A stretch of 64,000 nucleotides of DNA from Leptolyngbya sp. CCY15150 (GTDB lineage: Bacteria; Cyanobacteriota; Cyanobacteriia; RECH01). The stretch is from NCBI RefSeq assembly GCF_016888135.1, contig NZ_JACSWB010000174.1:1-64000 (forward strand), in the 5' to 3' direction. A program made the translations under genes and the position numbers. Below, piece by piece: positions 1 through 64,000 of this stretch; within the stretch, counting starts at the first letter, position 1; every line of letters begins with the position of its first letter. The notes under the pieces were generated by a model. It was not told the origin of the DNA, ran no database searches, and saw nothing but the letters and a program-made list of their open reading frames with translations.

Positions 1-36
1 AAACTGAGAGCGCTTATTGGCTGAAAGCCTTATGAA

Positions 37-125
37 CGGAGAGAGAGGGATTCGAACCCTCGGTACGACCTAAACCGTACAACAGATTAGCAATCTGCCG
101 CTTTCGACCACTCAGCCATCTCTCC
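37..125 (-). tRNA. tRNA-Ser (anticodon GCU)
   Basis: On the minus strand this folds as a class II tRNA. The acceptor stem pairs GGAGAGA with TCTCTCC, followed by discriminator G. The anticodon loop TTGCTAA carries GCT and reads AGC/AGU serine codons. A long variable arm has GTACG paired with CGTAC, and the T-arm contains GGGTTCGAATCCC. No CCA is encoded, so it would be added after transcription. The long variable arm and discriminator G are both serine identity features. Confidence 0.97.
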
Positions 126-213
126 AATATGCTGGTCTTTTATAGTAGCAGATCTTTTCCCACACTCAAACACTTTTCTCAAGCCGCTTGAGCCGGTTGA
201 TCCACCTCAGCTA

Positions 214-1746
214 TTATGCCTCAGATCGGGTTTCAAGCGGTAGAAAAATCGTCAAAATTTCGCCATGGTGTGGACGATGGCGCACAATCAGTTTTCCACC
301 CAGAGCCTGGAACAAGTTCTTGGTGACGTCGAGATTCAGACTAAGATTACCCGTCTCAGGTTGAAACATCAGCAAATCGCCAATGGACTGCAACGTGGGC
401 GCAAAAAAGCCATAGGACACCGGATCGGGAGTTGGGCGATCGCCTTTATGGTCTAGGTGCGATCGCAACTGCAGTTTGAGTTGGCTACCAGCCAGGGACA
501 CCTGCATTTGGATATGGCTACCAGAAGGCAACGTCTGGGTGATCCGATCAATGAGACCGCTGAGCATTTGGTTGAGCATCACCGGATCGCTCACCACCAT
601 CGGTAACGTCTGGGGTAGACGCACATCCAAGGTGAGGTTGCGCTGGCTGGCCCGCTCTTGCCACTGGGGTACGCCATCGTGGAAAACTTGCTTCAGCGAA
701 ATGGACGCAAGGGATTGGGCACAGGGTTTACTGGCTTCTGTCTCTAGCTCCACAGCGCGGAAAATCAGGTTGAAGCGATCGATTTGTTGGGTACATTCCC
801 GATCGATCATCGCCAAACGTTTGGCAATATCGGGCGTCACCTCTTTGCGTCGCAGCAGCAGCCGCGTCAGGGTGCGAATGGTGGTCAGGGGCGTACGCAC
901 CTCGTGGGCGATCGCCCTCAGCAATTCCACATCGGCCCGTCCGTGGGTATCTAAGTGAGTTGGATGTAACGCTGGCTCCTGTGCATGCATCGGCTGAAAA
1001 CCATCCACAGGGCAAGAGGGAGCTACATCAATATTGTGGACGACCCCATGGTTGGGCTCGGGCAGATGCATCAGCATCAACCGATGAAATTGGGTGACGA
1101 CTCGGTAGTCGGGGGTGGGCGGCGTAAACTGTTGCACCAGATGGTCGAGCTGGGAAAGAACATGGGGCGCACTGAGCACGAGGCGCGATCGCAGCGATCG
1201 CCAAGCCTGCATCACCACATCGGGCACAAAGGACACGAGAAAAACTGGATCGCCAGTTGTGTCGCGTCCTAGGGTCATCACCACCCCAAACTGAGGCGTA
1301 AGCGCTAGGCAGAATTGCTCTTGGACTAGGGGATCGTGGCCCAGCAGCGGCAAGGTGGAGGGCGTCGAAAAGGGATGGGGCGCACTCGTCTCCGATGAAG
1401 GCAAGAGGTGATAGGGAAGCCAATCTGCCAAGCTCAGCTCGGCGGTCATCGTCCAACTAGCTACGTGGTCAGCCAAGCCGGATTGCAAAATGGGTGCGGG
1501 CCCAGAGAGCACCACACCAATGGCAGAATGCCCCAAATCTGAGGAGGAGGGCACCATGGCGGCAAAACAGGCATTCAAAGCAGCGATCGCCCCTGACCAT
1601 TGCCGTTCCATGCTTGCCTGACGCTGCTCTGGAGTTTTGTCTAGGGGTGGCGGAGCCGCATTCGGCATCAGCGAACCGAGGATGTCCTGCTCTCCTAGGG
1701 CAATAATTTCACTTAATGTTGGTGCATACCATGTGTTCACCGGCAT
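214..1746 (-). CDS. histidine kinase-like protein with degenerate ATPase domain
   Basis: The product is 510 residues. The N-terminal half (about 1-240) is a sensor-like region that I do not recognise. A good dimerisation/phosphoacceptor box follows, AIAHEVRTPLTTIR, with the candidate phospho-His near residue 281. The C-terminal region has the layout of a histidine kinase ATPase domain but its boxes are eroded. The N-box reads LSGLIDRI, without the usual second Asn. No DxGxG G1 box is visible. The G2 region reads GNLSLNLDVTKNL instead of a glycine-rich GxGLGL. It may therefore be a phosphotransfer partner or pseudokinase rather than an active kinase. The start at 1746 follows a GTGAGGGGA stretch; the same frame is open to 1860. 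No response regulator is adjacent. Confidence 0.82.
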   Translation of the reverse strand: MPVNTWYAPTLSEIIALGEQDILGSLMPNAAPPPLDKTPEQRQASMERQWSGAIAALNACFAAMVPSSSDLGHSAIGVVLSGPAPILQSGLADHVASWTMTAELSLADWLPYHLLPSSETSAPHPFSTPSTLPLLGHDPLVQEQFCLALTPQFGVVMTLGRDTTGDPVFLVSFVPDVVMQAWRSLRSRLVLSAPHVLSQLDHLVQQFTPPTPDYRVVTQFHRLMLMHLPEPNHGVVHNIDVAPSCPVDGFQPMHAQEPALHPTHLDTHGRADVELLRAIAHEVRTPLTTIRTLTRLLLRRKEVTPDIAKRLAMIDRECTQQIDRFNLIFRAVELETEASKPCAQSLASISLKQVFHDGVPQWQERASQRNLTLDVRLPQTLPMVVSDPVMLNQMLSGLIDRITQTLPSGSHIQMQVSLAGSQLKLQLRSHLDHKGDRPTPDPVSYGFFAPTLQSIGDLLMFQPETGNLSLNLDVTKNLFQALGGKLIVRHRPHHGEILTIFLPLETRSEA

Positions 1747-1911
1747 TCCCCTCACCCGTTCCCGCGCGATCATGTCATTTCGCCACTGCCTTTCCCTTGA
1801 CAATACTGGGTGATGACGTTTGCGACTAGCTGTGCAACCGAACGCATTGGTCGCAATCACCGCCCTAGCAGATCAGGAACTTGATTCACTCCTAGGTTTA
1901 CCGAGGGATGC

Positions 1912-2652
1912 CTAGGGAATAACGTTCAGCCGACCCTGACATAGGAGCTGACCAGGTTCAATCCGCAGATCGTCGATATGGACATCCTGCCCAAGGTCAA
2001 TATCGAAGTTCATCCAAGCTGGAATGGGATCCACGGGCGATCGCCACTGAGAATCCGTCAACCGCAGAATATGTCCGTTCACCATGGATAACCCCGTGGT
2101 GATCATCACGGGCGTCGCTTGACCGGCAAGGGTGACCGTCAACACCAAGCGATCGCGCTCTAGGGACACCTGCAGATGCTCAATGGCTAGCGGCGTGACG
2201 GCATCTGCCGACTGCAGCAGCGGACTAAGAACATCGGCCACGCCATTGGCCAAAAGCGGCGTTTGTAGGGAAGCGTTTAGATCAGCTTCTGATAGACAGA
2301 CAGCTACCTCTACCGGAATCACCTCCAGCAATCGCAGCGGCTTCCCCCGCACCACTTGCCCGAGGTTGACGCGAATATTTTGCGCTTGAAGCTGCAGTTG
2401 ACTGAGGTAGAGTCCCTGATAGACGGCCCCCTCCGCGCCAACGGCTACCTGGGGAAGGTACCCCGATAGGATTTGGCGATCGCCCCCCCGAATATCGATC
2501 TCCAGGGTTTGAATCGACTCCACCTGCGATCGCAACCAGACATGGACGGCTGGCGTCAGCAGGCGGGTAATGATGTGGCTTTGTCTAGCAGCGGCGGCAA
2601 ATGCAGCGGGGGAGGGCTCTGGGGGCTCTAGGGGATCAAAAGAAGTTGGCAT
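1912..2652 (-). CDS. DUF2993 (LmeA-like) lipid-binding domain protein
   Basis: A protein of about 246 residues. After a Pro-rich N-terminus it contains a long beta-rich stretch typical of the DUF2993 family, common in cyanobacteria and related to actinobacterial LmeA, a periplasmic phospholipid-binding protein. Visible family-like segments are SGYLPQVAVGAEGAVYQG and LYLSQLQLQAQNIRVNLGQV. There is no clear signal peptide, so the location is uncertain. It lies downstream of, and in the same direction as, the next minus-strand gene, with about 165 bases between them. The ATG at 2652 was preferred to a TTG at 2679. The biological role in cyanobacteria is not established, to my knowledge. Confidence 0.8.
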   Translation of the reverse strand: MPTSFDPLEPPEPSPAAFAAAARQSHIITRLLTPAVHVWLRSQVESIQTLEIDIRGGDRQILSGYLPQVAVGAEGAVYQGLYLSQLQLQAQNIRVNLGQVVRGKPLRLLEVIPVEVAVCLSEADLNASLQTPLLANGVADVLSPLLQSADAVTPLAIEHLQVSLERDRLVLTVTLAGQATPVMITTGLSMVNGHILRLTDSQWRSPVDPIPAWMNFDIDLGQDVHIDDLRIEPGQLLCQGRLNVIP

Positions 2653-3208
2653 AGCGACGTGGGTGGATGACTGTCTCAAAGAACGGCAAGACAGCGGTCT
2701 AAAAGCTCAGCATACACATCTTCAAGCAAGGTTGAACATCTACCTATATCACCTAGATAGAGCTGAACTCCGTACCCAATCGCACAGGCTGAGAGGGGTG
2801 CGATCGCCTATGTCATGAAAAGCAAACATAAGGCGATCCCAAGGCGATCCCGACTCGATCCCGAAGGCGATCGCAATTGTCAGGGTTCCATAACAATGCG
2901 ATCCCCAAACCTCAACAAATCTCGTCAAGACCAGCAGAATCAAGGCAGCTAGCCTCTTGACCAAATCCTTAACTTTCTGCACTATAAGAGCAAGTTGATC
3001 CCCGCACCATGATCCCAGTCGCGTATCACGACGGTGGTAAATGTTTCAGTCCCTTGGAACATGAGCGATACATGATAGCGAACGTCCTCATACTTGGTTT
3101 TATTAAAATGACTAACTCGAACCCTTGCAGTGTTAGGGGAGCACAAGGCTTAGACCATCTGCATTCGAGACGTCTGTCAGTTGCTGTCAGAACTACTGGA
3201 GAAAACAC
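2653..3208. other. intergenic region, divergent promoters expected
   Basis: A gap of 556 bases between two divergent genes, so it should hold both promoters. It contains the short tandem array at 2830-2874. Short open frames in it have no recognisable protein features and were not called. Confidence 0.5.
2830..2874. repeat. tandem 11-mer array fused to a HIP1 site
   Basis: Two exact copies of AAGGCGATCCC (2830-2840, 2841-2851) are followed by the variant GACTCGATCCC (2852-2862) and then by GAAGGCGATCGC, which contains a HIP1 octamer. It looks like local duplication of a HIP1-like core. Confidence 0.75.
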
Positions 3209-4690
3209 ATGACACAGGACTTTCCCCCTCTTGAAGAGATGACCTTGCGACAGCTTCGTAAGCTTGCTAGCAGATATGGCGTCTCCCGATACAGTCGCAT
3301 GAGGAAGGACGAATTGCTCAGTTCCATTCGCGACAAGATGAAACAGGCTGGTGTTGCTGGGCCCACAGTTGTTACGTCAAATTCATCCCACTCATTGGAG
3401 GCGCAGGAAGAAGTGGAAGCCGCTAAATTCGATGTTGGTCAGACGGATCGCTCTGTTGCAACGTTGGCCGTAGTTGATGAGGGACTAGAGGATTTGCCAT
3501 CCGGCTATGGCGAAAGCAGTATCGTGCTCATGCCCCGAGATCCCCAGTGGGCCTACGCTTATTGGGATGTGCCTAACGACCAAAAAGAAGAGATGCGGCG
3601 GCAGGGAGGCATCCGTCTAGCCCTACGCTTCTATGATGTCACTGCCCTGGATATGGCTGTTCAGCGTCCCCATAGCCTGCAGCAGTATGAATGTGATGAA
3701 CTAGCTCGGGAATGGTATCTACCGATCCCCGTGAGCGATCGCGACTATGTGGCAGAAATTGGCTACATCTGCGCCGATGGTCGGTGGCTGGTGCTGGCTC
3801 GCTCAACGCCTGCCCACATCCCGCCCGTCTATCCCTCCGACTGGATCGAAGACCAGTTCCTCAGCATCACCTGGGATGAAGACCTACGCGGCAAAACCTA
3901 CGCGAACTTAGTGCCCCCGAGCCGTCGCATGGCCACCGCCCAAAGCCCCATCTACGACCAAATCTTCGATATGGCTGAGTCGGTGGAAGCTCAGCGGGTA
4001 GCCGGCTCCCTCTTTGGCTCCATGCAGCAGGTGCCAGAAGAAGCTCTCAGCTCCTACGTGTTCCCATCCGGTGTGGGTATGTGGGCAGCGCCAACGATGT
4101 CTGGAGCAGGCATGTCCGGCGCGGGCATGGCTGGCGCAGCGGGTATGTCCGGTGTGGGCATGTCGGGCATGGGCATGGCTGGTGCTGCAGGCATGTCGGG
4201 CATGGGTATGGTCGGTGGCATGTCCGGCGTAGGCATGGTCGGCGGTATGTCCGGCGCGGGCATGATCGGCGGTATGTCCGGCGCAGGCATGATCGGCGGT
4301 ATGTCGGGCGCAGGCATGATTGGTGGCATGTCGGGTATCGGCATGATGGGCGGTATGTCGGGCATCGGCATGTCGGGCGCAGGCTTCTCTGCTTCTGCGC
4401 CGCCGATTCGCCCCCGACAGTTCTGGCTGATTGCCGATGCCGAACTCATTGTGTATGGCGCAACCGAGCCTGATGCCACCGTAACCATTGGTGGTCGCCC
4501 CATTAAGCTCAATCCCGATGGCACCTTCCGTTTCCAAATGTCATTCCAAGATGGCTTGATCGACTACCCAATCAAGGCGGTGGCGGCAGACGGTGAGCAA
4601 ACCCGCTCCATCCAAATGAAATTCACCCGCGAAACCCCTGAGCGCAACACCAACACCAAGGAAGATGCCGTGGTGGAATGGTTGAACTAA
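3209..4690 (+). CDS. DUF4912 protein with SAP/Rho-N-like head and Met-Gly repeat
   Basis: A protein of 493 residues. Residues about 10-45 (MTLRQLRKLASRYGVSRYSR) resemble the small helical Rho N-terminal/SAP-type fold. Residues about 95-230 match DUF4912 (IVLMPRDPQWAYAYWDVP and EWYLPIPVSDRDYVAEIGY). A low-complexity Met/Gly/Ser/Ala segment fills residues 297-392. The C-terminal part (PRQFWLIADAELIVYGATEP onward) looks like a second beta domain often seen at the end of these proteins. A GGAG motif precedes the ATG by about 8 bases. The gene appears monocistronic and ends at a strong terminator. Function is unknown; the layout suggests a nucleic-acid or surface-binding protein, but that is a guess. 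Confidence 0.88.
   Translation: MTQDFPPLEEMTLRQLRKLASRYGVSRYSRMRKDELLSSIRDKMKQAGVAGPTVVTSNSSHSLEAQEEVEAAKFDVGQTDRSVATLAVVDEGLEDLPSGYGESSIVLMPRDPQWAYAYWDVPNDQKEEMRRQGGIRLALRFYDVTALDMAVQRPHSLQQYECDELAREWYLPIPVSDRDYVAEIGYICADGRWLVLARSTPAHIPPVYPSDWIEDQFLSITWDEDLRGKTYANLVPPSRRMATAQSPIYDQIFDMAESVEAQRVAGSLFGSMQQVPEEALSSYVFPSGVGMWAAPTMSGAGMSGAGMAGAAGMSGVGMSGMGMAGAAGMSGMGMVGGMSGVGMVGGMSGAGMIGGMSGAGMIGGMSGAGMIGGMSGIGMMGGMSGIGMSGAGFSASAPPIRPRQFWLIADAELIVYGATEPDATVTIGGRPIKLNPDGTFRFQMSFQDGLIDYPIKAVAADGEQTRSIQMKFTRETPERNTNTKEDAVVEWLN
4097..4384 (+). repeat. in-frame Met-Gly tandem repeat (27-nt unit)
   Basis: Within the DUF4912 gene, codons 297-392 form a tandem series. In its most regular part the unit is nine residues, MSGAGMIGG, with A/V/I/M swaps. 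Earlier copies are less regular (MSGAGMAGAAG). Units differ mostly at wobble positions, so the protein pattern seems conserved beyond simple DNA slippage. Confidence 0.9.
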
Positions 4691-4737
4691 GGTTCGCTGA
4701 CGTTAAGCATATCCCTGCCTAACGAATGATTCGACAG

Positions 4738-4770
4738 ATTCCCTGCTACCTTGGTGGCGGGGATTTTTTT
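4738..4770 (+). terminator. intrinsic terminator of the DUF4912 gene
   Basis: ATTCCC(T)GCTACC pairs with GGTGGCGGGGAT around a TT centre, with one bulged T. Seven T residues follow directly. It lies 48 bases after the stop codon. Confidence 0.9.
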
Positions 4771-4775
4771 GCCTT

Positions 4776-4808
4776 GCGGTACGAAACGGTGCTTCGCCTA
4801 ACAGCAAC
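4776..4808. repeat. degenerate copy of dispersed palindromic repeat
   Basis: Shares ACGG and TTCGCCTAACAGCA with the element found at 7324, 26300 and 54586, with an indel in the centre. It lies just past the terminator of the DUF4912 gene. Confidence 0.5.
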
Positions 4809-4919
4809 TTAGATCCAGCGATCGCCCCCTGGGTGACCGTTCTCCTCACAGGAGCAAACACCATCTAGTTGGCTGGTGGGCAGAGCTGAGTATATTCTGA
4901 TGTATTGATAGAGAAGGTG

Positions 4920-4944
4920 GCCGCTAACAGTTTGGGTCAGCGGC
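4920..4944 (+). promoter_or_regulatory. possible leader hairpin upstream of serS
   Basis: GCCGCTAAC pairs with GTCAGCGGC (one A-C mismatch) across a seven-base loop, 46 bases before the serS start. There is no T-run, so it is not a terminator. It could be a leader structure or a chance palindrome. Confidence 0.3.
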
Positions 4945-4981
4945 TCATTCTAGTGAACCCGCCAGGACGTGAGAGACATAA

Positions 4982-6268
<1,287 letters not shown>

Positions 6269-6843
6269 CAACATTGGGTCTTATCAAGGGCGATCGCTCT
6301 AGTCTAAACCGTCAAAGTCACGCCGATGCTCCCCACGATCTAGGGCAACATCAGGGGCGATCGCCCACCACCTCCTAGTTTTCACGTACGCTAGATGGCG
6401 GAACCCAGAGCAAGCCCCCCTGAACCGTCCTGATTTCTTCAGGATGCATCTGAAGATTAGAATGAAGTCGATAGGGTTGTGATTTGCTTGTTGGTTTCAC
6501 GCTGAATGATGTCAGCCCCTAGAGCCGTCAATGTCATGCAGCTACATTCACTGGGGACTCATAACCGACTTCCGTTAGATCACTCAACAGCGTTCGTATG
6601 ATCTATCACAGGGCGATCGATATACGTGCAAGATGTATCGTGCTTTTTATGCTCAGTATGGCGACAGGCAGCCAACTGGATAGTGTAGAATGTCTGTACC
6701 CAATGCCCCAAAATCAAGCGCTCTGAGCAATTGATATCGCTGCTCTACAGCCCAGTCCAATGCCGAACTAGACGTGGAGTCTGGCCATATTATAGTGAGC
6801 GGCTATCACCTCATCCAAGCTATCCAGGGTTAGTTGAAACGTT
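6269..6843. other. intergenic region, no gene seen
   Basis: 575 bases between serS and a CheY-like gene. HIP1 sites are present. I see no convincing open frame, RNA gene or repeat. The last 200 bases probably contain the promoter of the downstream regulator. Confidence 0.4.
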
Positions 6844-7224
6844 ATGACTACAGTGTTAATTGTGGATGATAGTCAAACCTTGAGGCAGATGCTCTCGGAT
6901 TTACTTCAAGAGCAGGGGATTAAGGTCATTGAAGCCACCAATGGGGTGGAAGCTAAGGAAAAGATTCAGTCTAGCTCTAGCTATCCCGATTTAGTGATTA
7001 CAGATTTGATTATGCCGCAGATGAACGGCTATGAACTGTGTCGCTGGATTAAGAATGAACCCAAGGCTCAGAATATTCCTGTCCTAGTTTGTACCACCAA
7101 AAGCGAAGATTTCGATCGCTACTGGGGGATGCGTCAAGGTGCCGATGCTTATATTACCAAGCCGTTTCATCCACCAGAACTGCTGCAAACCGTAAAGCAG
7201 CTATTACGTAGCCAAGCCAGCTAG
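6844..7224 (+). CDS. CheY/PilH-type single-domain response regulator
   Basis: A stand-alone receiver domain of 126 residues with no output domain. Acidic pair D8/D9 (VDDS), phosphoacceptor D54 (VITDLIMPQMNGYEL), switch threonine T84/T85 (VCTTK) and K106 (TKPF) are all present, so it should be phosphorylated normally. Such proteins in cyanobacteria often serve type IV pilus motility or phototaxis pathways, but no pil or che gene is nearby. The partner kinase cannot be named. The gene is flanked by non-coding DNA on both sides and is probably transcribed alone. Confidence 0.95.
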   Translation: MTTVLIVDDSQTLRQMLSDLLQEQGIKVIEATNGVEAKEKIQSSSSYPDLVITDLIMPQMNGYELCRWIKNEPKAQNIPVLVCTTKSEDFDRYWGMRQGADAYITKPFHPPELLQTVKQLLRSQAS

Positions 7225-7323
7225 CGAGGAGCAGGTTGGTGGTGCCATGTTGTGATGATGGCGGAACCAGTAGAAGATCAACGTCAAGAAAGTCCTACGT
7301 CAATGGCCCTCAACAAACCTTGT

Positions 7324-7357
7324 GGTAGGGTGCTGTTAGGCGAAGCCGTAACGCACC
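7324..7357. repeat. dispersed palindromic repeat, copy A
   Basis: Matches the 26300 and 54586 copies apart from a few substitutions. The core is TGCTGTTAGGCGAAGCCGTA; the arms GTTAGGC and GCCGTAAC can form an imperfect hairpin. It lies between the CheY-like gene and the NUDIX gene. Confidence 0.85.
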
Positions 7358-7551
7358 GTCTTGCAAGGCTGTGGCAGTCCCCAGAGGTCTGTAGCACCCT
7401 TGACAAGAGGTTGGAAAAGCGGGGGATCGAAGGCAGGATGTTTCAGCCATGCACATTCGATAGACTTGACAGAACGTTTCCTCGCTTCGTTATCTAACCG
7501 CCTAGTTCCTGGCCTCGCTCTATCCTGTCCCATCTTCAACGATCGCCCCCC

Positions 7552-7980
7552 GTGACCTATCGGAACCCTACCCCAACCGTAGACATCATTGTTGAACTTA
7601 CCCACCGTCCCCATCGGCCCATCGTATTAATCGAGCGGCTGAATCCGCCCTATGGGTGGGCGATTCCCGGTGGTTTTGTGGACTATGGCGAATCGGTGGA
7701 AACGGCGGCACGGCGGGAAGCGAAGGAAGAAATTGGTCTCGATGTCGAGCTGATCGATCAGTTCCATGTCTATTCCGACCCCGATCGCGATCCTCGGCAA
7801 CATACCCTCAGTATTGTCTTCTTAGCGATCGCTTCCGCAGATCCAGTCTCCGGCGATGACGCCAAAACGGTGCAGGTTTTTGAGCCGTGGCAGGTGCCCG
7901 ATCGTCTATGCTTTGATCACGATCGCATCCTGGAAGATTATTGGCGCTATCGATTTCATGGGCAACGCCCGCGTCTGTAA
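7552..7980 (+). CDS. NUDIX hydrolase (ADP-ribose pyrophosphatase-like)
   Basis: A protein of 142 residues with a complete NUDIX box, [20 protein letters not shown] followed by IGLDV, matching GX5EX7REUXEEXGU. It should hydrolyse a nucleoside diphosphate linked to another group, with Mg2+ bound by the REUXEE glutamates. The [10 protein letters not shown] form and small size fit ADP-ribose or nicotinamide-related substrates, but the substrate cannot be read from sequence. The start appears to be GTG. The gene is followed by ridA after about 45 bases, so the two may share a transcript. Confidence 0.88.
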
Positions 7981-8025
7981 TCGTTTCAGGGAAAGCGATC
8001 GGGTTATTTATACGATTTGACGCCC

Positions 8026-8424
8026 ATGACCCGCACTGTTATTCAAACCAATCAAGCTCCCGCGCCGGTGGGGCCCTATAGTCAAGCGATCGCTGCCAGC
8101 GGCACTCTGCTGTTTGTGGCCGGACAAATTCCCCTCGATCCCCAAAGCGGGTCTCTGGTGGGAGGTGACGACGTTGCCCAGCAAACTCAGCAGGTGATGG
8201 CCAATCTCACCGCCATTTTGACTGCCGCCGGAGCCTCCTGTGCTGACGTGGTAAAAACCACAGTTTTTTTAAGTGATATGAATGACTTCGCCGCCATGAA
8301 TGCGGTCTATAGCCAATTTTTTGACGCGGACACAGCCCCAGCCCGCGCCTGCGTCGAAGTATCTCGCCTGCCCAAGGACGTCAAGGTTGAAATTGAATGC
8401 ATTGCAGTGGTGCCTAGCCCGTAA
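8026..8424 (+). CDS. ridA: RidA family enamine/imine deaminase
   Basis: A protein of 132 residues of the YjgF/YER057c/UK114 family, which hydrolyses reactive 2-aminoacrylate and related enamines to keto acids and so protects PLP enzymes. Family hallmarks are [26 protein letters not shown] and the C-terminal [19 protein letters not shown], which holds the active-site Arg and Glu. ATG at 8026 was chosen over an in-frame TTG at 8017 because it fits the usual family N-terminus. It lies downstream of the NUDIX gene on the same strand. Confidence 0.95.
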
Positions 8425-8551
8425 CACTACTGGGGTGAGAGGGGGCAATTCCCTACCTTCCGTTCGGTTCCACTCACTACCCATCCATGGCTTCAGGTTG
8501 GTAGATTGTGAGCATGGTACGAACAATAACAAGGTTAGTGAGGTTTTCGAC

Positions 8552-8890
8552 GTGAATAACCCATCTGACAGAAAGGCAAGTGTGTTTGCAGGTATTGATC
8601 GGGGAAACTCCCTGTGGCAGTACATGCAGTCCATGAGTCCTGAAACAGTCGCTCAGCTCTCCAAGCCCAATTCTGCGGAAGTGTTCCAAATGATGGAGCA
8701 TCACATCATCGGGATGCTAGGTGGACTGCCTTCCGATCAGTTTGATGTATCCATCACCACCAGCCGTGAAAATTTAGGCCGGCTCCTCGCCTCTGCGATG
8801 ATGAATGGCTATTTCCTGCGCGGTGCAGAACAGCGGATGACCTTTGAGCAATCGCTGCAGGCCGACGCTACCCCATCCACCGATCTCTAG
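8552..8890 (+). CDS. DUF760 family protein
   Basis: A protein of 112 residues matching the DUF760 family shared by cyanobacteria and plant plastids. The conserved part is VFQMMEHHIIGMLGGLPSDQ plus FDVSITTSRENLGRLLASAM and NGYFLRGAEQRM. No membrane segment or signal is visible, so it is probably soluble. The GTG at 8552 was chosen because a GAGG motif lies eight to ten bases upstream. The frame is open back to 8300, but that part overlaps ridA and has no family similarity. Its molecular function is not known to me. Confidence 0.88.
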   Translation: MNNPSDRKASVFAGIDRGNSLWQYMQSMSPETVAQLSKPNSAEVFQMMEHHIIGMLGGLPSDQFDVSITTSRENLGRLLASAMMNGYFLRGAEQRMTFEQSLQADATPSTDL

Positions 8891-8976
8891 AGCCAGGCAA
8901 CGCTGAGGGCGATCGCTGCCTGCGACCGTTGATCCATCTGTGAAATAATGATCCGGTACGTTGATAGATTGCCCCC

Positions 8977-10149
8977 GTGTTGCCCCGATTTCGTTGTGCT
9001 GATTCTGCTTCTCTAGGCGATGTTCCAAACATACCGCTCCTAGAAGACGATGCCTGCGCCACCCCAAGCTTGGATGTTGTGGTTCTGCGGCGATCGCTTT
9101 TAGATTGGTATGCCCACCAAGGGCGATCGCTCCCCTGGCGTGAGACCCGAGATCCCTATGCCATCTGGATCTCCGAGGTCATGCTGCAACAAACCCAAGT
9201 CAAAACCGTTATTCCCTACTATCACCGCTGGCTAGAGCAGTTTCCCACCGTTACTGCTCTGGCCCAAGCCGACCAGCAGCAGGTGTTGAAAGTCTGGCAG
9301 GGGCTAGGCTACTACGCGCGGGCCCGGCGGCTGCACCAAGCGGCCCAACAGATTTTAGAGCGCCACCAAGGGCAGTTTCCCTCCAGCTTTGATGCCGTGC
9401 TGGCCTTGACCGGCATTGGTCAAACCACAGCGGGCGGTATTCTCAGCGCCGCGTTCAATTTGCCCTACCCGATTCTTGACGGCAACGTCAAGCGGGTCTT
9501 GGCGCGGCTCTGTGCTATCCAAGAGCCGCCAAACCGTAGGCTGAAACAGCTTTGGCAGGTATCATCAGAAGTATTGGATCCCCAACATCCTCGCGACTTT
9601 AACCAAGCGCTGATGGATCTAGGTGCCACAGTCTGCACGCCGAAACAGCCCCAGTGCGATCGCTGTCCGTGGCAGCCCGTTTGCCAAGCCCATGCCCGCA
9701 ATCTACAAACCCAACTACCCATGTCTGAACCGCGTAATCCCATACCCCATAAGCAGATTGGCGTCGCCGTTATTTGGAATGAGCAGGGTCAGATTTTAAT
9801 CGATCGCCGCCGTCCAGAGGGATTGCTGGGCGGCATGTGGGAATTTCCAGGGGGCAAAATTGAGCCGGGAGAAACGGTGGAAGCCTGCATTCAGCGAGAG
9901 ATTCAGGAAGAGCTAGCCATTGACGTAGCCGTGGGCGATCGCCTGATTGTGATTGACCACGCCTATAGCCATTTTCGCGTTACCCTCAATGTCCACCATT
10001 GTTCCCATCTCAGCGGTGACCCCCAACCCTTAGAATGTGATGAGATCCGCTGGGTTCGCCCTGATGAACTAGAGCAATACCCGTTCCCCAAGGCCAATGT
10101 GCAGATCATTGAGGCCATCTTGGCAACGGCGATCCCTGCCCATTCTTAA
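8977..10149 (+). CDS. mutY: A/G-specific adenine glycosylase MutY
   Basis: A protein of 390 residues that removes adenine mispaired with 8-oxoguanine. The N-terminal domain contains ISEVMLQQTQVKTVIPYY with the catalytic Glu, the helix-hairpin-helix LTGIGQTTAGGILSA, the catalytic Asp in ILDGNVKRVLAR, and a 4Fe-4S loop CTPKQPQCDRCPWQPVC. The C-terminal domain is MutT-like and keeps nearly the whole NUDIX box (GKIEPGETVEACIQREIQEE), with only the final Gly changed to Ala. The start is GTG; the first 30 residues are poorly conserved, so a later start is possible. Another DNA glycosylase of the same superfamily, nth, is at 32621. Confidence 0.96.
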   Translation: MLPRFRCADSASLGDVPNIPLLEDDACATPSLDVVVLRRSLLDWYAHQGRSLPWRETRDPYAIWISEVMLQQTQVKTVIPYYHRWLEQFPTVTALAQADQQQVLKVWQGLGYYARARRLHQAAQQILERHQGQFPSSFDAVLALTGIGQTTAGGILSAAFNLPYPILDGNVKRVLARLCAIQEPPNRRLKQLWQVSSEVLDPQHPRDFNQALMDLGATVCTPKQPQCDRCPWQPVCQAHARNLQTQLPMSEPRNPIPHKQIGVAVIWNEQGQILIDRRRPEGLLGGMWEFPGGKIEPGETVEACIQREIQEELAIDVAVGDRLIVIDHAYSHFRVTLNVHHCSHLSGDPQPLECDEIRWVRPDELEQYPFPKANVQIIEAILATAIPAHS

Positions 10150-10218
10150 CCGATCGATACCCCTGCCAACTCCCACGTTGAAGGTGGCATTCTGACCATT
10201 TAACCGATTCAGGAACCC

Positions 10219-10542
10219 ATGTCTGAAAACCAGGACTTAGAGCAAGATTTCCAAGCCGGTGACCAGGTGCGTTTGATGAACACGCTGCCCTATGTCAAAA
10301 CCGCTGACCCGATGCCCATGCTGCGCCCGCCCAATGTGGTGAGTATTGGGGAAGAAGGCACCATTATCGATCGCCGACCGGGGGGCTATTGGGGCGTGCG
10401 ATTTTCCAAGGGCATCTTTTTGATGGAAAGCCGCAATTTAGAGCTAGCGGTTGACGAGCTTGCCGAGGAGACGGATGCGGCCGACGAGGAGACGGATCCT
10501 GCGTCGGAGAACGAAACAGATGAGGCTAAATCTGAAGACTAA
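10219..10542 (+). CDS. sipA: SipA-like regulator (DUF3148) with acidic tail
   Basis: A protein of 107 residues. Residues about 10-78 match the DUF3148/SipA family (PYVKTADPMPMLRPPNVV, GEEGTIIDRRPGGYWGVRF), an SH3-like beta fold. SipA binds the NblS/DspA histidine kinase, which controls light and nutrient-stress responses in cyanobacteria. This copy has a roughly 30-residue C-terminal tail that is almost wholly acidic (DELAEETDAADEETDP), longer than the compact family members I know. It follows mutY by 69 bases on the same strand. Assignment to SipA rests on recognised family motifs; interaction with NblS is inferred. Confidence 0.85.
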   Translation: MSENQDLEQDFQAGDQVRLMNTLPYVKTADPMPMLRPPNVVSIGEEGTIIDRRPGGYWGVRFSKGIFLMESRNLELAVDELAEETDAADEETDPASENETDEAKSED

Positions 10543-10796
10543 GGGCTAGATTAGTCAACCATGGGTGGGGCACTTGCTGTAGAGCAGTACGTGGGAGACA
10601 TCACGATTAGCCAGCATGGAGAGACGGCGAATGCTCCAATTCCCCTGCACAGATCTAACTCCTATGCGCAGAGGGTTGAGCAACGTCGAAACCCGGCAAG
10701 CTGCATGGAGTGTACCTAGATCTCGGGGTGGGCGATCGCTTTCGTCCTATTGTTCTCTTGGGAACCCTCCCTAGGCAGTCTAGCCGCCCAGAAGGT

Positions 10797-11012
10797 CTAA
10801 CCGCCCCCCGTAATCGCTTGCCAAACTACCTGCCAAAGCTGTTGCGTATAGTTGAGCAGTTCACCGGGGCCGATGCCAAACAAAAGCTGTACCAGCAGCA
10901 CCACAATGGCAATTAGGATCGCTGTATTCAGCGTAGCTTTGAACACGCGCAGCAGCCAGGTGAAAACGGCGATCGTGACCAGAATAGCTGCAATTAAAAT
11001 GACCAAATCCAT
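10797..11012 (-). CDS. small conserved membrane protein, unknown function
   Basis: A protein of 71 residues that is nearly all hydrophobic. Two membrane helices are likely: LVILIAAILVTIAVFTWLL (about 3-21) and ATLNTAILIAIVVLLVQLLF (about 26-45). A short amphipathic tail, GELLNYTQQLWQVVWQAI, ends the protein. I believe close relatives exist in many cyanobacteria, but I cannot name a function. The gene stands alone, convergent with sipA, with about 250 empty bases on each side. Confidence 0.75.
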   Translation of the reverse strand: MDLVILIAAILVTIAVFTWLLRVFKATLNTAILIAIVVLLVQLLFGIGPGELLNYTQQLWQVVWQAITGGG

Positions 11013-11264
11013 GGTTAAACCTAGGGATAAAGAGCATTCAACATCCTACCTAGATTAGGATAGCCATCAACGTGCGCCTTATCATTCAGCCGCTGGGCAG
11101 GATATATGATGTTGAATAAAATGGGGCTGAGCCTTAGAATCCATTGAACCTCGGATGTTCTAAATGCTCAACCCCAGCTCGGTTTTCCAGTTTCCGTTGA
11201 ACAGCTACAACAGCAGCAGCCTCATTTCGGATAGATGCAACAAATCAAACGATCGCATCTAGGT

Positions 11265-14264
11265 CTATTCCACCCCCTCAATCGGTGCAAAGCCTTGCCG
11301 CTGAACGTTTTCCGTAATGACCCGTGGTTCTAAAAATTGCATCAGGTAATCGGGGCCGCCGGCCTTCGAGCCCACCCCTGAGAGTTTGAAACCTCCGAAG
11401 GGTTGCCGGGAAACGATCGCCCCCGTAATGCTGCGGTTGATGTATACATTACCGACCTCAAAACCGGCCTCTGCCTGGGCAATGTGAGAGGGGGTGCGGG
11501 AATAAAGACCGCCGGTGAGCGCATAGGCCGTGCCGTTGGCCAGGGCGATCGCCTCCCCAAAGGTCTCCGCCTTCATCACCGCCAGTACCGGCCCAAAGAT
11601 TTCTTCCTGGGCTAGACGTCCCGTCGGCGGTACATCGGTGAAAATCACTGGGCCAACAAAGTAGCCGGTATCAGGAGCATCCATCTCTAGGGCAACGGTG
11701 GCCTCGGTCTTGCCTTGGGCGATCGCCTCTCGAATCCGGCTCTGGGCAGCGGCATCAATCACGGGGCCAACCTGGGTACTCGGTTGATCTGCCGGCCCAA
11801 TGTTGAGCGATCGCGTGGCTTCCACCAAGCGCGCCACAAAGGTATCGTAGATGGACGCCATGACAATCACCCGCGAACAGGCGGAGCATTTCTGACCGCT
11901 GTAGCCAAAGGCTGAGTAAACCACCCCCTGCACTGCTTGATCCAAATCGGCACTTTCGTCCACGATGATGGCATTCTTGCCGCCCATTTCCGCCACCACC
12001 CGCTTCAGGTGTTTTTGCCCAGGACGCAACACCGCTGCCTCGGCATAGATCTGGCAACCCACCTCCTGGGAACCGGTGAAGGTAATCATATGGACATCGG
12101 GATGCTGCACCAAGTGCGAGCCCACTGTAGAGCCTCGCCCCGGCACATATTGGAAGACACCCTTGGGAATGCCCGCCTCGACGAGAATTTCCGTGAGCTT
12201 AGCAGCGATCGCCCCCGTACTATTCGCCGGTTTCAGCAGCGTACAGTTACCTGCCGCTAAGGACGCCACGGTCATGCCGGTGGGAATGGCAAGGGGAAAG
12301 TTCCAAGGGGAGATGATCACCGAAATGCCGCGCGGTTGGTAGAGATAACGATTGGTTTCCCCAGGCAGATCGTAGGCATAGCCTTGATCCAAGCGCTCCA
12401 TCTCATCGGCATAGTAGCGGCAGAAATCAATGGCTTCCGACACTTCCGGATCCGCTTGGTGCAGCGCTTTCCCGCCTTCCAGCACCATGAGCGCCGAGAG
12501 ATCGGCCCGTCGTTCTGCCATCAAGTCCGCGGCGCGGCGCAGAATGGCGGCCCGCTCCGAAGCTGGGGTCTTGCGCCAGGCAGGGAAGGCGGCCTTAGCG
12601 GCTTGGATAGCCTGCTCCGCCTGGTCGATACTGATTAACCCAATGGTGCCAATCACCTCCGAGGGATTGGAGGGGTTCACCGAGTCGATGGTCTCCGCCG
12701 TGTTGCGATACTGGCCATCAATCAGCGGTAGGTAGGATTGCCCCAACTGGCTGCGTAGGTTGGAGAGGGCGGTCTGGGCGCGATCGCGTTCTGCCGCATC
12801 CGCATAGTCTGTATCGGCCACATTGGGGAAGGCTGGTTTAAGCGTTTCCGGCAGATGGGACTGGGTTTCCATCGCTGGTGGAGCCAGGAGGTCATCCACG
12901 GGCCGTTCTTCCAGGTTTTGCCGCAGGAAGGAACTATTGGCCGTATTTTCCAGCAGGCGACGAATTAAGTAAGCCATGCCGGGAATCAGGTCGCCGTAGG
13001 GGCAGTAAACCCGCACGCGGTAGCCCTGGCCCACCAAAGCATCCGCCAGCTTATCCGCCATGCCATAGAGCACCTGCAGCTCAAACCGACGGGCAGGAAT
13101 CTTCAGGGCCTGGGCAATGGCGATCGCGTGGGCCTGGGAACGCACGTTGTGGCTACCGATGGCGGCGTAGAGATAGTCATGATGCTCCAGCAGCAGCCGG
13201 GTCATGGCTTCAAAGTTGGCATCGGTGGAAGACTTGAGGCTATACACGGGATGAGCCCAGTCGTGCTGCACCGCTTTGATGGTTTCCTGATCCCAGTAGG
13301 CACCTTTGACCAACCGCACCGTTACGGGACAGCCCCGTTCCTTAGCCCAGGCGATCAATCCCTGGAGATCCGTCAAACTATCCCTGAGATAGGCCTGAAG
13401 GGTGACGCCAATATCGGAGCGATCGCGGAACTCATCTTCCAGCAAAATCTGTTTCAAAATCGCCAGGGTCAGATCCTTGTAGGTATACTGCTCCATGTCG
13501 AAATGCACCGCCGCCCCCAGCTCCTTAGCCCGGCGCAGCAGTGTGCGAATGCGATCGCTCACCCGAGCCTGGCTACCAACGGCATCGAGGGGATCAAACT
13601 GGGAATAGAAAGCCGTCAGCTTCACCGATACCTGCACCCGAGGCAGAGCTTCACCATCTGCCTGGTCAATCTGAGGGATCGCCGACCAGCGCTGGGATGC
13701 CGTGGTTAGGGCCTGCATTAACTCCAGATAGCGATCGAGGTATTGCTGAGCCTCGGTTTCGGTAATCACCGCTTCCCCTAGCAAATCCACGGTAAACGCC
13801 ATGCGCTGCTTGCGAAGCTGCTCGATGGATTTGAGGGCTTGCTGAACGGTTTCCCCCGCAATATATTTACGAGCCAAAGTTTCCACCGCCGTTTTCACCG
13901 TTGTGGCAGCGGCTTGTCCTGGCAGGGAGCTAGCATCAGCAAAGTTGAGCAAGCCTTTCAAGGCGCTGGGCAATTCAACACTTTCTTGGCTCAAATATTC
14001 CTGCAGATGCCGGGCCACTTCGGTATTGCTGCGCAGGGCCGGCAGGCAGTCGATGAACCGAAACAACTGCACCCGTAGCCCAGGGTTGCCCATCGTCCAG
14101 GCCAGCAGCTTATCGTCCCAGCGCATTTGGTCGCGCATTTGGGCAAAGAGCGATCGCTTCTCCCGAGTTGCCGACAAAAGCTCACGGGCGATCGCTAGGG
14201 TTTGGTTCTCGTAGGGGTTAGGGCCCCCTGGGTGAAGGCTTGGATCTGAAACATGTAAAACCAC
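11265..14264 (-). CDS. putA: bifunctional proline dehydrogenase / P5C dehydrogenase
   Basis: A bifunctional enzyme of 999 residues that oxidises proline to glutamate in two steps. The FAD-dependent proline dehydrogenase barrel (about 115-460) shows VRLVKGAYWDQETIKA, RRFELQVLYGMAD and YLIRRLLENTANSSF, with the substrate-binding arginines. The NAD-dependent aldehyde dehydrogenase (about 510-985) shows TFTGSQEVG, general-base Glu near 759 (VAEMGGKNA) and catalytic Cys near 793 (GYSGQKCSACSRV). There is no N-terminal ribbon-helix-helix, so it should not repress its own gene as enterobacterial PutA does. The start is GTG at 14264, set by a perfect AAGGAG six bases upstream. No putP transporter is adjacent. 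Confidence 0.96.
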   Translation of the reverse strand: MVLHVSDPSLHPGGPNPYENQTLAIARELLSATREKRSLFAQMRDQMRWDDKLLAWTMGNPGLRVQLFRFIDCLPALRSNTEVARHLQEYLSQESVELPSALKGLLNFADASSLPGQAAATTVKTAVETLARKYIAGETVQQALKSIEQLRKQRMAFTVDLLGEAVITETEAQQYLDRYLELMQALTTASQRWSAIPQIDQADGEALPRVQVSVKLTAFYSQFDPLDAVGSQARVSDRIRTLLRRAKELGAAVHFDMEQYTYKDLTLAILKQILLEDEFRDRSDIGVTLQAYLRDSLTDLQGLIAWAKERGCPVTVRLVKGAYWDQETIKAVQHDWAHPVYSLKSSTDANFEAMTRLLLEHHDYLYAAIGSHNVRSQAHAIAIAQALKIPARRFELQVLYGMADKLADALVGQGYRVRVYCPYGDLIPGMAYLIRRLLENTANSSFLRQNLEERPVDDLLAPPAMETQSHLPETLKPAFPNVADTDYADAAERDRAQTALSNLRSQLGQSYLPLIDGQYRNTAETIDSVNPSNPSEVIGTIGLISIDQAEQAIQAAKAAFPAWRKTPASERAAILRRAADLMAERRADLSALMVLEGGKALHQADPEVSEAIDFCRYYADEMERLDQGYAYDLPGETNRYLYQPRGISVIISPWNFPLAIPTGMTVASLAAGNCTLLKPANSTGAIAAKLTEILVEAGIPKGVFQYVPGRGSTVGSHLVQHPDVHMITFTGSQEVGCQIYAEAAVLRPGQKHLKRVVAEMGGKNAIIVDESADLDQAVQGVVYSAFGYSGQKCSACSRVIVMASIYDTFVARLVEATRSLNIGPADQPSTQVGPVIDAAAQSRIREAIAQGKTEATVALEMDAPDTGYFVGPVIFTDVPPTGRLAQEEIFGPVLAVMKAETFGEAIALANGTAYALTGGLYSRTPSHIAQAEAGFEVGNVYINRSITGAIVSRQPFGGFKLSGVGSKAGGPDYLMQFLEPRVITENVQRQGFAPIEGVE

Positions 14265-14270
14265 AGAATA

Positions 14271-14276
14271 CTCCTT
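14271..14276 (-). promoter_or_regulatory. ribosome binding site that fixes the putA start
   Basis: AAGGAG followed by TATTCT and GTG. It supports the GTG at 14264 over the in-frame TTG at 14291, because the motif would lie inside the longer frame. Confidence 0.85.
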
Positions 14277-14406
14277 GGTGAGGGCGAACAATTCATGAGC
14301 CGACCCAAACCTCGCCTGAACTCCGACTCAGGCAACGTCAGCGCTTGATCGTGTCCAGCCTCAACAGCTTGGGTCACAGATTCGGCTTGGCCCATCTGCC
14401 AAACCG

Positions 14407-14437
14407 AAAACAAAAGGCAGGAGTGAGATGCTCCTGC
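14407..14437 (-). terminator. intrinsic terminator after crtR
   Basis: On the minus strand GGCAGGAG pairs perfectly with CTCCTGCC across a seven-base loop, followed by TTTTGTTTT. It lies 67 bases after the crtR stop and separates crtR from putA. Confidence 0.88.
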
Positions 14438-14503
14438 CCTAGTTCTATTGTCCAGTTTTTTGACCCTGACCAACCCAAGGTTTCTTGACCCCGGCAGGAA
14501 ACC

Positions 14504-15508
14504 TTAGCGGCTGTCCGAGCGGCCAGCCTCAGCCTCTAAGCCCGCCATAGCCGGCTCAGCCCCTGACTCAACCACCTCAGACTCAACCCCAAGCAGATCT
14601 TCCGTTGAGATCTCTAGGGTAGCAGCCGCAGCAGGCTTATGGTGAAACCGAATGCCTAGGAAAATGTCGTACAAAAAGCTCCAAAAGTTTTTGCCGTTCA
14701 ATAAACCTAGGGACTGCTCACAGCCTTTAGCGTCCAGCAGCGGTCGGGTAGCCCGGTAGGCAGCTTGGTACTTATACCAAGGAATCGAGGGCCAAAGATG
14801 GTGAATTAGATGATAGTTTTGCCCCATAATCAACAGGTTCAACACCGGGCTAGGATACACCCGAGCATTCTTCCAGCGATCGCGTTCTTTGAACGGACGA
14901 TGGGGCAAATAGTCAAAAAACAACCCCAACGCTAAGCCCACCACCAGCGCCGGCGAAAACCAATAGTTAAACAAATACCCAAGAAAGTCATACTGAACCG
15001 CGAGATAGACCACACTAGCAACGGCTAGACGTCCTAAAAACCATTCCAGCAGCTCATACTTTCGCCACAGGCGACGCTTAAAAAAGAAAATCTCATGGTA
15101 GAAAAACCTGGCGGCAATTAACCACAACGGACCGCCCGTGGACACAAAATGATCGGGATCATTTTCCGGATCATTCACATTGGCATGGTGCTGCATGTGG
15201 ACGCGGGTGAAGACGGGGAACGAAAACCCCAGCATCAGCGCGCTGCCGTGACCCAAGGCTGAATTCATAATGCGATTTTCATGGGCCACATTGTGGGATG
15301 CATCATGGATGACGGTACCAACCAAATGCAACGCTAGGGTATTGGCCAGGAAGCAGATCCAGCCGGGCAACCCCCAACGGAAATAGCCTAGGGTTGACAA
15401 GGCGGCGGTGGCAACCGCAACCAAAAACATAATCAGAGTAGGGTTCACATCGCGGGGTGGGCCCAAAAACTCTTTCGGTACTGTCAGCGGCTTAACGGCC
15501 TCCGACAT
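14504..15508 (-). CDS. crtR: beta-carotene hydroxylase CrtR
   Basis: A di-iron membrane hydroxylase of 334 residues in the fatty acid desaturase superfamily. In cyanobacteria CrtR converts beta-carotene to zeaxanthin and also acts in myxoxanthophyll synthesis. Histidine boxes are HDASHNVAH, HMQHHANVNDPENDPDH and HLIHHLWP. Hydrophobic helices flank them (LIMFLVAVATAALSTLGYF and others). The start at 15508 is set by AAGGAG nine bases upstream (15518-15523). The frame continues upstream to 15637 without family similarity. A C-terminal tail of about 45 residues is rich in Ala/Glu and is not part of the core. It is transcribed alone between a 321-base gap and its own terminator. Confidence 0.95.
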   Translation of the reverse strand: MSEAVKPLTVPKEFLGPPRDVNPTLIMFLVAVATAALSTLGYFRWGLPGWICFLANTLALHLVGTVIHDASHNVAHENRIMNSALGHGSALMLGFSFPVFTRVHMQHHANVNDPENDPDHFVSTGGPLWLIAARFFYHEIFFFKRRLWRKYELLEWFLGRLAVASVVYLAVQYDFLGYLFNYWFSPALVVGLALGLFFDYLPHRPFKERDRWKNARVYPSPVLNLLIMGQNYHLIHHLWPSIPWYKYQAAYRATRPLLDAKGCEQSLGLLNGKNFWSFLYDIFLGIRFHHKPAAAATLEISTEDLLGVESEVVESGAEPAMAGLEAEAGRSDSR

Positions 15509-15829
15509 CGCTTCTTTCTCCTTCAACTGGTGGTGCACAGGGCTGAGGTGAAACCCTGGGGGGCGCGATCGCTCTCTCAGATCTTTCAGCTCTTTCAGCC
15601 AGGAAAACAGGTGCCGGACGTGAGTCAAGTTGGTCAATCCGGGTTAGTGTTCCTTGCGTAGTATAAGATAAGGGCGAAGAAGAATAAAGTTTTGTGAAAT
15701 TAGCTCATTTAATCCCACGAGCCAGGAAAGGCTAGATTTTAGTCATCATCGTCGGCATAGCGAGGATCAAGCGGTGAACTTTCTAGGCATGGCCGCCAGC
15801 TTGTCCGTAGTTTTCCCCGACCCCTGTGA
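15509..15829. other. intergenic region with crtR promoter expected
   Basis: 321 bases between the cyclase stop and the crtR start. A TATACT hexamer on the minus strand near 15660-15665 could be a -10 element for crtR; no clear -35 is seen. Nothing else was recognised. Confidence 0.35.
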
Positions 15830-17167
15830 TCAATCCGTCTTGGTGACATCGAAGGAAATAGATAGGGGATTGCTAGCGATGGCCCCCAGCAGCAAATAGG
15901 TGGTCATCGCGCCTTTGCCTTTGATTTCAACACTGCCCCGAGACTGGAAGTCATAGCGATCGCTCAACCGTTGATAGACCGCCTCTGTAACCTGGATGCC
16001 ACCGGCAATGCCTTGAGATTCCATCCGGCTCGCCACATTCACCGTGTCGCCCCAGAGGTCGTAGATAAACTTTTTCATGCCAATCACCCCTGCCACCACG
16101 GGGCCGACGTTGATGCCAATGCGAATCTGCAGCGGCTTGTCGCCTTGGAGCGAGAACTGGGCGATCGCCGCCTGCATATCCAGCGCCATCTCAGCGATCG
16201 CCCCCAGATGCTCTGGATCTTCCACCGGCAACCCGCCGACCACCATGTAGGAATCCCCAATCGTCTTGATCTTCTCAAGGGCATGTTTATCGGCTAAGCG
16301 ATCGAACTCCGAAAAGATTTCATTGAGAATTTGCACCAAGTCTTGGGGAGGAATGCCCGTAGATAGTTCCGTAAAGCCGACGACGTCTGCAAAGAGAACA
16401 GAAGCCTCGGCAAAACTTTCCGCAATAGTGCGGTGCTCTTGCTTCAACTGGCGAGCTACGGTGGCCGGCAAAATGTTCAACAAAAGTCGCTCGGAGCGAT
16501 CGCGTTCCTGGCGCAGAGACTTTAGGGCTTGAAACTCAGAGCGCTGCAGCTTTTCATACAGGTAGACCGAGATATTACAAATGCCAAAAAACCAGAAGAA
16601 GTAGAGAATTTGGCGAGAATCTTGAGCGATCGCCTCCGGCACGGTCAATCCTAGAAGCCCGTTCACGCCGTAGTAGTAGATCAGCACGCCAGCCTGGGTG
16701 AGCACATGCAGCGGCCAGCGCACCGGAATCATCGCCGCCAGCACCAAAAAGACCAGCGTCCAAGAATACATGGCTGGTAGCGCAAACCCGTTGATCGTCG
16801 CCCACAGTTGCTCGCCTAAGATAATAATCCAGGCTGTGGCCACAAACAGGAGGTCGGGATGTTGCCGACCCCAAACGGTTTTCAGCAGCAGCCAGCATAC
16901 CGTTAGCCCCAGCACACTCCCGGTTGCCATCCAAAGCCAGCCATCAGCAGTTTCCACCAGCCCATTGCCAACCTTGAGCAAGGTATAGACGATGAACGTC
17001 CCATAGGCCACGATGGCAAGCTGCAGGCTAAAGGTGAGACGGCGATGCATAAAGTGTCGTCGTCGAGCACGGTAGCTGCGAGAGTCTCGGGGGAAGATAG
17101 CCGGGAGCGATCGCTTTCCCCAAAACAACAGCCGCCTAAACAAGCTCCGCCAGCTCGAAGTGATCAT
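15830..17167 (-). CDS. six-helix membrane adenylate cyclase (class III)
   Basis: A protein of 445 residues. A basic N-terminus is followed by about six membrane helices (residues 44-205). Then comes a linker (RSEFQALKSLRQERDRSERL, LLNILPATVARQLK) and a class III cyclase domain (about 252-430). Metal-binding aspartates are D261 (LFADVVGFTELS) and D305 (KTIGDSYMVVGG). Purine selection residues are Lys in EKIKTIGDS and D370 in YDLWGDTVN, the pair expected for ATP rather than GTP. N377 and R381 (VNVASR) complete the active site. The layout matches Rv1625c-type homodimeric cyclases. An Asp rather than Thr at 370 argues against the bicarbonate-responsive CyaC-like subgroup. cAMP output is inferred. 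Confidence 0.93.
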   Translation of the reverse strand: MITSSWRSLFRRLLFWGKRSLPAIFPRDSRSYRARRRHFMHRRLTFSLQLAIVAYGTFIVYTLLKVGNGLVETADGWLWMATGSVLGLTVCWLLLKTVWGRQHPDLLFVATAWIIILGEQLWATINGFALPAMYSWTLVFLVLAAMIPVRWPLHVLTQAGVLIYYYGVNGLLGLTVPEAIAQDSRQILYFFWFFGICNISVYLYEKLQRSEFQALKSLRQERDRSERLLLNILPATVARQLKQEHRTIAESFAEASVLFADVVGFTELSTGIPPQDLVQILNEIFSEFDRLADKHALEKIKTIGDSYMVVGGLPVEDPEHLGAIAEMALDMQAAIAQFSLQGDKPLQIRIGINVGPVVAGVIGMKKFIYDLWGDTVNVASRMESQGIAGGIQVTEAVYQRLSDRYDFQSRGSVEIKGKGAMTTYLLLGAIASNPLSISFDVTKTD

Positions 17168-17301
17168 GTTGCGTTATGGCCTTTCGTAAACGTCGCGAAC
17201 CAGCCACGTAATCTTCGTAATCAATGGATTCTCGCACCTTAGCCATAGACGTTTACCGGATCAAGGCACCTAAATACCGTAATAGTCGTCAGTTATGAAT
17301 G

Positions 17302-17357
17302 TAGGGTATTCTCTAAAATGGTTAGAGAACGGGTTATGGGCAACCTGATATACCCTA
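17302..17357. promoter_or_regulatory. nested inverted repeats, possible three-way junction
   Basis: Outer arms TAGGGTAT (17302-17309) and ATACCCTA (17350-17357) are perfectly complementary. Inside lie a perfect eight-base hairpin TTCTCTAA/TTAGAGAA (17309-17329) and a small GGTT/AACC hairpin (17332-17345). The arms share one base at 17309. It lies between divergent genes, so it could be an operator or an RNA leader of either. Confidence 0.5.
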
Positions 17358-17436
17358 TGCTCTCAGCCTAGACCTCAACGGTCAACTCTCCGCTCTCGCC
17401 CTAGGAACGGAGGACATTTAAAATTAGCCTTCACGT

Positions 17437-17982
17437 GTGATTGAAACTCCTATGGCGTCTGCTTCCACCCCCCTCACCATCACTAAATCCGCTCGTCTCC
17501 GGCGTTGGTTTCGAGCCAGTAGCCTTTTGGTCACGGCTCTCACCGTCGGGGCGATCGCTCCCCTCAGCCAGCTTTCCTCCGCCACTGCTCAGACGCCCGG
17601 TCAAGCTCTTACGCTGCGCTCCGATATTCAAGAAGCCAATTCCATCACCGGTGTGATTACGGCTCGGGGCAATGTGCAAATTGACTACCCCGCCCGCCAA
17701 ATCCAGGCCACGTCTGCCCAAGCGCTTTACTACAGCCGCGAACAGCGGATTGTGCTCAGTGGCGATGTCTATGTGCTGCAGGAAGGCAACAGCCTGCGGG
17801 GTGAAACCGTCACCTACCTGATTGAAGAAGGGCGGTTTGTGGCATTGCCCAATCGCGGCCAGCAGGTGCAGTCGATCTACATTGTGCCCGATGCAAATCC
17901 AGAACCCATCGGCAGCGGAGCCGTTGCACCAGAACAGTCAGATTTTGATCCAAAAACCGAAATTCTGGAGCCCGTTGAGTAA
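17437..17982 (+). CDS. lptA: LptA/OstA-like periplasmic LPS transport protein
   Basis: A protein of 181 residues. A basic N-terminus and a hydrophobic stretch ending in SSATAQ form a likely signal peptide, cleaved near residue 52. The rest is the OstA-like beta-jellyroll: LRSDIQEANSITGVITARGN, VQIDYPARQIQATSAQALYY and REQRIVLSGDVYVLQEGNS. LptA bridges inner and outer membranes in lipopolysaccharide export. The start is GTG at 17437, with an alternative ATG at 17452; neither has a well-spaced ribosome binding site. lptB follows after 154 bases on the same strand. The lptF/lptG permease genes are not in the window. Confidence 0.88.
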   Translation: MIETPMASASTPLTITKSARLRRWFRASSLLVTALTVGAIAPLSQLSSATAQTPGQALTLRSDIQEANSITGVITARGNVQIDYPARQIQATSAQALYYSREQRIVLSGDVYVLQEGNSLRGETVTYLIEEGRFVALPNRGQQVQSIYIVPDANPEPIGSGAVAPEQSDFDPKTEILEPVE

Positions 17983-18136
17983 CAACACCCTCCCGAGGGG
18001 CTGTCCTCTGCTAGGATGAGCGTCATGTCAAATGATCGACGCCTGCCCATCCCCCATGGGAACAGGCTGACTCGCCGATTGTGCCGGGGAGCGATCGCTC
18101 ACACTGCTGTTTTGCTAGCAATCTAGGATAGGGCGC

Positions 18137-18856
18137 TTGAAAATCGTTCTTGAAAATATCCACAAGGCTTACGATCAACGCGCGGTCGTCAACCGCGTCA
18201 ACTTGTCTGTTAATCAAGGGGAAGTTGTGGGCTTATTGGGGCCCAACGGAGCTGGCAAAACGACAACGTTCTACATAGCCACAGGCATTGAACGTCCTGA
18301 TCAGGGTAAGGTCTTCCTCGATGATCGAGATATCACCAGTTTGCCGTTGCATGAACGGGCCCAGTTAGGCATTGGCTACCTGGCCCAAGAGCCCAGCATC
18401 TTTCGCAACCTGAGCGTTAGCGACAATATTCTGCTGGTGTTTCAAGAAACCAAGGTGCGTCGTCAAGACCAACCCGCCCGATTGCATGACCTGCTCAAAG
18501 AATTTCGGCTAGAACGCGTTGCCAATACACCCGGCATCCATGTATCGGGGGGCGAGCGGCGACGTACCGAACTAGCCCGCTCCCTAGCAGCGAATCCCAC
18601 GTTTCTGCTGCTGGATGAACCCTTTACCGGGGTTGACCCGATCGCTGTCGCTGAAATTCAAGATATCCTAGCTGGCTTCCGCGATCGCCACATGGGCATC
18701 TTAATCACGGATCACAACGTGCGGGAAACCCTAGCCATCACCGATCGCGCCTACATTATGCGCGATGGTGAAATTTTAGCAGCGGGCAGCGCCGAAGAAC
18801 TCTACGCCAATCCCCTGGTGCGTCAATACTACTTGGGCGACAACTTTCAGCCCTAG
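18137..18856 (+). CDS. lptB: LPS export ABC transporter ATPase LptB
   Basis: An ABC ATPase of 239 residues, close in length to characterised LptB. Walker A is GPNGAGKTTTFY, the Q-loop lies around YLAQEPSIFRNLSV, the signature is VSGGERRRTELARSL, Walker B is FLLLDEPFTGVDP, and the H-loop is ITDHNV. The DEPFTGVDPIAV and ITDHNVRETL forms are typical of LptB. It should power extraction of lipopolysaccharide from the inner membrane with LptFG. The start is TTG at 18137. The stop-codon region TTTCAGCCCTAG is duplicated just downstream at 18859-18870. Confidence 0.95.
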   Translation: MKIVLENIHKAYDQRAVVNRVNLSVNQGEVVGLLGPNGAGKTTTFYIATGIERPDQGKVFLDDRDITSLPLHERAQLGIGYLAQEPSIFRNLSVSDNILLVFQETKVRRQDQPARLHDLLKEFRLERVANTPGIHVSGGERRRTELARSLAANPTFLLLDEPFTGVDPIAVAEIQDILAGFRDRHMGILITDHNVRETLAITDRAYIMRDGEILAAGSAEELYANPLVRQYYLGDNFQP

Positions 18857-18885
18857 TTTTTCAGCCCTAGACTACTCAGTCCTAG
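18845..18885. repeat. short duplication around the lptB stop codon
   Basis: TTTCAGCCCTAG occurs at 18845-18856, where it includes the stop codon, and again at 18859-18870. A degenerate third copy CTCAGTCCTAG is at 18875-18885. Confidence 0.7.
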
Positions 18886-19070
18886 CGTTCAGCTCCAGAC
18901 AACGCAATTCTAAAGAAAGCTGGAACATGCTCAGGGGGATATCCTGCCTCTGAGAAGGCTTGTTAAGTCATCGAACCTTAGAAAATTGATCCTCAAGTCA
19001 CCGCGATGGCCGATCCGAATGCCTCTAAAATAATTGGGATTTACTTAACCCTGACTCCGTTGGTGACGCT

Positions 19071-22000
19071 ATGCCTCGTCGTGATGATCTCCGCAAAATT
19101 TTGATTGTTGGCTCTGGCCCCATTGTGATTGGTCAGGCCTGTGAGTTTGACTACTCCGGTACCCAGGCCTGCAAGGCACTCCGAGAAGAAGGGTATGAGG
19201 TGGTGCTGGTCAACTCCAACCCCGCGACGATCATGACGGATCCAGAGACGGCCGATCGCACCTACATCGAGCCGCTAACGCCGGAAATTCTAGAAAAGGT
19301 GATCGAAAAGGAACGCCCCGATGCCCTCATGCCCACCATGGGCGGGCAAACGGCGCTCAACCTAGCCGTCACGCTGTCTAAAAATGGCGTCCTGGACAAG
19401 TATGGGGTGGAGCTGATCGGCGCAAAGTTACCCGCCATTGAAAAGGCGGAAGATCGCAAGCTTTTCAAAGAGGCGATGGAAAAAATTGGGGTGGGTGTTT
19501 GCCCCTCCGGTCTAGCACAGACCATGGATGAGGCCAGGGCGATCGCTGCCCAGATCGGCACCTATCCCCTGATTATTCGCCCGGCCTTTACCCTGGGCGG
19601 CACCGGTGGCGGCATTGCCTACAACCAAGAAGAATTTGAAGCTATCTCCCAGTCGGGGCTCGATGCTAGTCCCATGTCTCAGATTTTGGTCGAGCAATCG
19701 CTGCTGGGCTGGAAGGAGTATGAGCTAGAGGTGATGCGCGATCTGGCAGACAACGTCGTGATCATCTGCTCCATTGAAAATATTGATCCCATGGGGGTGC
19801 ATACCGGTGATTCGATTACCGTTGCGCCGGCCCAAACCTTGACCGACAAGGAATATCAGCGGCTGCGGGATGCCTCGATCAAAATTATTCGCGAAATTGG
19901 CGTGGAAACCGGCGGTTCCAACATTCAGTTCGCCATCAACCCCAACACCGGCGACATGATTGTGATTGAGATGAACCCTCGGGTGTCTCGCAGTTCGGCC
20001 CTGGCCTCCAAGGCCACCGGTTTCCCCATTGCCAAATTTGCCGCCAAACTCGCTGTCGGCTACACCCTCGACGAAATTCCCAACGACATTACCCAAAAAA
20101 CCCCCGCCAGCTTTGAGCCCACCATCGACTATGTCGTCACCAAAATTCCTCGCTTCGCCTTCGAGAAATTCCCCAGTTCCACCACCACCCTCACCACGCA
20201 GATGAAATCGGTGGGTGAAGCTATGGCCATTGGCCGCACCTTCCAAGAATCCTTCCAGAAAGCGCTGCGATCGCTTGAGACAGGACGATTTGGCTGGGGA
20301 TGCGATCGCGCTGAGAAGCTCCCCAGTCTCCAGCAAGTGCGCACCAACCTGCGCACCCCCAATCCCGAGCGCATCTTCACCGTACGCCACGCTCTGAAGC
20401 TGGGCATGACCGTCGAAGAAGTCTATGAACTCACCGGCATTGATCCCTGGTTCCTAGACAAATTTGCCGAATTGCTGGAGGTGGAGAAATTCATCAAACT
20501 CACTCCCCTCAAGTCGCTAACCGCTGCCCAGATGCTGATGATCAAAGCCCACGGGTTTAGCGATCGCCAAATTGCCCACGCCACCCAAACCACTGAAGGC
20601 GACGTGCGCGCCTACCGGCAAGCGCTGCAGGTGCTGCCGGTCTACAAAACCGTGGATACCTGTGCCGCTGAGTTTGAGGCCTTCACCCCCTACTACTACT
20701 CCACCTACGAATCCGCCGTATCCTGCTTTGCCGCCAGCCAGGATGACAGTACGGTCTTCCCCGTCGTGGAGTCGGAGGTGCTGCCCTCCACGCGCCGTAA
20801 GGTGATGATCCTCGGCAGCGGCCCCAACCGCATTGGTCAGGGTATTGAGTTTGACTATTGCTGTTGCCATGCCTCCTATGCTCTGCAGGATGCAGACTTT
20901 GAGACGATCATGGTCAACTCCAACCCCGAAACCGTCTCCACCGACTACGACACCAGCGATCGCCTCTATTTTGAACCCTTGACCCGTGAAGATGTGCTGA
21001 ACATCATCGAAGCGGAAAATCCCGAGGGCGTCATCATCCAGTTTGGAGGACAGACCCCCCTGAAACTGGCGGTGCCCCTACAAGACTACTTGAACGCTGC
21101 CGACTGCCCCGTCCAGACCAAAATCTGGGGTACCTCCCCCGACTCTATCGACACGGCTGAAGACCGGGAGCGGTTTGAGAAAATCCTCAATACCCTCGAT
21201 ATTAAACAACCTCCCAACGGTCTGGCTCGCAGCTATAACGAAGCTCTGCAGATTGCCAAAACCATTAACTACCCGGTTGTTGTACGTCCTAGCTACGTCC
21301 TAGGCGGGCGAGCCATGGAAATCGTCTACTCCGATGCAGAGCTAGAGCGCTATATGACCTATGCGGTGCAGGTGGAGCCCGATCATCCCATCCTCATCGA
21401 TCGCTTCTTGGAAAATGCCATTGAGGTCGATGTGGATGCGATCGCTGATCAAACAGGACAAGTGGTGATCGGCGGCATCATGGAGCATATTGAGCAAGCT
21501 GGCATCCACTCCGGCGACTCGGCCTGTTCGATTCCCACCATTTCCCTCTCCGATGAGGTGTTGACCGTGATTCGCACCTGGTCTGAAAAGTTAGCCAAGG
21601 CCCTAGACGTGATTGGGCTGATGAACATTCAGTTCGCCGTGCAGGGAGACCAGGTTTATATTCTAGAAGCCAACCCCCGCGCTTCTCGCACCGTGCCCTT
21701 TGTCTCCAAGGCGATCGGCGTGCCGCTGGCCAAGGTCGCTGTGCGGGTCATGTCTGGAGAAACCCTAGCGGGGATTGGCTTCACCAAGGAAGTGATTCCT
21801 CCCCACATTGCGGTGAAGGAAGCCGTCTTCCCCTTCGAAAAATTTGCGGGCAGTGATACGATCCTGGGCCCGGAAATGCGATCTACCGGCGAGGTCATGG
21901 GCATTGATACCGACTTTGGCAAAGCGTTCGCCAAGGCCGAGCTAGCTGCTGGACAAAAACTACCCCTGACCGGAACGGTGTTTGTCTCGATGAACGATCG

Positions 22001-22382
22001 CGACAAAGAAGCCTCTGTCCCCGTGATCCAAGACTTGATTGACCTAGGGTTAACCATTGTGGCCACTGCTGGCACCCAACAGGTGCTAGAGGATCACTCC
22101 GTGCCAGCAGACCTAGTGTTGAAACTGCATGAAGGGCGGCCACACGTCGGAGACTACATCAAAAATCATCAGATTCAACTGGTGATCAATACCCCCATTG
22201 GAGCCACTGCCCAGATCGACGATCGCGCTATCCGTCGTACCGCCCTGGTCTACAAAGTGCCTATCGTCACCACCATTGCCGGAGCCAAAGCCACCGCCAG
22301 CGCCATTCGAGCCCTGCAGTCTCAGCCGCTAGAAGTCAAGGCTATCCAAGACTACACCGCCGACGTACAAAACCAAGGGTAG
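19071..22382 (+). CDS. carB: carbamoyl-phosphate synthase large subunit
   Basis: An enzyme of 1103 residues that makes carbamoyl phosphate for arginine and pyrimidine synthesis, using ammonia channelled from CarA. Two ATP-grasp halves are visible: the first from [20 protein letters not shown], the second from [20 protein letters not shown]. Both contain the [18 protein letters not shown] or [18 protein letters not shown] metal-binding segment. The C-terminal MGS-like allosteric domain includes [19 protein letters not shown]. Length is typical or slightly long. carA is not adjacent, as is usual in cyanobacteria. An intrinsic terminator follows. Confidence 0.99.
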
Positions 22383-22438
22383 CGATCGCCCAAACCACGT
22401 CCGACCCTAGGTGTTGAAACCCATCAAGCCGACAAGAG

Positions 22439-22470
22439 CCCCGATCCCCTGTCATGGCGATCGGGGTTTT
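22439..22470 (+). terminator. intrinsic terminator after carB
   Basis: CCCCGATC and GATCGGGG form a perfect eight-base stem over a 12-base loop, followed by TTTT. It lies 57 bases after the carB stop. Confidence 0.85.
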
Positions 22471-22713
22471 CAGGTCAAAATACTCACCCATGGCAACCCC
22501 GTTCCTGCCTGCAGGTTCACAGCATCACGGGTGGACTTTGGGTCAAAGCTGTTTATTCTCGCTCTAGAATGGGCACCATAGATAAGAATCTCCGTAAAAC
22601 GACTGATTTCCCATGGTGACTAATTCATCATACTAATAGGGCGAAGGTTAATAGCATTAACATCAAGCTTGATCACCACAATCTAGCTAGTATGTATCGC
22701 TTAGAGGAGACCC

Positions 22714-22746
22714 ATGAGTCTTGCGTCTTCGGTTGTGTTTCGATAG
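22714..22746 (+). other. candidate leader peptide of ten residues
   Basis: ATG followed by nine sense codons and TAG encodes MSLASSVVFR. It is preceded by AGAGGAG with five to six bases of spacing, one of the better ribosome binding sites in the window. It lies 109 bases before the HD-GYP gene. It has no recognised similarity and may be chance. Confidence 0.35.
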
Positions 22747-22796
22747 CTCAATCAAGACAAAACTTCATGTCAGGTGTGCCAATTCATGTACCGAAT

Positions 22797-22829
22797 GTAT
22801 GGGATATTAAGCCCATACTCTACCCATAC
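22797..22829. promoter_or_regulatory. CCCATAC motif cluster / hairpin
   Basis: GTATGGG (22797-22803) pairs with CCCATAC (22812-22818) across an eight-base loop, and a third copy CCCATAC follows at 22823-22829. It is placed 26 bases before the HD-GYP start, so it could be an operator or a translation-affecting hairpin. Confidence 0.45.
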
Positions 22830-22855
22830 ATAACCCGATGTAGGGGATCAAAATC

Positions 22856-23890
22856 TTGATTGGAATGGGAACTTCTCCAGTGAATAGTTCTGATGCTGAG
22901 CATCCCAAAATTTTAGTTGTTGACGATCACCCATCCAGCCGCATGACAGCCGTGGCGCTTCTATCGGTCGAAGGATATGAAGTTTTGGAGGCAGAAAGCG
23001 GGTTTGCAGCATTAGAGCTAGTAACAAAAATTGCCCCGGACTTAATTCTGTTGGACGTGATGATGCCGGGCATGGATGGGTTTGAGGTCTGTCGTCATCT
23101 GAAACAGGATGAACATACACGCCTCATTCCTGTGGTGTTTGTCACAGCCTTAAACGATCGCCGGGCTCGCCTACGAGGCATTGAGTCAGGAGGTGATGAT
23201 TTTCTAACCAAACCCTTTGATCAGCTAGAGTTATCCGCTCGGGTCAAGTCGCTGATCCGGCAAAAGCGCTTAAATGAAGACTTAGACCATGCAGGACAGG
23301 TACTCTTCTCCATCGCCCGCACCATTGAACGTCGTGACCCCAATACCGGTGACCATTGCGATCGCTTAGTGAAACGCGGCCAGGCCTTTGGCGAATTTCT
23401 GCACCTGTCTCGGCAAGAAATTCGCGATCTCCTGTGGGGCGCATACCTGCACGATATTGGTAAAGTTGGCATTCCCGACTCAGTCTTGCTGAAACAAGGC
23501 AAGTTATCGGATGACGAATGGATGATCATGCGCCAGCACGTCCTCATTGGCGAACAAATCTGTCAGCCCCTGCGCACCATGAAAGGTGTCTTGCCGATCA
23601 TTCGCCACCACCACGAACGCTGGGATGGCTCCGGGTATCCTGATGGCTTGACCGGCGACGATATTCCCTTCTTGGCGCAGGTTTTTCAACTGCTCGACAT
23701 TTATGACGCGCTTACGAGCGAACGCCCCTACAAAATTGCCTACACACCAGAAGAGTCGTTAGACATCATGGTGCAAGAAACTCGGCAAGGCTGGCGTAAT
23801 CCAGTTCTGATGCAGCAGTTCGTAGAGTTTATCCAGGCGGCAAGCAACAACCTAGCCCCTAGCTCATCCTCCCTAATCGAGTCTGCTTAG
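22856..23890 (+). CDS. RpfG-like response regulator with HD-GYP domain
   Basis: A protein of 344 residues. The receiver domain (about 18-135) shows VVDDH, phosphoacceptor in LILLDVMMPGMDGFE and TKPF. The HD-GYP domain (about 150-330) shows the HDIGKVGIPD catalytic dyad and HHERWDGSGYPDGL. HD-GYP enzymes hydrolyse cyclic di-GMP, so this is probably a phosphorylation-controlled phosphodiesterase acting on motility or attachment; that output is inferred. The start is TTG at 22856, supported by GGGGA eight bases upstream, with ATG at 22865 possible. The leader region upstream is unusually long and structured. No cognate kinase is adjacent. Confidence 0.95.
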   Translation: MIGMGTSPVNSSDAEHPKILVVDDHPSSRMTAVALLSVEGYEVLEAESGFAALELVTKIAPDLILLDVMMPGMDGFEVCRHLKQDEHTRLIPVVFVTALNDRRARLRGIESGGDDFLTKPFDQLELSARVKSLIRQKRLNEDLDHAGQVLFSIARTIERRDPNTGDHCDRLVKRGQAFGEFLHLSRQEIRDLLWGAYLHDIGKVGIPDSVLLKQGKLSDDEWMIMRQHVLIGEQICQPLRTMKGVLPIIRHHHERWDGSGYPDGLTGDDIPFLAQVFQLLDIYDALTSERPYKIAYTPEESLDIMVQETRQGWRNPVLMQQFVEFIQAASNNLAPSSSSLIESA

Positions 23891-24028
23891 CATATTCCGC
23901 TGCTTCCATCCCCCGTTTTCCATCCCCCCATCCATGCAACATTCGCCCTAACTCTGGCCAGCGTTGCCATAAAAACTCGGCCGATGATCCAGCAAGCGCG
24001 ATATACTCCGTTTGAATGAACTGAGGGG

Positions 24029-25402
24029 ATGAGTATGGTAGCGGTAGCAATTTTGGCAGCAGGGCGCGGAACCCGCATGAAGTCTCAGTTGCCTAAGGTT
24101 TTACACTCGTTTGGGGGGCGATCGCTCATTCAACGGGTGTTGGATAGCTTATCCACCATTCAACCCTCACGAACGCTCATTATTGTGGGCTATGGCCAAG
24201 AGGCGCTGCGTCAGTCCTTGGCCGACTATCCCAACCTAGAATTTGTGGAGCAGACCCAGCAACTGGGCACAGGACACGCCGTACAGCAGCTTTTACCCCA
24301 CCTGGAAGGATTTGAGGGAACGCTGCTCGTCCTCAACGGGGATGTGCCGCTGTTGCGTCCAACAACCCTGCAGCATTTGTTGACCACTCAGCAAGAGTCC
24401 GGTAGTGCAGCCGCTATTTTAACCGCCCAGATGCCCAACCCTCAAGGCTATGGTCGCGTGTTTTGTGACGGGAACAATGTCGTCACTCAAATTGTGGAAG
24501 ATCGAGACTGCACAGCCGCCCAACGCCAAAATCGGCGGATTAATGCCGGGGTCTACTGTTTTCGCTGGCCGGATTTAGCAGAGGTCTTGCCCCAGCTCCA
24601 GTCTAATAACGACCAGCAGGAATACTATCTCACCGATACGATGACCATGCTGAAGCCTGTGGTGTCCATTGATGTCGATGATCCCCAGGAAATTATGGGC
24701 ATCAACGATCGCCAACAGCTTGCCATGGGCTACCGGATTTTGCAGAATCGCCTCAAAGAACACTGGATGAAGGCTGGGGTCACGCTAGTGGATCCCGACA
24801 GCATTACCATCGATGAAGATGTGCAGCTAGAACCGGATGTGGTGATCGAGCCCCAAACCCATCTGCGGGGTCGCACAACGGTGAAATCAGGTAGCCACAT
24901 TGGCCCAGGCACGCTGCTAGACAATAGCCAGATTGGTGAACAGGTAACGGTTCTCTACTCCGTGATCTCAGACAGCGTCGTCAAAGACGGCAGCCGCATT
25001 GGCCCCTACGCCCACCTGCGCGGTCATGCGGAAATTGGCGAACAGTGCCGCATTGGCAACTTCGTGGAAATTAAAAAAGCCACCTTGGGCGATCGCACCA
25101 ATGCCGCTCATCTGTCCTACCTAGGGGATGCCACCTTGGGGCAGGGCGTAAACATTGGCGCGGGCACGGTGACGGCCAACTACGATGGGGTGAAAAAACA
25201 TGCCACTGTCATTGGCGATCGCAGCAAGACTGGGTCGAACAGCGTCCTCGTGGCTCCCGTCACCCTAGGAGAAAACGTCACGGTAGCAGCAGGATCAACC
25301 GTCACCGATGACGTACCCGATGATAGTTTAGTGATTGCCCGAGCGCGCCAAGTGGTCAAACCAGGCTGGCAACTCTCGCCATCTGAACCGGCCGATGCAT
25401 AG
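24029..25402 (+). CDS. glmU: bifunctional GlmU (UDP-GlcNAc synthesis)
   Basis: A protein of 457 residues that acetylates glucosamine-1-phosphate and then forms UDP-GlcNAc for peptidoglycan and lipopolysaccharide. The N-terminal uridyltransferase domain shows the [20 protein letters not shown] nucleotide loop, [10 protein letters not shown] and [10 protein letters not shown]. The C-terminal left-handed beta-helix has hexapeptide repeats such as [18 protein letters not shown], and the acetyltransferase His lies in [15 protein letters not shown]-like segment [12 protein letters not shown]. Length is typical. The start is ATG, directly after GAGGGG. GlmS, which feeds the same pathway, is encoded at 54643 and not linked. 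Confidence 0.98.
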
Positions 25403-25607
25403 GATGACCGACGCCTAGCGCTCATATCAACTGCCCAGCACAGCAGGTTCAGCCCCAAGGTCATAGACAGGTGGTGTGAACCCATTACAATAATTGTGCC
25501 AATTTTCTTGGGATGACCAGCGATGCTCCATCGCCCTCAAGCAAGATGGCCAAGATCAAAATCCAGATTAGACTGGATCGTAGACTTCAACGGGTTGAGA
25601 TGATTGT

Positions 25608-26225
25608 ATGCCTAGCTTTGTCCCAGATGAAAACGCACCCATTGTCGTAGAGTTTGACGCTGCTGGCTCGTCATCGCCACAGTCACCGGAGATGTCTACC
25701 AACGCCATCAACCACGCCATGAACACCATGCGATCCATGGCACAACAGGTGGCTGAGACGATGAATAGCTTAGACGATCGCCCCTCCCAAGTTGAAGTGT
25801 CCTTTGGCATTCAGCTCAACGCCAACGGTCAAGCCGCCATTGTGAATATTGGCCGCAGCGCTGCCCTTTCTGTCAAACTCACCTGGCAACCCAAAGTCGA
25901 AGCTCCAGCTCCATCTGCGATTGAACTTTCTCGCCAGCGCGATCGCCTCTGGGATGATCTAGTTCTAGACGACGAGATGCCGTCCCCTCCCGGACGACGA
26001 CGGGGTTGGCCCTTACCCGAGTCAGAGATGCCGACCGGCGAAGCACCTCGCTGGGGAGAGCCCGGCTATGCAGAAGAAGACTATGAAGAACTCGACTGGC
26101 AACCCCCTGCCAACCAAGAATGGGAAGGTGCCGATGATGAAGATGAATGGGGCGAAGAAGAGTATGGCTATGATACCTACGAAGACTACGAAGATCCGCC
26201 GCCCAATCGACGGGGTGGCTTCTAA
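25608..26225 (+). CDS. Trypco1-domain protein with acidic disordered tail
   Basis: A protein of 205 residues. Residues about 10-105 match the small alpha/beta Trypsin-co-occurring domain 1 (CU044_2847-type) family, with IVVEFD at the start and VEVSFGIQLNANGQAAIVNI plus LSVKLTW at the end. The remaining 100 residues are Pro/Asp/Glu/Tyr-rich and lack predicted structure (EEDYEELDWQPPANQEWEG), ending PPPNRRGGF. Family members are often found beside trypsin-like proteases or conflict-system genes. No protease is adjacent here; neighbours are glmU and, convergently, phoU. Function is unknown. Confidence 0.75.
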   Translation: MPSFVPDENAPIVVEFDAAGSSSPQSPEMSTNAINHAMNTMRSMAQQVAETMNSLDDRPSQVEVSFGIQLNANGQAAIVNIGRSAALSVKLTWQPKVEAPAPSAIELSRQRDRLWDDLVLDDEMPSPPGRRRGWPLPESEMPTGEAPRWGEPGYAEEDYEELDWQPPANQEWEGADDEDEWGEEEYGYDTYEDYEDPPPNRRGGF

Positions 26226-26299
26226 GTCAGCATGAGTTCATCAGCCTGAGGTCAGGAGAGGGGCTGCAACCGCTCAGCCCAAACGGTCGTATCTCTGTC

Positions 26300-26332
26300 G
26301 TAGCGTGCTGTTAGGCGCAGCCGTAACGCACG
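26300..26332. repeat. dispersed palindromic repeat, copy B
   Basis: Identical over 33 bp to the reverse complement of copy C at 54586-54618. It lies between the convergent Trypco1 gene and phoU. The core arms GTTAGGC and GCCGTAAC flank GCA and can form an imperfect hairpin. Confidence 0.92.
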
Positions 26333-26386
26333 TTTCATGAGCCTTTGACTATGAGTCTTTGACGAGAGAGGAGTAGGGCTATCTGC

Positions 26387-27052
26387 TTAGTGCCGTTGCC
26401 CCGTTACGATGTAGGCTACGCGTTTACCAATATTGGTGGCATGGTCAGCCATGCGCTCAAGGTGACGGATCACTAGCACCAACAGCACAATGGGCTCAAT
26501 AGAGCCTTGGACATCGGTTTGGTGAGCCAAGCGATCGTAGAGTTGCTCGTAGTCTAGATCCACCGCGTCATCCTTGAGCTTCATCTCTAACCCAGACTCA
26601 GCATCTAAGTCAGACAACGACGCCAAACTCATTGCCAGCATGGCACGGCAGCGATCCGACATCTCCCTAACCTGCCCCATGCAGGGATGCACCGGATAGG
26701 GAAAAAGCTTGATGGCAATCTCTCCCAAGTCATTGGCATAGTCACCAATACGTTCTAGATCACGAACAAGCTGCATCAAGGCACTCAAAAGGCGTAGATC
26801 TTGGCTGACTGGAGCCTGCAACGTCATCAAATTGACACAATCAACTTCAATTTGCCGGTAGAAGTGATCAATCTGTTTATCTTGTTGATCGATTTGCCGA
26901 GCCGCATCTAAGTCTTGTTCAAATAAAGCTCGTCGTGCTAGCCAGCAGGAACTTTCCACGAGTGCTCCCATCCGCAAAACATCGCGTTGAATCCGACGGA
27001 TTTTTCGCTCAAATTCAATGCGAGTGGCCTTGTTTGAGATGTAAGAGACCAT
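26387..27052 (-). CDS. phoU: phosphate signalling protein PhoU
   Basis: A cytoplasmic all-helical protein of 221 residues that dampens the PhoR-PhoB-type phosphate response and Pst transport. Two three-helix PhoU repeats are visible. Each has the metal-coordinating pattern: LMQLVRDLERIGDYANDLGE in the first and LVIRHLERMADHATNIGKRV in the second. Length is usual for cyanobacteria. The start is ATG at 27052. The pst genes and the phosphate kinase are not in the window. I saw no convincing Pho-box array upstream. Confidence 0.96.
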   Translation of the reverse strand: MVSYISNKATRIEFERKIRRIQRDVLRMGALVESSCWLARRALFEQDLDAARQIDQQDKQIDHFYRQIEVDCVNLMTLQAPVSQDLRLLSALMQLVRDLERIGDYANDLGEIAIKLFPYPVHPCMGQVREMSDRCRAMLAMSLASLSDLDAESGLEMKLKDDAVDLDYEQLYDRLAHQTDVQGSIEPIVLLVLVIRHLERMADHATNIGKRVAYIVTGQRH

Positions 27053-27652
27053 AGGCTAACCTGCTTACTGTATTGCCAAATATCAAATGGGTCGTAATAA
27101 AAGCGATGGATGAAAAACACAAGAGACCTTGAGGTGACTCAGCCACCCAGCAGTCTCAAAAAGGAGTCACGCTGTCGAACTGGAATTGTTGAGGGTAACC
27201 ATGCTGAGGCTGTAAGACCCATGAGCAACGCAACCGCTATCCAGTCACCATAGCGTATGAACTAGCTGAACGGCAGCCAAGCAACATGCGATCGGTTCTC
27301 AACAATATCTTAGGACAAGCCACACAGTTGCCTAGATGCATCTTCAACAGAGGAGTTTTGGACTGATGCTTTTCACTTAGTTTAAGACACAAAAGTTAAG
27401 AAATAATGACGGTTTGGATAGATCTATGTAAAGGGTGGGGTGGTGTTTTCCTTATACCGCAGAGAAAAAAATGTGGATGGTCATCCCTGTTCAATGAACA
27501 GGGGGCGATCGCGTTAGGAGTGACCTAATCGCCAAGCAGCCCTGAAGATCAGGGAGCCTATAGCCTAACATTTCCTACTTAGTCCGCTGATTTTTTTACT
27601 GCAGGTTAATTGACATTTGTGATCGTACTAGATTCATCTTCAGCAATTCTGT
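27053..27652. other. 600-base intergenic region with two perfect palindromes
   Basis: No open frame of interest. Two perfect hairpins are present: CCCTGTTCA/TGAACAGGG (27485-27503) and CCCTGA/TCAGGG (27540-27554). A HIP1 site lies between them. Neither is followed by a T-run. Confidence 0.5.
27485..27503. promoter_or_regulatory. 19-bp palindrome, possible operator
   Basis: Nine-base perfect arms CCCTGTTCA and TGAACAGGG around a single A. The symmetry and short centre suit a dimeric regulator's binding site rather than an RNA hairpin. The target gene is unclear; the nearest are phoU, divergent upstream, and the HEAT-GUN4 gene end. Confidence 0.4.
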
Positions 27653-28624
27653 TTAGCGTTGACAATTTGCCAATCGACCGGCAATGGTTTCGATTGTAAA
27701 GATGCCAAATTTATCGCCCAAGAACGGCAGGTGCCCCACGGGAGCCCGCAGGCTAAAGATCAGTTCGTCATAACGCCGCCAGTGATTGGGGTTGAGCAGA
27801 TGGTTCACACGCCAGCCAACGCGATCGCCAAAGGCACTCCAAGTATCGGACTTGCTCCAATAGAGGTTGTAAAAATCTTGCCAGATAGAACACTGGACGC
27901 TGAAGCCAAAACGACCGCTGCTGTAGCGTGTCCACAAGCGATCGATAATCAGCAAATCTTCACAGGGAATGCGTAGCAGTTGAGTCGGCTGCAGCGGGCC
28001 ATGGTCTAAACCGCAGGCTTTGATCATCAGATCAACCGTCTCTTGGTCAGCCAAGCACCATTCTCCATTGATCAACAGCGCTCGCAATCGCATGTAGTTC
28101 ACACCGGCAGCGGAAAAAAGTTCTAGCGACGTTCGCACACGACGTTCTGGACGGTCTTTGAGCAGATCATAGGCAGCTCGCTGCACCAGGTCAGACGGAT
28201 CGCGCAGAGCATGGATCACCAAATTGAGCCCTTCATGGCCACAGTGAACCAGATCCGAGAGGGCCGCTATGCGAGTCGCTTCGTCCTCACTGGCTATATG
28301 GCGCTTCGAGCGAGAGAAAACATAGAGACGCAGGGCTTGCTGCACAGTAGCATCCGTCTGATCCTGCAAGAGTTGATAGGCAGCATTTTGCACCACCTCA
28401 CTGCGATCGCTCAACGCTCCAATCACCAACTCCAGACCAGAGGGGTAGCGCAGGGCATCGGTGAGGGCCGCCAAACGCTGCTGCGGATCAGGGCTGATCA
28501 ATCGCCGCTTGACGCCCGCCAAGCCACCCAGCACAGCTCCGGTGGAAGGTGACACAGATTGCCCTCCCAAGACAGCATCAAAAGCGCTGGGTTGACTAGC
28601 TGAATTGGGTAGATCGTGGGTCAT
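27653..28624 (-). CDS. HEAT-repeat protein with C-terminal GUN4 domain
   Basis: A protein of 323 residues. It opens with a leader, FDAVLGGQSVSPSTGAVLGG, shared with the neighbouring gene at 28716. Residues about 40-170 hold HEAT-like helical repeats (VVQNAAYQLLQDQTD, LVQRAAYDLLKDRPE). Residues about 175-320 match the GUN4 tetrapyrrole-binding domain: NYMRLRALLINGEWCLADQE, IPCEDLLIIDRLWTRYSSGR, FGFSVQCSIW and VGWRV. True GUN4 binds protoporphyrin/Mg-protoporphyrin and stimulates Mg-chelatase. This paralogue could sense a porphyrin or bilin, but binding is inferred. The gene is 91 bases downstream of the 28716 gene on the same strand. Confidence 0.88.
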   Translation of the reverse strand: MTHDLPNSASQPSAFDAVLGGQSVSPSTGAVLGGLAGVKRRLISPDPQQRLAALTDALRYPSGLELVIGALSDRSEVVQNAAYQLLQDQTDATVQQALRLYVFSRSKRHIASEDEATRIAALSDLVHCGHEGLNLVIHALRDPSDLVQRAAYDLLKDRPERRVRTSLELFSAAGVNYMRLRALLINGEWCLADQETVDLMIKACGLDHGPLQPTQLLRIPCEDLLIIDRLWTRYSSGRFGFSVQCSIWQDFYNLYWSKSDTWSAFGDRVGWRVNHLLNPNHWRRYDELIFSLRAPVGHLPFLGDKFGIFTIETIAGRLANCQR

Positions 28625-28715
28625 ATCCCCAGGTTATAGAGCAAGATGAAATCAGCAACGAGACATGATCACCGAGGGATGATCACCGAGGTCAACGCCT
28701 GCCATCAGCCATCCC

Positions 28716-29693
28716 CTAGGGAAGTCCCCAGAGGCGAACCGTGCGATCTTCACTGCCGCTGACCAGCCAAGGGCGATCGCTGCGCACTGCCACGGCGGTT
28801 ACAAGACTAGTATGCCCTTTCAGTATCATGACTTCCCGCCCCACCCGCAAATCCCAGATGCGAATCATGTTCTTACTAGCGCTGATTAAATAGCGGCGAT
28901 CGCTCAAGGTGACAGAGGCAATCTGTTTCAGGCTTGCCTTGGGCTGCTGGGGCTGAACGGTAGGGAGCTGAGGTGGGGGACTGTCTACGGTCTGCCAGGC
29001 GATCGCTTCATCAAGCCAACCCTGGCCGGCCAGTTGATCCATCGCATCCGGCTGCTGACCCGATGCCGTGCTTGATCCATGCGGTACATGTCCCGCCCCA
29101 TCAACCCGTTGCCCATGGTGCAGATGCCAGTGGATAGGCGATCGCCCCCTGCCTAGCCCACAAAGCAACTGCTCCCCAGGCAGGATGGTGAGGGTATGGA
29201 TAAAATCCTCCGTGTCGATCACCCACCGTGATTCCTCGGTCTGGAGATCCCAAAGGGTCACCGTACCATCCCGACAACCGCTAGCCATCCAGGGATGGTG
29301 GGGATGGATGGACAAGGCTGTGATACCGCTGGCATGGGTGAAGACGGCTTGCTGCTCTAACCAGGGCCAGGGACAGCAGGTTTCAATAGCAGCCTGGGCG
29401 ATGGCTTCAGGGCGATCGCGGAGCAGTTGATAGGCAGCTTTTTGCAGGCTAGGGCGATCGTGCTGTAGCCACTGCACCAGTTCTGCTAGCCCTGGTTCGC
29501 CGTAGGTTAAAAGAGCAGGAAGCGCTAAGGGCTGCTGGTCTGCGGGTAGGGTTTTAATCCGCCAGATCAATCCCTCCAGACCGCCCAGAACCACCCCTGA
29601 GGCGGGAGCGATCGCTCCACCCAGCACGGCATCAAACTGTCCTGGAGTGCTGACGTTAGACAATGGGGATGGAGAGAGGGGCGAATCTGACAC
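28716..29693 (-). CDS. HEAT-like leader protein with WD40 repeats
   Basis: A protein of 325 residues. The leader FDAVLGGAIAPASGVVLGGL and a HEAT-like unit (SLQKAAYQLLRDRPEAIAQA) match the N-terminus of the adjacent gene. The C-terminal half contains WD40 blades: ITALSIHPHHPWMASGCRDG with TVTLWDLQ, YLISASKNMIRIWDLRVG, and LVSGSEDRTVRLWGL at the very end. Only about four or five blades are clear, so a full seven-blade propeller would need degenerate blades or a partner. The start appears to be GTG at 29693. The role is probably scaffolding. It is likely co-transcribed with the GUN4-domain gene. Confidence 0.85.
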   Translation of the reverse strand: MSDSPLSPSPLSNVSTPGQFDAVLGGAIAPASGVVLGGLEGLIWRIKTLPADQQPLALPALLTYGEPGLAELVQWLQHDRPSLQKAAYQLLRDRPEAIAQAAIETCCPWPWLEQQAVFTHASGITALSIHPHHPWMASGCRDGTVTLWDLQTEESRWVIDTEDFIHTLTILPGEQLLCGLGRGRSPIHWHLHHGQRVDGAGHVPHGSSTASGQQPDAMDQLAGQGWLDEAIAWQTVDSPPPQLPTVQPQQPKASLKQIASVTLSDRRYLISASKNMIRIWDLRVGREVMILKGHTSLVTAVAVRSDRPWLVSGSEDRTVRLWGLP

Positions 29694-29878
29694 GGCAATG
29701 CCTCAATCAGGCAGTCGAAGGACGTCCTTTATACGCTACTGCGAACCGAGCATTGCGTCCACTCGACCAAGAACCGTTAAAATCTAGGGGAATTTATACA
29801 GTAGTCATCCCCAGGGATGTTTCTTGGCTTTGTTCCAGAATCAGCCTAGAAACTGCCCCGCCATCTTCAGACATTGCC

Positions 29879-30226
29879 ATGCAAAATACTCGATTCAACC
29901 GCTTAGTTGAAGATGTGACCGTTCAGGCCACCCGCTGGCTCAAAAACCCCTGGCGGCGACTCTCGTTTTTAGTCATTGGGCTGCTGTTTGGCATCTTTTT
30001 AGCCCTAGTCGTCTCCACGACGGCTGGACAAACGGCTGAAATTGATGTTGTGGTTGCCAGCTTTTTGGTGCTCACCGTAGAGCTTATAAGCTGGGCGACC
30101 TATCGTCGGCAATCGGCTGCAGACATACCGCCATCTCGCCCCTACTGGCTTTTAGATATTCTCAATGCACTGAAAATTGGATTCATCTATGGCATGTTTA
30201 TCCAAGCACAACTTCTCGGAAGCTAG
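29879..30226 (+). CDS. ycf20: Ycf20 family membrane protein (DUF565)
   Basis: A protein of 115 residues with the Ycf20 pattern: MQNTRFNRLVEDVT, WLKNPWRRLSFLVIGLLFG, ALVVSTTAGQTAEIDVVVAS, and ILNALKIGFIYGMFIQAQLL. Two or three membrane helices are likely. Ycf20 homologues are encoded in algal plastids and plants, where related proteins affect thermal dissipation of light energy; the cyanobacterial role is not firmly known. The ATG at 29879 fits the family N-terminus; the frame is open upstream to 29663 without similarity. It is followed after two bases by glyK, so the two form an operon. Confidence 0.9.
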   Translation: MQNTRFNRLVEDVTVQATRWLKNPWRRLSFLVIGLLFGIFLALVVSTTAGQTAEIDVVVASFLVLTVELISWATYRRQSAADIPPSRPYWLLDILNALKIGFIYGMFIQAQLLGS

Positions 30227-30228
30227 CG

Positions 30229-31338
30229 ATGGACAACTCTGCTCCTCTCATCGAGCTCTTAACAGGTTTGATTACAACGCAAGCGCAAGATGGATCGCTT
30301 GATGGATCTATTCTCCAAGAGCTAGAACAGGCCACGTTAGCAGATCAAGCTCGGGCTCAGGCTTTTGGCATTACAAGAGAGACGGCGGGTCAAGTGGTGC
30401 GCGATCGCCTACGGCTTTTTCGCGCTGTCTATCATCAATTTATTCCCTTTTGTCAGCATCGCCTGGGCTGGGCCGTTCACGACAGTCAAGCCCGCCTAGA
30501 TACCCTCTGGTCACTTTGGCTGCCGTTAGCAATGCAGCTTGTCGCCGATCGCCAGACCTTGGGTCGTCCCCTTGTCCAGGGAATTTTGGGCGGGCAAGGC
30601 ACTGGAAAAACCACCCTGGCTGCTATCTTGACCCTGATTCTCAACCAGCTTGGCTACCGAGTTTGCGAACTCTCCATTGATGATCTCTATAAAACCTATG
30701 CCGACCGCCAAGTGTTGCAGGCCCAGGATGCTCGACTGAAATGGCGCGGGCCGCCGGGCACCCATGATGTAGACCTAGGTTTATCGGTGCTGCAGCAGTT
30801 GCGGCAGGCCGATCCCCAAACCCCCATTGCCATCCCTCGGTTTGATAAATCCCTGCACAACGGAGCGGGCGATCGCGCTGAGCCGATGATGATTTCCGGT
30901 GCCGACATTGTGCTGTTTGAGGGCTGGTTTGTGGGCACTCGTCCCGTGGATCCCCAAGTATTTGACGCAGCTCCCGAGCCCATTAGTACCGAAAGCGATC
31001 GCCAATTTGCCCGCGATATTAACCAAGCCTTGCAGGCCTATCTGCCCCTCTGGGAGCAATTAGACCGGCTGATGGTGCTCTCGCCCACCGATTATCGCCT
31101 CAGTCAACAATGGCGGCGCGAGGCTGAGCAGCGCATGAAGGCCAGCGGTCGCTCGGGCATGTCCGATGCGGATATTGATGCCTTTGTCTTGTACTTTTGG
31201 CGATCGCTCCATCCTGAGTTATTTATTACACCCATGTGTCACCAGTGCGACTATGTTGACTTGGTGATTGAGATTCAGCCCAATCATGCCCCTGGGCAAG
31301 TCTATTGTCCTCAACATCTACCCTCGGATGGTGGATGA
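30229..31338 (+). CDS. glyK: D-glycerate 3-kinase (photorespiration)
   Basis: A kinase of 369 residues that converts glycerate to 3-phosphoglycerate, the last step of the photorespiratory cycle. The P-loop is GQGTGKTTLAAIL. LSIDDLYKTYADRQVL, GPPGTHDVDLGLSVLQQL, FDKSLHNGAGDRA and DIVLFEGWFVGTRP are characteristic of the plant/cyanobacterial GLYK family, which is related to phosphoribulokinase and uridine kinase. It starts two bases after the ycf20 stop. Its last 113 bases overlap the end of the convergent eda gene. GcvT, another photorespiratory function, is encoded at 48471. Confidence 0.94.
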   Translation: MDNSAPLIELLTGLITTQAQDGSLDGSILQELEQATLADQARAQAFGITRETAGQVVRDRLRLFRAVYHQFIPFCQHRLGWAVHDSQARLDTLWSLWLPLAMQLVADRQTLGRPLVQGILGGQGTGKTTLAAILTLILNQLGYRVCELSIDDLYKTYADRQVLQAQDARLKWRGPPGTHDVDLGLSVLQQLRQADPQTPIAIPRFDKSLHNGAGDRAEPMMISGADIVLFEGWFVGTRPVDPQVFDAAPEPISTESDRQFARDINQALQAYLPLWEQLDRLMVLSPTDYRLSQQWRREAEQRMKASGRSGMSDADIDAFVLYFWRSLHPELFITPMCHQCDYVDLVIEIQPNHAPGQVYCPQHLPSDGG

Positions 31339-31972
31339 AGGGACGGAGAGCTTGCCCAAGCTGCCGGGCCTGATGGGTAACCGCAGACCAATTTTGCGTT
31401 GCGATCGCCTCCGCAGGAAAGAGCTGCCCCGACACTCCCACCGCGATCGCCCCGGCGGTGATTAAATCGGCAGCATGTTGGAGCGTGACGCCCCCTGTGG
31501 GAATCAGGGGAATATGCCCTAGGGGGCCCTGTAAACTGCGAATATAGGCAGCACCACCCATAGCCTGCACGGGGAAGACCTTGACGGTGGCAGCGCCGGC
31601 CTGCCAGGCCGCCACGATTTCATTGGGCGACAAAGCCCCCGGCACCATCGGCACCTGATGGGCGATCGCCCAGCGCAGGAGGTCTAGATCCGTGTGGGGA
31701 GAGAAAAGAAACTGGGCACCGGCAGCGATCGCTTGTCGTAGATCCGTGGGATTTAACACCGTCCCTGCGCCGACACAGCAGGTCGGCAGATCCTCTCGCA
31801 GGCGCTGGATCAGGTCACCAGGGCGATCGCTCGTCCAAGTGACCTCTATCATTCGCATCCCGCCCGCCGCCACAGCTTGGGCCATGCGATAGCCAATGTC
31901 TAGGCTAGGAGCCCGAATCACAGCGATCGCTCGACTACGCGTCAGTTCCTCTAGCCATGCTTGCGCATCCAT
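31226..31972 (-). CDS. eda: KDPG/KHG aldolase
   Basis: An aldolase of 248 residues in the class I KDPG/KHG family, cleaving 2-keto-3-deoxy-6-phosphogluconate or 2-keto-4-hydroxyglutarate. The Schiff-base lysine lies in ATVKVFPVQAMGGAAYIRSL. The catalytic Glu is in MIEVTWTSDRPGDLI, and the phosphate loop is IPTGGV. Normal enzymes end near 210-215 residues. This one has about 35 extra, Ser/Asp-rich C-terminal residues, encoded antisense to glyK. The ATG at 31972 was preferred to a TTG at 31987. Whether cyanobacteria run an Entner-Doudoroff route is disputed, so the in vivo substrate is open. Confidence 0.92.
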   Translation of the reverse strand: MDAQAWLEELTRSRAIAVIRAPSLDIGYRMAQAVAAGGMRMIEVTWTSDRPGDLIQRLREDLPTCCVGAGTVLNPTDLRQAIAAGAQFLFSPHTDLDLLRWAIAHQVPMVPGALSPNEIVAAWQAGAATVKVFPVQAMGGAAYIRSLQGPLGHIPLIPTGGVTLQHAADLITAGAIAVGVSGQLFPAEAIATQNWSAVTHQARQLGQALRPFIHHPRVDVEDNRLAQGHDWAESQSPSQHSRTGDTWV

Positions 31973-32044
31973 GCCGTTGCCCTGCAATCAAAAGCCTTGT
32001 CTATCACTCATCGAGATGCCTAGGTTTCGGCCACCTTGAAGAGC

Positions 32045-32078
32045 AAAAAGCTGGAGACATCTTGCCGTCCCCAGCTTT
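32045..32078 (-). terminator. intrinsic terminator after rpsN
   Basis: On the minus strand AAAGCTGGGGAC pairs with GTCTCCAGCTTT (12 bases, one G-T pair) over an eight-base loop; the stem runs into a T-run. It lies 121 bases after the rpsN stop and before eda. Confidence 0.85.
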
Positions 32079-32198
32079 CACATATCGTCTAAATTGAGCT
32101 ACTTCATCCATACGAAGCAGTCCAACAGATGGCCTAGTCATCGCCGTGATGGCGTGACCAAGGATAGGTTGGAGATACTGATGGGACGACTGGCGAGT

Positions 32199-32501
32199 CT
32201 ACCAGCTTGATTTAACCACACCAGGCAGCAGGCCTTCGTGGGCCATTTTCCGCAGGGCGTTGCGGCAGAGGCCAAAGTCGCGGTAGTAACCTCTAGAACG
32301 GCCTGTTAGCCAACAGCGGTTGCGCAGACGGCTGGGCACGCTGTTACGCGGCAACTGCTGAATCTGGCGATGAATGTCCATTTTTTCTTGCTGAGAAGAG
32401 GCAGTGCGGAATTGTTCCTTTAGCTCTGCCCGCTTCGCGGCGTATTTATCAATGAGCTTCTGGCGCTTACGCTCCCGCTCAACCATGCTCTTCTTTGCCA
32501 T
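32199..32501 (-). CDS. rpsN: 30S ribosomal protein S14
   Basis: A protein of 100 residues of the long, zinc-free S14 type: [20 protein letters not shown] at the start and [20 protein letters not shown] near the end. The CxxC pairs of the short zinc-binding form are absent. It is encoded alone, not in the spc ribosomal operon, as usual in cyanobacteria. It ends upstream of its own terminator. nth lies 119 bases upstream on the same strand. Confidence 0.98.
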
Positions 32502-32620
32502 AGATATCCAAAACTTATTAAGACACCGTCTCTAATGGTACCTCGATCAAAAGCAAATAATCTACCCTTTTCCCAAAAACTTCCAGGATCATGGATGCCC
32601 TTAGGCCAGGATGACCATGC

Positions 32621-33319
32621 TTAGGTCGAGGGCAGCGATCGCAATTGGGGTGGCCCCGAAGCATCTACCTTGCTGGGATCGGCCGCAGGGCAAAGATCAG
32701 CGAGATGGCAGCGATCGCAGGCCGGATTCCGGGCCATGCAAACGGCGCGGCCGTGATAGATCAAACGAATCGACCAGTTTTCCCAATCCGGTTGAGGAAG
32801 CAGCTTGATTAAATCCCGCTCAACTCGGACGGGATCGGTATGCTGGGTCAGCCCTAGCCGCTTACTCAACCGCTTAACGTGGGTATCCACCGTGACACCA
32901 GCATTGATGCCAAACCCATGGGCTAGCACCACATTGGCAGTTTTCCGAGCCACACCTGGCAGCTTCAGCAGATCATCCATGAGTTGGGGCACCTGTCCTC
33001 CAAAGTCCGTCACAATCATGCGACAGGCCCCTTGGATATTCTTGGCCTTGTTGCGATAGAAACCGGTGGAGCGCACCAAGGTTTCCAGTTCCTCTAGATC
33101 GGCCCCTGCCATAGCCCGAGCATCGGGAAACTGCCGGAATAGCTCCGGTGTGACTTTGTTGACCCGTTCGTCGGTGCATTGGGCGGAGAGAATCGTCGCT
33201 ACCAGCAACTGAACCGGCGTTTCATAATCGAGGGAGCAGGTGGCATCGGGATACAGACGCTTGAGGCGAATGAGGATTTCGATCGCCCGCTGTTGTTTGA
33301 TAGACAGTTTGCGCGGCAT
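32621..33319 (-). CDS. nth: endonuclease III (DNA glycosylase/AP lyase)
   Basis: A protein of 232 residues that removes oxidised pyrimidines and nicks the abasic site. The helix-hairpin-helix with catalytic Lys is LLKLPGVARKTANVVLA. The catalytic Asp lies in GVTVDTHVKRLSKRLGL. The 4Fe-4S cluster ligands are in CMARNPACDRCHLADLC. About 20 residues follow the cluster, a little longer than E. coli Nth. It starts eight bases after the rseP stop, so it is translated from the same transcript as rseP. Confidence 0.97.
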   Translation of the reverse strand: MPRKLSIKQQRAIEILIRLKRLYPDATCSLDYETPVQLLVATILSAQCTDERVNKVTPELFRQFPDARAMAGADLEELETLVRSTGFYRNKAKNIQGACRMIVTDFGGQVPQLMDDLLKLPGVARKTANVVLAHGFGINAGVTVDTHVKRLSKRLGLTQHTDPVRVERDLIKLLPQPDWENWSIRLIYHGRAVCMARNPACDRCHLADLCPAADPSKVDASGPPQLRSLPST

Positions 33320-33327
33320 GGCACAGC

Positions 33328-34428
33328 CTATTGCAGTAGATTTTGAAACACCTCAAGCTGGGTTGTGTCGCGCACGATCAGGATAACGCCCAACCCCAAC
33401 AGCAGCACCAACCCCGTCTGCATCACATTTTCTTGCACCTGCGACGGCAGGGGTTTGCCGCGCAGTCCTTCAATCAGCAAGAAGGTGAGCTGACCGCCAT
33501 CAAGGGCCGGGAGCGGCAGAATGTTGATAATCGCTAGGTTGATGCTGATCGCAGCGGTAAACGGAATCAGGCTCAGCAGATTATTTTCGGCAAAGCGAGC
33601 CCCTTGCTCGACAATTTTGACCGGCCCCCCCACCTGGTCGGCAATTTGGGAAAAATTGGTGATCAGCATCCAAAAACCACCAGCAATGCCCAAGAACATA
33701 TCTTGAAAACTCCGGGCTGCCAGCGTGAGAACTTCACCAATACCCGTGGGACGACGATAGGTCGCGTCTCCATTGGGAATCAGCTTTACCCCGATAACCG
33801 CCACACCCTGGTCGTTCACCTCGGGGGTCACTGTTAGATTGAGCTGGCGATCGCCCCGTTGCACAAGCAAATCTACGGGCTGGTTGGGACTTGAGCGAAT
33901 GGCTTCGGTAAACAGATCAATCACCGGCGCATCTGCACCCAGAGTGGTCTCGTTGACTTCCAACACCAAATCCCCAGGACGAATGCCGGCCTGGGCTGCC
34001 GGTGTTTCGAGGGACATCACTTCCGGGATCAAGATACCTGGCTTGGTGTTAAATGTGTCGGGAATGCCCACGCCAGCAAACTGTCCCACAAACAAGAGAT
34101 AGGCAAATAAAAGATTGGCGATCACGCCAGCGCTAATCACGATCGCCCGATCGAGAATGGGACGATTGCTCAGCAGATCGGGATCATCATCGGGGATAGT
34201 GCTATCTGGATCATCGTCGGGAAAACCGACAAAGCCCCCCAAGGGAATGGCTCGAATGGCATATTCCGTCTGCGATCCTTGGTATTTCCACAGAATGGGG
34301 CCAAACCCGATGGAAAAGCGATTGACATGAATACCTTGGAGGCGGGCAGCCAGAAAATGCCCCAGTTCATGAACCACAATCAAAATGGCTAGGGCGGCGA
34401 TCGCTGGCAGCGCAAATAATCCAGACAT
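33328..34428 (-). CDS. rseP: RseP-like site-2 zinc metalloprotease
   Basis: A membrane protease of 366 residues in family M50. The first helix holds the HELGH zinc motif (ILIVVHELGHFLAARLQG). A PDZ domain covers about 125-220 (PAAQAGIRPGDLVLEVNETT). The third zinc ligand is in NILPLPALDGGQLTFLLIE. It should cut membrane-embedded substrates such as anti-sigma factors within the bilayer. An acidic loop, DDDPDSTIPDDDPDLL, sits before the second helix. The ATG at 34428 matches the short cytoplasmic start usual in this family; the frame also opens at 34485. It forms an operon with nth. Confidence 0.95.
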   Translation of the reverse strand: MSGLFALPAIAALAILIVVHELGHFLAARLQGIHVNRFSIGFGPILWKYQGSQTEYAIRAIPLGGFVGFPDDDPDSTIPDDDPDLLSNRPILDRAIVISAGVIANLLFAYLLFVGQFAGVGIPDTFNTKPGILIPEVMSLETPAAQAGIRPGDLVLEVNETTLGADAPVIDLFTEAIRSSPNQPVDLLVQRGDRQLNLTVTPEVNDQGVAVIGVKLIPNGDATYRRPTGIGEVLTLAARSFQDMFLGIAGGFWMLITNFSQIADQVGGPVKIVEQGARFAENNLLSLIPFTAAISINLAIINILPLPALDGGQLTFLLIEGLRGKPLPSQVQENVMQTGLVLLLGLGVILIVRDTTQLEVFQNLLQ

Positions 34429-34552
34429 ATAAGACTTCGCTATGCGTGAAGGGTCGAGGTCGATGGGCAAGCCGATGAGCAGCAATGAGTTAGTAACAGC
34501 CTAATCAAAGGCTGGATAGTCTTCTCTGATCATGATCCCATAAGGTTTAATC

Positions 34553-34584
34553 ATAACAAACCACCCAGGGGATCCTCTGGGTGG
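34553..34584 (-). terminator. terminator of the 34643 gene
   Basis: On the minus strand CCACCCAG pairs with CTGGGTGG over an eight-base loop and is followed by TTTGTT. It lies 58 bases past the stop of the upstream minus-strand gene. Confidence 0.8.
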
Positions 34585-34642
34585 CTTGCTGATCCTCCCT
34601 AGATTCCCTGCAGGAAGGCTTGAGGACAGGAGCATTCTGAAC

Positions 34643-35443
34643 CTAGGAACGACGGTGGACTAGGGCGATCGCCCGATCCAGGCTATTGACCACATAGCTA
34701 TCGGCGGGATATTGGTCAATGTGCCGAAAAATGGCGGTGGGAGCCGCAACCCGGCAGGTGAAAAATTCCACCGCAGCTCGCCCATCGGGAAAAATCCGGG
34801 CCCGAGGCGCAAATTCTTGGGGCGGTGCCGTTCGCCAGTCTGGCACGATGGTATTGGGAATGCCATCAATCAGGCGATGGTGTGTCCAGCGGCAGTGCTT
34901 TCCGGCAGAGCCAAACTCCAGCATCTCCCGCCGTAGAATAGAGGCCACCATGAACGAGACCACAGAGCGATCGCCCTCAATGGATTCCATCACATCCTTC
35001 AGCGCCTGATTGGGCTGAGGGGGATGGGCCAGATCCAGATCATCCGACAGAGCCTTTTCCAGTTCCGCCGTCACGCTGAGCACCTCCGGCACCGCCCAAA
35101 CCACGCCCTTACCGTTTTTCTCGCTGCGGTAAATATAGCCCACAAGGCGCAGTCCCTCTTTCAGGGTCAGCCCTGGTAGACGAATGAGGGCGTCAGCAGG
35201 ATTCACCGCACTCACCAACCACCGCCCACTGGCCGATGCACTAGAGTCTAGGATTTCGGAAGGGCCCCCAAACTTGAATAAGTCTCCTAGGGCATCTAAC
35301 GATTCAGGTTCGGGTACCTCATTATCATCTTCGAAGGTTTTGGTGGATGGCGGCTGTTGTTCTGACTCTGGCAAAACAAGGGCACTTTGTATGTACTGCC
35401 GCACCTTTTGAATCGTAGTAAGCGGAAACTTTTGAATGGACAT
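34643..35443 (-). CDS. conserved hypothetical protein
   Basis: A protein of 266 residues that I do not recognise. The first 75 residues are acidic and probably flexible (PPSTKTFEDDNEVPEPESLD). From about residue 75 onward it looks like a folded domain: LIRLPGLTLKEGLRLVGYIY and VVSFMVASILRREMLEFGSA, with several Trp and aromatic residues (KHCRWTHHRL). No signal peptide, membrane helix or catalytic motif is evident. It stands alone with its own terminator. Codon use and HIP1 content look like the neighbours, so it is probably a native cyanobacterial gene. Confidence 0.75.
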   Translation of the reverse strand: MSIQKFPLTTIQKVRQYIQSALVLPESEQQPPSTKTFEDDNEVPEPESLDALGDLFKFGGPSEILDSSASASGRWLVSAVNPADALIRLPGLTLKEGLRLVGYIYRSEKNGKGVVWAVPEVLSVTAELEKALSDDLDLAHPPQPNQALKDVMESIEGDRSVVSFMVASILRREMLEFGSAGKHCRWTHHRLIDGIPNTIVPDWRTAPPQEFAPRARIFPDGRAAVEFFTCRVAAPTAIFRHIDQYPADSYVVNSLDRAIALVHRRS

Positions 35444-35758
35444 GGCAGGAGTAACGTCAATTCACCTGAAGCTCACAGTGTGCCCCGGCGCTAAACCATG
35501 ATATTGGCTGGCGTGAGCATCTGGAGAAATTATGTCCGAACGTATCATCATTGGATGCGGCAAGACCCTAGTTAGAAACGACCGGCTGAGCCAGCTTCCT
35601 AGGCGACCCGTCTAGCCCTTTCACAACACGATTCAAACTGCACTACTACCCTAATGCGCCCGATCTATCCTGCCATCAGGACGCGATCGCTCCTTCCTCA
35701 ACTAAGGTTCTAATCTTGAGTCGGTCATCCCTCTCAGCAACAAGAGCATCAAAGTAGG
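35444..35758. other. intergenic region, nothing recognised
   Basis: 315 bases between two minus-strand genes. It probably contains the promoter of the 34643 gene and the 3' end of the upstream transcript. No repeat, hairpin or RNA gene stood out. Confidence 0.35.
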
Positions 35759-36157
35759 TTAGTGATGGGCGAGTTGACGCGCATCTGACTCCTGGGAATC
35801 TAGCCACACAACCCGGCGCTGATTAGGTTTGAGCAATTGTCCTTCTTCTTGGGCAAGACGCTCAGTTTGGGTCGTGTCAAAGTAGGCATTAAACTCAAGG
35901 CGCAGTTGCTCAACGTCTTGATGGAGGTAGGTTACTTCAGCCTGCAGTTCCTCAAGCTGAGCCTGCTGTCGTAGGGTATTGGGAATTAGCTTCACCAAGG
36001 CAACGCTAGAGACCACCACCAAACATACGTTGACCACCACCTTGGTGCTCACTTCCACCGTCACCCCACGGTGGGGCGAACGAACCGGACGACGCGATCG
36101 CAGCGCTGACGGACGCGGTGGATGTTCTGGTGGCGGAGTCGGCTGAGGTGCGTACAT
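35759..36157 (-). CDS. single-helix membrane protein with coiled coil
   Basis: A protein of 132 residues. A Pro/Arg-rich cytoplasmic head (RSRRPVRSPHRGV) precedes one membrane helix (VVVNVCLVVVSSVALVKLI, about 41-59). A coiled coil follows (RQQAQLEELQAEVTYLHQDV, EQLRLEFNAYF, to about 95), then a short tail. This resembles the topology of divisome proteins FtsB/FtsL, but I do not see enough sequence similarity to assign that role. The ATG at 36157 was chosen because the upstream extension to 36340 looks non-coding. It lies downstream of psaM on the same strand. Confidence 0.72.
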   Translation of the reverse strand: MYAPQPTPPPEHPPRPSALRSRRPVRSPHRGVTVEVSTKVVVNVCLVVVSSVALVKLIPNTLRQQAQLEELQAEVTYLHQDVEQLRLEFNAYFDTTQTERLAQEEGQLLKPNQRRVVWLDSQESDARQLAHH

Positions 36158-36442
36158 AGATGATATAAAGTGGTGCGATCGCAGTCGGTAGGATGAGGCG
36201 AGCCCCCTGATGCAGACGTAATCAAAGCCTAGGCTTAACGTTAGCTCCGTTTCTCTAAAACTGCCACCACGATAGGTAACAGTAAGAATAAAGAGCGTGA
36301 ATCCTGTTCCTAGATCACCATGCCCATAGCAGAAGGTCAATTGGTTGGCTACCCCTCATGTCCTTGGTGCCCCGTACTTTTTAGCCGGGAGGACGACGTC
36401 ACGCGTAAAAACTTAAAATATTTGTTACTTTTCTAGAAATTA

Positions 36443-36476
36443 GGGCTGATCACACCCCTAGAGGCATGGTCAGCCC
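36443..36476 (-). terminator. possible psaM terminator hairpin
   Basis: GGGCTGACCA pairs with TGATCAGCCC on the minus strand, with one mismatch and a 14-base loop, nine bases after the psaM stop. The following TAATTTCT is a weak T-tract. Confidence 0.5.
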
Positions 36477-36484
36477 ATGGACGC

Positions 36485-36580
36485 TTACTTATACAGTTCG
36501 GTGGATAGGCGGAATGCCAAGATCCCTGGTACAAGCGCAATCACCAAAGCTACAAAGATTTGAGTATCTGATAGTCCCAT
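36485..36580 (-). CDS. psaM: photosystem I reaction centre subunit XII
   Basis: A very short gene of 31 codons plus stop. The protein begins [19 protein letters not shown] and ends [12 protein letters not shown], matching PsaM closely. It is a single-helix membrane subunit of photosystem I that supports trimer stability and binds near beta-carotene. A GGGAG motif lies upstream of the ATG at 36580. It stands alone, with a weak hairpin terminator. The start and end match the family exactly, so the call is firm despite the length. Confidence 0.96.
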
Positions 36581-36832
36581 CGATGAAAACTCCCTATTGA
36601 TAAACAATTCCGAAACAAATGCTTCGGTCATCATCATACTTCTGCCCTACTATACCAAAGTCGTTCTGCAAAATTGAGTACCGCATTCCCAATTTGGGTC
36701 ACAGATTATGACAGTGGTCTAGCGGGAGTCTTGCCAACCCTAGAGTACACTCGACATGATCGGATATATGCTAGCGGCGCGCCAACATCCGGGGTCTGGC
36801 GTCATGGCTCGCCGAACTAGATGGGGGGTTCC

Positions 36833-37633
36833 ATGCTGACCAGTGTTAAAAATCCATTTATCAAACAACTCAAGCAGCTCCAGCGGGCCAAGGGGCGGCA
36901 CGAGCAGCAGCATATGTTACTGGAAGGCACCCATTTAATCGAGGAGGCCTGCGCAGCAGGTATGTCCTTCACAGCTCTCTGCCACACGCCCGATTGGGCC
37001 TTGCACTATCCTGAGCTATGGGAACGGGCGATCGCTCAATCGGCCCGCTGTGAGTTGGTCAGTCCAGACGTTCTGAAGGCGATCGCCACCACCATGACCC
37101 CCGACGGCGTGGTCGCCACCCTGGATCGCACCCAGCTCACCCACACCATTCCCCAACCCACCCGTCTGGGGCTAGCCCTAGAAACGCTTCAGGATCCGGG
37201 TAATTTGGGAACCTTGATTCGCACGGCGGCGGCGGTGGGGGTGGATGGCCTCTGGCTCAGCAGCGACAGTGTCGATCTTGATCATCCTAAGGTGCTGCGG
37301 GCTTCAGCGGGGCAGTGGTTTCGCTTGCCCATGGGCGTGGTTGCCGACCTGCCGACCCAAGTAGCGGAATGGCGATCGCACCCCAACCATCAAGTCGTCG
37401 CCACCCTGCCAACCGCTCAGCAGATCTATTGGACAGTCGATTTCACGCGTCCCACCCTGTTGCTCTTGGGCAATGAAGGTGCTGGTCTTTCCCCCGCCCT
37501 GAGCGCCCTAGCCGATGTGAGCGTCACCATCCCCCTAGCTCCCGGTGTAGAGTCGCTCAACGTGGCGATCGCGGCGGCGGTGATTCTCTACGAAGCCCAG
37601 CGTCAGCAGGCCCAAATGGGCAACCCATCCTAG
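36833..37633 (+). CDS. SpoU/TrmH family RNA 2'-O-methyltransferase
   Basis: A protein of about 266 residues. The N-terminal part (MLTSVKNPFIKQLKQLQRAK, HMLLEGTHLIEEA) is the substrate-binding domain of the RlmB/TsnR-like group. The SPOUT methyltransferase motifs are ALETLQDPGNLGTLIRTAAA (motif 1), LLLGNEGAGLSPAL (motif 2) and IPLAPGVESLNVAIAAAVIL (motif 3). It should methylate a ribose 2'-OH in rRNA or tRNA using S-adenosylmethionine; the exact base is unknown. ATG at 36833 fits the family better than ATG at 36821. Confidence 0.93.
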   Translation: MLTSVKNPFIKQLKQLQRAKGRHEQQHMLLEGTHLIEEACAAGMSFTALCHTPDWALHYPELWERAIAQSARCELVSPDVLKAIATTMTPDGVVATLDRTQLTHTIPQPTRLGLALETLQDPGNLGTLIRTAAAVGVDGLWLSSDSVDLDHPKVLRASAGQWFRLPMGVVADLPTQVAEWRSHPNHQVVATLPTAQQIYWTVDFTRPTLLLLGNEGAGLSPALSALADVSVTIPLAPGVESLNVAIAAAVILYEAQRQQAQMGNPS

Positions 37634-37666
37634 GCGAGACAGTGGATAGACCTGCACAATGTCCCA

Positions 37667-37885
37667 TTAATCAGCAGGGCCCAGCTCTTGGAGAAATCGT
37701 TCAATATCCGCTGCTGCTGCTTCAATAGCTTTTAGACGCTCATCCATCGGTGGCGGCGGCTGGACAGGTGGAGCGGGATGATTGATCTCATCATCTTCGG
37801 GCTTGAACGTGTCTTCTAACTGATGGAGGGAGTCTAAAAAGTCTTGGGCGGCAGCACGGCGTAACTCTTGCTGACGGTGATCCAT
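37667..37885 (-). CDS. small conserved hypothetical protein
   Basis: A soluble protein of 72 residues. Two predicted helices (HRQQELRRAAAQDFLDSLHQ and DERLKAIEAAAADIERFLQE) are joined by a Pro-rich linker (HPAPPVQPPPP). Charge is mainly acidic. I believe short proteins of this pattern are common in cyanobacteria, but cannot name a family. The ATG at 37885 was preferred to 37894. It is convergent with the methyltransferase gene, with 33 bases between stops. Confidence 0.7.
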   Translation of the reverse strand: MDHRQQELRRAAAQDFLDSLHQLEDTFKPEDDEINHPAPPVQPPPPMDERLKAIEAAAADIERFLQELGPAD

Positions 37886-38666
37886 GATGCTCAAAATTCC
37901 AACTCATACAATAATTTTGAACCGGTGCCCTGAAATTAATTGTCTAGAGGGCATTTCAGGTGCTTCCCATTGCGAAAGGCCAAGCATGAGCAGCCGTCGG
38001 ATGGTCATGCCAAACGGATGATCCATCAGGGTGGCTTGCTCAACACCGGGGCCTAGATTCGTGATGGGTGATGACGGTGGCTTGGGATAACGGTGGCTTG
38101 GGATGAACTCCTAGCTTTCTTCTTGGCTTGTGGGCCTAGTCCTAGATTATTCAGCGTTGCAGACGATCGCTCAACCTTGTTGTCCATCCCATGGGGTTGG
38201 AGACATGACATCGTTTTAGGAGCATTACCCAGCAGCACAATAGGTTAATGGGTAGATGGATGATCACACAAGTCAGATGATGGAATTACGCTTGTCCTGG
38301 AAGGATGGCGATCGCCGCACGGGCGACAAAAAATTGGGCACTCCACATTGTGGAGCAAGGGGATGGAGCGTTGGCGTTACGCTGATCCGTCACTCAGCTA
38401 TTAGTGTACCCCGTTCATCCCATAGGACGTCTTTTGGCCCCATGCCCTGCCCCAGAGGTGTGATTTGGGATATTCAGCCCTGTTGTCTAATGACCCCACT
38501 CCAGTTGAAAATTAGACAAGCAAGATTTACGCAGGTCGTCCACAGCCCAGTCGTTCGCTACAATAAGCAGGCATTGGCTGGGCGATCGCCGGAGAGAGGT
38601 TGGTAGAACGGGACTGTTCCCCGGTTGCGTAAATCACGACAGAGTAAGACGGACAGAGGAAGTGAA
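37886..38666. other. intergenic region upstream of lpd
   Basis: 781 bases with no convincing gene. A 16-bp direct repeat, ACGGTGGCTTGGGAT plus one base, occurs in tandem at 38074-38089 and 38090-38105. The only long frame (38256-38606, plus) has no protein-like features. Confidence 0.45.
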
Positions 38667-40097
38667 GTGAGTCAATTTGATTACGACCTGGTGATTGTGG
38701 GTGCGGGCGTCGGCGGCCATGGCGCAGCGCTTCATGCCGTGAGCTGTGGGCTCAAAACGGCGATCATTGAGGCTGCCGATATGGGAGGCACCTGTGTAAA
38801 CCGGGGCTGCATTCCCTCGAAGGCACTGCTGGCAGCATCGGGACGCGTGCGGGAATTGCGCAACGCCCATCACCTCCAAGCCCTAGGGGTGCATGTGGGT
38901 GATGTAACGTTTGATCGGCAAGCGATCGCCAGCCATGCAGCCAACATAGTCGATAAACTGCGCGGCGATCTCACCAATAGCCTCAAGCGTCTGGGCGTTG
39001 ATATTATCCACGGCTGGGGCAAGCTGGCCGGCAGCCAAAAAGTTTCGGTGCAAACCGATGTGGGCGAGCGGATAATCACCGCCAAGGATGTGATTCTGTC
39101 CACCGGTTCCGTACCCTTTGTGCCGCCAGGTATCGAACTCGATGGCAAAACTGTTTTTACCAGCGATGACGGCATTAAACTCGACTGGCTGCCCGACTGG
39201 GTGGCGATTATCGGCAGTGGCTACATTGGCCTAGAGTTCGCCGATGTCTATACCGCGTTGGGCTGTGAAATTACCATCGTGGAAGCGCTAGACCAACTCA
39301 TGCCCGGCTTTGATCCAGATATAGCCAAGCAGGCCAAGCGCGTGTTGATTGATTCCCGCGATATTGAAACCAAGGTGGGAATGCTGGCCAAGCGGGTGAT
39401 CCCCGGTTCGCCCGTGGTAATCGAACTAGCGGATGCGAAAACCAAAGAGGTGGTGGAAGTTCTAGAAGTCGATGCTTGCCTGGTGGCCACAGGACGGATC
39501 CCCGCCACGAAGAACCTTGGTCTAGAAACCGTTGGAGTGGAAACCGATCGCCGAGGCTTCATTACGGTCAACGACCATATGGCCGTTTTACTGGATGGGC
39601 AGCCGGTGCCCCATCTCTGGGCCATTGGTGATGCTACGGGTAAGATGATGCTGGCCCATGCCGCTTCTGCCCAAGGCATTGCCACGGTGGAAACCATTTG
39701 CGATCGCCCCCGCGCTGTAGACTATCGCAGCATTCCCGCCGCCGCCTTCACCCATCCTGAGGTGAGCTTTGTGGGGCTCACGGAACCCACGGCTAAGGAA
39801 CTGGCCGCCCAAGAAGGCTTCGAAGTCGCCACGGTGCGCTCCTACTTCAAGGGCAACTCCAAGGCGATCGCGGAGGGCGAGACCGAGGGCATTGCCAAGG
39901 TGATTTATCGCAAGGATACGGGAGAGCTGCTGGGAGCCCATATCATCGGGCTCCATGCCGCAGACCTAATTCAGGAAGCCGCCAACGCCATTGCCAACCG
40001 GCAGTCGGTTCATGACCTAGCCTTTCTAGTCCATACCCATCCCACCCTGTCTGAAGTGCTTGACGAAGCCTACAAACGTACGATCGCAGCCCATTAG
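38667..40097 (+). CDS. lpd: dihydrolipoamide dehydrogenase
   Basis: A flavoprotein of 476 residues, the E3 subunit of pyruvate dehydrogenase and the L-protein of the glycine cleavage system. The FAD site is [17 protein letters not shown]. The redox disulfide is in [16 protein letters not shown]. The NAD site is [20 protein letters not shown]. The C-terminal His-Glu pair that acts as base is in [17 protein letters not shown] at 38667 was chosen because AGAGGA lies just upstream and the length matches the family; the frame also opens at 38625. A VOC-family gene follows within a few bases to 80 bases, depending on its start. GcvT is encoded at 48471. Confidence 0.97.
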
Positions 40098-40099
40098 TC

Positions 40100-40576
40100 A
40101 TGCCATCCAAACGCCAGCCCAGTCGGGGGATGGGTTTTGCCCGCCCCCGACAGCCCCGCCCAGAGGATAAGAGCAGTATGGGACAGTCATCCCCCAAGGC
40201 GATCGCCTATCGCACAGCCTTTATGGCGATCGCTGCCGAACCGTTTGCAACGGTGATCGCGTTCTACCAGCGATTCCTCGACCAAGCCCCCAACCCCTTG
40301 ACCCCCGATCGCTACGGGGAATTTCAGCTAGGGCCCATGCGGCTGGGAATTTTTCGCCCCCAACCCGCCCATACTTCGGAATTCTCCGCAGCCTCCAGTG
40401 GCCCCCTCAGCCTATGTCTAGAGGTGCCAAATTTGGAAGCAGCGATCGCTCAGGTGCAGGCGGCGGGCGGGGCCTGTTTACCCGATGACATCATCCTCAC
40501 CTCCCACGGGCGTGAGGTCTATGCCTACGATCCCGTGGGCAATCGCCTGATCCTCCATGAGGGGTTTTTGTCTTAG
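40100..40576 (+). CDS. VOC family (glyoxalase-like) protein
   Basis: A protein of 158 residues, or 132 if it starts at the ATG at 40178, which has AGAGGA upstream. The body is a vicinal oxygen chelate fold: FMAIAAEPFATVIAFYQRFL, RLGIFRPQ, LSLCLEVPNLEAAIAQVQAA and HGREVYAYDPVGNRLILHEG. Such domains occur in glyoxalases, dioxygenases and resistance proteins; metal ligands cannot be fixed here and no substrate is implied. It lies directly downstream of lpd and is probably co-transcribed. It is convergent with aroA across a 60-base spacer holding a hairpin. Confidence 0.85.
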   Translation: MPSKRQPSRGMGFARPRQPRPEDKSSMGQSSPKAIAYRTAFMAIAAEPFATVIAFYQRFLDQAPNPLTPDRYGEFQLGPMRLGIFRPQPAHTSEFSAASSGPLSLCLEVPNLEAAIAQVQAAGGACLPDDIILTSHGREVYAYDPVGNRLILHEGFLS

Positions 40577-40589
40577 CTATCCCTCCGGG

Positions 40590-40618
40590 GACTCCCCTTT
40601 GCTTTAGCGCGGGGAGTC
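40590..40618. terminator. hairpin between convergent genes
   Basis: GACTCCCC pairs with GGGGAGTC over a 13-base loop between the VOC gene and aroA stops. It could serve both strands, but neither side has a clear T-run. Confidence 0.45.
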
Positions 40619-40636
40619 GTCCAATAGCTCCCCATC

Positions 40637-41980
40637 CTAACCGCAAACCCGCTGCAGAGTAGGCGTGAAGTCAGGATAGGAAATGGCAGCGGCTTCGGCA
40701 CGGTGGATGGTGGTGGTGCCTTGGGCCATGAGGGCAGCGATCGCTAAGCTCATGGCAATGCGATGGTCGGTAAAGCTATCCACCTCCGCACCCGTCAGGG
40801 CATGACCGCCGGTAATCTCTAAGCCATCCGGCAGTTCCGTAATCGCCGCCCCCATCTTTCCTAGTTGAGTCGCCATCACCGCCAAGCGATCGCTTTCCTT
40901 CACACGCAACTCAGCAGCGTCGCGGATGATGGTTGTACCTTCAGCAAAGGCTGCAGCTACCGCCAACACAGGAATTTCGTCGATCAGCCGAGGAATCAAA
41001 TCCCCTTCGAGGGTGCAGGCCTTTAGGCGGCTGTGGCGCACCCGGATATCTGCCACCGGTTCACCGGTCGCCGTGCGAGGATGTTCTAAGGTGATGTCAG
41101 CATTCATCTGCTTTAGCGCATCCAGAATGCCGGTGCGCGTAGGATTGACTCCCACATTTTCGATGAGAATATCCGATCCTGGCACGATCGCCCCGGCTAC
41201 AAGCCAAAAGGCTGCCGAGCTAATATCACCAGGCACCACCACCTGCTGACCCGTCAGGGTTGCCGGGCCCATCACACTGGCGCTACAGGTCTCCGCATCC
41301 ACCTGCACCGTGGCCCCAAAGGCTCGCAGCATGCGCTCGCTATGATCCCGAGATAAGGCCGGTTCCGTCACCGTGGTCATGCCCTCTGCCATTAAGCCCG
41401 CCAGTAAAATACAGGATTTGACTTGAGCCGAGGCGATGGGGGAATGGTAATGAATCGGCGTCAGCTTGGCACCACGCACCGCCAGGGGAGCCAAACCGCC
41501 GCCCCTCGACCAAATCTGTGCGCCCATCTGCTCCAGAGGTTGAATGACCCGAGCCATGGGGCGCGATCGCAGCGAGGCATCGCCGGTCACGGTAAACAGG
41601 CGATCGGGATGGGACGCTAAAATGCCTAACATCAGCCGCATGGTGGTACCAGAATTACCGGCATCCAGCACATCGGAGGGTTCTCGCAAGTTACCCAGGC
41701 CAATGCCCTCCACCTCGACATGATCCACATTGAGGTCAGAAATCTGAGCACCCATGGCGCGAAAACAATGGGCCGTACTGCGGGGATCTTCACCCAGCAG
41801 CAATCCTTGAATCTGTGTTTTACCTTGGGCGATCGCCCCGAGCATCAGTGACCGATGGGAAATGGACTTATCCCCCGGTACGCGAATGGTTCCCTGCAGT
41901 GACCAACCCGCAGCGGGCGGCGCAATAGCAAGGGTGTGATGAGTATCGTGAGTTTGTAATGCGATCGTGGCAACAACCAT
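40637..41980 (-). CDS. aroA: EPSP synthase (class II type)
   Basis: An enzyme of about 447 residues that joins shikimate-3-phosphate and phosphoenolpyruvate in the aromatic amino acid pathway. It shows the four short motifs used to define class II EPSP synthases: GDKS ([11 protein letters not shown]), SAQ-K ([11 protein letters not shown]), RxHxE ([13 protein letters not shown]) and NxTR ([13 protein letters not shown]). The active-site segment [14 protein letters not shown] is also clear. It differs from the E. coli-like class I enzymes. ATG at 41980 was preferred over TTG at 41986. No other aro gene is adjacent. Confidence 0.97.
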
Positions 41981-42486
41981 GGACAATAACCACCCAATCC
42001 GGCAAACAATCCGGGCGATATGTTCGTCAGCATCCTATCTCTTTTGGAGGGGTAACGGCGACTGTTTGAATAAAACGCGAACCTAGGGCAAGCTAGAAGA
42101 GCAGCCCGGATTGCAGGATTGCACTGCCTACATGATTAGATGATCGACGACGGAACTATGCCAGCACGCCCTATATTGACCAGCTATTGACCAGCTATTG
42201 AAGCAGTTCATCCAAACCACCCAATCCCGAACGAGACATGATTCTGGTCTCAACGATCTTGGGCACCATGGTTATCCTGAGACGTGCTGGACGTATGCCA
42301 CCAACCTTGCCTCACGTTAAGTCTTTGCCGATCGCCTTTTCATTCTTGAACCCACGGAATACACTCAAAGTATCATCTTGATGCAGTGTTTGCCGCGCTC
42401 GTTGACAGCGCAGCGGGGCTAGGCCCCATCGTTTCGATTGCCTGCTGTCCACCGATCGCCTATCTGACATCTATCCCTACTGCTCT
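41981..42486. other. intergenic region, divergent promoters expected
   Basis: About 500 bases between aroA and a plus-strand hypothetical gene. A short direct repeat, TTGACCAGCTA in two adjacent copies, lies near 42177-42199. Nothing else was recognised. Confidence 0.4.
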
Positions 42487-42972
42487 ATGCTCACCCATCC
42501 GCGCAAACCGGTCTGTCTTTCTCTTATGTCGTTTGACATGCCTCTATGGTCTGTTACAGAAACATCAGCGGCTGTTTACCAAAAAGACGCGGAACAATTC
42601 CATATTTTGCTGACGGAACCCTCTCTGCATCACCACATCCCATCCCGATCATCAGCCACCGTGGCGGCCACCCAGCGATCGCCCCGTCTCATTTGGCTAG
42701 AGGTCTCTCCCTACCGGGTGATTATGACCATGCAGGGCGATGGAGACAGCAGCTACCGCCATTTTTGGGAAGAAGGGGTCTATGGCTTGAGTCGCTACTG
42801 GTTGCAGAACTTTCAGCCGCACCACGGACGGCAGTTTCGCCTGCGCAACTTCACGCGGCGGCTAGAGTTCACGCAGGATACTCTACCGAAATCTCTCCGC
42901 ATTGAATATGAACTCTGGGCCAACCGCTTGCATCTTGGGCGCTACGTTCTGAGTTTAGATGTTCATCTTTGA
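42487..42972 (+). CDS. hypothetical protein
   Basis: A protein of up to 161 residues that I do not recognise. The N-terminal 60 residues look unstructured; in-frame ATGs at 42526 and 42538 may be the real start. The C-terminal half is rich in Arg, Trp and aromatic residues and appears folded: GVYGLSRYWLQNFQPHHGRQ, FRLRNFTRRLEFTQ and LRIEYELWANRLHLGRYVLS. No membrane segment, signal or known motif is visible. No ribosome binding site decides the start. The downstream gene is convergent, 20 bases away. Confidence 0.6.
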   Translation: MLTHPRKPVCLSLMSFDMPLWSVTETSAAVYQKDAEQFHILLTEPSLHHHIPSRSSATVAATQRSPRLIWLEVSPYRVIMTMQGDGDSSYRHFWEEGVYGLSRYWLQNFQPHHGRQFRLRNFTRRLEFTQDTLPKSLRIEYELWANRLHLGRYVLSLDVHL

Positions 42973-42992
42973 TCGATTTTGATCGATCAACC

Positions 42993-43493
42993 TCAATCTA
43001 CGACTTTCAAGATGCCTAGCTTGAGTCCATCAAATACCTTATCAACCAAAAGTTTCTCCTGAGATTTCAGGGTGACCTGGGACAGGGTAATGCTGAGAAG
43101 CGAGTTTTGATCGGTACGCGTAATCCGCCGAGTGTCGAGGATGCGGCGGGCAACATCTTCGATGGTGTCTTGAGACCCCATATTCAGCCGTCGAGCTACG
43201 CCAAGGGAACGATGCTCATCTGGTGATCTTGCCACCTCTTGGACTAAAAAAACCTTGGGCGAATCATTCTGACCCGAGGAGTGAGGCCGCTCCATCTTGG
43301 CAGCCAGAGGCGATCGCAAAGATCCTGCCTGCAACGACAGCTTAATGCCAACCCGCTGCAAATCGCCTAGGTTGAGATATCGTCTTAGCAAATCTGTGAT
43401 TTGCTGGATGCTTTGAGCGAGGGGCATATCGGTGGGATGGCCCATCGCCGGGACATGCTGCTCTAGGGCAGGCTGGCACTGAAGGTCAGTCAT
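42993..43493 (-). CDS. hypothetical protein
   Basis: A protein of about 166 residues without a recognised domain. The middle is polar and probably flexible (AKMERPHSSGQNDSPKVFLV). The C-terminal 70 residues look conserved and helical: TIEDVARRILDTRRITRTDQ, LLSITLSQVTLKSQEKLLVD and KVFDGLKLGILKVVD. I recall cyanobacterial small proteins with this kind of ending but no function. ATG at 43493 was taken; an in-frame ATG at 43547 would add 18 hydrophobic residues that might mimic a signal peptide. Confidence 0.6.
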   Translation of the reverse strand: MTDLQCQPALEQHVPAMGHPTDMPLAQSIQQITDLLRRYLNLGDLQRVGIKLSLQAGSLRSPLAAKMERPHSSGQNDSPKVFLVQEVARSPDEHRSLGVARRLNMGSQDTIEDVARRILDTRRITRTDQNSLLSITLSQVTLKSQEKLLVDKVFDGLKLGILKVVD

Positions 43494-43712
43494 AGGTAGG
43501 TAGCTCAAAAGACTCTGTAGATGCAGCGGCAGCAACAAGTAGGGCATTCAGCCACGTTGACCATCAGCCGAGGTGACGATGGATCCATCCACAACCCATC
43601 CTCCGGATCCGTCGTCACCCCAACGGCAGCCTGTCTTACCCTAGTTGTTATCAGACCCGACCGTTAACAGAGCAATCCTTAGGTCAGCACAATCCTCAGT
43701 GGCTGATGCCCC

Positions 43713-44876
43713 CTACAGCAAACCCGCCAGATGGAGCGGCCCACGCCCACTGATCAGTTCCAGCATCAAGGCAATAAAGCCCAGCATTGCCAAGCGACCA
43801 TTCCAGACTTCTGCAGCCGTTGTCAAGCCCCATTCCCAACGCTCTTGGGGATACATCTTGATCTTTTCAGGAGGACGGACTACATCCGAGAACTGGATAC
43901 TGGGGGAAGCGATCGCTTGCTCCACCATCGTGGCCAAATCTTCGATAAACACGGGATGGGTGTTGAGAGCTGGCACCCGCTGAAAATGCTCAATCCCTGC
44001 CTCTTCCGCAATCTCGCGGTATTCCATGTCAATCTCTTGCAAAGTCTCGATATGCTCTGAGACAAAGCTGATGGGAACGACAGCTAGATTTTCCACGCCA
44101 TCATTGGCAAGTTCTTCAATGGCATCTTCGGTGTAGGGCTTAAGCCATTCCACCGGCCCCACCCGACTCTGATAGGCCAGAGTATGGGCATTGGGGCGAT
44201 TCAAGGTTTTCATGATCAGCGCGGTGCAGTCTTCGATTTCGCGCTGGTAGGGATCGCCAGCCTCTTCCACATAGCTGATTGGCACCCCATGGGCACTGAA
44301 AAACACATGCACCTGATCTGGGTTGGGAAACTGATCGAGTTGCTGGGCAATGAGATCAGCCATAGCTCTCAGATACCCGGGGCTGTTGTACCAAGAGGGA
44401 ATGACCGTATATTCAATTTTTTCAAGAGCTGGATCATCACCCCAGATTTTCTCTAGCAGCCGAAAACTCGACCCGCTGGTGCTGATGGAAAACTGAGGAT
44501 AGAGGGGCAAGATCACCAGCTTTTCTATCTTGTCACGCTTGATGCGAGCGATCGCTTCTTCGGTGAAGGGATACCAATATCTCATGCCAATGTAGACCTG
44601 AGCATCTTGCCCCCGCTGGCGGAGGGATGCCTCTAGGGCCTGGGCCTGCTCTTCGGTAATGCGGCGCAGGGGTGAGCCACCGCCAATCTGCCGGTAGTTG
44701 TCTTGGGACTTGCGGGCCCGCGATGTGGAAATCAGCCAAGCCAACGGCTTCTGCATCCAGGTGAAGGGAATGCGGATGATTTCAGGATCAGAGAACAGAT
44801 TAAACAAAAACGGACGAACGTCCTCTAGGCGCTCTGGTCCGCCCAAGTTAAGTAGCAAAACTCCAACTCGACCCAT
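43713..44876 (-). CDS. hemH: ferrochelatase with chlorophyll-binding tail
   Basis: A protein of 387 residues that inserts Fe2+ into protoporphyrin IX, the last step of haem synthesis. Core motifs are [37 protein letters not shown] and [20 protein letters not shown], with the catalytic His. The last 40 residues hold a transmembrane chlorophyll a/b-binding-like motif, [20 protein letters not shown], joined by a linker. This fusion is typical of cyanobacterial and plastid type II ferrochelatases and is thought to tie haem production to chlorophyll supply. It is probably transcribed alone. Confidence 0.98.
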
Positions 44877-45476
44877 AGTTTTAACCTTCTCTGTCCTCTG
44901 ATTTGTGTTACTTATTGTAACGATAGACTGATCAAATAGTGGTTCTAACCGGCAGCTTATCTTAATAATCTTAACGTTGTCGGGGGTTTTGGGGCGATCG
45001 CCTTAAAAAACGGTAACGGATCTTCAAGATCCAGTGGACTGTAGCGGTAGCGTGGTGATCCCCTGACGGTCTCACATCCGACGATCTCTCTGGCGATCGC
45101 ATCATCTTCCCATGATCGATGATTGCTCTTAAACCGATGAGCAACCCCATGGTCATCGTGCCCCTCGCCGTTGGTGTTGATCCTCTAGCTGTGCCTGTGC
45201 CGACAGGATGGTTCAATGAAGACCCCGAAGACCACACTTCTAGACTATATCTTGAATTCAGGCATTCCTTAAGTTTCCATTAAAAGCTGCTTTGCTCGAT
45301 GGCCGCAAGTCTTTTTTGAGCAAAATGGTCAAAACTTCAGACAGGGCGGCCCGGAAAACAGGTTGAGCGATCGCTAGCCTGGATCAGCACAGCATGGATC
45401 GAGACGTGGAACGCTAGTTTTGGGAACGGCTTTCGTGATCAGGCTACACTGGGGCGAAACGCTACCGATAGAACCT
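44877..45476. other. intergenic region, divergent promoters expected
   Basis: 600 bases between hemH and the SpoIIM-family gene. HIP1 sites occur near 44994 and 45092. The open frame at 44971-45237 (minus) has no protein-like features. No repeat or hairpin stood out. Confidence 0.35.
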
Positions 45477-46466
45477 ATGGACATCCAGCGATGGGTTGCA
45501 CAACGAGAGAAAAGCTGGCAGGACTTAGAAAGATTGCTCGCTCAAGCAGAACGCCGTGGTCTGCGCACCCTCTCCGCCCAGGATATTCAGAACCTGGCTA
45601 GTCTATATCGATCGGTCTCCGCAGATCTGGCCCGTGCCCGCACTCACAACCTTGGGCCAGATCTCATGCGACGTCTTCAATCCCTAACCGTTCGTGGCTA
45701 CGCTCAAATCTACCAAGGCGATCGCCGCCAAGAATGGCGATCGCTGCTCACCTTCATCCAGTCAGGATTTCCTGAAACCGTACAGCAATGTCGCGGCTAC
45801 ATTCTGCTCAGTACCCTCCTGCTTGTTGCCCCGGCTGCCGTGAGCTGGTGGCTGGCCTGGCATGACCCCACCTACATGGACATCTTGGTTCCCAATGACC
45901 TGATCACCATGGTACGCCGTGGCGAGCTGTGGATGGGCAGCATCCTAGGTGTAGAGCCCTTAGCCTCTAGCAACATTATGATCAACAATTTGCGGGTGTC
46001 CTTCAATGCCGTGGCGGGCGGCATGACCGGCGGGCTCCTGACCGTTTATATTCTGATCTTTAATGGACTATTTTTGGGCTCCATCGGGGCGCTGGTGGGA
46101 CAGAATGGCCTAGCCTGGCCATTTTGGGCCTTTGTGTTTCCCCATGGAGCCCTAGAACTACCGGCTATCTTTCTGGCTGGAGGAGCAGGACTCCTCCTAG
46201 GACGGGCGCTACTGTTTCCAGGACTCTATCGTCGAGTAGATGCCCTAAAAAAATACGGGCTGCTTGCAGCCCGTCTCGTCTACGGTGTCGTTCCTATGCT
46301 GATCATGGCAGGCGTGATTGAAGGTTTCTTCTCGCCCAACCCAGCCATTCCCGATGTCATAAAATACATCACCGGCATCGTCCTGCTCACCGGGCTGCTG
46401 GCCTACTTGAGTCGTCGCAGCCACCCCAGCGGTTCTCTACATCGCACCAGACTTCTTGTTGAATAA
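45477..46466 (+). CDS. SpoIIM family membrane protein (DUF95)
   Basis: A protein of 329 residues in the stage II sporulation protein M family. A cytoplasmic N-terminus (MDIQRWVAQREKSWQDLERL, LASLYRSVSADLARAR) precedes about five membrane helices. The conserved family core is IMINNLRVSFNAVAGGMTGG, LIFNGLFLGSIGALV and FVFPHGALELPAIFLAGGAG. In sporulating Firmicutes SpoIIM works in engulfment; in other bacteria relatives often sit beside RDD, MoxR or DUF58 genes and the role is unknown. None of those are adjacent here. ATG at 45477 was chosen by similarity. The last 30 bases overlap the convergent next gene. Confidence 0.9.
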   Translation: MDIQRWVAQREKSWQDLERLLAQAERRGLRTLSAQDIQNLASLYRSVSADLARARTHNLGPDLMRRLQSLTVRGYAQIYQGDRRQEWRSLLTFIQSGFPETVQQCRGYILLSTLLLVAPAAVSWWLAWHDPTYMDILVPNDLITMVRRGELWMGSILGVEPLASSNIMINNLRVSFNAVAGGMTGGLLTVYILIFNGLFLGSIGALVGQNGLAWPFWAFVFPHGALELPAIFLAGGAGLLLGRALLFPGLYRRVDALKKYGLLAARLVYGVVPMLIMAGVIEGFFSPNPAIPDVIKYITGIVLLTGLLAYLSRRSHPSGSLHRTRLLVE

Positions 46467-47441
46467 AACGGCAATGGTTTTCAAGATGAGCTGGATATCG
46501 TACCAGAGGCTCCAGTTTTGTTGATACTTCAAGTCAAGACGAATGACGTCCTCAAAGCTGGTAACCGACGAGCGACCATTCACCTGCCATTCACCCGTCA
46601 TACCAGGTTTGACATCTAACCGCTGCCACTGGGGAATTTCATACATTTCAATTTCATCAGGGGTGGGCGGACGAGTACCCACCAAACTCATGTCCCCTTT
46701 TAAGACATTGAGAAACTGAGGCAGTTCATCCAGGCTCGTTCGTCTGAGGAACCGTCCCACTCGGGTAATGCGAGGATCGTTGGCATTCTTAAACAACGGC
46801 CCACTCACCTGGTTCTCAACCTGATGCTTCAAGGCTTCTGCGTTCGCGACCATCGAACGGAACTTCCACATCTTGAAGCGCTTGCCCATCCAAGAACAGC
46901 GCACTTGCCCAAAAAAGATGGGCCCTGGATCGTCGATCTGAATGGCGATCGCGATCGGGATCAGAAGCACACCGGTAATCGTCAAACCGACAAGCGCCCC
47001 TACAATATCAATCACGCGTTTGGTGGGCGACGTAATGGATGGATGGGTCGGATGGGGCTGCTGATCGCGACTGGGGCGGGCCTTCAGATCCTGCACAAGA
47101 CCAGTCGATTGCTCAATTTCAAAGATTTTATCCAGATCGGTCATGGACAGAGCCATCATCACCTGGCTGGATACATTAAAAAGTTTAAGCTGAACCCCCT
47201 GCTGCTGAGCGGTTCTCAAAGCACTAATCAGTGCGCCAATCCCACTGCTGTCAATAAACGTCGTTTGACGGAAATCAAGCTTGGCTTGGGTGAGGGAAGG
47301 AATATCCTGGCAGACGCTCTGGAATGCTTGCTTAAAGGACACTGCCTGATTCACAGTAAACATTGCTGGCATCACAACCATGGCAGTCTGGTCTGATACG
47401 GTTACTGGATAGTCCGGGTTTTCAGATTTAGCAATCATCAT
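46437..47441 (-). CDS. STAS-domain fused bacterial sugar transferase
   Basis: A protein of 334 residues. Residues about 15-120 form a STAS (anti-sigma antagonist-like) domain with the phosphorylatable serine region TTFIDSSGIGALISALR (S65/S66). Residues about 140-334 are a WbaP/WcaJ-type sugar transferase: one hydrophobic helix (VIDIVGALVGLTITGVLLI), then PGPIFFGQVRCSWMGKRFKM, RRTSLDELPQFLNVLKGDMS, LVGTRPPTPDE and VKPGMTGEWQVNGRS. It should start a polysaccharide by moving a sugar phosphate to a lipid carrier. The usual N-terminal membrane domain is replaced by STAS. GTG at 47537 would lengthen it by 32 residues. It is convergent with, and overlaps, the SpoIIM-family gene. Confidence 0.92.
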   Translation of the reverse strand: MMIAKSENPDYPVTVSDQTAMVVMPAMFTVNQAVSFKQAFQSVCQDIPSLTQAKLDFRQTTFIDSSGIGALISALRTAQQQGVQLKLFNVSSQVMMALSMTDLDKIFEIEQSTGLVQDLKARPSRDQQPHPTHPSITSPTKRVIDIVGALVGLTITGVLLIPIAIAIQIDDPGPIFFGQVRCSWMGKRFKMWKFRSMVANAEALKHQVENQVSGPLFKNANDPRITRVGRFLRRTSLDELPQFLNVLKGDMSLVGTRPPTPDEIEMYEIPQWQRLDVKPGMTGEWQVNGRSSVTSFEDVIRLDLKYQQNWSLWYDIQLILKTIAVLFNKKSGAM

Positions 47442-48470
47442 GCTCTGGTGTCTGGGTGTAGCAAGCGAAAGGTCGGAAATCAAACCGCGACGAAGAAACC
47501 TAGCCTTAAGATTCCCAAAATAGGAGAGGGATACCACATGATGTGGGTCGCCCCAACGTCCCTATACCGTCTCATAGCAAGCTCCTTCCGAACAGCACAT
47601 CGTTCTAATCTCACCCCCATTTAGGAGACAAGCATGACCCAGTTAGAACCACGACATCAGTAGCAAAACTAACGCCTAGATGATTCTTCAGTTACTCATG
47701 GTAAGCGAAGGACGACTCGTGCGGCTTGGCTACGCCATGAATATATAGATCCAGTAGATCTAGAACTAGATTTAGAACGAATGAGCCTGTACGGTTTGAC
47801 TGTGATCTAGACGCCCCTGCTGATTCTCCAAGTTTAGGAAGAATTGGGCGTAATGCCCACCAGCATTGAGAGCGCTAAACCACAACATCTTTGAAGTTTG
47901 GCTATGGCTTGCGCAAAAAGCACAAGATTTGGCTACGTCACCAACCTCTAGCCTCAGCACTGTTCGTCCTTGGACGATCAAGCAGGTCTAGACGCTGGTC
48001 TTGACCCAGCTCCAACGACATCGATCGGTTGTCTTAGGAACGTCTATCGGAAATAGACTAGGCAAGTCCCCGTAGAGTACCCCCATGGTATTGAATACAT
48101 TCGAGAACACATGCAAGAATTACGCTGACCATTCAAAAACTTTATATTGACTCTAAGGTCTCTTCACACTGCTGGGTTGGATCGCTCCAGCAGTCATGAA
48201 CCGAGGGCGATCGCTCCCCCACGCAAGATATTCCCACTAGTACCGCAAGCCAGAAGAACGAAGATAGAAAAACGAAAAAGACTTCCAGGACACACAAGGG
48301 TTCCTGCCTTAGCACCTAGGCCGGTTACTTTCGCCTCGGAGTACAGTGCCCTCTACGGATCCTCTACGGAGTACGTATGGAGCCTTGACCGACAACAGCA
48401 CCCCATGAAAATTGTGTTCTCGGTCTGGATATGAAATACTGTGGCGTCAGCTTAATAATTGTTTTGGGTT
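47442..48470. other. long intergenic region upstream of gcvT
   Basis: About 1 kb without a normal gene, the longest such gap in the window. It contains a nine-codon frame with a good ribosome binding site (47634-47663). A small direct repeat CTCTACGGA occurs twice near 48349-48368. Other open frames have no protein-like features. I found no glycine riboswitch pattern before gcvT. Confidence 0.45.
47634..47663 (+). other. nine-residue reading frame with strong RBS
   Basis: Encodes MTQLEPRHQ then TAG. TAGGAG lies seven bases before the ATG. It has no recognised similarity. It could be a leader peptide, the remnant start of a decayed gene, or chance; the next plus-strand gene is 800 bases away. 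Confidence 0.25.
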
Positions 48471-49589
48471 ATGACTGATTCCGACCGTAGCGCACTATAC
48501 CAAACTCCGCTGTATTCCCTCCATGAACAGGCCCGCATGGTGCCGTTTGCGGGTTGGCAGATGCCGGTGCAATTTAGTGGCATTACCCAAGAACATCGAG
48601 CTGTCCGCGATCGCGTTGGCATGTTTGACATTTCCCATATGGGCAAGTTTGTCTTGACGGGGCAGCGCATCTTAGAGCACCTGCAACGGTTAGTGCCCTC
48701 CAATCTCCGTGGGTTACAGCCAGGGCAAGCCCAGTACACGGTACTCCTGAATGCCGCCGGGGGAATTTTGGATGATTTGATCATCTACAACCAAGGCAGC
48801 ACGGAGACCGAGGGCGATCGCGTTTTTTTGATTGTCAACGCAGCCACAACCGCCAGCGATCGCCAATGGCTGTTGGAACACCTTGATGCCAACCAGGTGA
48901 CCTTGACCGATCAGTCTCAAGGAACCGTACTCATTGCTGTGCAGGGGCCAGAAGCGATCGCCACCGTGCAGCGCTATACCGAGACGGATCTATCAACCGT
49001 GGGGCGCTATGAACATGTCACAACATCCATGTTTGGCGCATCGGCCTTTGTTGCGCGTACCGGCTACACGGGAGAAGACGGCGTTGAAATTATGCTGGAT
49101 GCCCAACCAGGGCAAACCCTGTGGCGATCGCTCCTAGAGGCTGGCGTCGAACCCTGTGGGCTAGGAGCAAGGGATACGCTGCGTTTGGAAGCGGCCATGG
49201 CTCTCTACGGTCAAGATGTAGACGCCGCAACCACACCCCTAGAAGCTGGTCTATCGTGGCTCGTACAGTTGGATCAGGCGGGAGACTTTATTGGGCGATC
49301 GCCCTTAGAAGAGCAGAAGCGCCATGGCGTACCGCGTCGCTTGGTGGGACTGAGGTTGACGGGACGCAACATTGCCCGCACCGGGTATGAGGTGATGCAC
49401 GACGGCCATGTAGTAGGGCACGTCACCAGCGGCACCCTCTCCCCCACCCTCGGCTATCCCATTGCCCTAGCCTATGTGCCCCCCAGCTTCGCCAAACCAG
49501 GACAGCCTCTGACCGTCAATATTCGCGGACGCCACTGCGAGGCAACGGTGGTGAAACGCCCTTTCTATAAGCGATCGCCCTCATCCTAA
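48471..49589 (+). CDS. gcvT: glycine cleavage system T protein
   Basis: An aminomethyltransferase of 372 residues that moves the methylene group from the H-protein to tetrahydrofolate and releases ammonia. Signature segments are MVPFAGWQMPVQFSGITQEH, VGMFDISHMGKFVLTG, FVARTGYTGEDGVEIM, GLGARDTLRLEAAMALYGQD and the C-terminal TSGTLSPTLGYPIALAYVP. Length is normal. ATG at 48471 fits the family; the frame also opens at TTG 48459. The P and H protein genes are not in the window. Together with lpd (38667) and glyK (30229) it belongs to photorespiratory glycine and glycerate metabolism. Confidence 0.98.
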   Translation: MTDSDRSALYQTPLYSLHEQARMVPFAGWQMPVQFSGITQEHRAVRDRVGMFDISHMGKFVLTGQRILEHLQRLVPSNLRGLQPGQAQYTVLLNAAGGILDDLIIYNQGSTETEGDRVFLIVNAATTASDRQWLLEHLDANQVTLTDQSQGTVLIAVQGPEAIATVQRYTETDLSTVGRYEHVTTSMFGASAFVARTGYTGEDGVEIMLDAQPGQTLWRSLLEAGVEPCGLGARDTLRLEAAMALYGQDVDAATTPLEAGLSWLVQLDQAGDFIGRSPLEEQKRHGVPRRLVGLRLTGRNIARTGYEVMHDGHVVGHVTSGTLSPTLGYPIALAYVPPSFAKPGQPLTVNIRGRHCEATVVKRPFYKRSPSS

Positions 49590-49832
49590 TGCTTTAGTCC
49601 CATGGGAAAAGCTGAGGGCAAAAAGTCCATATGCTAGGATAAAAAGGTGCTGAAAAAGCTATCTAACGATCCTAGTTACTAGCAAATAGCACGATCAGGG
49701 ACGTTCCCATGGCTTGAGGCCTGGCCTCATCTAGCTCAACTGTTGTAAGTTCAGCTCCCATGGTAAAGACAAGGGACAACTTTTGTGTTCAGACTGTCCG
49801 ACTCAATTCTGTAAAACTGAGAGGTTTACTGC

Positions 49833-50291
49833 GTGATTGCTATCTCACTGCGTCCCAGCGGGCGCAAGTGGGGCACAGTTAGCTTTGCCTCCACGCTTCA
49901 TCTATGTCCAGTTCTCGATCTCTTGATGACAGACGTTCCTGCCTGTTGGAGAGACGAGGTTCGCCTTGGCCTACAAGAGGCTCTGGTTAACGCATCCAAA
50001 CATGGCAATGATCTCGACCCCGGCAAGACGGTGCTGGTGCGGTTCTCCGTCGTAGGCGATCGCTGCTCTTGGGTCATCTCAGACCAAGGATCAGGGTTTA
50101 GTCCATCACCCACCTGCCAATGCCAGATTGAAACACCCCACCTTCATGATTCTCACCACGTTGATGAATGCGGGCGAGGACTCTATATTTTGCACCAAGT
50201 TTTTGATGAAGTGCGCTGGAACGCCAAAGGCAATGAGCTGAGCTTATGTAAAGTTATCAAAAAGCGCGGCAGGGTAGCTTCCCCCGTCTAG
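49833..50291 (+). CDS. RsbW-type anti-sigma factor serine kinase
   Basis: A protein of 152 residues, a single GHKL ATPase domain. The N-box is LQEALVNASKHGND (E49, N53), the G1 box is DQGSGF (D84, G86, G88), and the G2 region is ECGRGLYILHQVFDEVRWNA. It should phosphorylate a STAS-domain partner on serine and/or hold a sigma factor, as in RsbW/SpoIIAB partner switching. A STAS domain is encoded 2.4 kb away at 46437 inside a sugar transferase. No sigma factor gene is adjacent. The start is GTG at 49833. The pairing with that partner is inferred. Confidence 0.92.
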   Translation: MIAISLRPSGRKWGTVSFASTLHLCPVLDLLMTDVPACWRDEVRLGLQEALVNASKHGNDLDPGKTVLVRFSVVGDRCSWVISDQGSGFSPSPTCQCQIETPHLHDSHHVDECGRGLYILHQVFDEVRWNAKGNELSLCKVIKKRGRVASPV

Positions 50292-50404
50292 GTGAGACCG
50301 ATGGGGGAGAGATGAGTAGCTGCTGTTTATCCAGCGTCTACCGCCTCTCCCTTAGCGATCGCCTGTCTAGTTGCTGGACAAACTTAGCTACTAGACAGAC
50401 ATAG

Positions 50405-52585
50405 TTACTGAACAGACATAGCACGAATACGCCACTGATCATCTTGCCGAACCAGATCATACCGAACCTGGAGAGCCTCATCATAGGATCCTCCTAGGTC
50501 AATCTGATCGTTCACATACAGCTCAGCCGTTTCGGTCACTGCCGCAAATACACTGGCTTCCTCTGGCACCTCTTCATTCACCTCAACCCGATCAATGGTC
50601 ACGGTATGCTCATATACCATGTACCAGTTGTTGCTGACGCTCTGGGCTGCCCTGGCTTCCCAGGTGGAAAGAACAGGATCCACCAAAATTTGGGATAAAC
50701 CATCAACATTGTGCGCCTCCCCTAAAGCCTCAGACTTAGCTGCCAGCCAAGTTTCAACCACTTGCAGGGCAAGTTCATCGGTCAACTCTTCTTGACTGAG
50801 GCTAGGTGCCGGAGGGGTGATCGCGTCGGCATAGAGTTGGGGAAGCCCCGCCAGAGAGCTCTGCTGCAGTGGTTCTACCGTAGGAGTCCCGCCAAAAACA
50901 CGGCTGATGCGGCTGAGCAGGGAGATAATCACAACCAGACCAAAGACACCAATAGCTATCAAAAAGAGCATTCGGTCAAGGCGTGGGGAAGGGCGGCCGC
51001 GGCTGGGTCGGCGCGATCGCGCCGCCGCAGGATTCGGACGGGGCGGGCGGGCGCTAGGAGGCGGCATAACGGGGCGATCGCCCCCATGGGAAACTCGCTC
51101 AGCGATCGGCACAGCGGTGCTCACCGGCGGTGGTGCATCTAGGGTAGCGGTAGCGCCATAACCCGATGAGTAGCCACCCGAAGGCTGATGACCGTTGACA
51201 GAGCGGCTAGCATAGGCGGAACCAGCCACGGCATAGTCTCGGTGACCATTTTCGTGATGCTCCCGAGTGCTGGCGGCAGGAGCCCATTGGCTAGCCGGTT
51301 CGGGTTCATTGGGCAGTTCTTCAAGGTAGGCCTGCACCTGCTCATCGGCAAAATATTCTTTGAGCGACACCTGCTTCTGGGCCAGATCCCGGAAGTGAGG
51401 AAATACTTCATTTTGCAGCCAACGCTCACCGTAGAGACAGAGGCCTGGCAGGAGGTCGGGCGAATCCTGGGAATGTTCGCGAATAAAGGCGAGGGAGTCG
51501 TACTCTTGGCTATGCTCCAAGGCACGGCTAGCTTCCTCTGTCTGCCCCAACAGCAGAGCACAGACGGCTTGCTCTAAATAGACATCTTGGCGCATCCCCA
51601 ACCGCAGCAGCAGCAGCTTAGCGCGACGGATGAGAGCAGGTTGGCGATCGGCAAAGCCGCGGGCTGCTAAGGCATACACCGCTAGATAGGTAGCCACCGC
51701 CGAGGGACGCCGGGCCTCCGTCTCAAACAGGGCTTGCTGCTCCCCTGCCGTGAGGTAGGCACGTAGTTGTTGAATAAACTTGAGGAAATCATCCACCGAC
51801 AGACCGGATTGATCATCCCCCGTACCATCAATGCCACCGCGTTCATCCAACATTTCTTGGAGCACCTGAATGCCGCGCTGGTGATCCACGCGATAGCTTT
51901 CAGCAGACTCGGGAATAGACAGCAGTTCTAGAATGCGATACGGACGCAGTTTGTAAAGATCGGCTTGCATTTCACCTCGCAATGGAGCAAACACACCCTC
52001 GCGGAGGAGTAGTTCTTGCCCAGTTTCTAATGATTCGGCAGCACCTTCATACTGTCCTTGCTGCCACTGCTCCCGACCCAGCTCTAGGCAAGCGATCGCA
52101 ATGGTGAGGACGATATCGGCTAAGACAATGTCGGGATCGCCATAGCGCCCACTCTCTAGGCTAATATTGCCGCTACTCAGGTAGGGGCGTCCTAGCTTGA
52201 GCACCAGTTCATACTCCCCTAGCTCTAGTAAAATTAGCAGTGCCCCAATCCAGTGGCGATCGTCGATGTCGATGCTGGGGCTGTAGGGATCATTGGGATC
52301 GGCCGAGCCGGTGGGAGTAGGCGATCGCTCTAGCCGACCTTCATCACCTTGACCCGAGTCGTACAGCGTATTGAGAAACTGCGCATCGTAAGTCTGGCGC
52401 TGCTCAGGGGATGAGAGAACGGTATAGGCTTCATCGAGCAGCGATCGCCGGGCTGCGATCGCTGCTTCAGAATATTCACGCCGTGGTAGCTGGAGCGCAC
52501 GATCACGGTAGGCTTGCTGCAACTGCTCGACCGTTGCTTGAATAGGCAGCCCTAAAATTCGGTAATAATCCAGCGGAATTCTCAC
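50405..52585 (-). CDS. ftn2: cell division protein Ftn2/ZipN (ARC6 orthologue)
   Basis: A protein of 726 residues. The N-terminal J-like domain (IPLDYYRILGLPIQATVEQL) lacks the HPD motif, as in this family. A long helical region follows, then a Pro/Arg-rich stretch with basic residues (PPRPNPAAARSRRPSRGRPS). One membrane helix (MLFLIAIGVFGLVVIISLLS, near residue 538) precedes the C-terminal IMS/DUF4101 domain (ALQVVETWLAAKSEALGEAH, NNWYMVYEHTVTIDRVEVN). In cyanobacteria it anchors FtsZ at midcell and recruits other division proteins; ARC6 does the same in chloroplasts. It is transcribed alone. Confidence 0.95.
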   Translation of the reverse strand: MRIPLDYYRILGLPIQATVEQLQQAYRDRALQLPRREYSEAAIAARRSLLDEAYTVLSSPEQRQTYDAQFLNTLYDSGQGDEGRLERSPTPTGSADPNDPYSPSIDIDDRHWIGALLILLELGEYELVLKLGRPYLSSGNISLESGRYGDPDIVLADIVLTIAIACLELGREQWQQGQYEGAAESLETGQELLLREGVFAPLRGEMQADLYKLRPYRILELLSIPESAESYRVDHQRGIQVLQEMLDERGGIDGTGDDQSGLSVDDFLKFIQQLRAYLTAGEQQALFETEARRPSAVATYLAVYALAARGFADRQPALIRRAKLLLLRLGMRQDVYLEQAVCALLLGQTEEASRALEHSQEYDSLAFIREHSQDSPDLLPGLCLYGERWLQNEVFPHFRDLAQKQVSLKEYFADEQVQAYLEELPNEPEPASQWAPAASTREHHENGHRDYAVAGSAYASRSVNGHQPSGGYSSGYGATATLDAPPPVSTAVPIAERVSHGGDRPVMPPPSARPPRPNPAAARSRRPSRGRPSPRLDRMLFLIAIGVFGLVVIISLLSRISRVFGGTPTVEPLQQSSLAGLPQLYADAITPPAPSLSQEELTDELALQVVETWLAAKSEALGEAHNVDGLSQILVDPVLSTWEARAAQSVSNNWYMVYEHTVTIDRVEVNEEVPEEASVFAAVTETAELYVNDQIDLGGSYDEALQVRYDLVRQDDQWRIRAMSVQ

Positions 52586-52916
52586 AGTCTCACATCCCCA
52601 GCGATGCTTTAGTTGAAAGGACAGTTAGGATAACACAGGATTGTAAGTGAGCCGAAGCTTACCACAACCTGACCTCTATACTATTCGCAACCCCGACAAA
52701 CTTGGTAAACGTTTACAATCATTCAACCCGTACAGCAGTCCTTGAAAGAATCGGTGTTCTCTAGTCCAGAACAAACTCTACCTTAGAGAGTTGCCACTGT
52801 TCTTGATGCATCCTTGACTACTTCACCCTATTACACAACAGAAACGCTGAGATTACCAGCGGTTACCCTAGGGTCGGTCATGCAATCAGATTCAACGTCG
52901 GGGATACCTCTCCTAT
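52586..52916. other. intergenic region upstream of ftn2
   Basis: 331 bases. A small hairpin GTAAG/CTTAC lies near 52644-52663. The ftn2 promoter should be here. Nothing else was recognised. Confidence 0.35.
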
Positions 52917-54374
52917 CTATCGGCTATTGACAGACAAGGCTTGGAGCGCGCGATAAATCTCGACCATCGCCAGGGTATCAAGCCGACAGTAGTCCCGCAG
53001 GTCTCGCATTCGTTCAGCTTTGCTCCCCTCATCGGAGCAGCTTAGCATGGTGTCCCAAACCGCTTGGGCTTGGTCGCCGCGCTGCACCGCTAGGTCTTGA
53101 TAGCTAAGATGGGGCACCAGTACCGGCAGCACGCATTTGATCGAGGTGGAACCGCGAAATCCAGGGTGCTTGTAGTGATATTTAAAGATGTCTTCTAAAT
53201 CCCAGAGGCGATCGCTGATGGATTCTAGACATGCCGCTTGGTCAGGAAAATCTTGGGCTAGCCGACGCAAAATACTGGCTTCAAAGGACTTGTGGTAGGC
53301 AACCACTGAGCCTGCTGTGATATCGGTCAGCAGGGCAGCGATCAGGGGTGGGCGGGGATCGGAGCGATCGCCATGGAGATAGTCTCGATGCTCTAGAGAC
53401 CCATCGGCATGGAGAATGTGGCAACTATATTGAAAGGGAAACGGGGCATAGGGCTTAAGGGGAGCAAATCTGGGAATAGCGGGGTTGTGGGTCTCAAAGT
53501 CAAAAAAGTGGATGGGATAGTTTAACTCCGCCAGGCTAGAGGCGATCGCTGCACGGTCAATTGTCGGCTGCTGGGTCAGGACTCCGTCTACATAAGCACG
53601 CTGCGGCGGGGTAAGAGAATAGTCGGCAGGCAGATCAGCGATCGCCAGGATGTTTGCCGCAACCAGGGTTTGCTTCTTCTTCCAGTCCAGCCGAGGGATC
53701 GTAAAAATCGACAGTTCCGGCACCGATTGCCAACAATCTGGTTTGAACGGGCAGGGATTGGGCGCATCACAATGTTTACCGATGGCCAGGGTAGGTTCGG
53801 CTGGCTCGCTGAGATACTGGTTGAACTGAGCCAGGTGGGTTGGGATCTCGGGGAGGATTGCCTCGACATCGGTGGTGACATCAGCGATCGCAAACAGATC
53901 GGTCAAATCTGGGAAACAGCAGGTTTGGGTATTGAGATGCATCAGTTTGACGGCGGGAACCGATAGCCCCAGCCCTCTCAGCACATAGGTCTGAATGGCA
54001 ACATCCCAGACATGCTCATCCTTAGGTTTACTAGAAGACTTAACCTCAATCAGTTCCCACCCCGCCGCGACGTGCTGAAGAATATCGCAGCGGACGAAGA
54101 CGCCCTCAAACTCAAAAGCCGCTTCAAACAAACAGGTGGATCCAGAAGCGATCGCCCGTTGGGTGGCAGAAATCGCCTCGCTGGTCGCTGCGCCAATCAG
54201 CACGCCGTTGGCAAACTGCTGGCGGGCATAGCGGCCAACCTCCTGTCCCTGAGCCAGAATGTGCTGTTGCGTTAGGGACATGGGCTGGGAGGACGACTGC
54301 TTCACCTCTCGCCAAAGGCGTTTGGGGCACTGCAGGCCCGCCATCATCTGGGATTTGCTGATTGAACCTGTCAT
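52917..54374 (-). CDS. RecB/Cas4-like nuclease fused to DEDD exonuclease (DUF2779)
   Basis: A protein of 485 residues with two apparent nuclease halves. The N-terminal half is a PD-(D/E)XK fold of the RecB/Cas4 type: CPKRLWREV (C16), RCDILQHVAAGWELIEVKSS (D97, E109, K111) and three more cysteines in CDAPNPCPFKPDCW (about 202-214), which with C16 could bind a 4Fe-4S cluster. The C-terminal half (DUF2779) shows an RNase H-like DEDD exonuclease pattern: IHFFDFETHNPAIPRF (D292, E294), VVAYHKSFEASILRRL and DYCRLDTLAMVEIYRAL. GGAGAGG at 54379-54385 sets the ATG at 54374. No CRISPR or toxin gene is nearby. A DNA repair role is inferred. Confidence 0.9.
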   Translation of the reverse strand: MTGSISKSQMMAGLQCPKRLWREVKQSSSQPMSLTQQHILAQGQEVGRYARQQFANGVLIGAATSEAISATQRAIASGSTCLFEAAFEFEGVFVRCDILQHVAAGWELIEVKSSSKPKDEHVWDVAIQTYVLRGLGLSVPAVKLMHLNTQTCCFPDLTDLFAIADVTTDVEAILPEIPTHLAQFNQYLSEPAEPTLAIGKHCDAPNPCPFKPDCWQSVPELSIFTIPRLDWKKKQTLVAANILAIADLPADYSLTPPQRAYVDGVLTQQPTIDRAAIASSLAELNYPIHFFDFETHNPAIPRFAPLKPYAPFPFQYSCHILHADGSLEHRDYLHGDRSDPRPPLIAALLTDITAGSVVAYHKSFEASILRRLAQDFPDQAACLESISDRLWDLEDIFKYHYKHPGFRGSTSIKCVLPVLVPHLSYQDLAVQRGDQAQAVWDTMLSCSDEGSKAERMRDLRDYCRLDTLAMVEIYRALQALSVNSR

Positions 54375-54585
54375 CAAGCCTCTCCACAACTTGGCTGGTC
54401 AGCCTTAGAATACCCAAGACCTACCAAACGTTTAGGAAAATGCCCTTAGCGCTTTTATTGCTTGATCAACCCATAGGGGTAGCAATCAATCACAAAACTG
54501 CGCATGTAGCTACCCTTAGAATCCGAAGCCACCAGTTGACGACAGAGTCTAGACAACCGATCAATCGAGCAACGCCTGACGCGAT

Positions 54586-54618
54586 CGTGCGTTACGGCTG
54601 CGCCTAACAGCACGCTAC
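54586..54618. repeat. dispersed palindromic repeat, copy C
   Basis: Exact reverse complement, over 33 bp, of copy B at 26300-26332. It lies 25 bases past the glmS stop codon, between glmS and the DUF2779 gene. Confidence 0.92.
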
Positions 54619-54642
54619 AACAGAATATATTGACAGGACTGG

Positions 54643-56547
<1,905 letters not shown>

Positions 56548-56678
56548 AGTTCCCACTCCTCACGGGTCATCAAACTCATCAGCCAACGCGATCAGTTGAA
56601 GCCTATTGTAGGCGATCGCTCTTCCGTCCCTCTGGATCCAATCGTCCCCTGGATCCAATCGCCCCCGATCCCAATCGC

Positions 56679-57266
56679 CTAATGAAACAGCCAACTGGTG
56701 AAGGCATATTTTTGCCCCTTACGCACAGGCAGAGAGGCATGGGGATGGGTGAAATAGGCGGGAAAGAGCAGCACCGCGCCCGCCTGCGGCTGCACCGTCA
56801 CCCCTTGGCGATCAAAATAGGTTTCGCCGCCCTCAAAGCCATCATTGAGATAGCCCACCACGCTAATATCCCGAGTGGGAATGCCCTGCTCCACTTCCTG
56901 AAAGCGGCTCGACAGCAGCAGATTATCCACATGGCGCTTATAGAACTGCCCTTCCCGATAGCGGAGAATGGTACAGGGTTCGGCATAGGGAAACCGCACG
57001 CCGTAGGACTCGAACAGCAACCCTTGGGCGATCGCCAGCCGCATCATAATCAGTTGATTGGTGGAATCGCCGAGGGGGTTTGACTGGCCGAGCTTCAGCA
57101 TGTCATTGCTGCGCACCTCGTTGTCAACACTCTCGATCAAAATGCCCGCTGCTTGAAACTCACAGGTTTCGGCAATTTGGATCAAATGCTGACATAGGCT
57201 GGGATCGAGCAATCCCTCCACCAAGAAAATTTCATCGCCCAAGCGGGTAAGCTGATGCGCCGCCAT
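56679..57266 (-). CDS. 2OG-Fe(II) oxygenase, prolyl 4-hydroxylase-like
   Basis: A protein of 195 residues with a double-stranded beta-helix fold. Iron ligands are H and D in FYKRHVDNLLLSSR and a distal His in AYFTHPHASLPV. The 2-oxoglutarate-binding basic residue is in RKGQKYAFTSWLF. CTILRYREGQ and DISVVGYLNDGFEGGETYF are typical of the prolyl 4-hydroxylase/PiuC group. The substrate is unknown; protein proline or a small molecule are both possible. The ATG at 57266 is set by GGGAGGA five bases upstream. It is divergent from the rimP operon and downstream of nothing obvious. Confidence 0.9.
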   Translation of the reverse strand: MAAHQLTRLGDEIFLVEGLLDPSLCQHLIQIAETCEFQAAGILIESVDNEVRSNDMLKLGQSNPLGDSTNQLIMMRLAIAQGLLFESYGVRFPYAEPCTILRYREGQFYKRHVDNLLLSSRFQEVEQGIPTRDISVVGYLNDGFEGGETYFDRQGVTVQPQAGAVLLFPAYFTHPHASLPVRKGQKYAFTSWLFH

Positions 57267-57271
57267 GACTG

Positions 57272-57278
57272 TCCTCCC
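57272..57278 (-). promoter_or_regulatory. ribosome binding site of the 2OG oxygenase gene
   Basis: GGGAGGA, five bases before the ATG at 57266. It rules against the longer frame that opens at 57326. Confidence 0.8.
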
Positions 57279-57916
57279 GTTCACAGATGGGTTCAATAAA
57301 TGAGCTGCAACCAATGAGCTGCACAAAGCTAGGGGCGATCGCCCTGCGTTCCAATTCTAGTCATCTCCCGCCTTGGATGCCCCCCATGACGCTGTGTCGC
57401 CCCAACGGGTGACTCCCTGTTTCAAGGCGGGCCGCTGGGAATCCGGATGATCAGGGGCGAGGAGCATCTGGGTATGAGCTAGTGTAAGACTCGGTGCAGG
57501 TGCGGCTTGAGCTAGGCGATCGCCCCATGCTGCCTGGCTAAGACTGCCGGTGCATCACCTTGAGGGAGAATGCGCTAAACTGTCTGATGAGCAGTATCGG
57601 GCTGTTTATCTGTTCGCCTGCTCATGTTAGGACATCATTTCGATTGAAGTGGGTCGGTGCCCACTTTTTTTGTGTCTATATGATGTTGTCAGGATGTCGC
57701 AAGGTCTGCGCACCACCCCAGATTGGCTGAGGTGTAGGGACTGTACCGCTGCGTCAAGCCTAGGCATGGGGCATGACTAAATCTGATATATCACATCACC
57801 CTTTGGGAAAGGCAAGGCACCTGTAGCCTTAGAACGCCTTTGCCGACGATGTGCTCTAGATTTTAGGACAACCCCGCCCGTGATTCGCTGGTTTTCTATT
57901 GGTTTTTGCCGTTACG
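57279..57916. other. intergenic region carrying the rimP operon leader
   Basis: About 640 bases between divergent genes. The 3' half holds the two-hairpin leader at 57587-57671. Upstream of it several HIP1-like sites occur. No other gene was recognised. Confidence 0.5.
57587..57671 (+). promoter_or_regulatory. two-hairpin leader or small RNA ending in terminator
   Basis: ATGAGCAG (57587-57594) pairs perfectly with CTGCTCAT (57618-57625). A second hairpin AAGTGGG/CCCACTT (57647-57653, 57660-57666) with a six-base loop is followed by a T-tract. No plus-strand gene lies upstream, so this is either an attenuator for rimP-nusA-infB or the end of an independent small RNA. The E. coli rimP operon is also preceded by a terminator-like leader, but this is a comparison of layout only. 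Confidence 0.6.
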
Positions 57917-58384
57917 ATGACGCATCCCCTCACTCCACAAATCCTCGACTTGGCGATTCCGATCGCAGACTCCCTCGGGCTAGAGTTGGTCACTGCGGTG
58001 TTTTACACCAATCAAAGTCCGCCGGTGCTGCGCCTGGATATTCGCAACCTGTCCCAAGACACCAGCCTAGATGATTGTGAACGCATGAGCCGGGCCGTTG
58101 AAGCGAGTTTAGATGCCTCTGAATTAATTCCCGATGCCTACGTCTTGGAGGTTTCCAGTCCAGGCATTTCGCGATCGCTGACCACCGATCGCGAGTTCAT
58201 CTCCTTTAAAGGGTTTCCGGTTTGCCTAATGTTGACCGAAGCCTATAAAGGACACAAAAGTTTTTCAGGCAATCTGATTGAACGAGACGAGGAGTGTATT
58301 CACATTAACCAAAAGGGACGGGCGATCGCGATTCCTCGCCACCTCGTACAAACCGTTCAACTCAGCGATGCAGGCAGTGAATAA
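57917..58384 (+). CDS. rimP: ribosome maturation factor RimP
   Basis: A protein of 155 residues needed for 30S subunit maturation. The N-terminal alpha/beta domain contains LGLELVTAVFYTNQSPPVLR and LDDCERMSRAVEASLDASEL. The VLEVSSPGISRSLTTDREF segment is the family hallmark. The C-terminal SH3-like domain follows (FSGNLIERDEECIHINQKGR). ATG at 57917 fits the family better than the longer frame from 57899. It is the first gene of the rimP-nusA-ylxR-infB cluster, with 115 bases to nusA, and it is preceded by a terminator-like leader. Confidence 0.94.
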   Translation: MTHPLTPQILDLAIPIADSLGLELVTAVFYTNQSPPVLRLDIRNLSQDTSLDDCERMSRAVEASLDASELIPDAYVLEVSSPGISRSLTTDREFISFKGFPVCLMLTEAYKGHKSFSGNLIERDEECIHINQKGRAIAIPRHLVQTVQLSDAGSE

Positions 58385-58499
58385 GCCGTGATTTTCTAGT
58401 CCTCAATCCCTAGTCATGTTCTTATGAAGGGCGATCGCCCAGCCCATCGACTCTATCTTTCTCGTCCCACTACACCCCTGAATACCGGAGGCTATATCT

Positions 58500-59963
58500 A
58501 TGTCTATGGTCAATCTTCCTGGACTACAGGAGATGATTGATAGCATCAGTCGGGAGCGCAACCTACCCAAGCACGCTGTGCAAACAGCTCTGCGTGAAGC
58601 ATTGCTGAAAGGGTATGAACGCTATCGCCGCACCAATCGTCCGGATGATGCTCATTTTGATGAAGAATACTTCAGTAATTTCGAGGTGGAACTCGATATC
58701 GAAGAAGAAGGATTTCGGGTATTAGCCACCAAGACCATTGCTGAAGCCGTATCCAATCCCGATCATCAAATTGCCCTGCAAGAAGTGCAAGAAGTGGCGG
58801 CAGAAGCTCAGCTTGGCGACACAGTGGTGCTCGATGTCACCCCGGAGCAAGGGGAGTTTGGGCGCATGGCCGCCATTCAAACCAAGCAGGTGCTGGCCCA
58901 AAAACTGCGAGATCAGCAGCGCAAACTTGTTCAAGATGAATTTAAAGACCTAGAAGGCACTGTCCTGCAAGCCAGAGTGCTGCGGTTTGAACGGCAGTCG
59001 GTGATCATGGCCGTCAACAGCGGCTTTGGGCAGCCCGATGTGGAAGCTGAACTGCTGAAGCGCGATCAACTGCCCAACGATAACTATCGCGCCAATGCCA
59101 CCTTCAAGGTCTACCTCAAGCGGGTGTCGGAAGGATCGCATCGCGGCCCCCAGCTTTTGGTATCCCGTGCAGATGCAGGCTTGGTGGTCTACCTCTTTGC
59201 CAACGAAGTGCCCGAAATTGAAGACGAAGTGGTGCGGATTGTGGCCGTGGCCCGAGAAGCAACACCGCCATCGCGATCGGTGGGGCCTCGCACCAAAATT
59301 GCGGTGGATACCCTAGAGCGGGATGTAGATCCTGTGGGAGCCTGCATCGGGGCTCGCGGCTCGCGCATTCAGGTAGTCGTCAACGAGCTACGCGGTGAGA
59401 AAATCGACGTGATCCGCTGGTCTCCTGATCCGTCTACCTATATCGCCAATGCCCTCAGCCCGGCTCGGGTCGATGAAGTGCGGCTGATGAACTCGGAAGA
59501 TCGCCAGGCCCATGTCCTGGTTCCAGAAGATCAGCTCAGCCTTGCCATTGGTAAAGAGGGGCAAAATGTCCGATTAGCAGCCCGACTCACCGGCTGGAAG
59601 ATTGACATCAAAGACACGGCTCGCTATGACTATGACGCCGAAAATTTGAAGATGCAGGAACTGCTGGAGGCTCGTCAGGCTCGTCAAGCCGAGCTGGATG
59701 CGGAGAATGAGGAGTATGAAGACTATGACGATGAGGGAGAGGATCAAGACTCTGAAGAAGCGATCGCCCTCAACACCGCGTCTGATGATGATCTCGATGA
59801 ATCCACCTCTGGGGAAGCGGCTGCAGATATCGATGATGCAGAGGACGATCTAGAGAATGATGACGATCAAGGCGAGGATGACGAGATGGCAGCGGATGAT
59901 GCCGATCTAGAACCCTCCGATGGTTTTGGCGTTGAGCAACCGTCTGCCACTGAGCGACCCTAG
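58500..59963 (+). CDS. nusA: transcription factor NusA with acidic tail
   Basis: A protein of 487 residues that binds RNA polymerase and nascent RNA to control pausing and termination. The N-terminal polymerase-binding domain covers about 1-130. An S1 domain follows ([20 protein letters not shown]). Two KH domains follow: [20 protein letters not shown] and [20 protein letters not shown]. The last 110 residues are highly acidic ([20 protein letters not shown]) instead of the acidic repeat domains seen in E. coli. GGAGG nine to ten bases upstream supports the ATG at 58500. It lies between rimP and ylxR. Confidence 0.97.
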
Positions 59964-60101
59964 CCCTAAACCTGCAACCATCCCCACGTCACCTGCCTGG
60001 GCGTTCTCTAGGCGATCGCCCAGAACGCCTATCGACCCAACCCGCGAGAGGCAGGTGGCCCAATCGATCAGTAGAGCCCCCTACCGTAGTGCATCCTTGC
60101 G

Positions 60102-60401
60102 ATGAAGCCCAACGATCGCCGCTGCATCAGTTGTCGGAAAGTTGATCAAAAAGAGTATTTCTGGCGAATTGTCCGAGTTTATCCGTCTCGGACAGTACAA
60201 TTAGATGAGGGCATGGGGCGCTCCGCCTATCTTTGCCCATCTTCAGACTGCCTTAAAGCAGCTCAACGTAAAGACCGCTTAGGGCGATCGCTTAAAGCTA
60301 CTGTTCCTGATACGATCTATCAGGGATTGTGGCAGCGTCTATCCCACGACACTGCTGCTCAATCCATGGGCACAGATAGATCCCCGCAAGCAAGATCCTA
60401 A
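60102..60401 (+). CDS. ylxR: YlxR family RNA-binding protein (DUF448)
   Basis: A protein of 99 residues matching YlxR: NDRRCISCRKVDQKEYFWRI near the start and GRSAYLCPSSDCLKAAQRKD in the middle. The fold has a putative RNA-binding cleft; in several bacteria YlxR is a nucleoid- or RNase P-associated factor. Its place between nusA and infB is the usual one. It starts 138 bases after the nusA stop. The usual downstream L7Ae-like ribosomal protein gene is absent, and about 500 non-coding bases separate it from infB instead. Confidence 0.93.
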   Translation: MKPNDRRCISCRKVDQKEYFWRIVRVYPSRTVQLDEGMGRSAYLCPSSDCLKAAQRKDRLGRSLKATVPDTIYQGLWQRLSHDTAAQSMGTDRSPQARS

Positions 60402-60907
60402 AATCTTAAGCTTCTTAGCTTCTTAGGTACCTTGTACAGTTACGGATCACCGTGGAACATCGACGATTGCATGGCTAACATTGCATGGCAACGATTCGAT
60501 GGATGCAAGGGATCGATATTCTTTAAGCATATTGCTCATGAAGCCTACAGGTTCATGTCTAAGGTCAGCTTCCTTCATACCTCTCTCGTCGTCAGGTGTT
60601 GCGGCATTAGACCCCGTGTCATCATCCGGCAGACTTGAGCAGTCACGCAAGGACTGCGATAGCTCCACGATGACGTAGATCGAGAGAGGTCTACATCACG
60701 GCCCCAGTAGGCCGTTTCAGTGCAGTTGTCCTAAGCTGGATTATGATAGGCCGGCATAGTTGCACAAATGTTTCATCAACCAGTGACATGACGTCCTGAC
60801 AGAGTGAATCACGATGGTGCAGCATTCGTTACGATCTAACTATGCAGTTTCGTAGAAAGCGGTAGGTCGCTATGTAACAACTAGGTGGTACGCAGAGGAA
60901 CGAGTGG
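60402..60907. other. 506-base gap before infB
   Basis: No convincing gene. It contains the long inverted repeat described at 60579-60690. A GGCC/GGCC hairpin follows at about 60701-60714. A reading frame on the minus strand (60447-60668) has no protein-like features. Confidence 0.45.
60579..60690. promoter_or_regulatory. long-range inverted repeat, possible structured RNA
   Basis: ACCTCTCTCG (60579-60588) and CGAGAGAGGT (60681-60690) are perfectly complementary, 92 bases apart. The stem can continue with CGTCA (60590-60594) and TGACG (60671-60675). Inside, GCAGTC and GACTGC form a six-base hairpin. It may be an infB leader element or a separate RNA on either strand. Confidence 0.5.
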
Positions 60908-63900
60908 ATGAACAACGGAAAAGTTAGAATTTACGAGCTATCGAAAGAGTTGAATTTGGAAAATCGAGACATTTTAGCCTACTGCGAAGAACTCAATATC
61001 GCAGTCAAAAGCCACAGCAGTACGATTACGGAAGCAGAGGCGACACAAATTCGCAGCGCCGCTGAGCGTCGCCCCGTCACTCACTCCTCCTCTAGTCGTC
61101 CCGCCCCCTCCCCAACCGCCGGAGGGAGCGCCCCCCCTAGTGCTGCCAAGCCTCTAGGAGCCCGCAAACCGGTTAAGAAGCAGCAGATTCTAGAAATCCG
61201 TCGGCATCACTCCACCTCTTCTGATGCGCCCAAGCCACCGGAGCAGCGGCCAAAACCAGCCATGCCGGAAGACGAACCCGCCGCTGCATCTGCACCGCTG
61301 CGTCCGCCTGCCCGTCCATCTGTTGCGTCACCTAGCGATAGTGAACCAGGGGATCGCGAGGTTCATGGAATCGATCAAAATGGGACTGCTCAACCTGTGC
61401 CGACTGAATTGCCAAAACCCATCGCGCCAAAACCCGTTGCGCCCAAGGCCCTCAGAGAAGATATATCAGAACCCACTACAGCTCCTGAGCGGCCAAAACC
61501 GGCCATGCCTCTCGTCGAGAAGCCCGTGGTGGATCCAGAGCCACCGGTTGATGAGTCTCCTTCTGAGCCATTAGAGCTCGAAGAAGAAGAGAATGCGCCT
61601 GAGTTGATTAAGCCGCCCTCTCGCCCCGTTGCTAAGACGCCTAGCCAGCCGCAGTCTACGGCCAGCCGTCCAATTCTGAAGAAAAACAGAACTGAGCCAT
61701 CGGATGGCCAGTCGGCAGAGATCATTCGCAGCCGGGAAGAACTCACTGGGCGACCAAAGTCTCCTAGCACGGACGACTCCAGAGACGTCGCAGCGGATAT
61801 GGAAGTTAGGCAGAAGCCCATGCTGAAGCCCAAGCCGACCATTGAGCTGCGTAAGCCAACCCGAGCCCCGAAAGTCGGCCGTGATGCAGACAGCACGGAT
61901 GGGGATGACACGAGAGATGAAACGGACATTACAGCGAAGCCAGACTTAGAGCTGCAGCGTCCTGCACCACCTCGTCCACCCAAGCGCAGCAAGTCACGTC
62001 GGGATCACGAGGAAGACGAAGAAGAAACGCCACGGGCAAAGAGTGTCAAGAGCAAGCGCCGCACGCAGCCGCTCATTGACGAAGATGAAGATCTAGATGA
62101 AGTGCTCAATGGCGATGAGAATGGCGCCAATCAGGTCAGCCTATCCCTAGCCCGTCCGCCCAAGCCTAAGGGTCGTCCACCGCAGCCCAAGGCTCCAAAC
62201 ACAGCCCAGGCTCAGAAGAAGCGGTCTGGCGGCGGTTCTAGGGAAAACTCCCGCAACAACCGACGCGATCGCCGCGAGCAAGAGCAGAAGGACAAGCGGC
62301 CAGAACATATTGTGTTGACCGATAGCCTCAGTGTCCACGACCTAGCAGCGGTGATTGGAGTTCCAGAAACCGAAATCATCAAAACCCTGTTCTTCAAGGG
62401 CATTGCGGCTAACATCAACCAAATTCTAGATGTTCCAACGGCGATTACCGTCACGGAAGAGTTTGGCATTACGGCAGAAACCGCTGAAGCTGAAGCTGAA
62501 GCGAAGAAAGTGACCGACATGATTGATGTGGGCGATCTAGAAAGCCTGCAGCGTCGTCCGCCGGTAGTCACCATTATGGGCCACGTCGATCACGGGAAAA
62601 CCACCCTGCTCGACTCTATTCGGAAGACTAAGGTCGCCCAAGGAGAAGCTGGCGGTATCACCCAGCACATTGGGGCTTACCACGTCGATATGGGCGAAGG
62701 AGACAACGCCCAACAGGTGGTATTCCTAGATACTCCAGGTCACGAAGCCTTCACGGCTATGCGGGCCCGAGGAACTCGGGTGACTGACATTGCTGTCCTT
62801 GTGGTTGCTGCTGATGATGGGGTGCGTCCGCAAACCATCGAAGCCATTAGCCACGCCAAGGCAGCCGAAGTTCCCATCGTGGTTGCTATTAACAAGGTAG
62901 ACAAGGAAGGGGCTCAGACCGAGCGCGTCAAGCAAGAGCTCACGGAATATGGTCTGGTGCCGGAAGAATGGGGCGGCAACACCATCATGGTGCCGGTGAG
63001 TGCCATCAATGGCGACAATCTCGACACCTTGCTGGAGATGATTCTCCTCGTAGCCGAAGTTGAAGATCTCTATGCCAACCCCGATCGCCCTGCTCGTGGG
63101 ACGGTCATTGAAGCCAACCTCGACAAGTCTCGTGGGCCAGTTGCAACCCTGTTGGTTCAAAATGGTTCCCTGCGAGTCGGCGATACCCTTGTAGCGGGTT
63201 CGTCCTTCTGTAAGGTGCGGGCCATGATTGACGATCGCCTCCAGCGGGTTGAGGCAGCCTATCCGTCCTTTGCAGTTGAAGTACTTGGCTTAAGCGAAGT
63301 ACCCGCCGCTGGGGATGAATTCGAGGTTTTCCGAGAAGAGAAGGAGGCGCGATCGGTTGCCGATTCTCGTAAGGAACAGCAACGTCAGTCTCGCCTGCAG
63401 CAGGCTATGGCATCTCGCCGAGTCTCCCTGAATACCCTGTCGATGCAGGCTCAGGAAGGCGAACTGAAGGAACTCAACCTCGTGCTGAAAGCCGACGTTC
63501 AGGGTTCCGTGGAAGCCATCTTGGGCTCTCTACAGCAGCTACCTCAGCAAGAAGTACAGCTTCGGGTGTTGCTGGCAGCGCCGGGTGAGGTAACTGAAAC
63601 CGACGTAGACTTGGCTGCGGCTAGTAATGCCGTGATCATTGGCTTCAATACCACCTTGGCAAGCGGTGCCCGTCAAGCGTCTGATGAAGCTGGCGTTGAC
63701 GTCCGCGAATACAACATCATCTACAAGCTCTTGGAAGATATTCAAGGAGCAATGGAAGGGTTGTTGGATCCTGAAATGGTGGAAGAACCACTAGGCCAGG
63801 TTGAAGTGCGGGCGGTCTTCCCGGTAGGCAAGGGGGCTGTAGCCGGTTGCTATGTGCAGTCGGGCAAGGCAATCCGGAACTGCCGTGTGCGGGTACGCCG

Positions 63901-64000
63901 AGGCAACGAAGTAGTTCACGAAGGTAATCTCGATTCCCTGAAACGGGTGAAGGATGACGTGAAAGAAGTCAATGCTGGCTATGAGTGCGGTATTGGCTTG
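60908..64000 (+). CDS. infB: translation initiation factor IF-2 (3' end beyond window)
   Basis: The first 1031 codons are present; the frame is open at the window edge, and the last residues visible (GYECGIGL) are near the usual C-terminus. The N-terminal IF2N domain ([19 protein letters not shown]) is followed by a long Pro/Lys/Glu-rich linker to about residue 460. A second IF2N-like part follows ([20 protein letters not shown]). The G domain starts near residue 553 with [34 protein letters not shown] and NKVDKEG are the other GTP motifs. IF-2 places initiator tRNA on the 30S subunit. AGAGGA lies nine bases before the ATG. Confidence 0.97.

Follow-up and report, generated by a model that had tools for sequence, protein, structure and literature searches.

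A class-wide terminator-ended leader before the cyanobacterial rimP-nusA-ylxR-infB operon: a probable attenuator with candidate NusA feedback

The rimP-nusA-ylxR-infB operon of Leptolyngbya sp. CCY15150 is preceded by a short leader that, judged by comparative sequence analysis, belongs to a real, class-wide type of attenuator leader in cyanobacteria, a variant of the known rimP-leader kind. The window analysed was a stretch of 64,000 nucleotides (contig NZ_JACSWB010000174.1). Comparison of rimP upstream regions points to a conserved terminator hairpin (P3), to its tie to rimP, to a conserved promoter box, and to a hairpin (P1) that opens the predicted RNA. We are confident, short of certainty, that the leader is an attenuator; given that it is, NusA is probably the main sensor, by analogy with other bacteria. 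The complete reading, a cis-acting attenuator of the operon under negative feedback by NusA, is probable. A first-pass annotation of this DNA had offered much the same interpretation, which as a whole is partly supported. The leader is known in kind and unusually clear in form, and one of its elements is possibly new.

Direct reading of the window bore out the two hairpins and T-run that the first-pass annotation had placed at 57587-57671 (Table 1), together with its distance to rimP, given as about 250 bases and read as 245 nt. The upstream gene was also correctly described as divergent: it encodes a 2OG-Fe(II) oxygenase (PF13640, E 8.4e-16) on the minus strand, and is therefore divergent from the rimP leader. 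The −10 box, absent from that annotation, was recognised by comparison with the leaders of relatives, and sets a predicted transcription start at ~57588. From there to the end of the T-run (seven T, 57665-57671) the leader is ~84 nt long, with 20 nt of linker between P1 and P3. Counted by the terminator scan, P3 has nine pairs (57646-57667). A generic sigma-70 scan found no promoter at the window leader. Within the 245-nt spacer, no GCTAMACT-type box was present and no promoter was recognised; an extra promoter downstream of P3 is possible in this gap.

Table 1. Leader elements and operon genes read in the window
Feature	Position	Strand	Description
Promoter −10 region GCTAAACT	57574..57581	+	Hexamer TAAACT at 57576-57581, read from sequence
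Hairpin P1	57587..57625	+	8 bp, ATGAGCAG (57587-57594) / CTGCTCAT (57618-57625); 5′ end of predicted RNA
Candidate local alternative hairpin	57636..57651	+	CAUUUC-GAUU-GAAGUG; overlaps terminator 5′ arm
Terminator hairpin P3	57646..57671	+	7 bp, AAGTGGG (57647-57653) / CCCACTT (57660-57666)
Spacer, terminator to rimP	57672..57916	+	245 nt
rimP	57917..58384	+	First gene of operon; ATG at 57917; PF02576 (RimP_N), E 1e-15
nusA	58500..59963	+	Presumed feedback source; PF08529 (NusA_N), E 3.7e-28; PF13184 (KH_5), E 2e-28
ylxR-like ORF	60102..60401	+	ORF; named from position and by the first-pass annotation
infB	60908..64000, runs off window	+	ORF; named from sequence by eye

Both hairpins were more stable than expected from shuffled sequences. 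The z-score was −3.81 for P1 alone (0/200 shuffles as good) and −3.86 for P3 alone (1/200), and the 90-nt RNA 57586-57675 gave −2.66 (1/200). The stability of the 325-nt stretch up to rimP was ordinary (z −0.98; 16/100 shuffles as good). An inverted repeat at 57632-57643 and 57675-57686 (12 nt, 83%) would form a longer stem around the terminator. Duplication of the leader within the window, considered from repeats at spacings of 236 and 241, was rejected, with 67/1000 shuffles aligning as well. Elsewhere in the window, a tRNA gene occupies 37-125 on the minus strand; the opposite strand matches Rfam RF04351 (Plastid-psbl-rps4 3′UTR), probably through an overlap of that family with tRNA.

In a DNA search covering 96 relatives, matches fell mostly on the terminator segment upstream of rimP, and rimP upstream regions were then collected. 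Genomes were tallied over 170 drawn from 221 with a RimP match. The locus set comprised 224 distinct upstreams from 250 loci (another, L234, yielded no RimP); 193 of the 224 were anchored, 72 of these were dropped for lacking a −10 box by rule, and the remaining 121 were collapsed to 78 nonredundant leaders. A hairpin of the form [AG]GTGGG...CCC[AG]C with T-run, or its compensated form GTCGG/CCGGC, stands before rimP in 147 of the 170 genomes and in 35 of the 39 families that they represent. Among the distinct upstreams, 198/224 carry a hairpin with T-run within 330 nt of rimP, and 183/224 have the [AG]GTGGG...CCC[AG]C motif or a near form. The leader outside this core is poorly conserved, with a mean column identity of 35% in the alignment.

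The core itself varies in few ways. On its 5′ side, 188 of the 193 anchored leaders read GTGGG and five GTCGG; on its 3′ side, 158 read CCCAC, 29 CCCGC and five CCGGC, and in one no 3′ core was found. The GTCGG 5′ core is matched by the CCGGC 3′ core, indicating a compensatory change. The compensatory changes that the first-pass annotation had proposed seeking in both stems thus occur in the terminator stem, in one family, while covariation in P1 is weak. The same annotation had named uncompensated loss of both stems in close relatives as evidence against its reading. Three genomes of the same genus keep both stems, and a same-family relative (L011/L051) keeps the terminator, with a hairpin of different sequence in the place of stem 1.

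By the tally rule, the motif was absent from 23 of the 170 genomes. Nine of these make up the whole of family f2 (9/9), which has small genomes and a rimP with a TTG start, and which we take to be picocyanobacterium-like. The others fall in f16 (3/4), f15 (3/21), f32 (2/11) and f33 (2/2), with one each in f3, f14, f23 and f34; L102 and L146 have altered cores. By eye, several f2 loci (L183-L191) share a GC-rich stretch like CTGRCGGGNACCTC...GGAGG...GGTCA in the last 230 nt before rimP, together with a CGGGC..GCCCG hairpin with no T-run; these are perhaps another structured leader. In f33 (L181, L182), TATTTTT comes after a GGG(G)..CCCC hairpin, right beside the start codon of rimP. In f16 (L147, L162, L163) no terminator was seen by eye before rimP, and an upstream open frame seems to run close to the gene, as though the operon were joined to that frame.

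The 5′ hairpin P1 changes in sequence between genera. Over the 78 nonredundant leaders, P1 regions had a mean z of −1.56, and stretches lying 5′ of the promoter averaged −0.12 (Mann-Whitney p 1.2e-9); 34/78 P1 regions had p below 0.05. The hairpin at this place in L051 has z −3.65, and its leader aligned with that of the window with a score of 67, compared with 24.7 in shuffles (0/500 as good). Pairing is kept in 95.3% of the P1 cells of 16 Nostocales-type leaders, and two pairs have changed on both sides. Among 500 shuffles, the number of two-sided pairs was reached in 256, of cells in 10, and the score in 52, which points to weak covariation at most. A further hairpin between P1 and P3, P2, is only partly supported (mean z −0.83; −0.75 in a second run, with 19/78 below −1.5).

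No general antiterminator was apparent in the 78 leaders. The terminator 5′ arm can pair with the upstream leader over 4.55 of nine bases (5.14 in shuffles), and the duplex between the two had a mean z of −0.14, with 8/78 leaders below −1.5. A local signal was found shortly before the arm. The pentamer [AG]CTTC, complementary to GAAG, occurs in the linker of 20/78 leaders, compared with 8.3 in shuffles (highest of 200, 16); enrichment of CATTTC and CACTTC in the linker was not clear. The five bases at 3-7 nt from the arm, on its 5′ side, can pair with it in 40/78 leaders versus 8.6 ± 2.6 when shuffled (highest of 300, 17). Collapsing the leaders at 70% identity left this pairing possible in 26/52 versus 3.9 ± 1.8, falling to 3-9/52 when slid. 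In the window, the pairing joins CAUUUC (57636-57641) to GAAGUG (57646-57651). With swapped arms the count was 23.1 ± 1.5 (highest 27), against 26 for the leaders' own arms. Swapped arms thus pair nearly as well, and the local signal may be one of sequence and not of pairing. The hairpin is moreover post hoc, having arisen from the consensus and truncated folds of the same leaders. The conserved UUUC, a potential pairing partner of the GAAG in the terminator arm, is accordingly given as a possibly new candidate pause or antiterminator hairpin.

Linkers are also conserved by lineage. The sequence ACATCATT is found in the linker of 11/78 leaders, compared with 0.1 in shuffles. The 16 Nostocales-type leaders share a linker ahead of the terminator, ACTTCTTGGAA.ATAT, that hardly varies and is more conserved than P1; it may be a binding site in its own right.

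Terminator-like leaders before rimP in other bacteria, which the first-pass annotation had mentioned, are indeed known: they form the rimP-leader family reported by Naville & Gautheret (2010, PMC2965389). The published and cyanobacterial leaders share a terminator with a GGG...CCC core and U-run before rimP-nusA-infB, a sequence signature tied to rimP, and, in most cyanobacterial relatives, a short gap to the start codon. The cyanobacterial form differs in that its core is extended to [AG]GTGGG/CCC[AG]C[T], and in that it adds a conserved promoter box and P1 in a leader of 69-94 nt (predicted start to T-run end, 78 nonredundant leaders). A local hairpin overlapping the terminator arm is a further candidate feature, whereas no antiterminator is visible in the reported family. 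The 245-nt gap of the window compares with a published terminator-to-gene range of 4-130 nt. The c after GGG and g before CCC of the published signature, lesser features given in lower case, are not matched by the window, which reads GGGT...GCCC; the base after GGG is T in 58/78 leaders and C in 11/78. The main text of that report contains none of the terms cyanobacteri*, Synechoc* or Nostoc*.

Comparison with the Rfam model of the same name and position before rimP (RF01770), which the earlier annotation had suggested, gave no match in the window. None of seven cyanobacterial genomes reached its 47-bit cut-off, nor did they show a weak match at rimP. The length of the model (102 positions) suggests that it describes the tandem Gammaproteobacterial form. 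Among the Rfam near matches, taken up to an E of 10, there were no bacterial leaders.

Precedents for NusA control of its own operon come from distant bacteria. The nusA operon of B. subtilis is reported to have a NusA-dependent attenuator (Mondal 2016, cited through review PMC12288461), which is likewise an intrinsic terminator in the 5′ leader of a NusA-encoding operon. The two cases differ in that cyanobacteria are reported to lack Rho (PMC13289151) and in that NusA dependence of the cyanobacterial leader is putative. NusA feedback on its own operon has also been reported for E. coli. In S. agalactiae, a short leader RNA before rimP-nusA ends 31 nt after the start, and NusA feedback has been proposed; in S. 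elongatus, two terminators are reported to be stimulated by NusA in vitro. In the open-licence literature we found no paper on a cyanobacterial rimP or nusA leader.

We propose that RNA polymerase would start near 57588 and make the short leader RNA, opening with P1 as a protective or structural hairpin. Most leaders would be released at P3, premature termination being the default, and the polymerases that read through would transcribe the operon. Since P3 stands before the operon, expression of the operon probably requires RNA polymerase to read past this hairpin. Termination in the cell, and its partial nature, we infer. At P3, NusA, encoded by the second gene, would promote termination or pausing: plentiful NusA would give less read-through and scarce NusA more, closing a negative feedback.

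A more specific version of this proposal, which we hold only tentatively, is a two-state NusA sensor, in which the UUUC-GAAG(U) hairpin would cause a NusA-dependent pause before the choice between termination and read-through. The 3′ end of the local hairpin, at 57651, lies ~9 nt before the terminator 3′ arm (57660) and 11-12 nt before 57662-57663. A distance of 11-12 nt is the spacing of the hairpin-stabilised pauses that NusA prolongs. If true, this sensor would supply the second structure that is missing from the rimP-leader family.

The attenuator could be real and respond to a sensor other than NusA, such as RimP, IF2, a ribosomal protein, NusG, temperature or nucleotide supply. Conservation of P3 in sequence, beyond structure alone, suggests a specific binder, and the lineage-specific linkers, ACATCATT and the near-invariant one of the 16 Nostocales-type leaders, fit such a sensor as well. 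RimP is named as a possibility by Naville & Gautheret (PMC2965389). In the literature consulted, however, these other candidates lack the precedent that NusA has in the feedback reported from distant bacteria, and we consider a different sensor rather unlikely.

The position of the terminator bears on whether the leader acts on rimP or as an independent RNA. Over the 183 distinct upstreams bearing the motif, the median gap from terminator to rimP is 18 nt. The T-run ends 13 nt from the start codon in 44 and within 26 nt in 119; the gap is at least 100 nt in 24, and in only one does it exceed the 245 nt of the window. With the T-run this close to the start, most carriers leave no room for a promoter between the two. 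Upstream, the box GCTA[AC]ACT occurs 40-150 nt 5′ of the terminator core in 90/193 leaders, compared with 1.15 in dinucleotide shuffles, and its distance to the core peaks at 72-75 nt.

A promoter box of its own, a 5′ hairpin and an intrinsic terminator are also the usual anatomy of a bacterial small RNA. The ~84-nt RNA might then act freely in trans, with read-through into rimP a by-product, in the manner of the actuatons described in Synechocystis (PMC5386190). Those sRNA/5′UTR cassettes likewise consist of a short terminated RNA that doubles as the 5′ UTR of the next gene, and their trait of a downstream gene without its own start site agrees with how short the gap is in most relatives. The reported cassettes are strain-variable, whereas the present leader is conserved class-wide with one operon; rimP, nusA and infB go unmentioned in the main text of that paper. 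A free RNA is also at odds with a leader that stays before rimP in nearly all carriers and does not stand alone, with a gap mostly too short for a second promoter, and with conservation that, across families, is highest in the terminator and not in an unpaired seed. We regard this alternative as improbable.

The attenuator reading is further supported by the behaviour of the hairpin, which tracks rimP while the upstream neighbour varies among lineages. In 89 relatives with long flanks, the neighbour was codirectional in 72, divergent in 16 and undecided in one; this tally used a rough longest-ORF rule that misjudged at least the same-genus genome L032. Codirectional neighbours, as judged by eye, include a malic enzyme in L007, a pentapeptide protein in L010 and, in L040, a channel-like protein that matched no Pfam family. 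Divergent neighbours identified by Pfam are, besides the oxygenase of the window, a solute-binding protein (L041), a serpin (L208) and a histidine kinase (L048). The hairpin stays with rimP under both orientations, and in codirectional relatives it could also end upstream transcripts. A hairpin that only terminates the upstream gene at its 3′ end, or shields against read-through, would suit the codirectional majority. The divergent neighbour in the window, the kept hairpin behind three other divergent genes, and the promoter box that separates the upstream gene from the hairpin all speak against this reading, and make it very improbable.

Specificity for rimP was also seen in whole genomes. 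In its own genome, the pattern AAGTGGGN{3,10}CCCACTTTTTT has a single match, at this leader (reversed control, 0). The strict pattern AGTGGGN{3,10}CCCACTTTTTT was found at 60 places in 52 of 116 genomes, with one match in the reversed control. Of these places, 51 lie upstream of rimP and within 520 nt of it, one of them (G010) ~470 nt away. A relaxed pattern gave 50 places in 41/59 genomes, 39 of them upstream of rimP, and five reversed-control matches. A regulon was considered from the nine strict places away from rimP and was rejected, as by eye they resemble ordinary intergenic terminators. At six of the nine a same-strand ORF ends 31-73 nt before the match; one is palindromic and counted twice, and one has no clear neighbouring gene (gene names at these places were judged by eye). 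The motif hairpin of locus L140 lies ~470 nt before rimP, just after a stretch that by eye resembles a tRNA 3′ end, and may end another transcript. Chance hairpins, for which it might be said that a generic terminator scan gave four sites in 2.5 kb with 2.5 expected, are refuted by the conservation in 147/170 genomes and the single occurrence in the window's own genome.

Variants of the terminator also occur in the phylum outside this class. Six of 20 rimP upstreams from other classes (L281-L284, L286 and L295, three by eye only) have AGTGGG with CCCACT, CCCGCT or TCCCACT, and seven of the 20 have no such hairpin. One family from another class accounts for the remaining seven and has AACGGG/CCCGTT with a T-run before rimP, in 7/8 genomes looked at. 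Its core, AAAGAACGG(G)...CCCGTTC, occupies the same place before rimP (L291, L292, L294, L297-L300). In E. coli K-12, CTGGGCTTTAGGCCC (GGGC..GCCC) and seven T end 17 nt before rimP. These comparisons suggest that the leader arrangement is old, and that the exact core may be a mark of the phylum or of part of it.

NusA, RimP and IF2 tie together transcription, ribosome assembly and translation. According to a 2026 study, canonical intrinsic terminators end only 22% of S. elongatus transcription units. With so few canonical ends, and with no Rho reported in cyanobacteria (PMC13289151), how the level of NusA is controlled becomes a live question. Because Rfam does not reach the cyanobacterial form, annotators gain a family that has been missing. 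The terminator, conserved class-wide nearly to the letter, offers a small and defined RNA on which NusA feedback could be tested directly.
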